A DNA stretch of 64,000 nucleotides, taken from contig NZ_BBCP01000003.1 of NCBI RefSeq assembly GCF_001316105.1, forward strand, positions 1 through 64,000. The letters run 5' to 3'. Below are positions 1 through 64,000 of this stretch, piece by piece (the first letter of the stretch is position 1; each line of letters begins with the position of its first letter). This stretch comes from Thermogymnomonas acidicola JCM 13583. GTDB taxonomy: Archaea; Thermoplasmatota; Thermoplasmata; Thermoplasmatales; Thermoplasmataceae. The translations under genes were made by a program, and so were the position numbers. The notes below the pieces were generated by a model that ran no database searches, had not been told where the DNA came from, and saw only the letters and a program-made list of their open reading frames with translations.

Positions 1-193
1 TGTTTTTTCATGGGCTGTGCCCCTCCACCGCCTGGTGCCGTATCTCACCAATGAAGCCACTTTGCCATGCTGTCCGTGTGCCAGATTGAGTTCATGCGCC
101 ACTTCAGCGGCATGCAGTTGGTACAGGCAAGAAAAGCGTGGCGCAGGCCAGGGTGCATTCCCTTAATAACCCCATCATACTATACATGGTGAG

Positions 194-926
194 ATGACCG
201 TGCCAGACATTGAGCTCAGCGGCGTCGTCAAGAACTACGGAAAGACTACTGCCCTCAACAGCATATCCTTCAGGATAATGCCGGGGGGAGAGGTACTCCC
301 TCCTGGGCCCCCCCAACGGGGGGGCAGGGAAGTCCACGACACTCAAGCTCATAGCGGGCCTCCTCGAGCCTGACATGGGTGACGTGATGGTGGGTGGCCA
401 CAGGGCCGGTTCCAACGAGGCTAAGGCACTGATAGGATACCTGCCAGAGGACGCCATCCCGTACGGTGTCCTCTCCGTGAGGGAGAATATAGAGTATATG
501 GCGGCACTCAGGGGGGGCGTCAGCGACCCAGAGGCCAGGACGGAGGAGATGCTGGAGATACTCTCGCTCAAGCAGATGGAGAAATACAAGGTACAGAAGC
601 TCTCCAGGGGGGGAAACAGGCAGAAGACTGCCATTGCAATGGCACTGATCCACAAGCCCAGGATAGCCATACTCGACGAGCCGCTCAACTACCTTGACAT
701 ACCCACGCAGGAGCAGGTTGTTGACTTCCTGGAAAGCCTGGGAGCAACCTTCCTGGTGTCAACCCACATCATGTCCATCGCGGAGAAGCTCACTGACAGC
801 GCCATAATAATCACGCACGGGAACATCGTGTACTCCGGCCCCCTGGACAACATAAGGAAGTCGACCGATGAGACCATAGAGAGGGCAGTGGCGAGGATGA
901 TGGAGGATGAGGTACACACTGAATAG
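194..926 (+). CDS. ABC transporter ATP-binding protein
   Basis: Nucleotide-binding subunit of an ABC transporter; it hydrolyses ATP to drive the membrane partner encoded next. The start is ATG 194 (MTVPDIELSG) behind a weak GGTGA. Walker A lies at about 305-335 and should read GPNGAGKST; as given it contains a C7 and a G7 run, so it reads GPPNGGAGKST. The ABC signature near 600-625 is LSRG-NRQK, and Walker B is AILDEP at 667-684, followed by the H-loop STH near 757. A G6 run near 284 shifts the first part out of frame relative to the rest. The gene overlaps the permease start by 20 nt, which indicates one operon. The family (ABC-2 type exporter, multidrug or lipid-like) is inferred from the partner; the substrate is unknown. 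Bases 1-193 show no supportable gene. Confidence 0.85.
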
Positions 927-2338
927 CCTTATCCTGAGAACGAGGTTCACCAGGGGGGGGTTCCTGGCACTCACCGTCCTCCTCCTCCTTTATTCAGGTT
1001 TGATAGGCTTCTTCAGCCCACACAGCAATGATGATGTGATATACGCACTGACTTTCACGGCCTTCCTCTTCCTGGTGATAGGGGTCAGTGGCGGCGTCGC
1101 TGTCAGGAGGCCGGACAGGGACTTCCTGTTCACCATGCCGCTTGACAGGAGGAAGCTCGGTTCCTCGCTTCTCCTGGCACAGTTCCTGACAACGGGAGTC
1201 TCCGAGGCCTACTTCCTCTTCGTGATCTTCAGGTTCCTGGGTCACCCCCCCATTGCCATAGGGCTGGCCGTGGTTGCCCTCATTGGCACTGCCGGCATGC
1301 TGACAGGAGTGGGCATAATCAACTATTCCCTCACCCTGCCCAGGAGGGTCGTCGTGAGCGCGGTCATGGCCCTGCTCGCGCTGAGCCCACTCCTTGGCTT
1401 CCGGTACTCCTTCACAAGCCCCCCCCTGGTCTCCTATTCCCCCCCGCGGCACGGCTGTTTCAGCTGCTCTCGGCTCAATCTTCCTGGCCTACTCCTACAG
1501 GAATATCACGAGGACAAGTTTCGCGGAGGGGGGGCCTCAGGCTCTCTGGCAGGGAAGAGTTCAGGAGCGAGATGGGCTTCTCCGGCCTCACCCCCCCGAG
1601 GAGGGCCATAGTCCGCAGGTACATGAACCTCATAGACATCAGCTCCCGCTCGAGCGCCGGCGGCAGCATAAGGGTCTCGCAGATAAGGAGCAGCACCAAG
1701 GCCATCGTGCTCTTCTCTTCGGCGGTTGCAGCGGTCTACGCGGCCGTGGTCCTCACGCTCCCCCCCTCTGCCAGGATCTCCTTCGGCAGTGACAACTTCA
1801 ACATAATCACCTTCCTGTTCAGCGGGTATGTCAGCGTGATACTCCCTATCCTGTTCTCCCAGGGCGCCATATCGAACGAGAGGCTGTGGGCCGGGCCCAT
1901 GACCATGGACCTGGCCTCCTATTTCAGGTATGCAATGCTCTCAAAGATGGCCCAGTCATACATAATAATGGCGCCATTCACCGTGGCCAACGTTTTCCTC
2001 TACTTCATGGGGGGGCTGCACTTTGCGCTGAACTCAGTGCCGGTATTCCTGGGCATATCCCAACTGCTGTGATAATATATGCGTTCCTTACTGCAAGGTA
2101 CGCCCCTGTGCAGATCACGGACAGCGAGTTCATGTCGCAGACCTACAGCGGGAGGCAGTTCCTCCTGGTACTCCCGATGCTTGTCCTCTACCTCCTCGCC
2201 TTCGTCTCGGTGGCCTTCCTCACCTTCGGGCTAGCGGTGTCCGCCACAATGTACTGCATAACGGCCTACATACTGGCCAGAAGGAAGCTCTGGAGGCACC
2301 TGGTGAACATGCTCACCGAAAGGGGGGGTTTTGTCTGA
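907..2338 (+). CDS. ABC-2 type transporter permease (frameshifted)
   Basis: Integral membrane subunit paired with the preceding ATPase. The start is ATG 907 (MRYTLNSLILRTRF), inside the end of the ATPase gene. The protein alternates strongly hydrophobic stretches (ALTVLLLLYSGLIGFF, ALTFTAFLFLVIGV, later ILPILF, MLVLYLLAFVSVAFLTFG) with basic loops, giving roughly 12 segments over about 475 residues. The reading frame changes at G/C runs near 1420-1450, 1525-1535, 1600 and 2010-2030 before the final frame ends in TGA 2338. The breaks sit at homopolymer runs, so the gene is probably intact in the organism. The RRPDRDFLFTMPLDRR segment after the second helix resembles the cytosolic loop of ABC-2 exporters. 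Substrate unknown. Confidence 0.7.
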
Positions 2339-2384
2339 GAGTGCGGGAGGATAGTTTATCCAAAGCGCCGCAGTATGTCCGTGA

Positions 2385-2978
2385 GTGTCCATGGCCATGA
2401 TTAGGGTAGGTCAACCCAGCATTAGGGTGAGCTGGGCCTGGTATGACCAGGCATCTGGCATAGTTGAGTGGAAGTTAAGGAACGTGGGGGGCGGCAAGGG
2501 CTCTGTCATACTGATCAGGGACGGGTACGTGTTCGGTGGGGGGGCCTTCTGGCCGGTGTACCTGAAGGTCTTCGGTTTCCCGGTAACCATGGACGATGCC
2601 CCGCTGGTCAACATGGGGGGCCGGCCAGGAACAACCCACCGCTTGGTGTCCTCACAGACCCTGACGGCCACGGTCAGGTGGGCTTCGTCTTCACACTCTC
2701 CGCAGGTGAGGCTTACAGCACCCTGGAAGGCGGGTTCAGCACCGAGTTCACGCCAGATTCCTTCGGCAAGATAGAGGCAATCAGCGTGATTCCTGAATCC
2801 GTGCACACGTTCATCATAACATACAACGTGAGTGCACAGTGCGAGCAGTACGCATCACAGACGGGCGAAAGCATAAGCTGCCCCGAGAACCCTGTGAAAC
2901 TCAGATCGATGTTATGGAGGTCTGGGGGAGGGCTTCCCCCCCATACCTTTCATGGACGATATAGTGCAGCTGAGCTAG
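2385..2978 (+). CDS. conserved-looking hypothetical protein
   Basis: I do not recognise this protein. It is about 190-195 residues with no membrane segment or signal peptide. It looks like a beta-rich globular domain (IRVSWAWYDQASGIVEWKL, then GFVFTLSAGEAYSTLEGG and HTFIITYNVSAQC). GTG 2385 is chosen because a TATA-like TTTATC lies about 27 nt upstream (2355-2360), the usual leaderless spacing here; ATG 2391 and 2397 are alternatives. The frame shifts near 2618 and again near the C7 run at 2936-2942; after correction the protein ends PFMDDIVQLS at TAG 2978. It converges with the radical SAM gene on the other strand and overlaps it by 29 nt. Confidence 0.5.
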
Positions 2979-4644
2979 TGGGCGTTAGCTCCGGCGAAAC
3001 CGCAACGTCCTCCTCCTTCTTGGAGGGCGGCGTGAAGACCGTTGTGCCCAGCCAGTAGATGGTCTTCATCAGGCCGAAGAAGCTGTTCAGCTCGATCCTG
3101 CTGAACTCCCTTGCCTTCTGGCCGTTGGTCTCCATGAGCTCCTTGAATATGCCCTCGATGTGGCTGAACGTCCTGTCCATTATCATGTTCACAAGGTACC
3201 TGACCGCCCCCCCGTTGCCCACACGCCTCGTCATGTATGGGAAGACCTGCCTTGTGACCTCCAGGTCGTGCTTCCAGGATACGTAGAGGAGTTCCCAGTA
3301 CTTCTTTGGCAGCCTCTCCATGACCGGGAACGGGTTCTGCCTTATCCTGGACGTTCCCATGGGTATAACCGGCAGCGGGAAGACCCAGGCCCTCAGCTTC
3401 TCCGCGTATATGTCCTCGACCATCTCTATGCTCTTCTCCACATCCTCATCAGTCTCGTCCGGATAGCCTATGGTCATGGTGTAGCATGGCGTAATGTAGG
3501 CATCGTTAAGTATGGCCGTGGACCTTATTATTACGTCCTTCCAGTCTGCGGGGGGGTCCACGGGAACGGCTTGCCCCTCATGTACTTGGCGATTATCCTC
3601 TCGCTGCCGTTCTCCAGGCCGACCACAGGGGGGGCCTCAGCCATATACTTGTCGTACTCCGCAATGTGCGATATCTCCTCCACCGTCTTCGGGCTGTCCA
3701 GCACCGCCGGCGAAGATATGTGCGGGAAGAATATCTGCTCCGCTCCCGCCTTCTTGACAGACTCGAAGAGCTTGACCACCGCCTCGTGGTTCGTCACGAG
3801 CCTCTTTGCGCCGTAGAGCAGTATGTCGTCTGTGAGAAGTTCTATGTTCCTAGAGCCGTGCTTCAGGTTCAGCTCGACCTCCTTCATCACAGATTCCAGG
3901 GGGGGTATTGTCCTGAAAGTCTCGGGCGTGATGGAGCAGAACTGGCACCCCCCCCTGGGGGCAGCCCCCCCTTGTTACCTGAACCTCCCCCCCGAACCTG
4001 GCAGGCTTCACTATGGTGGGTATCTGCTCCACCTTCGGGTCCCTGCCCTTCATGTCCCTGGGCAGCTGCTCACCGTTGAGGGCCTTCCTCACCAGTTCCG
4101 GGAGATCGACCTCGGCCTCCCCCCCGTAGAATATGGTGTCCACCCATTCCGGCCTCTCAAGCGCAAGCTGCCATGTTGCGGGCCCCCCCCTGCAAAGACC
4201 TTGAAGTTGTAGGCCCTCTTGAGCCTGGCGATCTTCTCCGACAGCTCAGTGAAGAACTGCGCTGTCCAGGATGGGCCTCCGCCAAACAGCATGGTGAGCT
4301 TGAAGGCAACAGGGCTCAGGCCGAGGGGATCGTGGACAGTTATACCGAGGAGTTTCGTATCTGGCCCCCCACGACCCTTTCAAGGGCCTCTGGGGGGCGA
4401 GACTACAACGTCGTTGAAACCGGCATTAACTAGGACTGCCTCGACCTTCCTGAGCGCGTAAGGGGGCCACCGTAGCCTCCCCCCCGTTCCTGTGGTACGC
4501 GTTGGGCGGCGTGAACATCTTGTCCATCATCAGCCTGGGGGGGACAAGCCTGGCCGGCATGCAGGCCACGTAGCCGAGCGTTGACACTCCAGCGTACTCC
4601 GTGAATGAGCCCCCCCTGTCTGCGGTGAGAACTATCCTGGCCAT
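2950..4644 (-). CDS. B12-binding radical SAM protein (frameshifted)
   Basis: Radical SAM enzyme with an N-terminal cobalamin-binding-like domain, about 565 residues. Start ATG 4644 (MARIVLTADRG) has a TATA-like TTATATTT about 25 nt upstream. The B12-domain-like part covers roughly residues 1-190 (KVFAGGPATW, IFYGEAEVDLPELV). The core cluster motif is CPQGCQFC at about 3935-3965, a CxxxCxxC spacing, reached only after correcting three G/C runs. Further on are SPAVLDSP, VVGLENGSERI and the long C-terminal half. Family members methylate, cyclise or couple unactivated carbons. Size and architecture match the archaeal group that includes the GDGT ring synthases GrsA/GrsB, but that is a hypothesis. 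Frame breaks at about 3555, 3900, 3950-3985, 4120, 4190, 4365-4395 and 4465. It follows a second radical SAM gene on the same strand. Confidence 0.75.
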
Positions 4645-4779
4645 GTTGCAATATTATACTTCAGTAAATATAACTGTTTTGAAAACGGGAAACATAGATG
4701 TCATGGATTTATTACTGCGGCGCAGGTGAGCCCCCCCGTGACCTTATATAGGATATGACGTTGTCTATTATCCTCTCCC

Positions 4780-5744
4780 TCACCATGGATGGGTTGCGCC
4801 ATGAGAAGAGTGAGGCTCGAGGTAGCATGAGAGGGCGCATTTGTTGCAGCTCCTGTAACTGTCCCAGTCTATGGAGGCCCAGAGCTTCCTCAGATCCGTC
4901 TCCCAGACCCTCTGTGTTCCGGAATACTCATTGAGCACGTAGCACGGCGTCACGACCCTCCCTGCGGGTCTATGTTTATGGTAAGCCATGGCTTGCATTC
5001 CCACGGGTCATTATGGTACCATGAGTTTATAACGCTCATGAAGTACTCCTTCGACTCCACTATGGGGGGGTACCCCTGCTTCTTCATCTCGAGGAGCCTC
5101 TCCAGCACACCGCGGAGCCTCTGTGCATCCGGTGACATCTTATCCGCTGTGGAGTAATCGTATGCCACCTGGAAGCTGACGGAAACGCCCAGGGACCTGC
5201 CTAGCTCCACTATCTCCTCCGCCTGGTGCATGTTCTCCCTGGTAATCGTACTGCTTATTGAGACTGGAAGGTACTTCGTGGCCTCCTTAATGCCCTCTAC
5301 GGCCTTCTTGAAAGAGCCCGGTATGCCGCGCAGCCTGTCGTGGAGCTCGCCTATCCCGTCTATGGATACGAAGAGGTAGTCCAGGTAGTCCTTTATGTCC
5401 CTGGCCCTCTCTTTCAGGAACCATCCATTGGTTACCAGGGACGTGTGGAACAGTGAATGTGATGCGGCCAGTATGTCCTTTATATCCCTCCTCAGAAGCG
5501 GCTCACCGCCTTCAAAACCCATGAACGAGACGCCGAAATCTGCAAGGGCCTTCAGCATGAGCTTCTCCTCTTCCAGGCTCAGGAGCTTCTCGTCCTGGCG
5601 CCTCCAGAACGGGCACATCTTGCACCTCAGGTTGCACGTGTAGAGCAGCTTGTGCCCGGCAATGAAGGGGGGGCGCTTCTCAGACCCCAGGGAGGACAGC
5701 TGCCTCCTTATGCTCCTGAGGACCACCTGCTGGAATAGACCCAT
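4780..5744 (-). CDS. radical SAM protein with C-terminal cysteine (SPASM-like) region
   Basis: Radical SAM protein of about 320 residues, start ATG 5744 (MGLFQQVVLRSIRR). The SAM cluster motif is CNLRCKMC near residues 53-60, followed by FEGGEPLLRRDI (the GGEP motif) and SIDGIGELHDRLRG. The C-terminal part, after a one-base loss near 4965 (CAGGGAGGG where CAGGGGAGGG restores the frame), carries CNKCALSCYLEP, a SPASM-like set for extra iron-sulfur clusters. It resembles the HpnH-like group of membrane-lipid and cofactor enzymes, but the substrate cannot be told. It lies 135 nt upstream of the B12 radical SAM gene on the same strand, with a separate TATA-like element between, so they may be co-regulated rather than one transcript. 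Confidence 0.75.
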
Positions 5745-5862
5745 GTGCTAACCAACACATATCTTTATTCATACTTTTCCATAGCAATAAATATCGCACT
5801 GAGTAAAAGGGTCAAGAGTCGGCTTCATGCGTGCGCACGCGTGGTTTCAGGGCCAGTGGGAC

Positions 5863-6753
5863 CTAGGCCTTCTGGGCCTCAGAGTAATCGTGCAGGACTG
5901 TCCTGCGCACCTTCCTCCTCTCGAAGAAGCCCCCCCTCAGGATCACACCTACCTCCCTGTTCTTTTGCAGGCTGGTGGATGTGAAGTTCTGGGAGCCTAT
6001 GAAGGCAAAGTCCCTGCCGACGATGGCCTTGGCGTGCATGTAGAGCTTCTTCGCGTCCATGAGCCTCACATGGACATGCGATTCCCTCAGGAGCTCCGCG
6101 TTTTTCCTGTCACTGGCGCTTATGGTGGATGGCAGCACAAGCCTCACGTGGCGCCCCCGCTTCCTGAAGGCCTCCATCACGGGCTTCGAATCGCCGATCT
6201 CCTCCGATTCTGCGATTATGGCCCTCGAAACCAGGGATGAAACGGATGTTTCAGAGCCCGGAGACGTTATGATCTTTGGGGTTACCCTCGGGGTTTCCTT
6301 TCCGTCCCAGTCGGAGTTGAACAGGGATATGAGGGATTTCCTTATGGCCCTGTCCTTGGTTATGTAGATGAACTCACGGTTCCTGCCGAAAGCAGCGGCT
6401 GTCATGTTGGCTGTCCCTATGAGGGCCTGCCTCTCGTTCACCATGTACTTTGCATGGTCGAAGACGCCGGGCCTGTCGAACGCTGCCGGAGACCTCCGTA
6501 CCTTTGCGCCCGACATATTCAGTGCCTTCACCTCCGCAGTCACGTCGCTGTCTCCGTATGGCCTCCCATCGTAAATGATCCTGACCTGGGCACCGCGCTT
6601 TATTGTGTCCGAAACTGCCTTCAGGACATCACTGTCATCGATCAGGTAGAAGTTCATGAGGAGGAAACGCCTTGATGACCTGATGAACCTGAGCACCGGC
6701 TCCTTTCCATCATCAGGCTCAACGTATACAGGCATGGAAGGCCAATTGGTCAC
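5863..6753 (-). CDS. phospholipase D-like (PLD superfamily) protein
   Basis: A 296-residue protein with the two-fold PLD superfamily layout. Each half has an HxK motif: HAKYMVNE at residues 100-107 followed by GTANMT, and HAKAIVGRDF at 240-249 followed by GSQNFTS. The acidic residue of the canonical HxKxxxxD is not at the standard place in either copy (Glu at the position in the first, Asp one place late in the second). No signal peptide or membrane segment is visible. The superfamily includes phospholipid hydrolases, cardiolipin synthases and nucleases; which applies is unknown. The gene is uninterrupted, one of few here. It is followed by about 110 nt before the radical SAM gene and has its own upstream AT-rich region, so it is probably a separate unit. 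Confidence 0.8.
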   Translation of the reverse strand: MTNWPSMPVYVEPDDGKEPVLRFIRSSRRFLLMNFYLIDDSDVLKAVSDTIKRGAQVRIIYDGRPYGDSDVTAEVKALNMSGAKVRRSPAAFDRPGVFDHAKYMVNERQALIGTANMTAAAFGRNREFIYITKDRAIRKSLISLFNSDWDGKETPRVTPKIITSPGSETSVSSLVSRAIIAESEEIGDSKPVMEAFRKRGRHVRLVLPSTISASDRKNAELLRESHVHVRLMDAKKLYMHAKAIVGRDFAFIGSQNFTSTSLQKNREVGVILRGGFFERRKVRRTVLHDYSEAQKA

Positions 6754-7013
6754 CTTTTAATTAATGATCTCTCCGAGTGGCAACCCCCCCCTGGGTATTA
6801 TATGAATTTACAAATATATTAAGACGCCGAAATTTTCACAAACATTCTTACCTCAGTGTCCCAGTGCCTTAAAGATTTCCCCCCCATAGATACCCGACAT
6901 TTTGTTTCCTTTGTGGAATATTCATAGATTTAGTATAATTCATAGATCTAATACTCACATGATAGGGACACCAAAAGCACCACTTTATAAAGAGACCGGA
7001 GCAATGATCAAAC
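6754..7013. promoter_or_regulatory. divergent intergenic region with ppdK promoter
   Basis: Non-coding stretch between the PLD-like gene and ppdK. TTTATAAA at 6984-6991 is centred 26 nt before the ppdK ATG at 7014, the spacing expected of an archaeal TATA box for a leaderless transcript. The rest is AT-rich with C7 and C6 runs at about 6784 and 6880 and no supportable small gene. AT-rich tracts near 6805-6825 could serve the divergent gene. Confidence 0.6.
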
Positions 7014-9716
7014 ATGAACTTAGGGACGGAGAAGAGGATCTACGACCTGGGAGAGGGTGGCATGCACCTGGTCCACCTGCTGGGTGGAAAGGGGGGGCAG
7101 GCCTGGCGGAGATGAGGAGGATGGGGGGGCTGCCTGTTCCTGCGGGCTTCACCATAACAACCGCGGAGTGCACGAGGTACCTGAAACACGGCAGGCTCGA
7201 TGAGGCCTGGTGAACGAAGTCAGGGAGGCCATGGGGGGGAGGCTTGAGGCGGCCACCGGAAAGAGCTTCGGCAGGGGGGGCCAAGGCCACTCCTTGTATC
7301 GGTGAGGTCCGGGGGGGCGCCAGTGAGCATGCCAGGAATGATGGACACTGTGCTGAACGTTGGCCTCAATGAAGAGACCATGGAGGCAATGGTAGCCCTC
7401 ACCGGCGACAGGCGTTTCGCCCTGGACAGCATGAGGCGCCTCATGCAGATGTTCGGCACCACTGTACTGGGCATTCCTAAGGAGGAGTTCGATCGGGCCA
7501 CACTCAGGGTTGCCAGGAACAACGGGCCTGGGAGTGCAGACATGATGGACCTGGATACGCTCGATGGCCTGGTAAGGGAGTTCGGTGAGGTCTACAGGAA
7601 CCATGGCCTGGAGTTCCCACAGGATCCGTACAGGCAGCTCTTCATGTCCATAGAGGCGGTTTTCAGGTCCTGGAACTCCGACAGGGCCAGGGCATACAGG
7701 GAGATCAATGGGATAGACGATGGGATGGGGACTGCTGTAAACGTCGTGGAGATGGTCTTCGGCAACATGGGGGGGGAAGATTCTGCCACAGGGGGGGTGG
7801 TTTTCACAAGGGACCCGAATACAGGGGGGGAGAAGAGGCTGAGCGGTGAATACCTGGTGAACGCACAGGGCGAGGACGTCGTGGCCGGTATAAGGACGCC
7901 AGAGAACGTCTACGGCATGGAGAGGCGCATGCCCGGGGGGGCATTCAGAGACCTGGTAGAGGCCTGTGACAGGCTTGAAAGGCACTACAGGGACATGATG
8001 GACATAGAGTTCACAGTGGAGCGTGGCAGACTCTACCTGCTGCAGACCAGGGTGGGCAAGAGGGCGCCGAGGGCTCACCTGAGGATAACGCTGGACATGT
8101 TGAAGGAGGGCCTGATATCCGTGGAGGAGGCTGTGATGAGGGTGGAGCCAGAACACATAGAGGGGGGGATCATGCACCCAAGGGTTGAGGATGGGCAGGA
8201 CGGATCCGTGATCTGCTCGGGCCTTGCGGCTTCACCGGGGGGGGTTGCCACTGGAGAGATCGTCTTCTCCTCGGACAGGGCCATAGAGCTCTCGAAGCAG
8301 GGCCGGAGGCTGATCCTGGTGAGGCCGGAGACCACGGCCGACGATGTGAGGGGGGCATGGCTGCCAGCGCCGGGTTCCTGACGCAGAAGGGAGGGATGAC
8401 CTCTCACGCTGCCGTGGTCGCAAGGGCCATGGGAAAGCCAGCCGTTGTGGGCGCAGAGGAGATCGAGGTGGACCACATAGGGGGAGTGCTGAGGGCAAGG
8501 GGGCCTCACCCTGAGGGAGGGAGATGTGGTGACAGTTGACGGCACCACTGGCAGGGCTACATAGGCGAGGTCAGGGTCACGGAGGTGGCGGAAAGAGACG
8601 ATATTGACGAGTTCCTTAGGGTGTGTGACAGCGTCAGCAGGCTCCAGGTGTGGGCCAACGCGAACACGCCTGAAGAGGTGGCCCTCGCGAAGAGAAACGG
8701 TGCGAAGGGCATAGGCCTGGCGAGGACGGAGAGGATGTTCCTCGGCAACGACAGGATCGGTGTTGTGAGGGCCATGATAATGAGCAGGGACAGTGAGGAG
8801 AGAAGATCGTACCTGGACAGGCTGCTCCCCCCCATGCAGGTAAGCGACTTCACGGAGTTCTTCAGGACGATGGAGGGGGATGCCAGTGATAATAAGGCTC
8901 CTCGATCCGCCCCCCCTGCATGAGTTCCTTCCGGAGAAGGAGGAGATACTCGAAAGGCTCTCCGGGCCAGCTGACGGGGGGGAAAGTGCGGCGGAACTCA
9001 AAAAGATGCTTGAAACCGTCAGAGACCTGGAGGAGTTCAACCCCATGCTCGGTTTCAGGGGGGGCTGCAGGCTCGGCATAATACACAGGGAGATCTACGA
9101 GATGCAGGTCAGGGCAATAGCCAGGGCCGCTCTCAGGGTAAGGTCAGAGGGGGGGATCGAGCCCAACGTCGAGATAATGGTGCCACTGGTTGGCCATGAG
9201 AACGAGATGAAGGAGCTGAGGGAGATCATAATGAAGACGTTCTCCAGTGAGGACTGAGGGGGGGAGGATAAGGTACAAGATCGGGACAATGATCGAGGTG
9301 CCCAGGGCCTGCCTGGTGGCGGACAGGATCGCGGAGTTCGCGGACTTCTTCTCCTTCGGGACGAACGACCTGACACAGATGACCTTCGGCTACAGCAGGG
9401 ACGATGCAGAGGGGGGAAGTTCATAAGGCAGTACATAGAGAGAGGAATACTGAGGCATGACCCGTTCACTTCCATAGATCTGGACGGTGTGGGCAGGCTC
9501 ATGAAGATCGGGGGGGTTGAACTGGGCCGGAAGACCAAAAGGGATCTGGAGATAGGCATCTGCGGTGAACACGGCGGAGATCCGGAGAGCATAGAGTTCT
9601 GCCACACGATAGGCCTGGACTATGTATCTGCCTCGCCCAGGAGGATACCCGTTGCGAGGCTGGCTGCAGCGAGGGCTGCCATAAGGAGCGCGATGGGGGG
9701 GAGCAGGGAGTCCTGA
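7014..9716 (+). CDS. ppdK: pyruvate, phosphate dikinase (frameshifted)
   Basis: Interconverts pyruvate, ATP and phosphate with phosphoenolpyruvate, AMP and pyrophosphate, at the junction of glycolysis and gluconeogenesis. It is about 900 residues, the normal PPDK length. Signatures in order: N-terminal nucleotide-binding part ([15 protein letters not shown] after correction, [14 protein letters not shown]), [32 protein letters not shown], the phosphohistidine domain [12 protein letters not shown] near 8390-8425, and the C-terminal pyruvate/PEP barrel with GFRGCRLGI, the [12 protein letters not shown] block, and the active-site Cys in [11 protein letters not shown] 7014 is supported by its TATA box. 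The frame breaks near 7090, 7120, 7210, 7275, 8350, 8505, 8555, 8915, 9255 and 9415, mostly at G/C runs; several other runs add one glycine in frame (NMGGED, ATGGVV, NTGGEK). No operon partner downstream. Confidence 0.95.
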
Positions 9717-9942
9717 GGATTTCAGTCAGAGTGCCCATGAGCAATCAAAACCTAAGATCTTTATTCCATTCTTTATTCCATTTTGTTCGCTGTGCGGTGC
9801 CTGGCTTGGTGAGGCAAGGCTGGAAACTGGCCCTACAACTACCGGGCTGGGCATGGGGGGGATAAGGGCCCGGGCGCCCCCCCGGGATACAGTGGAATCC
9901 GGGGGGGAGCGTGCGGGCAGAGACTATGAATGACTGAACTTG
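9717..9942. other. intergenic region with tandem repeat and GC-rich, possibly structured segment
   Basis: Between two convergent genes. A 12-bp unit CTTTATTCCATT occurs twice in tandem at about 9760-9783; each copy looks like a TATA element. It is followed by a GC-rich stretch at about 9790-9935 with short complementary segments (AGGC/GCCC around 9825, GGGAT/ATCC around 9885-9900). I see no reading frame. It may hold transcription ends for both genes or a small RNA; evidence for RNA is weak. Confidence 0.3.
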
Positions 9943-10335
9943 CTACTGCAGCCCTGCCCTCCTCGCATTCTCCCTGCAGAACGACCGGAATTCCTCCCAG
10001 TTCTCCAATATCCCTTTTATAACTACTGCACCATTGAGCTCGCTCCTAGATGCGACCAGGAGCGTCACCGTGTCCATCCGCCTCAGCCCCCCCTCGAGCT
10101 CTTTACTGTGGCAGAGCTCTTCCCTGTACCTTTTCCTGAACTCATCCCACCTGGCTGGGTCATGTGAGTACCAGCGCCTGAGGGCGTCACTGGGTGCAAT
10201 GGACTTTGCCCACAGGTCCATCCTCAGGGCATCCTTCTTCATCCCCCCCCTCGGCCAGAGCCTCTCCACAAACACTCGGTAACCATCTTCCTCAGAAGGT
10301 GCGTCGTAAACTCTCTTCACCATGACGCGAACCAT
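9943..10335 (-). CDS. DUF488 family protein
   Basis: A 130-residue protein of the DUF488 family. Recognised by the run VKRVYD, YRVFVERLWPRG, LRMDLWAKSIAPSDALRRWY, HDPARWDEFRKRYREEL and the C-terminal VTLLVASRSE. The family is widespread in bacteria and archaea and has no established function. Start ATG 10335 has TTTATAAA at 10361-10368, about 28 nt upstream. Two runs (RLWPRGGMKK and ELEGGLRR) each probably add one residue. Convergent with ppdK. Confidence 0.85.
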   Translation of the reverse strand: MVRVMVKRVYDAPSEEDGYRVFVERLWPRGGMKKDALRMDLWAKSIAPSDALRRWYSHDPARWDEFRKRYREELCHSKELEGGLRRMDTVTLLVASRSELNGAVVIKGILENWEEFRSFCRENARRAGLQ

Positions 10336-10558
10336 ACAACATTACATGTAGCCCCCCCAATTTATAAAGTCCGGTGATCTGGACTCACCAAGTTAAGACT
10401 GGGCACGGTGCACAGGGTGTCGCAATACTTCCATCCATCTAAACCGGTAAAGCGTACGTTTATCCATCTCCAGCGCCCCCCCTAGAAACCTGCCTTGCAC
10501 TTACCCACATGCCCCCCCCGATGGTCTACTCCACGGGTCTCCCTTCAAAAAACCAGTA

Positions 10559-10633
10559 TGCGGAAGCCGGGATTCGAACCCGGGTTAAGGGCTTGGGAAG
10601 CCCCCCCTGTGATGACCACTACACTACTTCCGC
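10559..10633 (-). tRNA. tRNA-Gly (anticodon CCC)
   Basis: Complete cloverleaf on the minus strand: acceptor GCGGAAG/CTTCCGC, T arm CCGGGTTCGAATCCCGG, anticodon loop TTCCCAA giving CCC, discriminator A, no encoded CCA. The anticodon stem needs four G (position 27-30) to pair with GCCCT but the sequence shows seven (C7 at 10601-10607), so three bases are in excess. TTATAAATA at 10656-10664 is the expected promoter about 27 nt upstream. Confidence 0.93.
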
Positions 10634-10655
10634 CCATCTCCAGAATGGCAAGCCA

Positions 10656-10664
10656 TTATTTATA
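10656..10664 (-). promoter_or_regulatory. TATA box of tRNA-Gly
   Basis: TTATAAATA read on the minus strand, centred about 27 nt before the tRNA 5' end at 10633. Confidence 0.6.
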
Positions 10665-10813
10665 ACTATACGCAGCGATAAATTACCACCCGTACCAGAA
10701 AAACGCTGCAGGCAAACCAGGCTTCGCAATAGCGAGAGGCCACACCCCTGAGCGAAAAGTGTAAGTTGGCGCTCTTCTCCGCACTGGAAAATTATAGGTG
10801 CGGGACTGGCACC

Positions 10814-12143
10814 TCAGTACCAGCCCCCCCTTGCCTTCATTGCGTCGGCCACCCTCTTCACAGATATTATGTAAGCGGCCGTCCTTGGGTCAACGTTGTA
10901 CTTGTTTGCAGTGTCCAGCACGTCGTGCGTGGACTTGGTCATCTTCCTGTCCAGCTTCTCGTAGACCTCGTTCTCCGTCCAGTACTCCCCCCCTGTCTGG
11001 TTCTGCACCCACTCGAAGTAGGAGACTGTGACTCCGCCTGCGTTGGACAGGAAGTCTGGGAGAAGCAGCACCTTGTTCCTGTACAGTATCTCGTCCGCCT
11101 CTGGAGTGGTCGGGCCGTTTGCCAGCTCCAGCACTATCTTGGCCTTCACCTTGGATGCGTTCTTCGCAGTGATCTGGTTCTCGATCGCCGCGGGTATGAG
11201 TACGTCCACCTCGCTCTCGAGCAGCTCCTCGTTCGTTATATCCTCCGTACCCGCAAGGCCCTGCACGGTTCCCGCCTTCTTCTTCTGCTCCATGAGCTTT
11301 GCGTAGTCTAGCCCCCCCTTCGGCGAGTAAACGCCTCCCCCCCTGGTGTCTGAAACGGCAACTACCTTGGAGCCGAACATCTCCCTGACCAGCTTCACGG
11401 CGAACTGCCCGGCGTTCCCGAAGCCTGTATCGCAACTGTGGCCTTCGATAGGTCAAGGCCGACCCTCTTTGCAGCCTCCCTGAGGACGAACATGCCACCC
11501 CCCCTTGCAGTCGCGTCACCCCCCCTGCCCAGTGAACCCCCCCAGTTCTCTATGGGCTTGCCGGTTATCACGCCCGGTGCAGAGTGCCTCACGATCGTCT
11601 CGTACTCGTCCATCATCCAGGCCATTATCTGCGGTGTTGTGTAAACGTCCGGAGCAGGGACATCAACCTCGGGACCGATGAAGTCCGCTATTGCCCTTAT
11701 GTAGCCCCCTGCTCAGCCTCTCCAGCTCGCCCTGGCTCATGCTCTTCGGGTCGCATATCACTCCTCCCTTCCCTCCACCGAGGGGGGAGGTCCATGACAG
11801 ACGTCTTCCATGTCATCCAGGCAGCGAGTGCCTTAACGGTTGAGAGCGTCTCCTCAGGGTGGAATCTTATACCGCCCTTGGCTGGTCCCCCCCTCGCTGT
11901 GTTGTACCTTACCCTGAAACCTGTGAAAACCTTCGTCTTCCCATTGTCCATCTTCACGGGTATGCTCACCTGGAGCACCTTCTGTGGCTGGCTGAGTATG
12001 GCCAGCGCCTCTGGGTCCAGGTTCATCACGCTTGCAGCCTTGTTGAGCTGCTTCAGCGCTATGTCAAAAGGATCCAGATCCTCCCCCCCATCTGCCCTCA
12101 CTCCGGTCTTCACTTTGCCGGATATCTGGACATTTTCCGTCAT
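10814..12143 (-). CDS. gdhA: glutamate dehydrogenase (frameshifted)
   Basis: Catalyses the reversible NAD(P)-linked deamination of glutamate to 2-oxoglutarate and ammonia. About 440 residues, family-normal. ATG 12143 ([11 protein letters not shown]) is chosen because GGTGA sits 4 nt before it and the preceding in-frame residues look unlike any Gdh. Signatures: [15 protein letters not shown], the catalytic lysine region [10 protein letters not shown] (frame broken by C6 at about 11783), PAPDVYT region, dinucleotide-binding domain with VAIQGFGNAG expected near 11420 (frame break), [15 protein letters not shown], and C-terminal [11 protein letters not shown]. Other frame changes at about 11425, 11705, 11525 and 11340; several runs add a residue in frame. 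Cofactor preference cannot be read with confidence. Its leader contains an inverted repeat, described separately. Confidence 0.93.
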
Positions 12144-12520
12144 GCTTTCACCACATGTCCCCCCCAAATGAGGGGGACACATGGGCATGGCATGAGAGCC
12201 ATTAAACTTTTCATGCGACTTATTTTACTGGATCTGCTATGACATGACATGATGTCTGCGACAACTGTCCACGACAGTGGCCGTACGGTGAAAATATTCC
12301 AAGCCGATGGGCAGGAGGCCAGGGTTAAACCTGCATTTTATATGGTATATGAAAGACGAGGCAAGATCCATGCTTATCATGATATACTGGAAAATATACA
12401 TCACCTGTACCGCGGCGGGAAGAAACTTTTATGCTGGCATCACGCATGGTGTCTGCATATCGCCACACAGTGCTATAAAATTCACTGGTCTGTTGTGGCC
12501 TTACTCTGGAGGAGAATGAC
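12144..12520. other. intergenic region between gdhA and PCNA: leader hairpin, promoters
   Basis: A 377-bp gap between divergent genes. Near gdhA is an imperfect inverted repeat at about 12152-12182 (CATGTCCCCC / GGGGGACACATG on the plus strand) with a TTTAA element at about 12203-12213 upstream, placing the hairpin in the gdhA 5' leader just before its GGTGA site. A perfect short inverted repeat ACTGTC-CAC-GACAGT lies at 12264-12278. TATAAAA at 12474-12480 and GGAGGAG at about 12508-12514 serve PCNA. Two overlapping reading frames of 65-100 codons here have no recognisable composition and I do not call them genes. Confidence 0.5.
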
Positions 12521-13306
12521 ATGGCAGAGCTTCAGGAGATGGGACAGATGAGGTTGACCATTTCAGTAAGGAACCTCAGGGAGATCGCAGACCTCCTCAA
12601 CACGGTCGTGACGGAGGCCAAACTCAAGATAGACCAGTCCGGGATCACTGTGAAGGCCGTTGATCCCGCACATGTCGCAATGATCAGCCTTGAGATCCCC
12701 AAGGGCGCTTTCTCAGAGTACCAGGTGGAGAGCGAAGAGGAGATCGCAATAGACGTCGAGAGGCTCAAAAGCGTGATAAAGCTGGCGAGCAGCAACGACA
12801 GTGTGACCATGAGCAAGGACAAGGAGAAGCTGAAGTTCGAGATAGGCACCATAGCGAAGAGCATAGCGCTTCTCGACAGCCAGGCGGTGACCACGCCGAG
12901 GGTGCCACAGATCTCTTCAGATTACTATGTGGTGCTTAACAAGAGCGAACTGGAGAGGGGGGGGCTGAAGGCTGCGGAGGACATATCAGACGCGGTCAGG
13001 TTCACACTGACGCCCGATGAGTTCAGGGCAAGGTCCGTCTCCGATTCTGAGGAGAGCGAGCTCAGGCTTCCCAAGGACATGCTGAAGGAGATAAAGTGCA
13101 ACGTTACGATAAAGAGCTCTTACCCCCCCCTTGAGTACCTGCTGAAGTTCGTCAAGTCGCTAGCAAGCGCGGACGTGATAAAGCTCAGCTTCAAGGACGA
13201 CTACCCACTGTCCATAGATTTCAACTTCGGCTACGGAAAGGACGGCACGCAGGGGGGGGCTATAAAAGGTACATTCCTGCTGGCCCCCCCGAGGATGGAG
13301 CAGTGA
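12521..13306 (+). CDS. pcn: DNA polymerase sliding clamp (PCNA)
   Basis: Ring-shaped processivity clamp for replicative polymerase, FEN1, ligase and RNase HII. About 261 residues, slightly long because of extra residues from G/C runs. Recognised by RLTISVRNLREIADLLNTVV, the central-loop DNA-facing helix IDQSGITVKAVDPAHVAMISLEIP, and the C-terminal domain with LSFKDDYPLSIDFNF. ATG 12521 is preferred because GGAGGAG lies about 6 nt upstream and TATAAAA at 12474-12480 fits; ATG 12548 (MRLTISV) is the start typical of relatives and remains possible. The reading frame is open throughout, but ERGGLKAAED (G8), SYPPLEYL (C7), TQGGAIKG (G7) and LAPPRMEQ (C7) probably each carry one extra residue. Confidence 0.95.
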   Translation: MAELQEMGQMRLTISVRNLREIADLLNTVVTEAKLKIDQSGITVKAVDPAHVAMISLEIPKGAFSEYQVESEEEIAIDVERLKSVIKLASSNDSVTMSKDKEKLKFEIGTIAKSIALLDSQAVTTPRVPQISSDYYVVLNKSELERGGLKAAEDISDAVRFTLTPDEFRARSVSDSEESELRLPKDMLKEIKCNVTIKSSYPPLEYLLKFVKSLASADVIKLSFKDDYPLSIDFNFGYGKDGTQGGAIKGTFLLAPPRMEQ

Positions 13307-13308
13307 CA

Positions 13309-13398
13309 CTACTTCACCCTCATCAGCACAGCGACTGCAATTATCACTGCGATTGAAACCACCATCATTATGAGTCCGATGAGTCTCTGCGAGCTCAT
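13309..13398 (-). CDS. 29-residue single-span membrane peptide
   Basis: A short open frame reads MSSQRLIGLIMMVV then SIAVIIAVAVLMRVK and a TAG stop. It has a polar basic N-terminus, one unbroken hydrophobic stretch of about 20 residues and a basic C-terminus, the make-up of a small tail- or signal-anchored membrane peptide. ATG 13398 is used; an upstream in-frame ATG at about 13416 would add six residues. It converges with PCNA, with three bases between the stops. No family recognised; small membrane subunits of translocases or oxidases look like this, but that is only analogy. Confidence 0.4.
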   Translation of the reverse strand: MSSQRLIGLIMMVVSIAVIIAVAVLMRVK

Positions 13399-13580
13399 AT
13401 GGACGCATACCTGCATGCCGCTTAACTCTTTTCATCACTGAACCCAGTTTTACAAAGCATCCCATTGGAGTAAGGCTGCAAAGGCATATGGTTGCACAGG
13501 CGTTATGGTGGAATCCCGACTTAGTCATTTCCGACCGGTAATTTCAGAAACACAGATGCCAGGAATTCCTGAATTCACAA

Positions 13581-13658
13581 CGGGCGCGAGGGGATTTGAA
13601 CCCCCCCTGATCTACAGCTTAGGAGGCTGTTGCCGTATCCAGGCTAGGCCACGCGCCC
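13581..13658 (-). tRNA. tRNA-Arg (anticodon CCT)
   Basis: Cloverleaf on the minus strand: acceptor GGGCGCG/CGCGCCC, anticodon loop CTCCTAA giving CCT, T loop TTCAAAT, discriminator G, no CCA. The T stem should be AGGGG/CCCCT; the 3' strand has four C but the 5' strand has seven G (plus-strand C7 at 13601-13607). A TATA-like TTTAAAATAT lies at 13681-13690, about 27 nt upstream. Confidence 0.93.
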
Positions 13659-13680
13659 ACAGAGAGGTTAAGGCACTGTG

Positions 13681-13690
13681 ATATTTTAAA
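13681..13690 (-). promoter_or_regulatory. TATA box of tRNA-Arg
   Basis: TTTAAAATAT on the minus strand, centred about 27 nt before the tRNA 5' end. Confidence 0.55.
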
Positions 13691-13742
13691 GTTTCACGAC
13701 CTCCCGGAAACCCATATTAATCTTATCGTGATCCGATGTCCC

Positions 13743-14230
13743 ATGAGTGTCAGCATCGAGGTAAATGGCTGGGAAGCGAACCTGAGGTTCTCAGCCGCGC
13801 ACTTCATACCGGGCCTGGGCAAATGTTCTAGGCTGCATGGCCACGATTATGCAGTCTCTCTCAGGATCGAAGGTGAGACGAGGGAATCCATACTCATGGA
13901 CTTCATACCGCTCAAGGCTGCGGTCAGGGAGGCTCTGGAAGAGGTGGACCACAGGATACTGATACCCACCAGGTGCCCCCAGGGCCGATGTCAGGAAAGA
14001 GGGCACGAGCATAAGGGTGCAGTGGGAGGGGGGGAAGAGCATGACCGTGCCTTCATCAGATGCTGTCCTCTGTGACGTCACGGACACGAGCAGCGAGGAG
14101 CTCTCCGGCTTCATCCTGAAAAAGGTAATGGAGAAGGTGAAGTTCCCTGATAACATAAGCAGGGTCTCCCTGTGCCTCTACGAGGGCCCCCCCGGGCAGG
14201 GGGGCATGCAGGGAGGTGGCGCTCCAGTGA
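13743..14230 (+). CDS. queD: 6-carboxytetrahydropterin synthase QueD (frameshifted)
   Basis: Converts dihydroneopterin triphosphate to 6-carboxy-tetrahydropterin, an early step to the 7-deazaguanine of archaeosine in archaeal tRNA. ATG 13743 (MSVSIEVNGWEANLRF) has AT-rich ATATTAATC about 27 nt upstream. Zinc-binding histidines are visible in FSAAHFIPG and LHGHDY, the catalytic Cys in GKCSRLHGH, and a further conserved block is EVDHRILIPT. The frame is lost near 13975 and at the G7 run near 14030; corrected, the protein continues through DVTDTSSEELSGFILKKV to EVALQ and a TGA at 14228-14230. The stop overlaps the queC GTG start by 4 nt (GTGA), a sign of translational coupling. Confidence 0.88.
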
Positions 14231-14944
14231 CCTCAGCGCTCGTGCTCCTCTCAGGTGGCCTCGATTCTACCACGGTCCTTGCCTATGCCCTGAAAAAGGG
14301 CTATGATGTGGCCACGCTGAGCTTTGACTATGGCCAGAGGCACAATATCGAACTATTAAGCAGCAGGAGCGTGGCGGATTTCTACGGCGTGGAGAACACG
14401 GTCTTCAAGATCGACCTGAGGCAGGTGGGCGGGAGTTCGCTCACCTCGGAGATGCCTGTGGAGAAGAGGGACATAGAGAAGATCGGTGAGAGCGTGCCCA
14501 ACACGTATGTGCCCGGCAGGAACACCATATTCCTGTCAGTGGCGGCAGCCATAGCCGAGGTTAGGGGGGGCATAGACAGGATCATGATAGGCGCCAACGC
14601 AATCGACTACTCCGGCTACCCTGACTGCAGGCCAGCATACTTCAGTGCGATGGAGAGGGCACTCTCTCTGGGCACGAGGATCGGAAACGAGAAGGGGGGG
14701 TTCCACATAGAGGTGCCGCTGCAGTACCTCTCAAAGGCTGAGATTATAAGGCTAGGCTCCTCCCTGGGGGCGCCATACCACCTGACCACTTCATGCTACG
14801 AGGGAAAACGCCCAGCCTGTGGCCGATGCGATTCGTGCCAGCTCAGGCTCAGGGGGCTTCATGGAGGCGGGCCTAAGAGACCCGCTGGAATATGAGAGTT
14901 TTCCAGAATTCTACAGTGAATACCTGAAAAAAGGGAGGCCCTGA
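14227..14944 (+). CDS. queC: 7-cyano-7-deazaguanine synthase QueC
   Basis: ATP-dependent conversion of 7-carboxy-7-deazaguanine to preQ0, the base later inserted by archaeal TGT. GTG 14227 overlaps the queD stop and gives VTSALVLLSGGLDSTT, placing the PP-loop motif SGGLDSTT near residue 9 as in QueC. Other markers: DYGQRHNIEL, VPGRNTIFLSVAAAIAE, GANAIDYSGYPDCRP, and the C-terminal zinc cysteines in CYEGKRPACGRCDSC. A G5 near 14855 breaks the frame; corrected, the protein continues RGFMEAGLRDPLEYE to TGA 14944. Runs at AEVRGGID and NEKGGFH probably add one residue each. With queD it forms a two-gene archaeosine unit. Confidence 0.93.
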
Positions 14945-14947
14945 GGG

Positions 14948-15931
14948 TCAGAGCTTCCCGCTCAGGAAGGAGTCAACCTTCTGGCAGTTGTTCTTCACTG
15001 ACTGCACTGTCTTGTTCCAGAGCTCCCTCTCCTCCTGCGTGAAGTCTATGTCGTAGATCTCCTCAACGCCCTCCTTCCCTATCTTTATGGGAACACCTAT
15101 GAATATCCCGCTGGCCCCCCCGTAGTGTTCAGCGTGCTTCCCTGACAGGTATGCGGCGCACGGGATCACCCTCTTCTTGTCCTGCACTATAGATTCCACC
15201 ATGGCCAGGATTGAGACACCGGGTGCGTAGTAAGCGCTGCCCGTCTTCAGGAGGTCGACGATCTCGCCGCCGCCGAACCTGGTCCTCTTCACTATGGCGT
15301 CGATCTTTTCCTTGCTCAGGAGTGAGGTGATAGGGATGCCTGCAACGCTGGAGTACCTGATGAACGGCACCATGTCGTCACCGTGCCCGCCTATGACAAA
15401 GGCGTTCACGTCCTCAACGGATACGTTGAGCTCCTTCGCTATGAAAGTCCTGAACCTGGCGCTGTCAAGCGAGCCGCCGAGGCCCATGATCCTCTCTGGC
15501 CTGGCCCCGGTTATCTTCTGGATGGCGTAAGCCATTATGTCTGCCGGGTTTGAGACAACAACTATGACTGCGTCGGGAGCATACTTCTTTATATTCCTGC
15601 CCACATCCAGCATTATCTCAACGTTCTTCCCGAGCAGGTCATCCCTGCTCATTCCGGGCTTCCTTGCGAGGCCTGCGGTTACAACAACTACATCCGAGCC
15701 CTCCAGGTTCTTGTAGGCCTCCTGGCCCGGAGTTGTGAAGCCTACGACGTTGCTGTCGTATCCCCCCCAGTGCGGTGCGCCCTCCTGTATGTCAAGTGCC
15801 TTGCCCTCTGGCACCCCCCCCTGGACGACATCGAAGAGGTACACATCACCCAGTTCCCTTATGGCAAGGAACTGCGCCAGTGTGGCACCCACGTTTCCAG
15901 CGCCTATCACTGATATCTTGCTTCTGGACAT
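14948..15931 (-). CDS. mdh: malate dehydrogenase
   Basis: Oxidises malate to oxaloacetate with NAD(P) in the TCA cycle. The frame is uninterrupted and 327 residues long, normal for the LDH-like MDH group. Visible: Rossmann motif VIGAGNVGATLA at residues 8-19, cofactor-selecting acid in LFDVV (Asp after beta-2), substrate-loop arginines in GLARKPGMSRDDL, NPADIM, catalytic His in IGGHGDDMVPF, and the helical C-terminus. VQGGVPEGK and HWGGYDS likely carry an extra glycine from G runs. The gene converges with queC with only three bases between the stops. A Thr/Met pattern in the active-site loop (GMSRDD) fits malate rather than lactate specificity. Confidence 0.94.
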   Translation of the reverse strand: MSRSKISVIGAGNVGATLAQFLAIRELGDVYLFDVVQGGVPEGKALDIQEGAPHWGGYDSNVVGFTTPGQEAYKNLEGSDVVVVTAGLARKPGMSRDDLLGKNVEIMLDVGRNIKKYAPDAVIVVVSNPADIMAYAIQKITGARPERIMGLGGSLDSARFRTFIAKELNVSVEDVNAFVIGGHGDDMVPFIRYSSVAGIPITSLLSKEKIDAIVKRTRFGGGEIVDLLKTGSAYYAPGVSILAMVESIVQDKKRVIPCAAYLSGKHAEHYGGASGIFIGVPIKIGKEGVEEIYDIDFTQEERELWNKTVQSVKNNCQKVDSFLSGKL

Positions 15932-16023
15932 AAACAGGTATCCCTGCGGGAGTAAAAACTGTTTGCCCTCAGGGCTGAGGTGGTACGTGGAAATTTTCTT
16001 ACAACCTGAGTACTGATGAAACC

Positions 16024-16031
16024 TTTAAATA
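16024..16031 (+). promoter_or_regulatory. TATA box for DUF835-ATPase operon
   Basis: TTTAAATA about 30 nt before ATG 16058; no ribosome-binding site follows, so the transcript is probably leaderless. Confidence 0.5.
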
Positions 16032-16057
16032 AAAACTAGGTAATGGATAGGCACTCC

Positions 16058-16942
16058 ATGATAGGCGTCTATGACGTTGATGGCAAGCACAGCGAGTTCG
16101 TGAAGCTTGTGCTCAGCGCTGGCTTCGAGGCCGAGGCTGTCACGGATATTGCCGGTACAATACCTGGCATGGAGAGGGGGGGAGCCCACTCATAATAGTC
16201 ACAGGCACCGGTATCGGTGAAGAGTTGAGGGGCATCCTAGTCAGTGCGGATAGAAAAGTTTTTCCCATAATAGTTTACGATGGTAACGTTTCACTGGACG
16301 ACATGCTCCTATACAGCTGTGAGAGTGTCAGGATCTCTGAGGGGGGGAGGTACAGGGAGGCACTCTCGGAACTGAAGAAATGCCTCGTGAACCAGAGGTT
16401 CAGGAACCTCCGGAGTGTGGACAGGACATCAGTTTACCTTGCCAAGAATGGCCTGTACCCTGGCATACCTTATTACACGGACCCGTCCAGGTTCGAGCGC
16501 TTCCTCGAGCTCCTCTACTCAAGGCACATAGACAAGTCAAGGGTACTGGTAGCATCAAGGTACAACCTCTCGGTTGACTTCCCCCCCGAACTCTTCAGTG
16601 AGGACAACATGGTGTGGGTTACTGATTCGATGGGGGGGCAACAGGAACAGGCCCGTGAACCTGTCGTTCATTGCGGACACCATTGGCAAGAGGGTGGCGA
16701 GCGGCAGGTCCAACATCGTGTTCCTGGACGTCTTCGACCTCCTCAACATGTACCACCCATTTTACGAGGTCAACCGGGCCTTCGAGCAGATAAAGAGCAT
16801 ATGCATAGAGAAGAACGCCTACTTCATCAACGCCATATCCAGGGAGGCAATGGACCCGATACAGTTCGGCCAGGTAACCAGGTTCGCGCAGCCATGGGAT
16901 CCTGATGAGATCAGGGAACTAGACCTGGAGTCGGATGAGTGA
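16058..16942 (+). CDS. DUF835-like protein (frameshifted)
   Basis: About 295 residues in two halves. The N-terminal 70 residues (MIGVYDVDGKHSEFVKLVL to VFPIIVYDGNVSLDDML) look like a response-regulator-type alpha/beta domain. The C-terminal 140 residues (SRVLVASRYNLSVDFP, DNMVWVTDSMGG, NIVFLDVFDLLNMYHPFYEVNRAFEQI) match the pattern of DUF835, a domain that euryarchaea place beside KaiC/RecA-like ATPases and sensor proteins. Assignment is from pattern memory. Frame breaks occur at the G7 runs near 16180 and 16632. The stop overlaps the next gene's ATG (ATGAGTGA, 8 nt), so the two are co-translated. Function unknown; a signalling role is inference from the neighbour. Confidence 0.6.
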
Positions 16943-18398
16943 AATGGCACAGCAGGACCTGATGGGTCAGCTCAGGGCCTTCTTTGACCAGCACTTCGGC
17001 AAGTCCCTGATCATAAAGGGCAGGCCAGGAGCCGGTAAGACCACATTCGCACTTGACTTCCTGGACATGATGAGGTCCGAGAGACCGGTCTACTACCTCC
17101 CAGCCAGGTTTGAGGATAGTCGGTACTCAAGACTTTCCCCCCCTGGGTCAGCGAGGCGAGGAACGTCGATACATCGGTGCCACTGACCAGGGTATGCACC
17201 GAATCTCTTGGCAGGCTGGAGCGAATGGTTGAGGAGGGCAGGTTCAACCCCCCCTCATCGCCCAACTTCTCCGGCCTCGTGGTTAACATAGAGGAGATGC
17301 TGCCAGAAGTGAAGGCCATGTACCACTTCGTTGACCAGCACATTGATTCGAGCCCGATACTGCTCCTCGATTCCATAGAGGCGCTGGCAGAGAAATATGA
17401 GATGAGCGACGCTGCGATCTTCTCACTGATCTACAGGGACCTGGTGGAGGGCTCCAACGCGAACCTGATCGTGATAATAGAGGCCAGGGAGAACCAGAAG
17501 CTCGAGTACTTTGCAGATGGGGGGGTGGTGTCCATGGACTACTCCACGGGGGGGGAGGGCTTCGTGATAAGAACCGCCACCGTGGAGAAGCTCAGGGGGG
17601 GGTGTCTGTAGGGTCATCCCCACAGTTCCTCTATTCGCTGAACGAGGGCAGGTTCAAGTCTTTCACACACGTGCCCATCGTATACCCTGCCGTCAGGATC
17701 ACGCCGGAGGAGGAGACGGGGGGGGAGAGCAGTTCGAGGTGCCCATCTACGGTTTCGAAATAGAGAAGCTGACGGAGAGCAGCAGCCCCCCCTCGGTTCC
17801 CATAGGCACGCTCATAATGATCCACAGGGAGAGCACCTCCAGCCAGGTGGACCAGGTGGTCAACCTGATAAAGAACAACATAGCGCTCGGAACAGTCTCG
17901 GCAGGTAGGGGTGTCATGGACGTGACATCCAGCAGCTACGAGACCTCCGGGGTGCTCGTGAACTGCGTGGACGCGGAGAAGATGAAGAACTATGTCATAG
18001 CGGAGAAGTCAAAGAAGAACAACCCATACATAATAAACCTGGAGGGCAAGAGCCTCATAGACGACTTCCCACAGGAGGTGCTTGACTTCTTCATGTCCTA
18101 TTCCGAGAGACCCGACGTTTACTTCTTCTCCACAGACTTCCTGAGCTTCGTTTACGGCGACAGTTACTATGGAGACCTTGTCAACCTGATCAACGACATA
18201 AGGAGTACCGGGATCGTTATACTGATCGCTGATCAGGACGCTTACGAGAGGCTAACCCACTACGCAAACATAACGATACACATTCGGGACTACCACGGTT
18301 TCGTCCTGGTCCACTCGAGGCCGGACGCGCTCTACCTCTCCATGCCAGATTACACCCAGAAAGGCTGGCCGAGGCTGAAGCTTCACATGCTGGTCTGA
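16935..18398 (+). CDS. GvpD/KaiC-like RecA-superfamily ATPase (frameshifted)
   Basis: About 485 residues. A RecA-type P-loop, KGRPGAGKTTFALDFL, lies at residues 27-42, and a Walker B-like ILLLDSIEAL near residue 135. This is the layout of GvpD/KaiC-like regulators. The second half (EVPIYGFEIEKLTE, GTLIMIHRESTSSQVDQVVNLI, FSTDFLSFVYGDSYYGDLVNLI) looks like a second degenerate RecA-like lobe without a P-loop. ATG 16935 overlaps the DUF835 gene; ATG 16944 is an alternative. Frame breaks at C/G runs near 17140, 17595 and 17725; other runs (FADGGVV, STGGEG, SSSPPSV) add residues. GvpD itself represses gas-vesicle genes in haloarchaea, but no gas-vesicle genes are here, so only the ATPase fold is claimed. 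Confidence 0.65.
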
Positions 18399-18673
18399 GC
18401 GACTTCAGAGACCTCCACGGAGCCTATCTTCCAGAGGCCTCCGGAGCACCGCCAGCCCTTCTCGAATATTGATATCATGACATCCATGACCTGGTGCGTG
18501 GCCCTGCGCATGGCTGACATGCAGTCCTCGTCCTCCACCCTGCAGACAACGACAACCCTGTTGGAGAGGATTGAGACTTCAATGCCCGCCCTCCCGGACA
18601 AAAGGGAGGAGATGAAATCCCTGTCTATGGCGCTGCCAGACACCAGTTCACCGCGCACAGATACGGCAAACAT
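18383..18673 (-). CDS. Pcc1-like small protein (KEOPS subunit candidate)
   Basis: A 96-residue protein starting ATG 18673 (MFAVSVRGELVSGSAID). Its beta-alpha-beta-beta-alpha-like pattern, GIEVSILSNRVVVVCRVEDEDCMSAMRRATHQVM, resembles Pcc1, the dimerisation subunit of the KEOPS complex that makes t6A in tRNA. The likeness is at fold-pattern level only and the assignment is tentative. An in-frame upstream ATG at 18718 exists, but the TATA-like ATAATTTAA at 18700-18708 sits inside that extension, so the shorter start is better. The 3' end overlaps the convergent ATPase gene by 16 nt. Confidence 0.4.
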   Translation of the reverse strand: MFAVSVRGELVSGSAIDRDFISSLLSGRAGIEVSILSNRVVVVCRVEDEDCMSAMRRATHQVMDVMISIFEKGWRCSGGLWKIGSVEVSEVAQTSM

Positions 18674-18698
18674 GCCGCCCCCCAGATAGCCCGGGAAG

Positions 18699-18708
18699 AT
18701 TAAATTAT
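18699..18708. promoter_or_regulatory. shared divergent TATA region (hemB / Pcc1-like)
   Basis: TTAAATTAT reads as a TATA box on both strands. It is about 25 nt before hemB ATG 18729 and about 31 nt before ATG 18673 on the other strand. Confidence 0.5.
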
Positions 18709-18728
18709 GGTGGAGCAATCATTAGAAC

Positions 18729-19726
18729 ATGTTCCCCGTGACGAGGCTCAGGAGGCTGAGGAGGAGCCAGCAGATCCGGGACCTCCTGTCTGAGACGTCA
18801 ATAGACACAGGAAAGATGATGATGCCGGTCTTCGTGGATGAGACCACTGACAGATCCGTGGAGGTCTCTTCCATGCCGGGGGGGGTGAGGAGGTACTCAC
18901 TGGGGGGGCTTCTTGGCGACTACCTGAGGTCCCTGGAGGAAGCGGGGGGGTGAAGAGCATCCTGCTGTTCGGGGGGGTACCGAAGGTCAAGGACAGCATG
19001 GGCACCTCCGCCTACGACAGGAATGGCATTGTGCAGAGGGCCATAGAGCTGGCCAAGGACCAGACAGACCTCGTGGTGGCGGCAGACCTGTGCCTCTGTG
19101 AGTATACGGACCATGGCCACTGTGGCATAGTCAGGGGGGGGAATGAAGTGGACAACGACATGACCCTTGACATCTACAGGAAGATAGCGGCAACCTATGC
19201 GGAGGCCGGCGCTGACATAATCGCCCCCGAGCGGCATGATGGACGGCCAGGTCGCCGCCATAAGGGAGACGCTGACAGACAGTGGCTTCAAGGACACGCT
19301 CATCATGGCATACAGTGCCAAGATGGCGTCCTCGATGTACAGCCCGTTCAGGAACGCTGCAGAGTCCAGGCCGCGTTTCGGTGACAGGCGTTCATACCAG
19401 ATGCCTTACGGGAACCTCAGGGAGGCCATGAGGGAGATTGACGAGGATGTAAGGAAGGGGCAGACATAGTCATGGTGAAGCCTGCACTCTTCTACCTTGA
19501 CGTGATTAGTGAGGCGAGGAAACGCTTTGACCTTCCCCCCCTGGCCACATACAGCGTGAGCGGGGAGTACTCCATGCTCGTCAATGCAGTCAGGGCAGGC
19601 ATACTGCCGGAAGAGAGCATCTACGAGGCAGTAACATCGTTCTTCAGGGCAGGCGCAGACATAGTGATAACCTACTTCGCTGAGCCACTGGCCCGTGGAG
19701 ACCTCTCTGGCATCATCGGAAGGTAA
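18729..19726 (+). CDS. hemB: delta-aminolevulinic acid dehydratase (porphobilinogen synthase; frameshifted)
   Basis: Condenses two 5-aminolevulinate molecules to porphobilinogen, the first committed pyrrole of haem and cobalamin synthesis. About 330 residues, family-normal. Signatures: [18 protein letters not shown], the zinc cysteines in [22 protein letters not shown] (after correction), and the two Schiff-base lysines in [17 protein letters not shown] and [10 protein letters not shown]; then [14 protein letters not shown] 18729 fits the shared TATA. Frame breaks at G7 near 18950, at 19228-19236 and near 19460; extra glycines at PGGVRR, LGGLLG and VRGGNE. This suggests tetrapyrrole synthesis consistent with the respiratory chain encoded in the window. 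Confidence 0.95.
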
Positions 19727-19788
19727 GGCATGTTCGCAAATACTATGTCACTGTTCGGGATATGGAGGGGGGGACAATGAAACCATGA

Positions 19789-20145
19789 GTGCCGGTGGTT
19801 CGCGTGACAGAGTGTGCGATGTATAACATAACAGTGGGTGGCATGCACCCGTCCACCATATGCGTGGAGATGAAGAAGTTCTCGGCATCGCTGAGGGGGG
19901 GGCTCTTGGATGTGCTCACATCTGAATATCCAGAGGAGAGCATGTCGGAGTTCATTCAGAATTTTGCCAGGACAGACGAGGTCATGCCTGAGGACAGGAC
20001 CCTTGGTTTTGTGGTGGCCAACAGGGACAGGAAGGTGGTGGCCCTGTCCTTCTCGCACCTCCCGGACGAGGTGATGAGGGAGGTAGAGAGCATTGCCGGG
20101 AGGTTCAGGGACAGTGGCTTCCAGGTGGAGATTGATGTGTCCTGA
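19789..20145 (+). CDS. hypothetical protein downstream of hemB
   Basis: An open frame of 118 codons from GTG 19789; ATG 19819 (MYNITVGGMHPSTICVEMKKF) gives 108 residues and may be the true start. Composition is that of a soluble alpha/beta protein (DRTLGFVVANRDRKVVALSFSHLPDEVMREVESIAGRF). No family recognised. It lies 62-92 nt after hemB on the same strand, with a G7 run near 19770 in the gap, so the 5' end is uncertain. It may be co-transcribed with hemB. Confidence 0.5.
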   Translation: MPVVRVTECAMYNITVGGMHPSTICVEMKKFSASLRGGLLDVLTSEYPEESMSEFIQNFARTDEVMPEDRTLGFVVANRDRKVVALSFSHLPDEVMREVESIAGRFRDSGFQVEIDVS

Positions 20146-20181
20146 TACCACGCCGGATCACAGGAGTCACTCCGCATAACC

Positions 20182-20189
20182 TTAAATAA
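20182..20189 (+). promoter_or_regulatory. TATA box for tatA-tatC
   Basis: TTAAATAA centred about 25 nt before ATG 20210. Confidence 0.5.
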
Positions 20190-20209
20190 AAAGTTTCAAT
20201 CGTTTAGCG

Positions 20210-20503
20210 ATGATCAGTATCGAGGAGATACTAATCATAGTGGTGGTCGCAGCCATACTCTTCGGCGGAAGCAAGAAGATCCCTGAACTCGCAAGGAGCA
20301 TAGGCAGGGCAACTGGGGGGGAGTTCAGGAGGGGGGGACAGATGGAGATACAGAGGGAGATAGAGAACGCCACCAGGGCAGGTGCGGCCACCCAGACGGT
20401 CAACGTCAATGTGGTTGAGGCGGCCAGGAACCTGGGCATTAACCCTGAGGGCAAGAGCGAGGAAGAGCTGAAGAGAGAGATAGCGGAAAAGATCAAGAAC
20501 TGA
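20210..20503 (+). CDS. tatA: Sec-independent translocase subunit TatA
   Basis: Pore-forming single-span subunit of the twin-arginine translocase, which exports folded proteins. The first 20 residues (MISIEEILIIVVVAAILFGG) form the membrane helix, followed by the hinge and amphipathic helix SKKIPELARSIGRATGEFRRG, the TatA/B hallmark. It is 97 residues; G7 and G7 runs near 20315 and 20333 add one glycine each. The stop is one base before the ATG of tatC, so they form an operon under the TATA at 20182. Confidence 0.93.
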   Translation: MISIEEILIIVVVAAILFGGSKKIPELARSIGRATGGEFRRGGQMEIQREIENATRAGAATQTVNVNVVEAARNLGINPEGKSEEELKREIAEKIKN

Positions 20504-20504
20504 T

Positions 20505-21346
20505 ATGAGCGATGATGAGCTGCTGCCCAAGCTTTTTGTCTACCTCTCCGAGCTGCGGGTACGGCTCATAAGGATACTGATAGCCTTCGGGCTCCTCACA
20601 ACAGTATTCATGTTCTTCAGGCTGTCGTTCATGTCTCTGTATGGAACCCCCCCTGTCCCGGTGATACTGCCCACAATCTACCACAACATGGGCATCCAGT
20701 TCCTCGGTCTCATAGAACACCACGTGCTCCCCCCCAAGGGCACTGAGATAATCATCCTGAAGCCACAGGACGGTGTTGTGGCAGACCTTGATACTTCGAT
20801 GTTCCTGGCTGTGGTGTTCTCCATGCCTGTTATTGTAAGGGAAATGGGCAAGTTCATCGGCCCCCCCGCGCTCAGGAAGAGCGAGAAGCAGCTCATCCGC
20901 ATGGTCACGGTTCCGGCCAGCTTGCTGTTCGCACTCGGTGCTTTCTTCGGCCTCTGGTTCGTTGCACCGAGGCTCTTCATAGTCTTCAGGTCATACGACC
21001 TGGGCCTAGGCGCCTCCCCCCCGACCATAAGCCTGACCAGCTTCATATCCTTCATCCTGATCTACATCTTCGCCTTCGGCATGTCATTCGAGGTCCCAGT
21101 GATCATGGTTGGCCTCACCAGGACGGGCATGGTATCTTCGGAGACATGGATCGGGGGGGGTGGAGGTACGCGGTGATTGCGTCCCTGGTCTTTGGCATGG
21201 TATTCTCTCCCGGTGTGACCGGCTTCACCATGACGATAATGGCCATACCGATGATCGCCCTTTACTTCGCCGGGGCGTACGTGTCCAGGAGGGTGGAGAG
21301 GAAGATGATGGCCGAATCAAAGAGTGTTTCTCAGGCCCTCCAGTGA
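20505..21346 (+). CDS. tatC: Sec-independent translocase subunit TatC (frameshifted near end)
   Basis: Polytopic receptor subunit of the twin-arginine translocase that binds the RR signal peptide. About 278 residues with six hydrophobic segments (IRILIAFGLLTTVFMFF, MFLAVVFSMPVI, TVPASLLFALGAFFGLWFV, ISFILIYIFAFGMSFEVPVI, YAVIASLVFGMVFSPGVTG, TIMAIPMIALYFAGAY). The N-terminal LSELRVRLIR and the FGMSFEVPVI block are TatC signatures. The frame breaks at the G8 run near 21155 and resumes WRYAVIASLVFG. The 3' end overlaps the convergent enoyl-CoA hydratase-like gene by 30 nt. Confidence 0.93.
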
Positions 21347-22044
21347 CCTCACATCCGGCCTTATGCTGTTTAGGTAGGCATATATGGCAGTATCCCTACC
21401 TATTTCTCTGAGAGGTAGGCTGCGCTTCCTGGCAACTACAGATCGCCAGTCCAGGCTCCTGAGCAGACCGCTTTCGAACTCGAGGATGCCTGAGCCTGGT
21501 GGCACAATGTAATCAACGATTCCGAGCTCAAGGGCCTCCCTTGCGCCGAAGATCCTTCCCGACCTTATCTCCCCCCCATGGCAGCAGCACTGAGTTTTCC
21601 CACCGGGTCTGTCAGGACGTCTGTGAGCGGTGGGAACTTGAAGATGAGCTCCGGCATGCCGAACCTGGACCTCGGTGTTGCTACGACCAGGTCAGCTGAG
21701 AGCGCGAGCTCGAGGCCCAAGCCAAGCGCGTAACCGTCCACAAGTGCCACTGTTACCCAGGAATCCCTCATCATCAGCCGGGACACGTTCCTTGCCAGCG
21801 ACCTTGCCTCCCTGAGGAAGCCAGCATCGTTCAGGGAAAGGCACGTGGCCTGGAATCCCCCCCTGCTGAGGTCCCCCCCGCCAGCACCCATCAGCGTCAG
21901 CCACTGCGGGCCTGCCGCAAGGGCATCTGCAAGGGCTGAGAGGAGAGACCTCAGGCCGTCTGTGGAGAGCTGGTTGCCCTGCCCAGCATCTATAACGACC
22001 CTGATGTGCTGTCCATGCTTCTCTGTGCGGATCCCGCCAGCCAT
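21317..22044 (-). CDS. enoyl-CoA hydratase/isomerase-like protein (frameshifted)
   Basis: About 242 residues of the crotonase fold. Start ATG 22044. The oxyanion-hole region VTVALVDGYALGLGLELALSADLVVATPRSRFGMPEL is clear, including the GLGLELAL helix. The C-terminal part, GAREALELGIVDYIVPPGSG, lies after a frame break at the C7 near 21570. Catalytic Glu positions of true hydratases (Glu144/164 in the rat enzyme) cannot be assigned with confidence, so the reaction is open. It is the last gene of the long minus-strand series after nuoN (gap of 1 nt to the gene before), so it is probably in the same transcript. Confidence 0.75.
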
Positions 22045-22045
22045 A

Positions 22046-22300
22046 TCAGTACATGGTCAGGTTGAACTTTTTATCTATCTCCTCATAGTCCTGCCTGGAT
22101 TTCACCTTCAGTATCTCAGATATCGTCTTCATCGCGTTCACGTACCGCCTGTCATAGGCTTCCCTGGCCAGCTTAAGCCTTCTCTCCTTCTCGTCGTAAA
22201 GCACCTGCTCTCCGTGCTTCTTCAGGCAGTGTATGCACTCGGCCGCGGATTCCTCGTCCTCCGTAAGGTGCTCGAAACACTTCTCAAACTCCCTCCTCAT
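22046..22300 (-). CDS. small Cys-rich hypothetical protein
   Basis: 84 residues, start ATG 22300, overlapping the previous gene by 4 nt. Predicted mostly helical and charged. CFEH and CIHC near residues 8-11 and 22-25 could bind a metal together with a nearby His (KKHGE); this is inference. No family recognised. It lies in the string of overlapping genes after nuoN, so a link to complex I assembly is possible by position only. Confidence 0.6.
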   Translation of the reverse strand: MRREFEKCFEHLTEDEESAAECIHCLKKHGEQVLYDEKERRLKLAREAYDRRYVNAMKTISEILKVKSRQDYEEIDKKFNLTMY

Positions 22301-22662
22301 AGGTCATCGCACCTCTTCATGTCATACCTGGGATACCTAACATTGTAGCGGTCCCTGACGAACTCCAGAATGTATGTGAGGTACTGCAGGCCGTCTTTGC
22401 CCTCGCCGATCTCTTCGAAGAGGTCGCCCAGGCCCAGCATCCTCTGCCTCATGTCCTCCACGCCGATCTTCCCCCCCTCCAGGAACTCCCTCACTATGGT
22501 GAGCGCTTCCAGGTAGCGGACGTGCCTCAGCCTCTCAGGGTGGTCCCTTGCCATCATCTGGGCCCAGGCTGTGGCGCTCCTGATCCTTGCCATCGCGTCA
22601 TCGATATCCCCCCCAAAGAGTATCGCGCTCTTTATTATCTCAAGGTCAACGTTCTCCCTCAT
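22297..22662 (-). CDS. helical hypothetical protein downstream of nuoN
   Basis: 121 residues, start ATG 22662, four bases after the nuoN stop. The sequence is helical and soluble (IIKSAILFGGDIDDAMARIRSATAWAQMM, EDMRQRMLGLGDLFEEIG, LQYLTYILEFVRDRY). No family recognised. It overlaps the next gene by ATGA-type 4 nt. FGGDID and LEGGKIG may each contain one extra glycine from C-run expansion on the plus strand. Confidence 0.6.
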   Translation of the reverse strand: MRENVDLEIIKSAILFGGDIDDAMARIRSATAWAQMMARDHPERLRHVRYLEALTIVREFLEGGKIGVEDMRQRMLGLGDLFEEIGEGKDGLQYLTYILEFVRDRYNVRYPRYDMKRCDDL

Positions 22663-22665
22663 TGC

Positions 22666-24135
22666 TCAGACACCCCCCCCGAGGAAACCGTGTGACACTG
22701 TGATGAGGTAAGGGAATAGAGAATAGAACACGCCCAGGGCAACAGTCACGAAGGCAGAGAAGATTACCGGAACGTATGACATCCTGCTTGTGTCGAGGCC
22801 CTCGGACGATGGCTCCCTCCAGAACATGTAGTTTATGACCCTGAAGTAGTAGAAGACTGAGATGGCGCTGTTCAGTATGGCGATCACCGCGAGCCACCAT
22901 AGCCTGCCAGATATCAGGCTCAGGAAGAGGTAGTACTTGGCCTGGAACCCACCGGTCAGCGGTATGCCTGCGAGAGCCAGGAGTATTATTGCGAGGCTCA
23001 CGGCAGTGGCTGGGGGGGCCTTCTTGGCCAGTCCGGAGAGGTCAGAGACCTGGACGTTCTCCTTTCTCACCAGGTTCACCGAGAGGAAGGCGCCCCCTTT
23101 CATGAATATGTATACGAGGGAATAGAACATCGCCGCAGCCATGGCGAACCCGAATGTGCTGCTGTTCAGGCCAGCATACGCTATTAGCGGGATCACAAGG
23201 ATCAGGTAGCCGGCCTGGGCCACACTCGAGTAGGCCAGCAACCTCTTGAGGTTATTCTGTCCCAGGGCTGCCAGGTTCCCGTACGTCATTGTGAGGATGG
23301 CCAGTATTGTCCAGAATATGTAAACGTCATGTGAGAGCGGGGGGGCGAAGCCCAGGAGGAAGACCTTCAGTGTTATCAGGTACGCGAGCACCTTGCTGCC
23401 CGCTGACAGGAACGCGGAGACAGAGTTCTCAGTCCCGTCGTAGGTATCTATGGCCCACTGGTGCATCGGGAAGATGGCAAGCTTGAAGCCGAACCCAACC
23501 GTGAGGAAGACCAGGGAGATCAGCATGGCTGGATATGAGTATACAGTAACGCTGGTCAGGTCAAAGGTGTGTGCCCCCCCGATGTAGTAGAATGAGGCAC
23601 CGAAGGCGATGAAGCCAGTCGCAATTGTCCCGGTGAAGAAGTACTTCACGGATGCCTCCAGGTTCCTCCTGTCCTTCCCGTAGCCTGCCAGGATGTAGGT
23701 GCCAACACTCACAGCCTCGAAGGAGATGAAAAGGGTGATCAGGTTATAGCTGAAGGTCGCCACCAGCATGCCTATCACAACGAAAAGCAGCGTGGCGTAG
23801 AAGACCTCTGGCTTGCTCCTGACCCTCTTCATGGCTGGTATGGATATGAAAATGGCCGAGATTATGAGAACTATGGCGAAGTAGGTGGAAAACCTGTTAA
23901 ATACCTCTGTGCCTGAGAGGAAGCTGGCCGGGTCTGTGTTGAATATGACAGTCACAGGTATTGACACGAAGAGTGCCACCAGGGTGAGTGCGACGATCAC
24001 CCTCCTGCCAACACCTGCACTGCCCAGGCCAAGGATCAGGAATGCGAAGACGCCTATTATGAATAGTGCGTAGAGGTGCGGCAGGATACCGTCACTTAAA
24101 CTCGAAACAACACTGAAGGATACCGGCGAACTCAT
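22666..24135 (-). CDS. nuoN: NADH dehydrogenase-like complex subunit N
   Basis: Antiporter-like proton-pumping subunit of complex I, 489 residues and uninterrupted. About 14 hydrophobic segments; the conserved discontinuous-helix region reads KLAIFPMHQWAIDTYDGTENSVSAFLSAGSK, with the helix-5 Glu in LITLFISFEAVSVGTYILAGYG and Lys/Pro of KLAIFPMH. Start ATG 24135 overlaps the nuoM stop as ATGA. Last Nuo gene of the operon; two small unknown genes and an enoyl-CoA hydratase-like gene follow with almost no spacing. Confidence 0.93.
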   Translation of the reverse strand: MSSPVSFSVVSSLSDGILPHLYALFIIGVFAFLILGLGSAGVGRRVIVALTLVALFVSIPVTVIFNTDPASFLSGTEVFNRFSTYFAIVLIISAIFISIPAMKRVRSKPEVFYATLLFVVIGMLVATFSYNLITLFISFEAVSVGTYILAGYGKDRRNLEASVKYFFTGTIATGFIAFGASFYYIGGAHTFDLTSVTVYSYPAMLISLVFLTVGFGFKLAIFPMHQWAIDTYDGTENSVSAFLSAGSKVLAYLITLKVFLLGFAPPLSHDVYIFWTILAILTMTYGNLAALGQNNLKRLLAYSSVAQAGYLILVIPLIAYAGLNSSTFGFAMAAAMFYSLVYIFMKGGAFLSVNLVRKENVQVSDLSGLAKKAPPATAVSLAIILLALAGIPLTGGFQAKYYLFLSLISGRLWWLAVIAILNSAISVFYYFRVINYMFWREPSSEGLDTSRMSYVPVIFSAFVTVALGVFYSLFPYLITVSHGFLGGGV

Positions 24136-25705
24136 ATTGAACCAGGCCTCCCGAGTATGAGAGATGCTGCTTTAAGGCCCAGGCCCGAGGTATGCTGGAC
24201 CAGTGGCATGAAGGCCAGAGACAGTGAACCTACGTAGTGGGTGAAGAGCGGGAATATGAGGTTGGGATAGACGCCCAGTATGAAGACCACCACCATTATT
24301 GACAGGGTTATTGCGAACTCGCCCTTTCCCAGGTCCCTGATCTGGCCCAGGTTCTCGTTGTAAGGGCCGTAAAGAGCACGCTGCGCAGCCCAGACGTGGT
24401 ACGAGGCCGTGACTATCATGCGAATATCACCAGCATGATTGCCCAGCTTATCACCTGGAAGGACGCAACGACTATGGAGAACTCCCCAATGAAGCCTGCA
24501 AACCCCGGAAGCCCCCCCAGGGATGCCATGAGGGCGGCGAGGAGCATTGAAGAGGCCAGTGGCGCCTCCCTGTAGAGGCCTCCCAGTGAAGGTATCCTCT
24601 CGTGCCCGGTGAACTCACTGATGTAGTAGAGGGAGGTGAATACAGCCGCCATTATGAGGCCGTGAGCCACGATCTGGAACATGCCGCCCGCCAGTTCTAG
24701 GTTCATGTCATAGCCGTTCTCCAGGATACCAGCAGCGAAGGAGATGGTGACGAAGCCCATGGCCCCTGCGCTGGCATAGGCCATCATCCTCTTCAGGTTC
24801 CTCTGCATCATGGCAACCAGGGAGAAGTAGACAAGACTCACAATGCCAAGGAATATGAGGAAGCCCAGCAGCGGTGCTGGGAATACCTGGGCGATGGGCA
24901 ACAGGATCCCGAAGAGCCCGAAGCCGCCCATGAGTGAGAGGGCACCGGCAAGTATGACTGTGCCGGGATATGGTGCGGTCTCGTAGGCGTCAGGCAACCA
25001 GGAGTGCAGGGGGGGAATGAGGGCAACTTCACAAGGAAGGAGAGCAGGAACCCGAAAAGCATGAAGCCCCCTCCAGAACGGCGGCACATGAGTGGAGATG
25101 AATGTTGGGTTCAGGAGCAGGGACATCTGGAATGTGTAGACACCCTTGTAGATGAAGTAGAAGTTGTAAAGGGTGAGTATGGACAGCAGCATGAATATGG
25201 AGCCTATGTGGGTGTAGACGAAGAACTTGAGCGATATCGAGTCATGCCTCTGCCCCCCCCGTACCTGAGTATGATGAAGAACACAGGTACAAGGACTACC
25301 TCCCAGAATATGTAGAAGAAGAGGAAGTTCCTGGATATCAGGAGCCCTATGAGCCCAACCTCCGTTGTGAGTATCAGGGCGTACATTGTCCTGTCGAACT
25401 TCCTCGGATCGGTTATGAGGACAGAGAAGAAGATGATTATCGCAGAGAGTATGAGGAGCGCGTCTGTGAACCCGTTGACGCCTATGGTAAAGTATATGCC
25501 TATTGAAGGTGCAAGAGCAAACGTAGTTACCGAGAGCTGGCCCCCCCGTGTAGTGGTGCGCGAACCTCAGGACGCTGTAGACCAGAATCAGGAGGAGCAC
25601 AAGTGCTGACGAACCCATTGCATATGCCCTTATGCCCCCCCTTGGTACGAAGTAGGCGACCAGTGCAAGCAGCAGGGACAGGATGAGTATAGCAAACATC
25701 AGCAT
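24132..25705 (-). CDS. nuoM: NADH dehydrogenase-like complex subunit M (frameshifted)
   Basis: Second antiporter-like subunit of complex I, about 520 residues. The helix-5 Glu lies in RNFLFFYIFWEVVLVPVFFIILRYGG, the amphipathic loop is PLHSWLPDAYETAP, and later come GAMGFVTISFA and GLPGFAGFIGEFSI. Frame changes occur near 25550, 25390-25250 (C runs), 25060 and 25010, all within a recognisable single protein. A further break at 24416-24419 is unusual: the frame ends in TGA exactly overlapping an ATG in the frame that encodes the last helix (MIVTASYHVWAAQRALYG). A single lost base explains this; a natural split is the alternative (see findings). Confidence 0.9.
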
Positions 25706-25706
25706 C

Positions 25707-27653
25707 TCATATCACCCTGAGGATCTCCATTATCACAAAGACCACTGCAATACCTATGACCATCACGACGAAGTAGTTCTCCACCACACCCGATTGGAGC
25801 CTCCTCACCAGGCACTCAGGCTGAGCGTTGCCTTCCCTGTGGTGTCAACGCCCGAGTTGTACCTGTTCTCGAAGGAGTAGAACGCGCCCGAGAGGCCCGT
25901 GACCGCCCTCTCCGCGATCACCCTGGTGAACAGGTAGTCCAGGAAGTACTTGTTCCTCACGATCACGTACGCCGGGTTCCTGAAAGGCTTCATCCTTGTC
26001 CACCTGTCCGTGCCGTAGATGAAGTAGGTCACTACCACCCGATTACCAGGTATATCTCAGGCACAAGGGAGACTGCGAGGGGGGGCACCACCGGCAGGCC
26101 AACTAGGTGCGGCAGCACAGATGACTGCTCAACGTAGCTGTAGAAGGGCCTCTGCACTATGCCCAGGATCAGCGAGGGTATGGCGAGGAAGAAGAGGGGT
26201 ACCAGGACCAGTACGGGTGGATCCCTGGCATGCTCGGCCAGGTATGACCTCGGCTTCCCCAGTGCAACCCTGAAGAACATCCTGAACGTGTACAGTGTGG
26301 TCAGGAGCGCCCCCCCCGTGCTCAGGAAGAACCATGGGAGGAAACCGGCCACGGTCTTTCCCGAAGCTATAAAGTAGACCCAGGCAGCGTCTATTATAGT
26401 ATCCTTTGAGTAGTAGGCTGCAGTCGGAGGTACAGCCGCCAGGGTTATGGCGCCTATGAACATGAGGGTGATTGTGACAGGCATCTTCCTCCACAGGCCA
26501 CCCATCTCCCTGGTGTCCCTGAGGTCCATGAGGGTGAGGAGTATGGCTCCGGCGCACATGAAGAGGAGGGCCTTGAACATGGCGTGCACGATGAGGTGAT
26601 ACATGCCGTAAGCGACCCCCCCAGCGTACCCTATCGGAGTTGATCCGGAGACTATGCCACCGAAGCCTATGGCTGCAAGCATGTATCCGATCTGGCTTAT
26701 CGTGGAATACGCCAGTATCCTCTTTATATCGTTGACCACGAGGCCGATTGTTCCTGCGAACGCGGCGGTGAATGAACCCAGTATTGCGACAGAATAGAGG
26801 GCAAAGGGCGCTGCGTAGTAGAATAGCGGGAATACCCTTGCCACAAGATAAACGCCAGCGGTTACCATTGTGGCGGCATGTATGAGCGCGGATACTGTGG
26901 TGGGGCCCTCCATGGCATCCGGTATCCAGACGTGCAGGGGAAACTGCGAGGACTTTCCAGCTGCTCCGCCAAGGAGGAGCACCGCCACTATCCCTAGCTT
27001 TACCTTGCCGATGGTGAGTGCTATGAGCTGCGCCTTCGTGATTATGAACTGTATGCTGAGCGGGCTGGCGCCGTTGAGTATGGAGGTGCCGTTAAGGGAG
27101 GTGTACAGGACCGCCATGCCGACTATGAATAGCAGGTCGCCTACCCTCGTGACTATGAATGCCTTCTTCGCAGCCGATGCTGCGTTTGGCTTGAAGAACC
27201 AGAAACCTATGAGGAGGTAGGAGCAGAGGCCAACGAGCTCCCAGAACAGGAAGAAAAGAACCAGATTCGATGCTACCACAAGCCCGAGCATGCCGGCAGT
27301 GAAAAGTGAGGTCTCGGCAAAGTAGACGTGCTTGTTCGGGTCATCCCCCCCATGTAGTAGAGGGCGAAGAGGTGTATCATGAGGGAGACGAAAGAGACCA
27401 TTATTGCCATGACAAGCGTTAGCTGGTCCACATAGACGCCGGCATGTATGTTGTAGAACCATTCCACGCTGTTGTAGACGGGCTGGCCGGTTGCCCTGAC
27501 ATGGAAGAACGTGATTATGGAGAACACCAGGGAGAGGAATATCGTGATGGAGGCCAGGACACCGGCAGTCCACCTGTGGTACCTTCCGACAGTGTAGGAG
27601 AGGACGAAACCGATCAGCGGAGAGATGAATATGAACCATGCGTACCAGTACAT
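25707..27653 (-). CDS. nuoL: NADH dehydrogenase-like complex subunit L (frameshifted)
   Basis: Distal antiporter-like subunit of complex I with the long lateral helix, about 649 residues. Start ATG 27653 (MYWYAWFIFISPLIGF). Key parts: FFLFWELVGLCSYLLIGFWF with the helix-5 Glu, SQFPLHVWIPDAMEGPTTVSALIHAATMV, IGYMLAAIGFGG, then AAYYSKDTIID. The C-terminal lateral-helix region (NRYNSGVDTTGK, RRLQSGVVENYFVVMVIG) is split by two one-base losses near 26035 (three G where four are needed) and near 25807. A C6-run break lies near 27350. After correction the protein ends VIMEILRVI at TGA 25707, two bases before nuoM. Confidence 0.92.
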
Positions 27654-27657
27654 CGGA

Positions 27658-27960
27658 TCACCACTTTATCTCCTTCAGCAGCGATATTGATATCCTTCCG
27701 TACTTCCTGTATATTGCGACTAGCAGGCTTATGCCCACCACGCTTTCCACTGCACCGATGGCTATCACAAAGAGAGCAAAGACCAGGGGGCTCACGGAGT
27801 GGGTGAACGATCCCGCGCCCACTAGGTTGAGTATTGCTGCATTTATTATGATCTCTATGGATATGAGCATCTTTATGCCAACGTTTGATGTCATGATCCC
27901 GTAAAGCCCTATGCAGAACAGTATTAGAGATAGTGTGGACATAACGCTAAGAAGCATCAC
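27658..27960 (-). CDS. nuoK: NADH dehydrogenase-like complex subunit K
   Basis: Three-helix membrane subunit of complex I, 100 residues, uninterrupted. The conserved buried glutamates are visible in MLISIEIIINAAILNLV and FVIAIGAVESVVGISLLVAIYRK. Start ATG 27960 overlaps the nuoJ stop (ATGA). Next gene nuoL starts four bases after its stop. Confidence 0.95.
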   Translation of the reverse strand: MMLLSVMSTLSLILFCIGLYGIMTSNVGIKMLISIEIIINAAILNLVGAGSFTHSVSPLVFALFVIAIGAVESVVGISLLVAIYRKYGRISISLLKEIKW

Positions 27961-28417
27961 TCATCCCTCCTTGTTATGTACAGCATGCCGATTATGCCAG
28001 AGACCAGCACCACAGAAAGCAGCTCGAATGGCACAACGTACTGGTTGAAGAGCATTAGGCTTATGTCCTGGATGTCCTGCGAAGTGGGTATGAACGAACC
28101 CTGTATCTGCGTTATGACGCCGAAGAACACGATGAAGAAAACAACAACTGCGACAAGCGCTGCCCTTCTATTCAACTTCCTTACCCCCCCTGTGAGCATC
28201 AGCGAGAAGACAAGCAGCGTTACGATTGCACCCACGTAGACCAGCAGCTCTATTGACCTACAAGGGATGCCCCGAGGAATATGAAGAGTGCCGCAAGGAC
28301 GAAGAGGAATATCATCAGGTATATTGCAGAGTGTATGAGGTTCCTGTCCCTGACTGCTAGTATGGAAAAGACGATGACGATTATGGCGAATATCACATAT
28401 ATTATCGTGTAGATCAT
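27957..28417 (-). CDS. nuoJ: NADH dehydrogenase-like complex subunit J (apparently split)
   Basis: Membrane subunit of complex I, about 153 residues. ATG 28417 (MIYTIIYVIFAIIVIVF) overlaps the nuoI stop. The first part covers two helices to ASLVGQ and a TAG at 28250-28252; the second frame reads SIELLVYVGAIVTLLVFSLMLTGG, the family's conserved third helix, and runs to TGA 27957. The join needs one extra base near 28255. Split nuoJ/fpoJ genes are known in some archaea, but here the break falls inside the conserved third-helix region, which favours a sequence error. Confidence 0.85.
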
Positions 28418-28849
28418 TTTATTACCTCGTCCTCGGGCAGTGCCAGCTCCTCCGGAGAGTAGGTGAAGCTGTTCCTTGTCCTGGCTGTCTCGAACACGTG
28501 CGTGAGGTATATGGCATCCGTGGGGGGCATATCTCCTCACAGTTCCTGCACACCGTGCAGGTGCCGAAGTTCACATCTGGGTATATCTTCCTCTTGTTCC
28601 TCGGGTTCTCCCTCTCGACCTCTGCATCGTTATGCTCTTGTTCGGGCAGACCTGCTCGCACAGTGTGCAGCCAACGCAGTCGTCCAGGCTGAGGAATATC
28701 CTGAACCTGAACCTGTCAGGCTCGTACGGCCTCTCCTCAGGGTATTGTATTGTCACCGGTTTCTGGAACAGGTGCTTGGCCACAGCAAACATGCCCTTTA
28801 TCGAGCCTATAATCGGCAGCTCCTTCTTCGGTTCCTTGACCTCTATCAC
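28414..28849 (-). CDS. nuoI: NADH dehydrogenase-like complex subunit I (2 x 4Fe-4S; frameshifted)
   Basis: Electron-transfer subunit of complex I carrying clusters N6a and N6b. Two four-cysteine motifs are visible: CVGCTLCEQVCP and CTVCRNCEEICP. GTG 28849 overlaps the nuoH stop as GTGA and gives VIEVKEPKKELPIIG. Frame breaks occur near 28632 (one base lost between KSIT and DAEVERE) and at the C6 run near 28525 (should read EEICPTDAIYLTHVF). About 145 residues after correction, ending LPEDEVIK at TGA 28414, overlapping nuoJ. Confidence 0.92.
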
Positions 28850-29898
28850 AGCGACCACCCCCCCAGTGTCAGGAATCCTGCTATTATCAGGTTGACGAAG
28901 GCAACGGGCAGGAGGTACTTCCAGCCCATGTTGATGAACCTGTCGATCCTTATCCTGGGCATGGAGAGCCAAACCGTGAATGCGATGAGCACCAGGATGA
29001 AGGACTTGATCAGCAGGTATATGAAGCCAGCATCGGAGGAGCCGGGCCCGTTGTAACCGCCAAGGTAGAGGAGGGAGACGATCATCGAGCCCAGGAATAT
29101 GCTCCCGAACAGGCCTATGTAGAATATACCGAACCTCATTCCCGAGTACTCTGTGGTGTGGCCAGAGACCAGCTCGCTGTCGCTCTCCGCCATATCGAAT
29201 GGCGTGTAGCTGGACCTCGCTATCATGGCTATGAAGAAAACCCCTAGGCCCAGGATCTGTGGGATCCCGTAGGGTATGAACTCCGCTGAAACGATTCCAG
29301 ATATGGATAGGGGGGGATCCGGCACCCTTGCCGAGGCCATCATGACCAGGGCCACAGCAGTTATCATCATCGGCACTTCGAATGAGACGTCCTTCGCGAC
29401 GCCCCCTCAGAGCCCCAAGGATCGCGTACTTGTTGTGGGACGCCAAACCTGCGAGTACCTCACCTATGGGCATTATGGCGATCACCGCGAACAGGAGTAT
29501 GAGCGTGACCTGGGAGTGCGTTATGGTGAGCGACCCGATCCAGTAGAAGTCGCCATAAGGCACTATGCAAAGGCCGATATGAGTCCGATGAAGACTATGA
29601 TCGGGGGGGCGATCTTGTAAGCCATGTCGTCCCTCAGCTTGGGCAGAATGCTCTCCTTCCCGATCAGCTTCAGGGAATCTGCTATGAGCTGCAGGGTCCC
29701 GAACTTGCCGACCCTGTTGGGCCCGATCCTAAGCTGCAGCCTCGCCATGTACTTCCTGAATATGTATATCATTGCCACGAAGACCACGGTGGCAAAGATC
29801 AGCATGAATATGGTCTCGAACAGGTAAGCGAAGAAGAAAGAGGCGTAGTGGCCCAGGGGGGGTGAGAAGAATGCCTGGAGCCTGAAAAGCACGTTCAC
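28846..29898 (-). CDS. nuoH: NADH dehydrogenase-like complex subunit H (frameshifted)
   Basis: Membrane subunit forming the quinone-site entrance of complex I, about 350 residues. Signatures: LQLRIGPNRVGKFGTLQLIADSLKLIGKE, the acidic loop after PIGEVLAGLASHNKYAILGALRG, PFDMAESDSELVSGHTTEYSGMRFG, and the C-terminal PRIRIDRFINMGWKYLLPV. Start ATG 29898 overlaps nuoD by 4 nt. Frame breaks near 29605 (C/G7 run) and 29400. LGGWSL at the end holds a G7 run and likely one extra glycine. Confidence 0.93.
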
Positions 29899-31037
29899 CT
29901 GTCCACCTCCCCGAAGACCAGGTCTATGGAGCCGGAAATAGCGATCAGGTCCGCTATCATCTGGTCCTTGGCCAGGACAGGGAGCACTGAGAGGTTCTTG
30001 AACATGGGGGGGCTCCTGACGTGCACCCTGTACGGCTTCACACCGCCGTCGCCTACCAGATACACGCCGAACTCACCCTTTGGTGATTCTGTCCTTGCAT
30101 AAACTTCTCCCTCTCCCCCCCTCAGCCTTGTCATGAGGGACTTCTTGGCCTTGGGGTTGAAGTACGGCCCATCAGGTATCTTCTTTATTGCCTGCTTCAG
30201 GATCTTGACCGACTGCCTCATCTCCTCGAACCTCACCAGGAACCTGGCCAGCGTATCACCCTTGAAAGATACCGGGATGTCGAAGTTCAGCTTGTCGTAT
30301 ACCAGGTAAGGCTCAGCCTTCCGAACGTCGTATTCAACTCCGGACGCGCGGAGCATCGGGCCAGTCACGCCGTAGTCCAGGGCAACTTCCCTCTTGAGGA
30401 CTCCCACGCCCTTGGTCCTGGATATGAATATGTCGTTCTTCACGAATATGTTGTATATCTCCTCCAGCCTCTTTGGGAAAGACGAGAGGAACTCCTCAAT
30501 CATGTAGATTATCTTGTCATTGAAGTCCTGGTAGACCCCCCCACCAATGCTCATGTAGTTGGTCTCCTGCCTGGAGCCGCATGCCTCAGCGAATATGTTC
30601 AGTATCTTTTCTCTCTCTATGAAGCAGTAGAAGAACGGGGGGGTGAGCATGCCTAGGTCAAGGCCGAAGGTCCCGGCCCAGACCAGGTGTGAGGCTATCC
30701 TGTTCAGCTCAGCCATTATCACCCTGATCCACTGTGCCCTTTCCGGGGGGGTGGCACACCAAGGAGCTTCTCCGCTGCCTCCAGGTACCCCCACCTCCAT
30801 GTTCATGGCAGAGACATAGTCCATCCTGTCGAAGTAGATCAGGGCGTCACAGTAGTAGTCGAGTTCGCATATCTTCTCCGCGTTCCTGTGGAGGTAGCCT
30901 ATTATTGGCTCTACCTCCCTTATGATCTCGCCGTCCAGCTTGGCCTTGAGCCTCAGGACCCCGTGGGTTGATGGGTGCTGTGGCCCGAAGTTCAGTTCGA
31001 CCCAGCCGCTGCTGTCCTGTGACCTGCTGACCATCAT
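29895..31037 (-). CDS. nuoD: NADH dehydrogenase-like complex subunit D (masked double frameshift)
   Basis: Catalytic-core subunit of complex I that lines the quinone pocket; NiFe-hydrogenase large-subunit fold. About 380 residues. Signatures: LNFGPQHPSTHGVLRL (quinone-site His), EPIIGYLHRNAEKI, RIASHLVWAGTFGLDLG, GPMLRASGVEYDVRK, RLRGGEGEVYARTESPKGEFGVYLV and the C-terminal SIDLVFGEVDR. Between about 30735 and 30800 the frame stays open but the residues are wrong: VGVPGGSGEAPWCATPPERAQ should read VGYLEAAEKLLGV then PERAQ. One extra base and a two-base run excess cancel. ATG 31037 or 31034 is favoured; GTG 31046 would overlap nuoC. Confidence 0.94.
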   Translation of the reverse strand: MMVSRSQDSSGWVELNFGPQHPSTHGVLRLKAKLDGEIIREVEPIIGYLHRNAEKICELDYYCDALIYFDRMDYVSAMNMEVGVPGGSGEAPWCATPPERAQWIRVIMAELNRIASHLVWAGTFGLDLGMLTPPFFYCFIEREKILNIFAEACGSRQETNYMSIGGGVYQDFNDKIIYMIEEFLSSFPKRLEEIYNIFVKNDIFISRTKGVGVLKREVALDYGVTGPMLRASGVEYDVRKAEPYLVYDKLNFDIPVSFKGDTLARFLVRFEEMRQSVKILKQAIKKIPDGPYFNPKAKKSLMTRLRGGEGEVYARTESPKGEFGVYLVGDGGVKPYRVHVRSPPMFKNLSVLPVLAKDQMIADLIAISGSIDLVFGEVDR

Positions 31038-31039
31038 GG

Positions 31040-31504
31040 CTACCACCCGTCGTTGGGATCGAAGGTTGCATAGTCGTTGCCTTCCTCGTCCATATTGATG
31101 TACTGCACCTTGGAGAGGTCGTAGTTCTTTCTGAGGGGATAGCCAACCCAGCTCTCCGGGAGGAAGATCCTCTTAAGGTTAGGGTGCCCCCCCTCGAAGA
31201 CAATGCCCAGCATGTCGTACTGCTCCCTCTCGTCCCAGTTTGCACTGCTCCACAGTGATGTCACGCTCGGTACCCTTTCATCCATGGTCTCTGTCTTCAC
31301 AACCACATAAGTGTTCTTCTCCAGTGAATAGAGGTGGTAAACTACCTCCAGCCTGTCCTTCCTGTCCACGCCGGTTATGAGCGAGAGGTTGAATCCCTGG
31401 GACTTCAGTTCCCTCATGAGCTCAAGGAGGTGCTCCTTGGCTACCTTTATTATCCTCCTTCCGTCCTTACCCTTGGTCTCCTCGAGTATCTGCACCAAAG
31501 ACAT
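31040..31504 (-). CDS. nuoC: NADH dehydrogenase-like complex subunit C
   Basis: Peripheral-arm subunit (30-kDa homologue) of complex I, about 154 residues. Start ATG 31504 ([15 protein letters not shown]) shares one base with the nuoB stop. Family signature is [47 protein letters not shown]; the G run in FEGGHPNL adds a residue or shifts the frame near 31190. Ends DPNDGW at TAG 31040, two bases before the nuoD start. Confidence 0.92.
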   Translation of the reverse strand: [154 protein letters not shown]

Positions 31505-31985
31505 CACCTGTCCGCTTCGCCCCCCCTTATCTTCTTCTGCAGGAGCATTATGCCGTACGTCAGTGCCTCCGGCGTGGGCGGGCAGCCCGGGACGTAGACA
31601 TCCACAGGTATCACCTTGTCCACGCCCAGGACAACGGAGTAGCCCTGGTTGTAAGGGCCACCCTGTATCACGCAGACACCCATCGCTATTACGTACTTCG
31701 GGTACGGCATCTCGTCGTAAAGCCTCCTGACCCTGGGTGCCATCTTCTTTGTAACCGTGCCCGCAACTATCATCAGGTCCGACTGCTGGGGGAGTTCCTG
31801 AATATCTCGCTCCCGAACCTGGATATGTCAAGGTGCGAGGCCTGGATACACATCATCTCAATGGCACAACATGCGAGCCCGAACGTGAGCGGCCACAGTG
31901 AGTTGCTCCTGCCCCCCCACTGCAGGGCCCTCTCGAGTGTGGTGAGCACTACGCCGCCCTCTCCGCTCTTCATCATCTCTCCCAC
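31504..31985 (-). CDS. nuoB: NADH dehydrogenase-like complex subunit B (frameshifted once)
   Basis: Carries the N2 4Fe-4S cluster that passes electrons to quinone. About 160 residues. Cluster ligands are visible in [25 protein letters not shown] and [11 protein letters not shown]. Start ATG 31985 overlaps the nuoA end. One base is off near 31793 ([20 protein letters not shown]). [11 protein letters not shown] contains a C7 run on the plus strand and probably an extra glycine. Confidence 0.94.
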
Positions 31986-32412
31986 CTCATGTAGCCTTCC
32001 TTGAAAGCGTAATAGACAACGAACAGTGGCATTACGAGGAATATAATTGTCTCAACAAAGGGCACTATTCCCAGGCTCTTGAACCTGTACGCCCAAGGGA
32101 AGAGTAGAACCATATCAACATCGAAGAGTATGAAGAGGAGTATAACAGGTATATACTGGATGGTCACGTTCTTGCCTATGTCACCCCCCCTGGCAACCTC
32201 ACCGCTCTCGTAGGCTCAAGGTACCTGGTGTCCCTGACAGGAGGGTTGCTCTCCCTCTGCAGGTTCTCAATTATGTCTCTGCTCTTCAGGCTTGGCCGCC
32301 TGTTCTTTTTATACCTCCCTTCACCGATGGACGGGATCGCGGAGAAGAGTGCATACATGGCCAGGATGACAAGAACCAGTGTTACTAGGAGCGGAATATA
32401 ACCGTCCAGCAT
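31973..32412 (-). CDS. nuoA: NADH dehydrogenase-like complex subunit A (frameshifted)
   Basis: Three-helix membrane subunit of complex I and first gene of the operon, about 146 residues. Start ATG 32412 ([24 protein letters not shown]) with CTTAAATAGG at 32431-32440 about 24 nt upstream. The diagnostic segment is [25 protein letters not shown]. The frame breaks near the C6/C7 runs at 32170-32210. The middle loop carries an unusually basic insert ([14 protein letters not shown]). Confidence 0.92.
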
Positions 32413-32430
32413 AATTCAGTATCTGACCAG

Positions 32431-32440
32431 CCTATTTAAG
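32431..32440 (-). promoter_or_regulatory. TATA box of the nuo operon
   Basis: CTTAAATAGG read on the minus strand, about 24 nt before the nuoA ATG; the operon is expected to be leaderless at its first gene. Confidence 0.5.
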
Positions 32441-32504
32441 ATATTCTTTGAACCGCCTGCGGCTAAAACCCACTAGCGCTGAAAATATATTCGTCTCCAG
32501 ACCC

Positions 32505-34369
32505 TCAAAAATATTTTGGGGGGTATCCTATCACCGCGCACCACTGGACGGGTTCCCCCCCGACCTCGTCGAACAGTTTTAAGAGCACAGATGGGTCGAA
32601 GGGCCTCCCTGAGACCCTCCTGGCCTCTGGCACCAGTGACTTCCTCTGGACCCCACGCGATGCCAGCTCCCTTGCAAGGTTCCTGAGCTCCTCCTCGCCC
32701 ATAGGCCTCAGTGATATATCGCTGAGTATGCTCTCCTTGCCCTCTCCCCCCCTGAACAGCCTGTCCAGTGCGGCCTCAAAGGAGTCCCTCACCCAACCCA
32801 GCCTCGATCCCGAAAGGATCAGGCCGTAGATGTCGTCGTCGCTCACCTGGGCCTTGGACGCCTTCCTCTTCTCCGGGACGGTCTGCAGGAGGAGCCTGGA
32901 GATGAGCCTCGGGTTGCCAGTCTCATCAGCCAGATACTGGAAGGCCCTCAGCATCCCCCCCTCGTTGACCAGTATCTCCGCGTCCTGCGAAGAGATGCCG
33001 TACCTGCCTGATATGGACCTGACGAGCTCGTGCTTCGGCGGTGCCACCATCGAATCAGCCTCATCGAGCATCCCTTTCCCTATGAAGATGTAGGGCACAT
33101 CAGTCTCCGGGTACATCCTCTCCCCCCCTCCCGGCAGAGGCCTCAGGAACCTGGTCTCTCCATCTTCCGATGCTGCCCTTGTCTCCGAGAAGTCCATGGC
33201 AAAGAGCATGCTTAGCTTCCAGTTCATCTCCGCCTCAAGGTTGCCTGCATTGTCCGCCGGCGATGTGCATATCATGAAGCGTCCGGGTTGCCAAGCTCCT
33301 GCCTGACCCTCTCCACCTCACCCCCCGGTGATGCCAAACGCCGGTAGCTCGTCAGAGTGCATCAGGCCACCGTATCCGAACGCCTTCACCACCTCTGAAA
33401 GCTCCCTACCTATCCTGTATTCTCCACTCTTCAGGAGCCCAGATAGGCCGTCAAGGCGGGAGGCATAAACGTGCAGGCCAGACGATATGGAGTTAGCTAT
33501 GACCCTTGATCCGGTTCCCCCCTGAAGAGTTCGGTCACGTCCTTCAGCTTCACGCGGGAAGGCCCCCCCTCACCCTCGAGCGCCACTCCGATATTGCCCT
33601 GGCCAGGTTCTCCTGCCTACCCCCCCTCTCCCACCTGATGACCTCCCTTATGAGGGACAGCCTGCTGACCCCCCCTTTATCTCCACCCTCCCGTGTCCCA
33701 TGGAGAAGTTGACGTCTTGCCTTATGGCCTCCGCCCCCCCCTTCTCAGGAACCAGTGTAGGATACAATGTAACCTATGCTCTCCGCAACCTCCACAGCGT
33801 GATCCTCGTCCTTTATGTCCGGCTCGGTTGATATTTCTATGAGGGGGAATGCCGAGCCTGTCCAGGCTGTAAGTGACCCTTCCGGCCTCCTCCTTCACCT
33901 TCCTGGCTGCATCTTCCTCCAGGCACACGGTCGATATGCCGACACGGCCCTGACTGGTCTCTATGTACCCATCCATGCCCACCACCGCTGTCCTCTGGAA
34001 GCCAGTGGTGTTGGAGCCATCTATGACAACCTTCCTCATGTAGGAGATTACGGGCAGCACATCGCAGTGCAGGGCCCTTGAAACCGCGATCGCTGTTAAC
34101 AGGGCCTTGCGGTCAACCTCGTGTGGTGGTTCCTCGTCCATCTCAACGAGGCAGCTGTTGTCCGTCACTATGTACTCGAACACCCTTGACCTGTTCCTCT
34201 CGTATATTGCGGCCCTGTCCATCTTCCCCCCCATTTCGCTCTGCACCGGGATCAGGGTTCTCCAGAACCTGGTGCCTGTTTCCTGGTGGCCCTCAACAGG
34301 GCACCGGCAGAACAGCTTTCCAGTGTTCAGCTGGAAATGTATCTCCAGGCCTATCTTCTGGCCTCTCAA
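32505..34369 (-). CDS. gatE: glutamyl-tRNA(Gln) amidotransferase subunit E (frameshifted)
   Basis: With GatD, converts Glu-tRNA(Gln) to Gln-tRNA(Gln); specific to archaea. About 620 residues, family-normal. A TTG start at 34369 overlaps the gatD stop (TTGA). The GatB/E core begins KIGLEIHFQLNTGKLFCRCP and continues DNSCLVEMDEEPPHEVDRKALL. The middle (33275-33720) is broken at several C runs but includes the insert domain, and the last 250 residues (32505-33275) hold the tail domain with ADSMVAPPKHELVRSISGRYGISSQDAEILV. The final residues after KLFDEV lie beyond a C7 run near 32558 and may be out of frame. Confidence 0.9.
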
Positions 34370-35603
34370 AGCTGCACCTCCCTCTGTATCACCTCTCCCC
34401 CCCTCAGGTCAGTGAGCAGGGCCTCGGCAAACCTCTCTTCTGGGTAGTTGGCCAGCACATACATGCTCTTCACGTAAGCCACCTCAGGCAGCATGCCCTC
34501 CGCCGGCAGCACACCTATGGACTGCAGTTCCCTCCCTGTGCTGTAAACGTTCATGTTCACAGACCCGCCTATGCACTGCGATGCCATCACAACGTGCACC
34601 CCCCCGTCCCTGACGAGCCTTCCTATTGAGTCGTAGAGGTGCTTGAGCAGTGGCCTAGACCAGTCCCCCCCATGAGCACCAGGGCTCTCCTCCCGTCTGC
34701 CATGGCCTCTAGGTCGCTGCCCTGCAGGGTCGGGTGCACGTACACCATTGAAACCCTCTCATCGAGCCTGCCGTTCAGGCGCACAGCACCAGATGGTGCC
34801 CTGGCGTGCCCCCCCTCCAGGCTCACGTTGCCATGCGATAGAGATGCAAGTGGCGGTATGCCTATGCTCCTGAAGGCGTCCCTCCTGCTGGTGTGCATCT
34901 TCCTCGAACGGACGCCCCCCCTGTGGAGCACAATGCTCTCGTCTGAGATGGAGCCGTGCATGGCTATGCCGACCTCACCGATAGGCAGGGAAGAGAATTT
35001 CACAGCGGCAGCCACGTTGAGCGGTGCGTCGCTGCTGGGGGGGCGGTCCGGGCTCCTCTGCGAACCCACCAGGACGACAGGTGAAGGCAGCCCCTCGAAC
35101 ATGAAGGCGAGGGCGGCCGCGGTGTATGACATTGTATCTGTGCCGTGGGCCACCACCACGCGCTTCCCCCCCCTTTCCATCTCCAAGGCGACCTCCCTTG
35201 CGAGCCTCACCCAGTCTGCAGGCCTCATGTTCTCGCTGAAAACGTTCATTACCTCCCTGACCTCAACCTCACCGCTCTCCGCGATCTCCGGGGGCGCCCC
35301 CCTAAGGATTATCCTCGGGTCCTTCACAGGCCTCACAGCACCGGTGGCGTAGTCCACCATGCTCGCTATTGTCCCCCCCCTGTTGTCAGGATGACCACAG
35401 AACCGTTACCGGTGCCAGGTGCTCCCTCTTCCTCCACCCTTGGGGGCCTCCTGCACAAGCCTGATCCTGCACTCCGCCTCTGGAACCGATATGTTGTACC
35501 CGCTCCTCAGCTTCACGGTTATTATTCCGCCTTCCTGGTTCACGAACGTTGCATCATATTTCCTGTTCCTGAACTCCACCTCAACACGGTCGCCGAGTTT
35601 CAT
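34366..35603 (-). CDS. gatD: glutamyl-tRNA(Gln) amidotransferase subunit D (frameshifted)
   Basis: Asparaginase-like subunit that releases ammonia from glutamine or asparagine for GatE. About 412 residues. ATG 35603 begins the small N-terminal barrel (MKLGDRVEVEFRNRKYDA). The asparaginase domain has VVILTTGGTIAS at the C7 run near 35378, AHGTDTMSYTAAALAF, VLVGSQRSPDRPSSDAPLN and, after a break near 34667, LGHAPLKHLYDS with MASQCIGGSVNMNVYSTG. The stop overlaps gatE. The upstream DUF72 gene ends 12 nt before it, so three or four genes are probably co-transcribed. Confidence 0.93.
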
Positions 35604-35614
35604 GGAGATGCCTC

Positions 35615-36424
35615 CTAAACTATCCTCCCCCCCAGGTTCCTGGTTATGCCGAGCATATCCATGGCCCTGATGGCATTCCTTGGGGGGGCCTTCCCAGAGG
35701 GGGGGTGGTTGTTGAAGTAGATGAAGACCTCCTCCAGGCCACTGCTGCCCCTTATGATGCCCACTATGCTTTCAAGTTCGCTGTCACTGTATTCATAGTC
35801 GAAGGGCAGTGCATCCGACTTCCTGTACCAGGCTTCGTAGTTGCGGCCGTGTAGCCTAACGTATGCCTGGCCGGAAAGTTCATTGACGCCGGAGATCCTT
35901 GACTCCGGGCTGTCCAGTGTGACTGGAAGGACTCCTACCTCAACCAGCCTGCTGTAGTATTCCCTGGAGTAGAGTGCCCTGTTCCTGAACTCCACCGCGT
36001 ACCTGTACCTCCCCGTCCTGGCCTCCCCGAGAAGCCCAATCAGAGACTCCATGTTCCCAGGGCCGAAGGCTGGCGGCAGCTGTATCAGGCAGTAGCCAGG
36101 ACGCCTTTGCTGCGGAACCTCTCCAGCACCTCGTCCTCGAAGACGGCAAGTGAGGCCGAGGCAAGTTCTGCGCTCCTGAAGAGGGCCTCGTGCGTCACAG
36201 CCCTGGGGGGCCTTCACAGAGAACATGAACTCCCTGCCCGATACTGTCCTTATCCACCTGTCCACAGATATGCCTGAGGGCTGCCGGTAGAATGTGGAAT
36301 CGACCTCCACGGTGTTGAACACGCTGCTGTAGAATGACAGGTGGTCCCTGGTAGACGGAGGGTAGAATGTGCCGACCCAGTCACTGTAACTCCAGCCGCT
36401 GCAGCCAGCCCAGTACCTGACCAT
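35615..36424 (-). CDS. DUF72 family protein (frameshifted)
   Basis: TIM-barrel protein of DUF72, about 270 residues. Start ATG 36424 ([22 protein letters not shown]) with the usual FNTVEVDSTFYRQP, then FSVKAPQ, YCLIQLPPAFGPG, YAVEFRNRALY, AYVRLHGRNYEAWY and VFIYFNNHPPSGKAPRNA. A loss of frame between about 36090 and 36210 removes one helix-strand unit that reads normally in the other frames. The family has no firm biochemical role. The ATG shares one base with the stop of the acyl-CoA dehydrogenase. Confidence 0.88.
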   Translation of the reverse strand: MVRYWAGCSGWSYSDWVGTFYPPSTRDHLSFYSSVFNTVEVDSTFYRQPSGISVDRWIRTVSGREFMFSVKAPQGCDARGPLQERRTCLGLTCRLRGRGAGEVPQQRRPGYCLIQLPPAFGPGNMESLIGLLGEARTGRYRYAVEFRNRALYSREYYSRLVEVGVLPVTLDSPESRISGVNELSGQAYVRLHGRNYEAWYRKSDALPFDYEYSDSELESIVGIIRGSSGLEEVFIYFNNHPPSGKAPPRNAIRAMDMLGITRNLGGRIV

Positions 36425-37580
36425 CAGTGCCCCCCCTTCAGGATCTCCCTGGCTATCACTATCCTCTGTATCTCGTTTGTGCCCTCATAGATCTCCGTTA
36501 TCTTCGCATCCCTCAGGTGCCTCTCGACGTCAAAGTCCTTGGTGTAGCCGTAGCCCCCCCAAAGATCTGTATTGCCTCCTTGGCCACGAACATGGCTGTC
36601 TCTGAAGCATACATCTTTGCCATGGAGGCGAGCTTTATGGCCCTCTGGCCCACTGCCCAGAGGCGCGCGGCCTCATATGTCAGGAGCCTGCTTGCCTCTA
36701 TCCTCGTGGCCATGTCCGCCAGCTTGAACTGTATCCCCCCCTCGAACTCGGATATTGCCTGCCCGAACTGCTTCCTGTTCTTGGAGTACTCCAGGGCTTC
36801 CTCGTAAGCAGCCTCTGCGATGCCGAGTGCTTGGGCCGCTATGCCGATCCGCCCTGCATCGAGTGTCTCCATTATGACCCTGAAGCCGTCGTTGAGCTGG
36901 CCCACTATGTTTTCCTCAGGCACCTCCACGTCTTCGAAGACGAGTTCAACTGTGGAACTCCCCCCCCTCAGCCCCATCTTCCTGATGTCCCTGCTTATCC
37001 TCAGTCCTGGCGTGCCAGCATCGACAACGAATGTCGTGATGCCCCCCCTGTGCCTCTTCCCGGAGTCCGTTACAGCATCGAAGACGAAGAACTTCGCTAT
37101 CCTCCCGTTGGAGATGAAGAGCTTCGTTCCGTTAACGACAAAGCTACTGCCCTTCCTCACAGCAGTTGTCCTGATGGATGCTGCATCGCTCCCTGCGCCT
37201 GGCTCCGTTATGGCCAGGCCGCCCACTGCTCCCTGGGCCACCTGCGTGAGGTACCTTTTCTTCAGTTCCTCGCTGCCAAACATGAGGATGGGCTCGGCAA
37301 ACAGTGTCAGTGCACCGTCAAGCACCAGTGCGGTGCTCGGGCAGGCCTTTGATATCTCCTCAATGACCCTGACAAGAAGCTCGAAGCCGAGGCCTGCGCC
37401 ACCGTACTTCTCCGGAATGTAGATGGAGAAGAGGCCAAGGGCCCTCATCCTGTCTATGAGGTCCTGTGGGACGTTCTCCTCCTCATCTATCTGCCTGGCC
37501 CTGGGCTTGACCTCATTCTGGGCGAATTCCCTGACTACCTTGAGGACCTGCTCCTCCGTCTCCTTGAGGCCTGAAAGCAT
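36424..37580 (-). CDS. acyl-CoA dehydrogenase (frameshifted near end)
   Basis: FAD enzyme introducing the alpha-beta double bond in acyl-CoA. About 385 residues. Start ATG 37580 ([19 protein letters not shown]). Signatures: [32 protein letters not shown], the FAD/acyl loop [36 protein letters not shown], and after the C7-run break near 36556 [31 protein letters not shown], which holds the catalytic Glu. Chain-length preference is not readable. The stop is shared with the DUF72 start. Electron acceptor (ETF) genes are not in the window. Confidence 0.93.
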
Positions 37581-37631
37581 GCATGAGCCATGTCAAGAAT
37601 CGATATAAATTGGTGCTTCGGGCCCCCCCTT

Positions 37632-38214
37632 CAACGGCCCGATATGAGCTCACTCTTGAGGGTCTCCAGGAGGTCCTCCGGTATCCGGGCGCTCTCCTCG
37701 TACCCCCCGGGTGCCTTGTCTCTATGTATACGTTCCTTGCTTCCATGAACTCCGAGAGCTGCTTGTCAGTGAACCTGAAACGCAGGTACTGGAGAGTGCT
37801 CTCGAGCGTGTCCGTTGACCTCCCCCCCTCTTCCGGTATTGCGTGTATCTCTGAGTTCCCGAAAGTCATGTATACATGCTTCTCTATCCCTGCAAGCCTT
37901 GGCATCTCCCGTATGAGCTTGTCCTGTGTGTCGAACTCAATGAACATAGACACGCTCAGCTCGTTTCTGCCGGGCAGTAGGTCACTGTAGACCCTGATCA
38001 GCCTCCTTATCTCCTCCTCATCGTGCACGTTCTCTATGAACACCATCTCATTGATCTGGTTGAGCACTGTGTCCTTGCACTCAAAGAGGAAGCTGAAGGT
38101 CCTGGTTGAGACCCTCCTCCTCTTCTTTATCTCAATTATCTCCTTGACTATCCTGTCCCTTTCCTTCTCATAAATCTGAGGAGGTAGAACCTCCTCCCTC
38201 CTTATCTCCAGCAT
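37632..38214 (-). CDS. DUF3501 family protein (frameshifted near end)
   Basis: About 193 residues of DUF3501. Start ATG 38214 (MLEIRREEVLPPQIYEKERD), three bases after the rubrerythrin stop. Diagnostic blocks: RVSTRTFSFLFECKDTVLNQINEMV, LPGRNELSVSMFIEFDTQD, HVYMTFGNSEIHAIPEEG and VHYIRF-like TLQYLRFRFTDKQ. The frame breaks at a C6 run near 37705; corrected it ends KSELISGR at TGA 37632. DUF3501 is often encoded beside rubrerythrin, which suggests a peroxide or iron-related role, but none has been shown to my knowledge. Confidence 0.75.
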
Positions 38215-38216
38215 GT

Positions 38217-38637
38217 TCACTGCTGCTTCAGCTTCTGCAGCGTCTCCTCGTACTTCTTGGCGTGAGACTTCTCCGCTTGGCAAGCACCTCAAACCAGTGG
38301 GCTATGTCTTCGAAGCCCTCCTCCCTCGCTACCTTTGCAAAGCCAGGTACATCTGGGAGTACTCGTATGTCTCTCCTGCTATGGCGCTCTTGAGGTTCTG
38401 CTCTGTTGTCCCTATGGGCTCTCCGGTCACAGGGTCGCCAACAAGCTGCAGGTACTTGAGGTGACCGAATGCGTGCGCAGTCTCACCGTCTGCCGTTGAC
38501 CTGAAAACGGCCGCTATCTCCTGGTAGCCCTCCTCGTCTGCCTTCTGTGCGAAGTACAGATACCTCCTGTTCGCCTGCGCCTCACCCGCAAAACCCATTT
38601 TCAGGTTCTCCAGAGTCTTGCTGTTCTTCAGATCCAT
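38217..38637 (-). CDS. rubrerythrin-type ferritin-like protein (frameshifted)
   Basis: Di-iron four-helix protein of the rubrerythrin group, about 140 residues, without a rubredoxin domain. Start ATG 38637 (MDLKNSKTLENLKMGFAGEAQANRRYLYFAQKADEEGY). The di-iron ligands Glu and ExxH are visible in GFAGEAQANRRY and DGETAHAFGH in the first pair, and GETYEYSQMY with EKSHAKKY in the second. Frame breaks are single-base losses near 38338 and 38273. A GGTGG lies before the start. Family members reduce hydrogen peroxide, consistent with an aerobic acidophile. Confidence 0.85.
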
Positions 38638-38701
38638 TTTGCCACCAGGGATGTATCGAATTATCATATTTGAATTTATTGGAATGATTACTAATTAATA
38701 T

Positions 38702-39857
38702 CTATACAAATTTAGCCCTGCCGGATGCGACCAGGAATATGCCGAGGGCCCTATCTACACTATGGACACCCGCGTCCAGCTCGAACTTCCTGCCCATGAA
38801 CCAAACTGAAAAGCCTGCTGGGAGCTCGACCCTGCACTCCCCCCCATCCCTGAACCTCTCCGGCACGGCAGACACCAGGGGATCGAACTCCTCCAGACCG
38901 TCGAGAGGGACAGGCAGGACCATGAGGCCAGACTTCCCGTGCAGGCTCATGGGGAACCTGATCAGCCTGTGCACGTCTGTGGTCACGGGCTCATCGATCT
39001 CAGACCTCTCCCTCTCAAGGTATGTGGTGGTTGCCCACTCGAACACCTTCTGCTCCGCCTCACTGATATCAAGCCTGTACTTCAGGTGGCCAGGGCTGCT
39101 CAGCACCTGCTCCCTACTCGCAGTCCTTGTCCTGTCCACTATGACCGGGGGGGAGTTCCTGCGTGACAGGATATCAGAGAGCTCATCGTCCTTGAGTATG
39201 CCAATGTTCGAGCCCCTGTAGACCTCCGCGAACACTGAAGAAACGAAGCGGTCTATGGAGCTGATCCAGCCCCCCCCATTGCACCGCTGAGCAGAAAGGA
39301 GTTCTTCCTTATCTCTGAAAATGTTATCCCCCCCTCCCCCCCCTAACGTAGTCAGCGATCTCCCTCCTGGAATCCGAATCGAGTGTGTAGACTGCGTCGT
39401 CCTGTATGTGCACATGGTATCCACGGCCACCAGAGAAGTAGACCTTGATCGAATCACGCGGCACGCCCAGCGAGCCGATTAGGAAGTTCTTTACCAGCCT
39501 GATGGTGTGCTTCTTCACCTCTCCGAGTATCGCCTCGTAGCTCATGTTTGAGGCGCCTGGTATGTGGTCTGCATCCAGGTCAAAGATCAGCTCCGCACCC
39601 AACCAGCCCTTACCCTCCATTGACCTCTCATCCGGCTTCCTGTAATATGCAGAAGAGTAGTAGAGGTGCCTGGGCGGATCCCTGGCACACATTGCCCTGG
39701 CCTCAAGGAGGCTCCTGAACTTCCTGTGCCTGACCATTGTGCCCTCGAATGGGATCAGGCCTATCTCCCTTGAGGAGATGTTGTCAGGGCCATCCGGCTC
39801 CCATGAGGAGTAGTATTCCCTGAATGCAGAGTGGAGCATGGCCGTGGATCTGTCCAC
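38702..39857 (-). CDS. priS: DNA primase small (catalytic) subunit PriS (frameshifted)
   Basis: Archaeal/eukaryotic-type primase that starts DNA strands; works with PriL. About 385 residues. The GTG start 39857 fits the shared TATA; ATG 39839 is an alternative. Catalytic aspartates are in GAELIFDLDADH, with KVYFSGGRGYHVHI next. The frame breaks in the C-rich stretch 39330-39350 and the rest reads SSIDRFVSSVFAEVY to DEPVTTDVHRLIRFPMSLHGKSG, the conserved C-terminal block with basic residues. The zinc motif region lies around CARDPPRHLYYSSAYYRKPD. No priL in the window. Confidence 0.93.
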
Positions 39858-39874
39858 CTTAACCTATGGAATAG

Positions 39875-39885
39875 TATTTTAATTA
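39875..39885. promoter_or_regulatory. shared divergent TATA region (priS / sedolisin)
   Basis: TATTTTAATTA is a TATA box in either direction; it lies about 25 nt before ATG 39905 (+) and about 23 nt before GTG 39857 (-). The two genes are 47 bp apart, so polymerase complexes on them should exclude each other. Confidence 0.5.
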
Positions 39886-39904
39886 GGTTTGTGATCGTTT
39901 ACCC

Positions 39905-42900
39905 ATGCAAAAAAGGGTTCTAATGATTATAATTATAATAATTATGCTAATACTATCAAGCGCATACCTATCAACCGCATCCGTTTCAGGAAAACCATCA
40001 CACTCGGTGAAGCCGGAACCTGTTGCGGCCACAGCCAGCAGCGGGCAGCCCGTGAACGTTACTGGCATATGGTCCGGTGAAGCCTATGTCCCTGACGCCA
40101 CACAGGCAGCCTACGTCACCGGCCTGCTGAGGCAGATGGGAATAAACTACACGTATGCAGGTTCACTCATCTCGTTCACATTCCCCGCCTCAGCCTACAG
40201 CGAGATCGCCGGTTCCCTTTCTGCTATCCGGCAGGCCACAGGCATCGAATACGCACTTTCCAGCGGCGTGCATTACGCTGTTCCGTACATAGTGCCCCCC
40301 CTGCAGGTTGGCTCCTCCGGCATCTACTACACACCCTCACAGATAGCAAAAGCGTACCAGTTCGACGAGGCCTACTCGGAAGGCGTCTATGGAAACGGCA
40401 CCACGATAGTGATAGTGGACGCCTATGGCGACCCAAACCTCAACTACGACGTTGCGGCTTTCGATAACATAACTGGCCTGCCGCCCATAAACCTGAAGGT
40501 CATATACCCGATGGGCGAGCCGGCCCAGTACAACAGCAGCTGGGCCGTGGAGACCTCCACCGATGTGGAATGGGCCCACGCCATGGCGCCAGGTGCCAGG
40601 GTGATCCTCGTCGTAGCACCCTCAGCGGACAGCAATGTACTGCAGCAGGCCGTGAGCTACGCAGTTGACGAGAGGCTCGGAAACGTTATCTCCCTGAGCT
40701 GGGGGCCTGCCGGAGAACCAGGTGGGCCAGTCCCAGATGGAGGTGGCGAACAAGGTGTTCGAGCAGGCCGCAGCTGAGAACATAACAGTGGTTGCGGCCT
40801 CAGGTGACCAGGGAGGCCTGGACGGCGAAAGCTCGCCCACCGTCAACTTCCCTGCATCTGACCCTTACGTGCTTGCTGTGGGTGGCACATCACTGTACTA
40901 CGACAACCCGTACCAGCAGACCGCATGGGGTGGATACTATGACGGCACCACGTTCGGGAGCGGTGGCGGGTTCAGTGCCAACTTCTCCAGGCCGTACTTC
41001 CAGGCAGGCCCCCCCGGCATCAACTCCACCATGAGGGGGCTTGCCCGACGTTGCATGGTGGCCAACCCTGAGACCGGGGTGCTTGTGGTTACCGATGGCA
41101 CGGAGAGGCAGATAGGGGGGGGCACCAGTGTGGGCGCACCAATATGGTCAGCATCATTGCACTCATCGACCAGTTCGACCACAGGCCGGTTGGCCTCATA
41201 ACCCCCCCGATGCTCTACCAGATCTACAGGACTCCCTACTACAGTGACGCGTTCGTCCAGATCACGCAGGGCACGAACGGCGTGTATAACGCCGGGCCCG
41301 GCTGGAACCCTGTTACGGGCCTGGGAACGCCCATGGTGTACAACCTTATGGTCCTCACCTACTACCTGTACCTCCCATACGGGACCTACGAGGAGTTCAC
41401 TGGCAGCTACCTGAACGCCACATCGGTCAGTGCCCAGGTATCCATGAGGGATTACGTGGCACAGTATGTGATCAACGGGACTGATTTTTACTACGTTGGT
41501 TTTTACAACGACGAGTTCAACTACACCAAGGTAGGCATAGGGGGGGTGAACTCCACAGGTGTGTACGCGATAGCAGAGGTGGAGCAGGACGGGCAGGTGG
41601 CGCTGGACTCGAGGCAGGTGGCCAGCGGTGCAGCCCAGGCGGCAGGGTTCTCCGCCGAAATCTCGGCCAGTTACACGGACTACGGTCTCAGTGAGTACAT
41701 CAATTTGACGTCCGGCATAGTCTACCACTTCACATTCAACACACTGGTCTCGTTCAAGGGCCAGTCATACCCCCCCATCATAGGGTGGATGTTGCGGGAT
41801 CCGAGTACAACCTCTCGGACATAAGCACTGCACAGTTCTCGGGCATACTGATCAACGGCACGGCAGTCAGCGGCCAGCCGGATGTTTACACCGGCACTCT
41901 GGACTACCTGAACATGCAGAACTATTCCAGTGTGAACGTGTCCAGCAACAGTGCCGGGTACCTGTTCTCCACGGGAGTGCCCAGGATAGGTGGCGCACAG
42001 GGTAACGGGACAGGACAGATAGAGTACTGGCTGGCATTCGGCAACGGTGCCATAGAGGGGCATTTCCACACCCGTGGGCTGCCGCCTGGCGTGTGGTATG
42101 TCAATGGCACGGCGGTGTCCACTGGTTACAACATGACCTTCCCGTTCAGCAGGGGGGGAGGCATATACCTGGTGACGTACAGCGCACCCGGCGTGGACAT
42201 CTCAAGGTACGTCGCTGTGCCGTACTTCGGCTACGCGAGCCTTAACGTCAGCACGTCCGCACAGACCGACAGGTATGAGGTGTACAACGCCACAGTTGAC
42301 TACTTCTACCACTACACGGGCAGCAAAAGCATCAGGGTGGCTGCCCTGGACACATCGAACAGTGTATCCATAACCGCCAAAGGCGAACACCCGTATAAGG
42401 GGAACGTAACGGCCGGGGAGGGCCTGAACGTTACCCTTATGCCGTACAACGTCACAGTGACGCTATACGTGTCACCCGGAACTGCAACCGTAGATGCGAA
42501 ACACGTCAGCATGGTAAGGGACGGCGGGTTCTACACCATCTCCTCCACCCCACAGGAGATCAACCTAACGGTTTCAGCCAGTGGGTACTACAGCGACACC
42601 ATCCAGCTTGAACTCCTGCCCGGCAGGAACGTTACTGAGGAGGCCCAGCTGGAGCCTCTGGCAACTGATTACGTGGTCGTACAGGGAGCGGTGGAGGATG
42701 CCCTCTACCACTACCCGGTCGTCAACGCGAACGTGTCGCTGGGCAGCCTTTACGTTTACACAAACGGGACGGGGGGGAACTTCACCGCCTATGTGGAACC
42801 CGGCACGTACAGTGTCAGGATAGAGGCCCCCCCACTCTACAGGAACCTGAGCTCGAACGAGACTTTTGACAGGTCTTCGAGTGTTGTCTTTTACCTCCAG

Positions 42901-43308
42901 CCGCAGGAGGTCAACGTATCGGTGATACCTCACATATACCTGCTCAGGAACTTCCCCTTCCTGTTCTACTTCGCATACGTCTCCTGGTCACAGTACACCG
43001 GATCGGGCTTCCAGTCTTACACCCTCTACATTTCCAACAGCTCGTCCTTCACCAACTATACGACCATGACTATAACTTCGCAGAAGCACACTTACGTGAT
43101 CCTGGACAATGTCTATCCCGGGAAGACTTACTATGCCATGGTGATAGTGAGGACGTCTAACGGCCAGATATTCGGGAGCGGTGAGTTCCGCATAGGCTAC
43201 ACTAACATAGGGCTGCTGGCACTTAACGTGGTTATAGTGGTGGGCATCGTGCTCTACGTAACCTATGCAGTGAGGATATTCAGAAAAAGGAAGAGGTACG
43301 GGGAATGA
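39905..43308 (+). CDS. secreted, membrane-anchored sedolisin (S53) protease (frameshifted)
   Basis: Acid-active serine carboxyl peptidase, about 1,130 residues. Signal peptide at residues 1-26 (MQKRVLMIIIIIIMLILSS). The propeptide resembles Pro-kumamolisin (VTGLLRQMGINYTYAGSLISFTFPASA). Catalytic Glu/Asp lie in SSWAVETSTDVEWAHAMAPGA, the oxyanion Asp in VVAASGDQGG, and the Ser in GGTSVGAPIWSA. A calcium loop is seen in QITQGTNGVYNAGPGWNPVTGLGTP. The C-terminal 550 residues form beta-sandwich repeats rich in N-glycosylation sequons, then one membrane helix (LLALNVVIVVGIVLYVTYAV) and a basic tail. So it acts outside the cell, tethered to the membrane. Frame breaks near 40705, 41045, 41110-41155, 41205 and 41780. 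Confidence 0.9.
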
Positions 43309-44348
43309 TCACAGGATCTCTTCCCTCAGGGCCCTGACTGCGTCCACCATGTTCTTAAGCTTCTGGAAGCCCACCTCCCTGGACCTGGTGCGCAGGCCGC
43401 AGTCCGGGTTCACCTTCACTAGCCTGGGGTCATCTACGACCGAGATCGCGTACTCTATGCGCTTCCTGATAAGGTCCACAGGTTCCACGGTGTCTATGTG
43501 CACGTCTGTGACCCCCCCTATGCCTACGAACCTCTTCTTCGATACCGTCTCGTTTACCTGCGCGAAGTACTTCAGGTCACTGTACCCCCCCAGGCGCTCC
43601 GATCCGGGTGCGAGCGGGTCCCTGTTCGCGTACTCCAGGTTATAGCCGTCTATGTTCATTTCAGGTATCCTGTCGTAAAGTATCCTGTAGTCCTTGCTGT
43701 AACACACATGGAGGCTGAACTCAACACCGCTTAGGCCCTCAGTGCACCTATTTATCGAATCGACGACAATGTCCATCTCTGACGGGTGTGTTGTGGTAGC
43801 GGGCTCGTCTATCTGCACCTCAAACCTCTCCTTCCTGCCCGACCTCTTCCAGAGCTCATACATCTCCTTGATCTCCTGGTTTATGATCTCAGCATATGCC
43901 ATGGCCAGGCTGTGCCTGTCACTGTAATGCTCGTTGAATGACCAGTCCATCATGGTGTAGGGCCCGGTGATTGGCATCTTTATCCTCTCAACTGCGCTGT
44001 CAAGCAGGAACCTGAGCTCATCGATGTGGAAGGGTTCCTTCCTTCTTATGTCTCTGACCACACTCCCTTTCCTGTAGTACCGGTTGTCGAATGACCTCAC
44101 TAGGCCATAGAACTCTATTCCGTCTATCCTGCTGGCCGGGTGCTCGTACATCTCCCACCTGAACATCTCCCCCCCACCGACGCCAGGTTGTCCAGCCCTG
44201 CCTTCCTGAACAGATCGAGTGTCTCCAGTGTGGCCTTTCCTGCCAGCTGCCTGAACTCCTCGGTGCCCTGTATGGAGTGGAACTTCGAGCTAAGGTACAG
44301 TGGCTTCCTGAAGCTGCCTATCTCCTGGGTTATGAGTATCTGTTCCAT
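43309..44348 (-). CDS. metE: methionine synthase, catalytic (MetE C-terminal type) protein (frameshifted near start)
   Basis: Cobalamin-independent methyl transfer to homocysteine. About 346 residues, matching the stand-alone archaeal MetE core rather than the 750-residue bacterial enzyme. Start ATG 44348 (MEQILITQEIGSFRKP), the GSFP-like motif of the family. The zinc ligands are visible as His and Cys in SLHVCYS and Cys in VNPDCGLRTR; the substrate region is RFEVQIDEPA. A C6 run near 44170 breaks the frame. It starts one base after the stop of a second MetE-like gene. Confidence 0.9.
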
Positions 44349-45251
44349 TCAGATCGCCTCCATTATGGCAACCTTCTTCTCCGCAATGCCCCTGGGTAGG
44401 AAGTCCAGGTAGTCGTTGGTCGTGACGTATAGGTCCCCGCTCAGCGTTGAGGCTGTGTCTTCCAGGTTCCTCATGGCATCCTTCCCCTCCAGCCTGGTGT
44501 TGTGGGCGTCGAGTGCCTTCACGCCCACGTTCCTGCACACCCTGGATGCTGCCTCAATGTCGGAAAGATCAACCACCAGAGTATCAGGCCTGTTGTGCAG
44601 GCCCTGGAATGGCTTCTCGCTGAACCTTCCCTGCACCACAAGCGTGACCTTGTAGTCCCTGAAAAGCGGATCCAGGACCGTGAGGTCGTCCTTTCCGTAA
44701 GGCAGTGCCTCGAATAGCACCATGTTCTTTGTCCCTGACTTCCCCCCCTGGACCTGCCTGTATATGTCCACAAGGCCCTTAACTGCATCCCCTTCGGATA
44801 TGCCATGAAGCCTCGAGAGCTTCACGAACGTCAGGGGGGGCGAGGGCAGGAAAGTGGCCCAGCCGCTGTCCCTGGGCATGTAGATGGGCATGGGCGGGTT
44901 CTCCTCGACCTCTGCATCCGAATATGGGTCGAATCTCAGTTTGCCAACCTTTGATACCAGTGGTTCCCTGTAGAAGGTGTTCGTCTCCAGGTACCTGGTC
45001 AGCGGCCCCCCCAGGGTGATGCCGTCTGTGGCCAGTGCCAGCGGCCTCAGGATGTCATGCCAGTTGAACAGGGGGGGATCGGTCACAAGGTCTATGTTCC
45101 TGCACATCCCATAGAATTTCTCCTTCTCCTCCCTGATCCTTTCCTTCACCTCATCAGTCCCGACAGAACCCCTCTCCCACCTTCCGTAGGTCAGCCTCAG
45201 CTGCTCTGACCTCGGGAATATACCATAAAGAAGAGACCTGACCTGTCCCAT
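44349..45251 (-). CDS. MetE N-terminal-like partner protein
   Basis: About 300 residues, homologous to the N-terminal half of bacterial MetE, the barrel that binds polyglutamyl folate. Start ATG 45251 (MGQVRSLLYGIFPRSEQLR) two bases from the metF stop; TTG 45260 would add three residues. Blocks: LRLTYGRWERG, DILRPLALATDGITLGGPLTRYLETNTFY, and GWATFLPSPPLTFVKLSRL. It has no zinc-ligand cysteines of the catalytic half. Archaeal species often encode the two halves as neighbouring genes, so the pair probably works together. Runs at ITLGGPL, PSPPLTF and VQGGKSG may add residues. Confidence 0.8.
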   Translation of the reverse strand: MGQVRSLLYGIFPRSEQLRLTYGRWERGSVGTDEVKERIREEKEKFYGMCRNIDLVTDPPLFNWHDILRPLALATDGITLGGPLTRYLETNTFYREPLVSKVGKLRFDPYSDAEVEENPPMPIYMPRDSGWATFLPSPPLTFVKLSRLHGISEGDAVKGLVDIYRQVQGGKSGTKNMVLFEALPYGKDDLTVLDPLFRDYKVTLVVQGRFSEKPFQGLHNRPDTLVVDLSDIEAASRVCRNVGVKALDAHNTRLEGKDAMRNLEDTASTLSGDLYVTTNDYLDFLPRGIAEKKVAIMEAI

Positions 45252-45252
45252 A

Positions 45253-46053
45253 TCAGACAACCTCCAGAAACTCCCTCGCTATGTCGTTCCTTCCAAGCGG
45301 CATGATATGCACCCCATCGACGTAGCCCCCTCAGTTCCTCCACGAGCCTTTCTAATATGCCCCTGGAAGCAGCCAGCGGGTCTGAGCCGGAGAGCTTGCG
45401 CTTCGTTTCTTCGGAGAGCCGGACCCCCCCATGGCCTCTATGGACTTCAGCTGGGATTCCCTCCTGATGGGTATGAAGCCTAAGGAGAGCCTGAAGTCCC
45501 TGTTCCTGATCCACTCCTTCTGCAGCAGTTCAGGCTCGTACACGGCCTGCGTTATGAAGAAGTCTGCCCCGGCCTCCCTCTTGGCCCTGACGACCTGTTC
45601 CTCAACGTCCCTGTAAGGGTTCAGCGAGGAGCCGACGGTTACACTGCCCTCATAGTCCTTCATGTACACGGTACTCCTCTTGACCCTCCTGATGGTGCCC
45701 ATGACGTCGAGCTCCCTGACCTCCCTGGATTCCGACTGGCTGGATATGGGGGGGTCACCGCCTATCACGAAGAAGCTGTCTATGCCTGCCTTTATCCCCC
45801 CCGTTATGACCTGGGCACTGATCTGGAGGCCGTTCTTGTCCCTCGGAGTTATGTGCGGCATAGGTTTCAGTGAAGTCCCCCCCTGGTGGCAACGTAGAGC
45901 GATAGGATAGGGTCAATGCCGGGCAGGCCCATGGGGGGGTTCTCCGGCACCGTCACCATGTCAGCAACACCGTCAAGCACTCGGCCCGCTTCCATAAGGT
46001 CTTCAAGGCCGGGCGACTTCCTGGGGGACTATCTCAACGGACTTCAGCATCAT
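45253..46053 (-). CDS. metF: methylenetetrahydrofolate reductase-like protein (frameshifted)
   Basis: Reduces methylene- to methyl-(hydro)pterin, supplying the methyl group for MetE. About 267 residues. Start ATG 46053 or 46050 (MLKSVEIVPQEVARPG) with CTTAAATATC at 46071-46080. Blocks: PHITPRDKNGLQISAQ, GIDSFFVIGGDPP, FSLNP-like TVGSSLNPYRD, and KREAGADFFITQAVYEPELL with the conserved (T/S)Q-x-x-(F/Y). Frame breaks near 45880, 45428 and 45330; corrected, it ends HIMPLGRNDIAREFLEVV at TGA 45253. metF and the two metE halves form a methionine operon. Confidence 0.88.
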
Positions 46054-46070
46054 ACCACTTGCGACCATCG

Positions 46071-46082
46071 AGATATTTAAGG
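46071..46082 (-). promoter_or_regulatory. TATA box of the metF-metE operon
   Basis: CTTAAATATC on the minus strand, about 24 nt before the metF start. Confidence 0.5.
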
Positions 46083-46124
46083 TAAGAAATAATGGTTAGT
46101 CATATTTGTATTACCAGTGCTCAT

Positions 46125-47675
46125 TCATATGTCGAACCGCACGCCCTGTGCCAGTGGCAGGTCATGGCCGTAATTCTTGGTCACCGTCTGCCTCCGCATG
46201 TAGTTCTTCCATGCGTCGCTGCCGCTCTCCCTGCCGCCGCCCGTCTCCTTCTCTCCCCCCCGAGGCGCCACCTATCTCAGCGCCAGCCGTGCTCGTGTTC
46301 ACATTGGCGATGCCGCAGTCAGAGCCGTGGGGCGACAGGAACTCCTCCTCCTCGCGCAGGTCTGTGGTGAATATTGCGGAGGACAGTCCCTGAGGCACGC
46401 TGTTGTGTATCTCTATGGCCTCCCTGAGGTCACGGTACTTGAAGACGTACAGGATGGGAGCGAAGGTCTCCTCCCTGCATATCTCCATGTCCTTCCTGGC
46501 CTCGATTATGGTGGGTTCCACATAGTACCCTCTGAGGCCGTCCACCGTCTTTGGCCTGCCCCCGAAGAGCACCTTTCCGCCCTCCTCCTCCGCCCTCTTG
46601 ACCGCGTTCGTGAACTTCTCTACCGCTTCCCTGTCTATCAGGGGGGCCAACGAGGACACCCTCCTGGCTTGGATCTCCTACCCTCACAGACGAGTATGCC
46701 TTGACGAGCCTGGAGACGAACTCGCTGTAGATCTTCTCAGAAACTATCACCCTCCTGGTGGATGTGCACCTCTGCCCTGCGGTTGCCAGGGCCCCCCCGA
46801 AAAGCACCCCCCCTTTCAGCGCAACCTCCATGTCAGCCTTGTCCGAGACGATTGCGGCGTTGTTGCCCCCCCCGAGTTCGAGTATGGTGCGGCCAAGCCT
46901 GGAAGAAACCCTCTCGGCTATCCTCCGTCCGGTCCTGACAGAACCGGTGAAGGAGATGAGCGGTACCCTGGGGTCAGAGGCGAGCATTTCGCCCATCTCC
47001 ACACCTGGGCCTGCTACCATCGTGAAGATGGGGGGGTGCCGATTCCTCCTCCACCACCTCCGCCACGGTCCTCATTACCATTATGGCGGTAAGCACAGCT
47101 TGGTGGAAGGCTTCCAGATCACAGTGTCACCCACCGTGGCAGCGATGAACGAGTTCCAGGACCACACGGAGGCGGGGAAGTTGAAGGCCGTGATCACACC
47201 CACTGGCCCCCCAGGGGGAGCCACTGCTCATAGAGCCTGTGGTGCGGCCTCTCGCTTGCCATGGTCAGGCCATACACCTGCCTGGATAGCCCGAGGGAGA
47301 AGTCAGAGATATCGATCATCTCCTGTATCTCGCCCTGCCCCCTCAGTTATTGTCTTGCCCACCTCCAGGGTGACCACGAGGCCCAGCATGTCCCTCTCCT
47401 CCCTGAGCCTCTCGCCTATCTTCCTGATCAGCTGCCCCCCTCTTGGGCGCAGGCCACTCCCTCCACTCCTCGAATGCCCTGGTAGAGGCCTTCACTGCAT
47501 CCTCGTAAGCAGTGGTATCTGAAAGCATGACATCGGCCACAGGTTCTCCGTCCACCGGGCTCACAACAGTGTGTTTCCTTGTGCCCGCGGCCCACTTTCC
47601 ATAGTATGTGGCCTCCAGTTTGCCGCCTAGGGAGAAGTGCTCCTCCACCCTCCTCCTCACATCTGCAATGTCCAT
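46125..47675 (-). CDS. aldehyde dehydrogenase, ALDH7-like (frameshifted)
   Basis: NAD(P)-dependent oxidation of an aldehyde to the acid. About 517 residues. Start ATG 47675 ([16 protein letters not shown]). Catalytic Glu lies in [11 protein letters not shown] and Cys in [19 protein letters not shown]-type binding is in [15 protein letters not shown]. The C-terminal tail after correction, [20 protein letters not shown], is the signature of ALDH7 (aminoadipic semialdehyde or piperideine-6-carboxylate dehydrogenases). A role in lysine breakdown or glyceraldehyde oxidation is inference only. Frame breaks at 47435, 47345, 47215, 47035, 46675 and 46260. Confidence 0.88.
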
Positions 47676-47812
47676 AGGGGGGGAAGATCTGGAGGAACTG
47701 AATATAACTTCACACAGGGTGGTTGGTTAAGAAAAACAGGTTAAAGTGGCCCAGGCAGCCAGGCCAAAAGGGAGGCGCACTCCATTCGTGTCCCATATTG
47801 TTGGGGGGGATA

Positions 47813-49446
47813 TCACTTCGATTCCTTGATGAGGAAGTACGGGTTCTTCCCACCGTCCGTTATCTCGTATACGATCTTGTTTGAGGTCTCCATCACCTCT
47901 TCCACGTGCCTGGATCGATGTTTGGCCTCCTCTTGCTCTGCCAGTACAGGTCATATGTCTGGAGGAGGAATCTCGGGAAGTCTGCTATGTCTCTGAGGTA
48001 GCTGGGCATCATCTTCATTATGAAGTCCATGGAGTTCTTCATAAGCCTCTCCTTCTCCGGGTCCCTCTCCTTTATGTTCTTTATCTTCCCCCCTGAAGTA
48101 CTTGTAGAGGTAGAAGCTGTAGGTTGCGTAGAACTGTGCAATCTGAACCGTGACTGGCCCCCAGCCGCGTCTTCATCACAGGGGGGGTCACTATGTCGTA
48201 CCTGTCCCAGTCCAGGGTGAAGAGGAGGTTGTTCCTGACGGCGTCATCGAAGACGCGTGTCCCAGGAAGGGGCGTGTAGATTGAGAACTGGATTGCGTCT
48301 GCGCCTGCCCTGGCCAGTTTCCTGGAGAAGCGGATTGATGCTATGATATCGCGGAGCCTCTCGTATGGTGCGCCGACCATCATGCCGACGAGGGTGACTA
48401 TGCCGTTCCTTGAGAGTGTGTTCACTGCGTCCACGGACTGTGGCGTGAACTCGCCCTTGTGCATCTTCTTCAGCACCTCTTCGCTCCCAGATTCCACTCC
48501 GAGGAAGGCCACCTTCACCCCTGCCCTGGCAGCCTTCTCTATGAGGGGCTTGTTCTTAGCGGTCACGTCAGCCCTCATCTGCACTATGTATTTGAGGCCC
48601 AGGTCCTCCTCTATGATCCTGTCGAACAGCTCGTCCCTCTGCCTGACGTTCGGGAAGACCACGAAGATATCGTCTGTGAAGAAGACCCAGTTGTAGCCGT
48701 GTGCCTTGGCGTCGCGGAGTTCCGCCATTATCCTGTCGTTGCTCTTGTTCCTCCACTTGTTTCCCCATGTGGGTGTCACAGAGCAGAAGTCGCAGGCGTA
48801 CGGGCAACCCCCTGGCAGTCTCCAGGCACGCGACATACTGGTCGTTACCGAACACCTTGAACGTGTACTTCTCCCTCTCCAGGAGGTCAAGGGGAGGCAT
48901 GGGGAGCGTGTCCAGGTCCCTGATCAGGGGGGGCCTTGGCCTCGTCCTGTGTATGCCCTCCTCGTCCCTGTACACGATGCCCCCCCTGACTCCTGACAGT
49001 CCGGTGCCCTGGTCCACCGCCTCAGCTATCTCATACATGGTTTCGTCGCCCTCGCCCAGTACAGAGACGTCGAAGCCGGAGCGCACGATCTCCTTGGGAA
49101 GGAACGTGGCGTGGTGACCCCCCCCGCCACCAGGAGGGTCTCAGGGCTCCTCTCCTTTATCTTCCTAGCAATGATACTCGCATTCACGTGGGCAGCTGTG
49201 GCGTGCAGCGTTATCCCCCCCACAATGTCAGGCTTCATCTCGAGAGCGGCGTTTACAGTCTCCTCTATGGACAGGTTGTCACCCTCCATGTCTATGATCT
49301 TGACCCTGGACCCGGGTATCCTGAGCACCTCCCCCCCCGCCAGGTCAAGGAGGCCCAGGGGGGGCGTTGGGAGAAAACCCCCACTTGGTGAGGTAACCAC
49401 TTCCGGTCTTGTTGGTAGGGCGGATGAAGACAGCCCTCACAGCCAT
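47813..49446 (-). CDS. BchE-like B12-binding radical SAM protein (frameshifted)
   Basis: About 544 residues. ATG 49446 (MAVRAVFIRPTNKTGSGYL) has TTTATAAA at about 49470, 24-26 nt upstream. N-terminal B12 domain: GFLPTPPLGLLDLAG, IIDMEGDNLSIEETV, PDIVGITLHATAAH, LLVAGGHHATFLP. The radical SAM motif is ARGCPYACDFCSVTPTWG, followed by WRNKS, typical of the BchE/P-methylase branch. C-terminal part: SRNGIVTLVGMMVGAPYER, IQFSIYTPLPGTRVFDD and a helical tail. Frame breaks near 49385, 49120, 48805, 48175, 48085 and 47913. No chlorophyll genes are present, so the substrate is unknown; a tetrapyrrole or lipid target would fit the family. Confidence 0.8.
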
Positions 49447-49542
49447 AGGAATCCAGCTTCCGGGGGGGATTTATAAACCTTGATCGGCCATTTTATTTCG
49501 GTGCCTTATAATTAATTAACTACCTAATTGTTGGCAAGACGC

Positions 49543-50568
49543 TCAGAGGACAAAAGGTATGCTGTATCCACAGTCCGGACACCTGGAGTCTGGAGTTAAC
49601 CTGATCCTCAGGGTCCTCATCATATCCCTCTCCACGAGCAATGAGCCGCACCCGGGGCAGTAGGTATTCTGGAGCCTGTGCCCGGGCACGTTGCCTATGT
49701 AGACGTAGTGGAAGCCCATCGACTTCGCAAGCTCTGCGTGCCGTTCGAGCACCCCCCCGACGGGTGTGTTAGGCAGGGACATTAAACGGTAGTCCGGGTG
49801 GAACCTCAGGAAGCTTATGGGCACATCCGGGCCGCATATGTCCATGATGCGCCCCCCCAGCATGGCCCTGGCCTCATCGAGGCTATCCCCCCCTATCCGT
49901 GGCACCACCAGGTCGGTGACCTCAACGTGTATTCCCCCCCCGCCAGCATCTCTGCGATGGTATCATAAATGAGGTCCACATCGAACACTGACATAACCTT
50001 CCTGTAGAACTCCTTCGAGGCATTACCCTTGAAGTCAACGGTTGCAGCGTCTAGGAAACCGGAAATGAAACCGACGCTCTCCCTGGTCTCGAAACCGTTC
50101 GTCACGAATATGTTGATCAGGCCCTCCCTCCTGGCCAGCACTCCCACGTCCCTGGCGAACTCGCTGAATATGGTGGGCTCGTTGTATGTATAGCTATGCC
50201 GCCACATCCGTAACTGATCGCTTCACTCACTATGTCTTCCGGCCCCCCCATGTCGTACCCTTCCGGCCTCCTCCTCTGGCTCAGCTCGAAGTTCTGGCAG
50301 AACTGGCATGCGAAGTCGCAGCCGGCAGTGCCTATTGAGAGTATCCTGTACCCAGGGTGCATGTGCAGAACGGGCTTCTTCTCGATGGGGGGGTCTATCT
50401 GGACAGCCATGGGCCTTCCGTAGACGTTAAGGTAGAGCCTGCCCCCCCCATGTTCTGCCTGACACCGCAGAACCCTATCTGGCCGTCCGCGAGTGTGCAG
50501 TACCTCCTGCATGCCGTGCACCTTACCTTCCCGCCCACCTTCTCGTAGAGTACTGCCTCACCCTGCAC
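49543..50568 (-). CDS. amrS: AmmeMemoRadiSam system radical SAM enzyme (frameshifted)
   Basis: Radical SAM member of the AmmeMemoRadiSam trio, about 340 residues. A GTG start at 50568 follows a TATA-like TTTATCC at 50588-50596. N-terminal cysteines VRCTACRRYCTLADGQIGFCGVRQN are diagnostic; the SAM cluster motif is CDFACQFCQN, then YGCGGIAYTYNEPTIF and DAATVDFKGN. The C-terminus has CPGCGSLLVERD and CPDCGYSIPF, a rubredoxin-like metal site. Frame breaks near 50450, 50395, 50250, 50200 and 49930. No enzymatic product is established for this family. Memo follows upstream on the same strand and AMMECR1 is just beyond. Confidence 0.9.
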
Positions 50569-50660
50569 ATGTACACATGCAAGGGTGGGATAAAGCGTTA
50601 TCCAGTTCTCCGCCAGAGGGACTGCGTGAAGACTGTTGCAGTGAGGACCCACGGCACGGA

Positions 50661-51473
50661 TCAGAGGTATGCGACTACTGAGCCGTAACCGACCGTTGCG
50701 TTCATGTCACCGCTGGCTCCCCCCCAGAGGTGGAGTGGTGGAGCAGCTTCATCCTCCCACCCAGTTCCGCAGTGATGTGCATGAGCACCGCTATTGGGCC
50801 GTAGCCGCATGCCGTGACCCCCCCCTGGCCCTTAGCGTCCTGTAGAACCCCCCTCTATGTCCAGGTCGATTATTCTCTCAATGAGCTCCATGTCCTTCTT
50901 CACCACCACCTCGTGCGGCTCGTAGTGTGTGAAATCTGATGAGGCTATGAGCACCACATCCCTCCTGAGGGCGCTGATGGATCTGTAGAGCTCCTCCGAT
51001 GCCTGCGGGCCCTGGTCTCCCATGGCCACAGGTACGAAGGAGAAGTCGTCACCGAAGAGGTACTGGAGGAAAGGTACCTGGACTTCTATTGAGTGCTCCA
51101 TTGCGTGCGCAAGCTTGTCCGAGACTATGTTCCTCGACTTCGTGCACAGATCCCTGGCGAGGTCCTCGTCCACCCTTGCCCTCCCGAGCGGCGTGAGCCA
51201 GACGCCCTCAGGGTACACCGCGGAGTAGGACGGGTAGCCGTTGTGGTTCGGGCCGATTATCAGGAAGTCCCTGGACTGCGACCTGGAAAGTGCCCTGTAG
51301 GAATACATGGCGGTGAGGCCTGAGTATATGTATCCTGCGTGCGGTACGATGACACCTATGACCTTCCCCGGGATTTCCTCTGGCCTGGCACGCTTCTCGA
51401 AGCCTGCCAGCATGGATATGACCTGCTCCTCGTCGTTCGGGTAGAAAGTGCCGGCCACGGCGGGTACGCGCAT
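50661..51473 (-). CDS. amrB: Memo family protein (AmmeMemoRadiSam system protein B; frameshifted near end)
   Basis: Protein of the Memo family, related in fold to extradiol dioxygenases. About 270 residues. ATG 51473 (MRVPAVAGTFYP) with TTTAAA at 51495-51500. Putative metal ligands: His in VIVPHAGYIYSG, His in IIGPNHNGY, then HAMEHSIEVQVPFLQ and SSDFTHYEP; Cys in GVTACGYGPIAVL after the break. Frame breaks near 50850 and 50820 and at the C7 near 50730; ends TVGYGSVVAYL at TGA 50661. In animals Memo1 has redox and metal-related roles; the archaeal role is unknown. Confidence 0.92.
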
Positions 51474-51554
51474 CAATTTGTCATGGCTTGCACGTTTAAA
51501 GTGTTAATGCTCAACAGAAGATCGTAAATCCCCCCCCTTGTCCATGATCGCGTG

Positions 51555-52129
51555 ATGGAACTGGAACAGGCGATCATGAGGCCAGGCGTCCGTGAGGCGC
51601 TCAGGAAGCTGGCTGTGGAAGCCATAAGAGGGATATTCACAGGACAGGTGCCTGAGGTGCCCGAAGACTAATCGGTCTGGATGAAAGGTGCGGTGCATTC
51701 GTCACCATAAAGGAGAACGGCATGCTCAGGGGGCTGCATCGGTTTCTTGAGGAGCGATAAGAGCATCCCGCGGGCAGTCATGGAGAGCGCGAGGCTGTCC
51801 GCAACTGAAGACCCCCCCAGGTTCCCGCCACTGACCGCGAGGGAGGTGGATAATATTGAAGTGGAGATAACGCTCCTGGGTGAGCCCTTTGAGCTGGACG
51901 TAAGTGACGGCATCAGGGGGGGAAGATAAGGATAGGCACACACGGCCTGATTGTGGAGAGGGGGGGCCCCTACAGGGGGGGCCTCCTGCTGCCCCAGGTT
52001 GCAACGGAGTTCGGTTTCGATGAGGAGCAGTTCCTTGAGGCCACGTGCGAGAAGGCTGGCCTGCCGCCAGGGGGGGCGTGGAAGAAGCCCGGCACTAGGG
52101 TATATGCTTTTGAAGGCCTCGTCTTCTGA
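51555..52129 (+). CDS. AMMECR1 family protein (AmmeMemoRadiSam system protein A; frameshifted)
   Basis: AMMECR1-domain protein of about 190 residues, divergent from Memo. ATG 51555 ([20 protein letters not shown]) with GTAAATCC about 27 nt upstream. After a one-base loss near 51672 it continues [20 protein letters not shown], the defining motif RGCIG, then [22 protein letters not shown] and [37 protein letters not shown] runs near 51737, 51925, 51965, 51983 and 52073 change frame or add residues. Function unknown; completes the three-protein AmmeMemoRadiSam set. Confidence 0.92.
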
Positions 52130-52148
52130 GGAGGGACCAAAAGGGACA

Positions 52149-52153
52149 TATAA
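52149..52153 (+). promoter_or_regulatory. TATA box for the thiamine operon
   Basis: TATAA within CATATAAC, about 28 nt before the start of the riboswitch helix P1 near 52180. Confidence 0.5.
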
Positions 52154-52180
52154 CGGTGGGTGATGTTCAGACAGGATATA

Positions 52181-52278
52181 GGTCACCGGGGGGGGAGCTC
52201 CGTAGGGGGGGCTGAGAGGACCCATTGGGGTCGACCCTTTGAACCTGATCCGGGTAATGCCGGCGTAGGGAGGTGTGT
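52181..52278 (+). ncRNA. TPP riboswitch (THI element)
   Basis: The conserved pieces are all present and in order: CTGAGAGGAC (P3 side), then CCTTTGAACCTGATC, CGGGTAATGCCGG and CGTAGGGAGGTG. P1 forms from CACC near 52184 and GGTG near 52272. G runs near 52187 and 52205 are probably too long. The helix P1 3' strand overlaps the GTG start of the next gene, so binding of thiamine pyrophosphate should hide the start site. Control of a transporter by this element is known in Thermoplasmatales. Confidence 0.93.
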
Positions 52279-53500
52279 CATGTTTGCTGGAACATTACAG
52301 TGAGTTAAGGAAACACCTTGACAACAGCCCTTGGGAGAGGAAGCACACCCTCATGATCCTTTCCGTCGCTTCGTCGTTCTTCCTGTGGGGGGCGTCATAC
52401 TGGCCATAGCGCCACTCGTCACAACATGGTACTTCATACCGCCCTCAGCAGACGAGTATATACTGATCGCATCGCCAGTTGGACTGCTGCTCGGGAACTA
52501 CATAATGGGCCTCCTCTCAGACAGGTTCGGGAGGAAGCCCGCATATGTCCTCACCCTGGTTCCCACCGCGGTAGGCCTACTCCTCATAACCCTATCCTTC
52601 TCATGGTTGCCCATAGCGATCGGCATCTTCCTCTCTGAATTCGGAATAGGTGGGGACGAGACTGTATCCCTGTCCCTCATGGGCGAGATGCTCCCGCTGA
52701 GGCACAGGGGGGAGGGCTATTGTGTCAATATCGAACATTGCAAACATCTCGATCACGCTCATCTCACTCCTGTTCCTGCTGCAGCCCAGGGTATCATCAT
52801 CAGTCTTTGTGGAGAAGGAGATCTTCGGGGGGGCCATGGTCGCGGTCTCCCTTGCAATAGCCATAGGAAGCAGGTTCTACCTCCCGGAGAGCGAGAGGTG
52901 GGCGTACCTGAACAGGAACGGTGAGGGAGAGAGACCCATGAACTGGCTGACCTTCGCCGCGCTGTCTCTCTTCGCCATCACGATAATAGTTGGGTTCCCG
53001 CTGACAGCACTGGTGATAGGGCCATTCCAGTTCCCGCAGTACACCGATACGTTCGAGTTCCTTGTAACCCTTGCAGAATCAGTGACGGGCGTTGTCTTTG
53101 GCCTCCTGCTGGCAGAGAGGATCAGCAGGAAGTCTGGCAGCCTCATCGCCTACACAGGCGGCTTCGTCTCCATCCTTTTAATAGTGCTTTTCCTCAGGTC
53201 ACTCACCCTCGCACTCTTCCTGGTCATACTGGTCGTGAACGGGGTCTTCGGTGAGATCGGCTGGGCCGAGAGGGAAATGCTGGAACCGGAGAGCTTCTTC
53301 ACACCCAGGAGGGGGGGCAGGGCCATAGGGTACGTGAGAATGGTCGGATACGCTGTCTACGTAGTGACAATACCCCTGCTCGCGAGGCAGGTGAGTTCGA
53401 GTACTTCGTGTTCACCTGTGCCATCTTCCTCCTCGGTTTCATTGGCGCTCTCCTCTACTTCCTGGGTGGCAGGGAAACGAGAGGCATTAGCCTGGAGTGA
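52275..53500 (+). CDS. thiT1: MFS transporter, probable thiamine or precursor uptake (frameshifted)
   Basis: Twelve-helix major facilitator protein of about 408 residues. GTG 52275 lies at the 3' end of the riboswitch (VSCLLEHYSELRKHLDNSPWERKHTLMI); TTG 52284 and ATG 52353 are alternatives. MFS loop 2-3 signature is GLLSDRFGRKPAYVLTLV; later GMLLPLRHRG-type region and the second loop LLLAERISRKSGSL. Frame breaks at 52395, 52712, 52828 and 53395. The substrate assignment comes only from the TPP riboswitch and the following thiE genes; the symbol follows the Thermoplasma riboswitch-linked transporter. Confidence 0.8.
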
Positions 53501-53506
53501 TGTGAT

Positions 53507-54291
53507 ATGGGAAGGAGGCCTCTGCTCTACGCTGTCACGGAGGGTTTCAGTGGGGGGGAAGGGTTCTTCAGGAAGGTAGCCGAGGCACTGGAAGGGGGGG
53601 GCGTAGATATCCTGCAGTACCGCGATCTAGGGAAGCACGGAAGGCACGCTGAAATAGCGAGGAGGCTAAGGGCGATATGCAGTGACTTCGGGGTACCGCT
53701 GGCCATAGACGATGAGCCCTGGGTCGCAAGGCAGGCTGGTGCCGACATGCTGCACCTTGGATAAGGAGCTTAACCAATACAGTATCCCTCTGGTGGTCCG
53801 AAGGGGGAAGCACGGGACTGTTCCGGGATAAGACAGGGCAGCGACATGCTTGCTTCCCAGGCCATGACAGTAGGCCTGTGCTGTGCAGGCATATGCCGAG
53901 CCTGGAGGAGGCCAGGGCTGTTGTGGGCAATCTTCCAATCGGAACATCAGTCTACTGCAGCCCGGTATTCGCTGTGGAGGCGCAGGCACACGGCTATGCT
54001 TACGTTTCAGTGGGCACGCCCTACATGAGCGTGACGAAGAGGATAGCGACGGTCTGCTCCATGCAGAACCTCTCAGAGGCCGTCAGGGCAGTCAGAATAC
54101 CTGTGTACGCGGTGGGCGGCGTTAACCTCAAGAATGCTGCAGAGATCCTTGAAACTGGCGTATCCGGTCTTGTTTCTGTGTCCGCAATATTCTCTGCCAA
54201 CGACGTCAGGGGAACTGTGAGAAAGTTCATAGAGGTCCTTGAAGGTTTCACCGTTGACAGGGACCCGTTTCCTGTGGGGCTGGTGAGGTAG
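53507..54291 (+). CDS. thiE: thiamine-phosphate synthase-like protein 1, interrupted
   Basis: ThiE joins the hydroxymethylpyrimidine and thiazole moieties into thiamine phosphate. Start ATG 53507 (MGRRPLLYAVTEGFSGGEG). Motifs: DILQYRDLGKH, PLAIDDEPWVARQAGADMLHLG, then after an interruption MPSLEEARAVVGNLPIGTSVY, AYVSVGTPY, IPVYAVGGVNLKNAAEIL and GLVSVSAIFS. Between LHLG (to 53760) and MPSLEEA (from 53893) there is about 130 nt that is absent from the tandem paralogue at the same point; it contains stops in the thiE frame. So this copy is split by an insertion unless the assembly is wrong. The stop is one base before the second thiE. Confidence 0.75.
53761..53892. other. about 130-nt insertion inside thiE copy 1
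   Basis: Not coding in the thiE frame (TAA at once). It contains an inverted repeat AGGCC-ATGACAGTA-GGCCT at about 53859-53877 and a CGGGACTGTTCCGGG near 53812. No clear terminal inverted repeats or target duplication. Nature unknown: decayed mobile fragment, or assembly error. Confidence 0.45.
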
Positions 54292-54292
54292 A

Positions 54293-54968
54293 ATGTCAGG
54301 ATGGAAGCCTATACTTTACCTGATAACGCCTGACTACATTGGAGAGGGCTTCTTCAGGCTCGTGGAGGATGCACTGGATGGCGGGCCAGATGTGCTGCAG
54401 TACAGGGACAAGAAGAGCACAAGGCAGACCAGGACAGAGGTGGCGAGGAGGCTGCGCAGGATGTGCCATGACCGCGGGGTGGCCTTCGTTGTGGACGATG
54501 ACCCGTATGTTGCCAGGGACAGCGGGGCTGACCTGTTGCATGTGGGCAGGGACGACCCGAGCATTGAGGAGGCCAGGGAGGTAGTAGCAACATGCCCATT
54601 GGCTCCTCTTCGTACTGCAGCACCAGCCTCGCGAGGGACCTGGAGAGGCGCGGGTCGGCATATGTGGCATTCGGGGCCTTCTTCCGGAGCCCCCCCTCGA
54701 AGCCAGAGGCAGCCTCTGTGACAAGAAGACCATCACAGAGGGCCTGCGGGCCGTAAGGATACCGGTATATGCCATAGGGGGAATCAGCCAAACCAATGTC
54801 AAGCCGCTGCTTGAACAGGGTGTCTCAGGCGTTGCAGTGATCTCCTCCGTCTTCTCCTCGGAGAACCCTAAGAGGGCGGTCTTGGAATACAGTGGAATAC
54901 TGGCGGAGTACAGGTGCGACAGGGACCCACTGTCATGGTTCAGGAGGGCTGGTCAGGCCGGACCCTGA
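54293..54968 (+). CDS. thiE: thiamine-phosphate synthase-like protein 2 (frameshifted)
   Basis: Second ThiE paralogue, about 220 residues. ATG 54293 (MSGWKPILYLITPDYIGEG). Motifs: GPDVLQYRDKKSTRQTRTEVARRL, VAFVVDDDPYVARDSGADLLHVGRDDPSIEEAREVV, then after breaks near 54595, 54700 and 54730 AYVAFGAFFRSPSK, IPVYAIGGI and VISSVFSSENPKRAV. The phosphate-binding loops are thus present. It ends RRAGQAGP at TGA 54968. Two unequal ThiE copies side by side could have specialised, or form a heteromer; the sequence does not say which. Confidence 0.85.
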
Positions 54969-55106
54969 ATGAGCAATACACCTCCCTGCCTTTCCCTGTG
55001 GTGCCTGATTGCCCAAGCCATTTTCCCACCTTCCCGCTTTTAGACTCTGACTATGAGTGCATGCTCCCTAATACCCGTCATCCTTGGTGTTACTGGAGAG
55101 AGACTG

Positions 55107-55112
55107 TATAAA
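55107..55112 (+). promoter_or_regulatory. TATA box of candidate RNA gene
   Basis: TATAAA, predicting a transcript start at about 55136, just before the structured segment. Confidence 0.5.
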
Positions 55113-55135
55113 GGCCCTTTTTAATGCTCTCTTAC

Positions 55136-55300
55136 TCAAAGGATCGACACTTCGCTGACGATGAGCAGGTGCAGGGTTCCGGGGGGGGCGCGGGCCAGAT
55201 GTGGGGGGGGCGTCCAGGGGGGGGAGTCCGGGGGGGTCATGGGCTGGACACCTGCGGGGGGGGATAAGCGAAAGTCCTGATCCAGCCGCAGGCATACATT
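55136..55300 (+). ncRNA. candidate structured RNA of unknown class
   Basis: No reading frame, but nested complementary segments: GGATC 55141-55145 with GATCC 55279-55283; ACTTCGCT near 55149-55156 with AGCGAAAGT near 55267-55275 (one bulged A); GCAGGTG 55165-55171 with CACCTGC 55249-55255; and an inner GTCCAG/CTGGAC pair (55212-55217 with 55244-55249). A TATA box sits at the right distance upstream. The apical part is G-rich with several G6-G8 runs that are likely over-long. It does not match 5S, SRP or RNase P RNA motifs that I know. The T6 at 55298 is also the TATA region of tRNA-Ala. Rest of 54969-55135 is empty apart from the promoter. Confidence 0.5.
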
Positions 55301-55328
55301 TTTTAATCCCGTGAATATCGGGAATTCA

Positions 55329-55400
55329 CAGCCGGTAGATCAGCGGTAGATCGCCTGCTTTGCAAGCAGGAGGCCTCGGGTTCAAATCCCGACCGGTCCA
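55329..55400 (+). tRNA. tRNA-Ala (anticodon TGC)
   Basis: Anticodon loop TTTGCAA region gives TGC; T arm TCGGGTTCAAATCCCGA; discriminator A; no CCA; the alanine identity pair G3-U70 is present. The first two acceptor bases read CA and cannot pair with C71-C72, leaving a five-pair acceptor stem. TTTTTTAAT about 28 nt upstream is the likely TATA. A decayed integrase gene begins 50 nt downstream. Confidence 0.88.
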
Positions 55401-55450
55401 CTTGATATATTAATCGAATACTTTCATGCTAATGCTCGTTATGCTATTAT

Positions 55451-55755
55451 GAAGATCCAGCCGAAATATCAGGAGCTGCTTGCAGATGAAGACGTGCGGA
55501 CGTAGTTCGAGGATCTAGAGGCAAGATCGTTGCTGAGTACAACTGTAGCCCTGAGGAACCCCGGGCATCACTGCGAGACCATGCATACCGGCCACAGGGA
55601 AATTCTAAACATAGGAGAGGGCAACTAGAGGGATTTCAGATGCGAGCTCACGGATCTTGTCGAAGACTTGGGGGGGGAGAGAAGGATGGGCCTTGCAGTC
55701 TAGGTATAATCGAAGCCATTTCTCCGTTCCCGGAAGTGATATATGCAGCGCTCCT
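55451..55755 (+). pseudogene. decayed tyrosine recombinase (integrase), N-terminal part
   Basis: Reading from ATG 55451 gives KIQPKYQELLADEDVR, FEDLEARSLLSTTVALRN, GHHCETMHTGHREILNIGEGN, RDFRCELTDLVEDL, RMGLA and RKxYMQ. This fits the SAM-like N-terminal domain of archaeal site-specific integrases (LxDxxV-x-W, TxxxYLRxLGxFC, RDxxxDxVxxLE-x-GxAGSYI). Stops interrupt it at about 55505, 55627, 55700, 55706 and 55737; those at 55505 and 55737 sit where the family has Trp (TGG to T AG or TGA), so real decay rather than only run errors. No catalytic domain (R-HxxR-Y) remains. Position next to tRNA-Ala suggests an old integrated element. Confidence 0.6.
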
Positions 55756-56525
55756 GACCCCCCCTGGTCTCCGGCCTCGCAAGCCTGGTGGCCATGATCC
55801 GCTTCAGGAAGGAGCGGTACAAGTCCTTTGGCAAGGATCCAGAGGGCCGGAAGCGGCTATGACGATAGACCTCATTGAGGAGAAGGCCATATTCAGAACT
55901 TTCGCACTATGGACCACGGGTGCAGCCCGCTATGGCACCTCGGGGCTTCAGAGTGAACTGACTCCCAATGACCTTCCTCTTGAGCATAATGCGTTTCTGC
56001 TCAACGCGGAACTCCTGCGTTTTCAGCAGCGTGACGGCAGTCCGGAAAAGTGAACTACTCACACTGGGCCGCCAGACACGTTTTGCCTTCACACACAGGC
56101 TGATACCGGACGACCCCCCCACTTTCCATTTCCACCTCACTCATTCTCGAATGGAGTTGTTTCTGGTCTTTCCTATTCCACCGTCCCGTTCAGAGTGATA
56201 AACTGCCAGCCTGACCATGCCCCCCCTGGCACCAGCCGCCCCCCCGGACGCACGACACTGCATAAAGGTTCAAGTGCTGGTGGGTGTTCAGGGTTGCAGT
56301 GAATCCAAGGGGCCCACAAGAAGTTGTGGATGTACCGATAGCGGTACTCTCCCTGATTTTTTAACTTGACGGGGATTAAAGGGGTGGGAGTCCCCCCCTA
56401 TGTGGGGGGGGAGGTGTAGTTCACCCTATCCTAACTGCAAAGAGCAAAGAATCGGAAGGCGGGAACGTTTTCCCCCCTGCTACTTCCTGTGGTAAATGAG
56501 GGATCCGGTGAGCATTCCCAGCTGT
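55756..56525. other. degenerate accessory DNA without a supportable gene
   Basis: A 770-bp stretch. Fragments that look once coding include LASLVAMIRFRKERYKSFGKDPEGRKR at about 55770-55858 (+) and a minus-strand piece around 55910-56140 (VTLLKTQEFRVEQKRIMLKRKV); neither matches a family I know. A T6 at 56357-56362 is followed by AACTTGACGGGG. G and C runs of 7-8 flank 56390-56412 (CCCCCCC-TATG-TGGGGGGGG), which could form a hairpin. Probably the remains of an integrated element. Confidence 0.4.
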
Positions 56526-57593
56526 TCACCTGCCGAGGAGACTCTCTTCATGGAACTTGGCCAGTGATATCAGCCTGTAGACGGGATGGAGGAACTTGGA
56601 GTAAGGCGCAATGACAAAGACGGCGGCTATGATCGCATCGTGGACTAGGAAAGTTAGGCCGTGGTAGGGAGTACCCTGGAGCAGTGTAAACAACGTACCG
56701 GTGAGGCCTGCAAGCAGAAGGGCCACTGCGAACGGTAAATCGAAACCCTTCACCTCAGCGCTCCTCATGGCTACCGTGTCGATTGCGTCCATAGATATGA
56801 GGCCCGCAGAGCCCACCAGCATCATTATGGAGGCGGCCCCGTAGACTGCGACGGTCACGTGATCGAGGTCGGGATAGAGAGATATTGATGCCAGTGCGAG
56901 CAGGAAGCCGAAAAAGAATAGTGGGTGGAAAACTGCCCTCATGTACCTAGAGCGTTCACCCGGAACCCTGCACCCCCCCACCCCCCCTCCTCCCCCCCTG
57001 AAATACCTGTGTGTGAGTGCATCCCGGAGCGCGGTCAAATAGGACCTCGGGCTCGCCTTCCCAAGGCTTTCCGCAGACCTGGAGAACCTGTACCCCTGCA
57101 CGGCCCACATGGCGATGGTGTACGAGTAGAGGGTGATCGATATAGCCCTGAACAGCACAGGTGGAACGTAGTAAGTCAGCGGGGGGGAGGCGCTGAACAG
57201 GTGGCGGCCTGTTAAGAGGGCATAAGCAACTGCTGCGACCACTGCAATGGCCAGGCTGGACAGTGCAAAGGCCCAGGGGGGGTGATCGATCAGCCTCACC
57301 ATCGAGGGAGGCCAAACACTTTCCCTGTAGCTCCTGAGCCTGGACTGGCCCAGTACCCTGGGGGGGATGTTCAGCCTGTACTCATGCAAAGGCTCGTTGA
57401 ACGGACAGGCGTAATAGCAGTCCCTACAGTCGTGGCAGAGGTTCGCAATATAGGGTATCTCCTCCAGCCGGAGTGTGTGCCTGAACTCTATGGCATCCCA
57501 GACGGCACAGAAGCCCTCACAGTAGCGGCAAGCATTGCAGATGGTCAGCTGCCTCAACGCCTCACCGTAGACCCCCCCGGGTACTTCACTCAC
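56526..57593 (-). CDS. tcuB: TcuB-like iron-sulfur/membrane oxidoreductase subunit
   Basis: About 355 residues. GTG 57593 (VSEVPGGVYGEALRQLTI) is the likely start. Two four-cysteine motifs, CNACRYCEGFC and CHDCRDCYYACP, bind 4Fe-4S clusters; TcuB/CitB proteins share this pattern. Then about six membrane helices (FALSSLAIAVVAAVAYALLTG, FLLALASISLYPDL, ASIMMLVGSAGLI, ALLLAGLTGTLFTLLQG, FLVHDAIIAAVFVIAPY) with histidines HPLFFFG and TPYHGLTFLVH that could hold haem. It would pass electrons from the flavoprotein to the quinone pool. In the given sequence it is in frame with the flavoprotein; see findings. A G-rich stretch near 56975-56998 may add residues. Confidence 0.8.
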   Translation of the reverse strand: MSEVPGGVYGEALRQLTICNACRYCEGFCAVWDAIEFRHTLRLEEIPYIANLCHDCRDCYYACPFNEPLHEYRLNIPPRVLGQSRLRSYRESVWPPSMVRLIDHPPWAFALSSLAIAVVAAVAYALLTGRHLFSASPPLTYYVPPVLFRAISITLYSYTIAMWAVQGYRFSRSAESLGKASPRSYLTALRDALTHRYFRGGGGGVGGCRVPGERSRYMRAVFHPLFFFGFLLALASISLYPDLDHVTVAVYGAASIMMLVGSAGLISMDAIDTVAMRSAEVKGFDLPFAVALLLAGLTGTLFTLLQGTPYHGLTFLVHDAIIAAVFVIAPYSKFLHPVYRLISLAKFHEESLLGR

Positions 57594-58976
57594 CTTCCCA
57601 CCCCCCCCAGCTATCCTGCCGAGCACAGAACCTATGGTAAGGCCAAAGCCTGCAAGGTAACCCGAACTGAGGACGTTTCCAGACGCTATCTCACCTGCCG
57701 CAAAGCCGTTCTCGATCTCGCCGTCCTGCGAGAGGATCATGGCTTCACTGTTGATCGCGACCCCCTGGTACGTGAAGGTCAGTCCAGGCCTCACCGGGAA
57801 GACCATGTACGGTGGGGGGGTGTTGATGGGTACCGCCCAGTGGGACTTTGGCGGTTCTACGCCAGTGGTGTGCCACATGAAGGGATCGTTTCCTTCCATC
57901 ACGATGCCCCTGTTGAAGCGATCAAGCGTCCCGATCAGACCGTCCCTATCTATTCCGAAGGCATCCGAGACCTCGGAAAGCGAGTGTGAGGTGAATGGAG
58001 GGTAAGCGGTTGGCATATACCTCCCGACAGTCTTTTTGTCTGTGATGACATAGGCAGTGCACCCCTTCTGCTCTGCAACCAGCCTGCCCCATATGGCATA
58101 CCTCTTGGGCCAAATGTCCTCACCCTCGTCGTAGAACCTCTCCCCCCCGCTGGAGTTGACCGCCACACCCCCCCAGGGGGGGATCGCATCTATCCTTGTC
58201 ACAATACCTCCATCGTAGTCTGGGCCCCTGGCGTCCACCGCCACCATGTGTCCAGACCTCTCCAGCCCAGCGGGAATGGCTCCAGCATCGAGCAGTGCCT
58301 GAGCGGGAGGCCAGTGTTGTACCTGCTACCCCCCCTGACCTTTATGAGTTGCGATGCCTCGCCCCCCCAGAACTCAGAGAGCCATTCCCTGTTGGCCTCG
58401 AAGCCACCGGAGGCAAAGACAAACCTGTCTCCTTCAATATTTACACTGCCACCGGGGGACTGTTGCCCCCCCGACATGTGTGATCCTGTTCCCCCCCCTT
58501 ATACCGACAGACACAACCTGTGTCTCGTAGAGCACCCTGACCTTCAGCTTGGAGAGATAACTATAATAGGTGTCGACAAGGAACTTACCGCCACCCATGA
58601 AAAAAGCGTTGGTCCTGTTGAGGTCAAGGGTACCCCCCCTGATCTCCCTCTTGAACCTCACCCCGTGCCTGTGCATCCACTCTGGTATTAACTCGGAGCG
58701 CTCAACCACCATTTCCGCCAACGATGAACTGAAAGAGCTGCCTGAAACCTTTCTCAGGTCTTCCAGCAGTTCCCTCCTCGGATATTCACCGCTGGTGAAC
58801 CTGTCCTCACCGTGGGCATACCTGATATCCCTTGTGTACTTCGAGTTGCCTCCCCCCCTCAGCGCCTCTGGGGAGGCCTCGATGAGGATCACCTCAGAAC
58901 CCCCCCTCTCAGCGGATTCGATAGCTGCACAGAGCCCGGCGTTACCCCCCCCACCTATTACAACAACCCTTTCCAT
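57590..58976 (-). CDS. tcuA: TcuA-like FAD-dependent dehydrogenase (frameshifted)
   Basis: Flavoprotein of the fumarate reductase/succinate dehydrogenase family, about 460 residues, closest in context to tricarballylate dehydrogenase TcuA. Start ATG 58976 (MERVVVIGGGNAGLCAAIESAERG), the Rossmann GxGxxG. Other FAD parts: GGNSKYTRDIRYAHG, NIEGDRFVFASGGFEANREWL, GGVAVNSSGGERFYDEGEDIWPKRYA, and the C-terminal FAAGEIASGNVLSSGYLAGFGLTIGSVLGRIAG. Catalytic-region residues around GVEPPKSHWAVPI and THTGGGL-like VAINSEAMIL are present. Frame breaks at C runs near 58490, 58470, 58330 and 58240. A TATA-like AAATAAATGAA lies about 29 nt upstream. True substrate unproven. Confidence 0.82.
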
Positions 58977-59427
58977 CTTGCCCCCCCCTAAGTCACTTCA
59001 ATTCATTTATTTCTGATCCTGTATCTGTGCACTCAGTACTGGCACTTGGCTGACCAGCCATGAGATCAAGATTCATGGCCACCTCTGAAGAGAATTGTTC
59101 TCCTGGACCACCCAATCGTGACACCTGAAAATGGCTGACAGTCTCATGCCCAGAGGTGCCTCGCTTACAGCCGCAGCAGAAATGTAGGCTGGGCTGGTTG
59201 GAGCGTTCGGGCTCTAGTAACTGGGCATGGAGGGGAAAATGGAGACCTGTTCCGACCTCGTCCCGGAATGCAAGCAAAGCTTTCGGTTGGGCTGAGGACA
59301 GTAGGTGCATACTTTGCAAAGCTACAGGTCCAAGGGCGAGAACTACCCTGTGGGGGCGAACCAGTTAGATGCTGATACTTCCTTCTGTGTTACTTATCCC
59401 ATATGCCGTCTGGTGGTGAGCGGCCAT
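58977..59427. other. intergenic region without a supportable gene
   Basis: About 450 bp between tcuA and the methyltransferase end. Apart from the tcuA promoter at 58999-59012 I see only broken frames. A minus-strand frame of about 108 codons (58993-59319) has no recognisable pattern. Short matches such as CCTACTGTC occur both here and in the thiE insertion, too short to prove common origin. Likely decayed accessory DNA. Confidence 0.4.
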
Positions 59428-60579
59428 TCATGCCTGTTGTGGAGGTTCACCCCCCCCATCCCTGATGGCACGTTGCCTGAGCTCGTCTATGCTCACCATG
59501 GTGCCTTCCCTCTCCACGAACCAGAAGTGCCAGCCGTTGTTCGCATCCTTGCCTAGGAGCTGGGCACTGACCCTGTGGATCGAGCCAGTTAATCCACCAC
59601 AGGTCACTGTGGCGTCTGCCATCACAGTGGCCCGGTAAGTCCGGTCAGGTGAGTAAATGAACTCACCTGGTAAGATGTAGCCACGCTCTATAAGTTCGCC
59701 GAATGGCACCCTCCTTGGCCTCTCCTCCAGCCGGTTTGGCAGAATATCTTCCGGGTATGGCACTGTCCTGCGCAGCCTCTCCTCACAGACCCTGAGGTAG
59801 GCCTCGTTCTTCTCTATGCCTATGTACCTCCTGCCAAGCCTCTTGGCCACGGCCAGAGTCGTCCCAGTCCCTGCAAAGGGATCTAGAATGATATCACCTG
59901 GCTTTGTGCATGACGTTATGACCCTGTAGAGCAGTGCCTCGGGCTTCTGTGTCGGGTGCGCCTTCCTCCCACCTATCCTGACCCTTTCCTTCCCCCCCTG
60001 GCACACCGGGATGTGCCAGTCGCTCCTCATCTGCAGGTCGTCGTTGTAGGCCTTCATGGTCCTGTAATTGAATGTATACCTCGATTCCCTGTCCCTGGCA
60101 GCCCATATCAGCGTCTCGTGCGCGTTGTTGAACCGTGTGCCCCCCCTGAAGTTGGGCGTGGGGGTTCGCCTTGATCCAGACAACATCGTTGAGTATCCAG
60201 AAGCCCAGGTCCTGCATTATCTTGCCGACCCTGAATATGTTGTGGTAAGTGCCGATGGCCCATATGGTACCGTCTTCCTTCAGTAGCCTCCTGCACTCCC
60301 TGAGCCAGCTTTCGGTGAACGCATCGTACTCCCCAAATGACGCGAACCTGTCCCATTCCTCGGAGACGCCCTCGAACCTTTCCTGGTTGGGCCTGTAGAG
60401 GGGGGGGTCCTGGAGCATTAGGTTATAGGGTGGGTCTGCGAAGATCATGTCCACGCTTCCGCCGGGATGCGCCTCATCACCTCCAAAGCGTCGCCTAGGA
60501 AGACCCTGTTGACGAACTCGACCTGTGAAAACCGGGCATTGCTTCCTTCATTGGGAGAGCACCCTCTATTGCCATTCAC
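59428..60579 (-). CDS. orphan adenine DNA methyltransferase, CcrM/HinfI-like (frameshifted)
   Basis: Probable N6-adenine methyltransferase of the beta class: the catalytic DPPY motif ([13 protein letters not shown]) comes first and the SAM-binding motif [16 protein letters not shown] comes later, after [14 protein letters not shown]-terminal RAMA-like domain follows ([45 protein letters not shown]). About 384 residues, as in CcrM and M.HinfI, which modify GANTC. GTG 60579 ([13 protein letters not shown]) has TATACATA about 22 nt upstream. Frame breaks near 60465, 60170-60140 and possibly 59450. No restriction gene is adjacent, so it is probably a solitary regulator-type enzyme; specificity is inference. 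Confidence 0.88.
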
Positions 60580-60749
60580 CTGTATGTCCAGGCAGTATGT
60601 ATACTACACCCCCCCACAGGTCACCCTGCCAAGCCAGATCGGATTGCGTACAGTCCCACCCGGATAAGCGCCCCCCTCTGTTCGCCTGAATTTCCGACGC
60701 TCAAGATCGGGGGTTCCACGCCCTATTTAAACTGGCAGGCACCGTGGGG
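60580..60749. promoter_or_regulatory. intergenic region with outward TATA at 60723-60730
   Basis: Upstream of the methyltransferase. TATTTAAA at 60723-60730 on the plus strand predicts a transcript start at about 60752. No gene is visible in 60610-60720. Confidence 0.4.
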
Positions 60750-60875
60750 GGCCTCGGATATAGCGAATGGTGCATGGGAGGTGTTGTTTCATGGGCTTCA
60801 GCAGGTGCGGTCTTTACGGGCACATGACTCCATACCGGCCTGAAGCACAGCATGCCGGAGTCCGGGCATTTTTTG
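60750..60875 (+). ncRNA. candidate small RNA with terminator-like hairpin
   Basis: Starts about 26 nt after TATTTAAA (60723-60730) and ends in an ATGCC-GGAGTCCG-GGCAT hairpin followed by TTTTTT at about 60868-60873. Inside, GCTT-CAG-CAGG-TG-CGG pairs with CCG-G-CCTG-AAGC (about 60796-60850). No reading frame of quality on either strand. Class unknown. Confidence 0.4.
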
Positions 60876-61309
60876 TACCCCTGGAGCCACAGGGCCAACA
60901 TGCGGTTTCACTATGGCATGCCATGGCCACCGGTTACCTGCAGTACTCTGGGAGGGGGGGCGGGTGTCCTCCCGGTCTAGAGGCACCCGGTCACGGCTCG
61001 GGTGCGTTCGGCCCAGGTTGGAGGTGGCAGCATGTGCCAGTTGGCCCTGGAGGCCACCCATATCAGGCCGCAAATGTATTCACATAACTACCGGTACAAG
61101 GGGGGGTCCAGTATCCGCATCCCGTGTTTTCCCTGTGATCGGGGGGGAGGCATGGTGATGGATAGACACCAATGCTTTGAATCAGGATAGCCGTGACATA
61201 TTGTCTGGGAGGAGTGGAAGAGTCAAACAAAAGGCACCGGCTACCCCCCTGAAAAACCCAGCACCGGGCGGGTCTGAACCTTTAATACACGATTCATATT
61301 ATCCTCTGG
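60876..61309. other. intergenic region without a supportable gene
   Basis: 434 bp, GC-rich, with G runs near 60953, 61102 and 61141. Frames of about 70-100 codons exist on both strands but have no recognisable pattern. TTTAATA at 61281-61287 is the promoter of tRNA-Leu. Confidence 0.4.
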
Positions 61310-61397
61310 GCGAGGGTAACTAAGCCTGGCCAACAGTGCAGGACTTAAGATCCTGTCCCGAAGGGGGGGTTCGTGGGTTCAAATCCCACCCCTCGCA
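61310..61397 (+). tRNA. tRNA-Leu (anticodon TAA)
   Basis: Class II tRNA: acceptor GCGAGGG/CCCTCGC, anticodon loop CTTAAGA giving TAA, long variable arm, T arm GTGGGTTCAAATCCCAC, discriminator A, no CCA. The variable arm should be CCCGAAGGGG; the sequence shows seven G (61363-61369). TATA at 61281-61287. Confidence 0.94.
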
Positions 61398-61530
61398 TAG
61401 CCGCCTAGGATCGATGCGCAGTCGCACCTGGTATCGGCGGACATAAAATGAGTATTGCAGGAGCAAAAGGTATTGCTGCCGTACCACTCCCTACGTGTGC
61501 GATCCCAAAGGCGCTGCGTGAAAGACATAG

Positions 61531-61538
61531 TTTTATAA
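61531..61538 (+). promoter_or_regulatory. TATA box upstream of the 61561 gene
   Basis: TTTTATAA centred about 26 nt before ATG 61561. The stretch 61398-61530 shows nothing else. Confidence 0.5.
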
Positions 61539-61560
61539 CTCACAGGTAACTTACAAGACT

Positions 61561-61840
61561 ATGGCATTTCCCGGTGGGTTCTGCGGGTGGAGAACTTGTG
61601 GAGTTCGAGACGGAGAAAGAGCCTGAGTGGATAACGGTCAAGCTGAAGGACGGCTCTGTGATACAGATTAAGATGGAGATCGTGGCCATAATGAGAAACG
61701 GGAACGACATGAACACAGGTCTGCCGATCTACATGGTGCAGGCCACAAACATAATAAGGATGGTTAAGGTCCCGCCGGAGCTGATACAGAGAAGGAGGCC
61801 ACAGGACGACAGCAAGGGGGGGCCCACGATGTACAGGTAG
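61561..61840 (+). CDS. small hypothetical protein, Sm/beta-barrel-like
   Basis: About 92 residues. ATG 61561 fits the TATA but is one base out of frame with the rest (CCC near 61570 should probably be CC, giving MAFPVGSAGGELVEFE); GTG 61574 is the in-frame fallback. The body, EWITVKLKDGSVIQIKMEIVAIMRNGNDMNTGLPIYMVQATNIIRMVKV, looks like a small five-strand barrel with a short charged tail. No family recognised with confidence. A related type of protein is common in thermoacidophilic archaea. Confidence 0.55.
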
Positions 61841-61946
61841 GAAGTGCAACTGCAGGTATCGGAAAAAATACTCCAGATTTAAATATGCATTCGCATTTTC
61901 CGTGGAAATTCTTTTTAATTCTATGTACATCTATGCATGAAGTTCT

Positions 61947-62338
61947 TTGGACGACAAGGACTGGCAGATAATCAGGCTGCTTCGTGAGATTCCCGCCTCT
62001 CAAACTCAGAGATAGGCCGCATCCTGAACGTTTCCGAGGGTACAGTGAGGAAGAGGATATCAAGGATGCTGGCCACAGGGGCCATAAAGAAGTTCACAGT
62101 CGTTACAGGGAACGAGGGGGTCGACGCAATAATCCTCGTGAGGCTGGAGTCGAAGAAGACCAAGAACGTCATAGAGGAGATCAGGAAGAGGTTCGATGAG
62201 ATATACGAGTACTCCGGCAGGGTGGACCTGGCAGTCAAGATAAACTGCTCCTCTCTCGATGAGCTCAACAGCATAGTGGACAGCATAAGGGCGATTGACG
62301 GGGTCAGGGGGACAGATACCCTGATAAGGCTGAAGTGA
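61947..62338 (+). CDS. Lrp/AsnC family transcriptional regulator (frameshifted)
   Basis: About 130 residues: N-terminal winged helix (DDKDWQIIRLLREIPA, then EIGRILNVSEGTVRKRISRMLATGAIKKFTVV) and a C-terminal RAM-like effector domain (AIILVRLESKKTKNVIEEI, VDLAVKINCSSLDELNSIVDSI). TTG 61947 is chosen because no ATG or GTG is in frame and CTTTTTAATT lies about 30 nt upstream. The frame breaks near 61995 (CTCAAACTC). Lrp-type proteins regulate amino-acid or central metabolism, often themselves; the target is unknown. Confidence 0.82.
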
Positions 62339-62394
62339 GTGGCCGCAGTGCGCTTTTTTTCCGCCCGTCCAGTCCAGAGAGCACTGGCTAAGGG

Positions 62395-62427
62395 TTATAT
62401 ACATTTTTAAGATAGGGCAAAGGAGGT
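62395..62427 (+). promoter_or_regulatory. alba promoter and strong ribosome-binding site
   Basis: TTATATAC at 62395-62402, and AGGAGGT at 62421-62427 seven bases before ATG 62434. This strong Shine-Dalgarno stands out in a window where most first genes are leaderless, and fits high expression of Alba. Confidence 0.55.
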
Positions 62428-62433
62428 ACAACC

Positions 62434-62707
62434 ATGGCAGAGGAGAACGTGATCTTCGTCGGAAAGAAGCCAACAATGAACTACGTGCTGGCCGTTGTCA
62501 CACAGTTTAACAACAATGTGGACAAGATAATAATAAAGGCCAGGGGGGGCAAAGCCATCAGCAAGGCCGTGGACATAGCTGAGATCACAAGGCACAAGTT
62601 CATACAGGATGCAAAGTACGCGGAGATCAGGATCGACACCGAGACCCTCCACGGGGGAGAGGGGAGAGAGCAACGTCTCCTCCATAGAGATAACACTCAC
62701 GAGGTGA
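62434..62707 (+). CDS. albA: DNA/RNA-binding protein Alba (frameshifted near end)
   Basis: Abundant archaeal chromatin protein that binds DNA and RNA as a dimer. About 90 residues: MAEENVIFVGKKPTMNYVLAVVTQF, then KIIIKARGKAISKAVDIAEITRHKF. The lysines normally acetylated or DNA-binding lie in GKKP. The frame breaks near 62655 (GGGGGAGAGGGGAG); corrected, the end is SSIEITLTR at TGA 62707. KARGGKAI has one extra glycine from a G7 run. Confidence 0.94.
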
Positions 62708-62820
62708 TCTGGGCACCTTCATCCGGGTGGCCCAATATATTTTATTGTATCAACGGGCAAAAACACAACCATTTTGTTACAAAGGGTTAAATTGGCATTG
62801 GTAATATTAAAAGTGTTAGC

Positions 62821-64000
<1,180 letters not shown>

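Follow-up and report, generated by a model that had tools for sequence, protein, structure and literature searches.

A tRNA-Ala(TGC) gene with two unpaired acceptor positions beside a decayed integrase in the Thermogymnomonas acidicola JCM 13583 draft: a probable run-length error

Background

Archaeal tyrosine integrases of the classical kind (type II, pNOB8-type) that act at tRNA genes have been reviewed (PMC8371274). The locus described here lies in the window, i.e., the whole 64,000-nt stretch of DNA that was analysed (positions 1-64000 of contig C3 of the draft). It resembles the systems of that review's account in that relatives have the whole integrase gene beside the tRNA gene, the tRNA 3' end serves as the core and the recombinase belongs to PF00589. 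It differs from them in that the gene in the window is a truncated pseudogene, with a close relative on contig C7 showing one apparent frameshift. tRNA gene fragments left behind by integrated elements have also been described (PMC9897764). There, as here, part of a tRNA gene is duplicated by integrated elements; however, the partial copies presented in that work face a complete copy, whereas the window tRNA is itself the full-length copy. In mitochondria, mismatched tRNAs are 5'-edited by Thg1-like proteins (PMC6471195). These tRNAs share mismatched first acceptor-stem bases with the tRNA-Ala(TGC) gene of the window, but the systems covered there use Thg1-like proteins, and no member of the Thg1 family turned up in this genome or its 60 relatives. 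Finally, GnNiGn repeats (n > 7) have been reported in T. acidicola JCM 13583 and two other JCM genomes (PMC8044849). We likewise find hundreds of long G runs. While that report, in its treatment of these genomes, takes the G runs as repeats, the rRNA and tRNA comparison below indicates that many consist of surplus bases, and the repeats it lists may be artefacts of the same cause.

The draft comprises 1.74 Mb in 27 contigs, with a G+C content of about 57% and a stated completeness of 50.5%. Its relatives in our comparison are Thermoplasmatales, and the genome set holds no other member of its own genus.

Results and discussion

The tRNA-Ala(TGC) gene and the tRNA set of the draft

Features of the locus are collected in Table 1. 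As printed, the acceptor strands read CAGCCGG and CCGGTCC, which leaves C1 x C72 and A2 x C71 without pairing, and all the remaining arms pair. This agrees with the first-pass annotation, which had described CA opposite CC at 71-72 with G3-U70 and the other arms normal; both the printed letters and ARAGORN (call at 55329-55401) bear it out. Of the properties of a functional tRNA-Ala(UGC), G3-U70, the cloverleaf arms and A73 are all present, while the acceptor stem has five of its seven pairs. The missing pairs are likely an error of the draft, and the CA most likely represents upstream bases drawn into the gene because the assembly gives too few bases for the G run next to it. We also weighed whether a nearby upstream EcoRI site marks a cloning junction and rejected this, since the CA lies downstream of the site.

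Table 1 Features of the tRNA-Ala(TGC) locus in the window
Feature	Position	Strand	Remarks
TTTTTTAAT, TATA-like box of the tRNA gene	55299..55307	+	22-30 nt before position 1; putative function
tRNA-Ala(TGC)	55329..55400	+	Sole gene with the TGC Ala anticodon found in the draft
CA taken as tRNA positions 1-2	55329..55330	+	Facing C72 and C71, unpaired
Attachment core, T-loop to tRNA 3' end (left end of former element)	55382..55400	+	Exact; sole match in the window
TATTAATCGAATACTT, probable integrase arm site	55408..55423	+	Conserved beside the tRNA gene of relatives; intact elements carry its inverted counterpart at their right end
Integrase pseudogene, truncated	55449..55691	+	Matches a 429-aa tyrosine recombinase over residues 1-81 at 57% identity, E 8e-22
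TAG at codon of Trp19	55503..55505	+	TGG in L011 and on contig C7
TAG at Glu60 codon	55626..55628	+	GAG in the L011 integrase

The Rfam tRNA model found 43 genes in the whole draft. ARAGORN, run on these loci, gave 43 distinct genes with one per anticodon except for cat (three) and gtt (two); one of the two gtt tRNAs bears an intron and has a different acceptor stem. The Ala tRNAs are TGC on C3 (window), CGC on C7 and GGC on C1. A search for other tRNA-Ala(TGC) genes, as the first-pass annotation had advised, returned none among the 43, and a second copy in the draft is thereby ruled out. Another explanation would be that the window copy is a true pseudogene and that the assembly lacks the DNA with an intact Ala(TGC) gene. 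The 27 contigs would allow for such a gap, and an assembly could break at the related elements beside tRNA-Ala genes, which are repeats. On the other hand, anticodons other than cat and gtt are single in the draft; genes of this sequence type number three or fewer in most genomes and four in one, consistent with one per isoacceptor; and the window gene has no decay from position 3 on. We consider this explanation very improbable.

Among own tRNA genes, 24 have no G/C run of at least six, and of these only tRNA-Ala(TGC) has unpaired acceptor positions. In ARAGORN's register, acceptor interruptions were seen in eight other own tRNAs, all eight flagged with a G/C run of at least six; one of them, Leu(gag), pairs fully after a one-base shift. 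No run of that length occurs within the tRNA-Ala(TGC) gene. Own tRNA-Ser(TGA) (L155:99-180) is one C short in its anticodon stem, where CC is present in 16 of 16 relatives. The stem mismatch in own tRNA-Arg(TCT) is real, since it is common to relatives. Across 42 own tRNA upstream regions the A+T maximum lies at about -37 to -24. Most own tRNA genes have an A+T-rich box at this distance, but own tRNA-Ala(CGC) (L002, 1521-1592, minus strand) does not.

Comparison with relatives

The GGGCCGG start, as part of the word GGGCCGGTAGNTCAGNGGNAGANC, was found 147 times, in 83 of the 117 genomes of the order, with two occurrences in the own draft; the total is a sum over the genome table, and as the other 34 genomes have no exact match, Ala genes were judged in the 83 only. 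A base other than G at position 2 occurs once in the 117 genomes, in the window gene, and a base other than G at position 1 before G2 occurs in none. The 5'-end comparison covered 30 loci, namely the own locus, one ending at a contig edge and 28 others, and the gene starts with GGGCCGG at all 28 of the latter (the relatives' loci with a readable 5' end), whether an integrase is present or absent. From position 3 on, several relatives match the 70 bases of tRNA-Ala(TGC) at 100% identity. Own Ala(CGC) on C7 retains GGGCCGG.

Run lengths in the draft

G and C runs in the window show a pile-up at lengths of seven and eight that is absent for A and T runs. There are 58 C runs of length 4, 16 of 5, 13 of 6, 133 of 7 and 29 of 8; the corresponding G runs number 52, 28, 16, 94 and 22. 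We found no clear rule in the bases that flank the long G runs. Across the window, G and C runs of at least four are frequently three bases too long; in the Alba gene (62541), an example of an overlong run, the conserved Alba motif has an extra Gly.

Set beside those of relatives, the own 16S and 23S have surplus bases at G/C runs; for 16S, 13 loci were chosen, of which the 11 with the start word (10 relatives and the own one) were used and L207 and L216 dropped. Run lengths in rRNA were also compared to those of relatives by homopolymer-compressed alignment, using runs of conserved length. The 16S G/C runs of four gained three bases at one of four places and two bases at one more, and those of 23S gained three bases at three of seven places. 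Longer G/C runs in rRNA gained one to three bases. One C run of four is two bases short. The conserved G/C runs of three (n = 35) were unchanged in 31 cases, one base short in three and absent in one. Two of the three shortened runs are facing sides of one 16S hairpin, which makes real evolution probable for them. A/T runs of at least three were unchanged at 10 of 11 places in 16S; in 23S, this was so for 19 of 22 A/T runs of three and one of three A/T runs of four. Conserved rRNA columns have few substitutions, some of which resemble paired changes.

Protein-coding genes were mapped with proteins from 21 of 80 relatives' loci. This gave 10 distinct frameshift sites in the window, all holding G/C runs: at seven of them the run is five to seven G or C long, and at the other three the frames as read ask for one additional base in a short G/C run. 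At the DNA level, just 483 bases of the window are covered by at least five of the 80 relatives' loci. Two adjoining frame-broken genes of the thiamine phosphate synthase/TenI-like kind, apparently a tandem duplicate, lie at 53507-54968.

Reading of the 5' end

Judging from the comparison of sequences, it is probable that tRNA-Ala(TGC) is normal in the organism and mis-spelt in the draft, its first GGG having been called as a single G. If GGG were read as G, the result would be ...TTCACAGCCGG..., identical to the printed sequence; a tRNA finder would then assign the upstream CA to positions 1-2, and a single run-length error would stand in for two substitutions. This fit is no test in itself, because a two-base deletion and two substitutions give the same printed letters. 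The case for a draft error is made because of the error mode and the GGGCCGG of relatives; that this particular site is a run-length error is what we infer from them. The comparisons show that G/C run-length errors are widespread, that relatives begin with GGGCCGG and that the gene is otherwise unchanged. A draft error also agrees with this being the sole Ala(TGC) copy, with the promoter-like box before it and with the lack of Thg1 in 61 genomes. Against this, no other run of three in the draft is seen to have lost two bases, which is the main weakness; nor does the gene contain a G/C run of at least six, and some A/T runs of 23S differ as well. The first-pass annotation had offered sequence error as one option, and G/C run miscounts together with the relatives' GGGCCGG favour that option here. 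Until resequencing, neither the odd tRNAs of this draft nor its frameshifts and G-run repeats should be taken as biology.

The two-base change could also be real, in which case the sole tRNA-Ala(UGC) would have an open or two-base shorter acceptor end and would either work as it is or be restored otherwise. The tRNA set, nearly complete with one of each, has no other Ala(TGC) gene, the body of the gene is unchanged, a promoter-like box is in place, the gene contains no long G/C run, and substitutions at conserved rRNA columns are few. However, the change is in no Ala gene of the same sequence type in the 116 other genomes searched, the draft appears to drop G/C bases at other places, and a Thg1-like enzyme is absent from 61 genomes. 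A real change thus seems unlikely. If it were true, it would be a rarity: an essential tRNA, the sole one of its kind, whose acceptor end is open in a cell that lacks the known 5' repair enzyme.

The search for Thg1 (PF04446) covered the own genome and 60 relatives and matched none of the 61, while the positive control, Methanosarcina acetivorans, was matched. The known route of mending a 5' end is therefore not at hand, and known 5' editing of tRNA-Ala (Thg1/TLP) was rejected in the absence of a Thg1-family enzyme. We regard it as rather improbable that an archaeon without a Thg1-type enzyme reads GCA codons via a single tRNA-Ala with its first two acceptor pairs open. A truly open acceptor would imply that RNase P and AlaRS tolerate it, or an unknown 5' repair route.

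Integrase remnant and integrated element

The recombinase remnant that the first-pass annotation had placed downstream of the tRNA gene is confirmed by its identity to the 429-aa integrase (57%, from 55449), and it starts 48 nt past A73. The two stops at expected Trp sites that it had described are not confirmed: of the two stop codons within the matched stretch, the one at 55503-55505 does replace a Trp codon, while the one at 55626-55628 replaces Glu. Additional stops follow past the alignable part, and the integrase beyond residue 81 is gone or unrecognisable in the window. The intact integrase of L011 has as its only Pfam match PF00589 (E 2.2e-8), the tyrosine recombinase catalytic domain, a part that the window remnant does not have. 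In many relatives an intact integrase gene adjoins tRNA-Ala, and next to own Ala(CGC) on C7 lies a copy that has one apparent frameshift. The integrase of this tRNA-Ala-integrated family in Thermoplasmatales is about 85-92% identical between genera. In viral contigs, no relatives of the integrase were found, and the 35 matches of the 15-base arm motif included none with an integrase.

The first-pass annotation had advised comparing relatives for the intact element and its attachment repeats, and both were found in L164 and L166. These elements are about 17.5 and 19.3 kb long (L164:293-17883; L166:336-19622). Their two ends share only the 21-bp TCAAATCCCGACC(G/A)GTCCATT, from the T-loop to the 3' end, and the cores are flanked by inverted arms of the type AAGTATTCGCTTAATA...TATTAATCGAATACTT. 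The attachment core of the window recurs at their right ends. The tRNA 3' end was thus seen directly repeated at the element's far end in two of eight relatives' stretches, some of them cut short; a right end was not seen within the bases of the other six stretches. The window has the left core and arm only, with no far-end direct repeat. The cargo of L164 includes ParA, a resolvase, an N6/N4 methylase with a type III-like restriction subunit, a DndB-like protein and an AlbA_2 protein.

As in type II systems, the core lies outside an unsplit integrase gene (core end 55400, remnant start 55449), and the intact 429-aa genes are alike in this. A suicidal integrase of the SSV type was rejected: the core is upstream of the gene, and only PF00589 was matched, with no PF16795. 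The first-pass annotation had recognised the arrangement left by an integrated element, and a tRNA gene with a decayed site-specific recombinase is what we find. The locus is the left end of an old integrated element, at which a classical, non-self-splitting tyrosine integrase recombined with the tRNA 3' end; only about 290 bp of the old element remain recognisable, with the integrase dead. The dead integrase is an ordinary leftover of a common integrating element.

The adjoining remnant might suggest that integration or excision of the element rewrote the 5' end, and the first-pass annotation had offered, as one option, that the element's arrival changed positions 1-2. These positions lie about 50 nt outside the shared core, on the chromosome side. 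Since the shared core begins in the T-loop, positions 1-2 remain chromosomal when the element integrates. The core shared by the intact elements consists of only the last 19 bases of the tRNA and TT, and GGGCCGG is kept at the 28 relatives' loci, including those with an intact integrase, and in own Ala(CGC) on C7. Arrival of the element was hence rejected as the cause of the CA, and we give a rewritten 5' end hardly any credence.

Two further observations concern attachment sites. In L164, two cores that resemble right ends and share the same arm lie 0.7 kb from each other (17863 and 18574), which suggests a tandem insertion or a leftover end. In L004 (G000:C9:15374-15425), a tRNA-Val(GAC) gene with no integrase nearby is followed by a similar arm motif (TTTAATCTATTAATAGA), and this gene is perhaps another insertion site.
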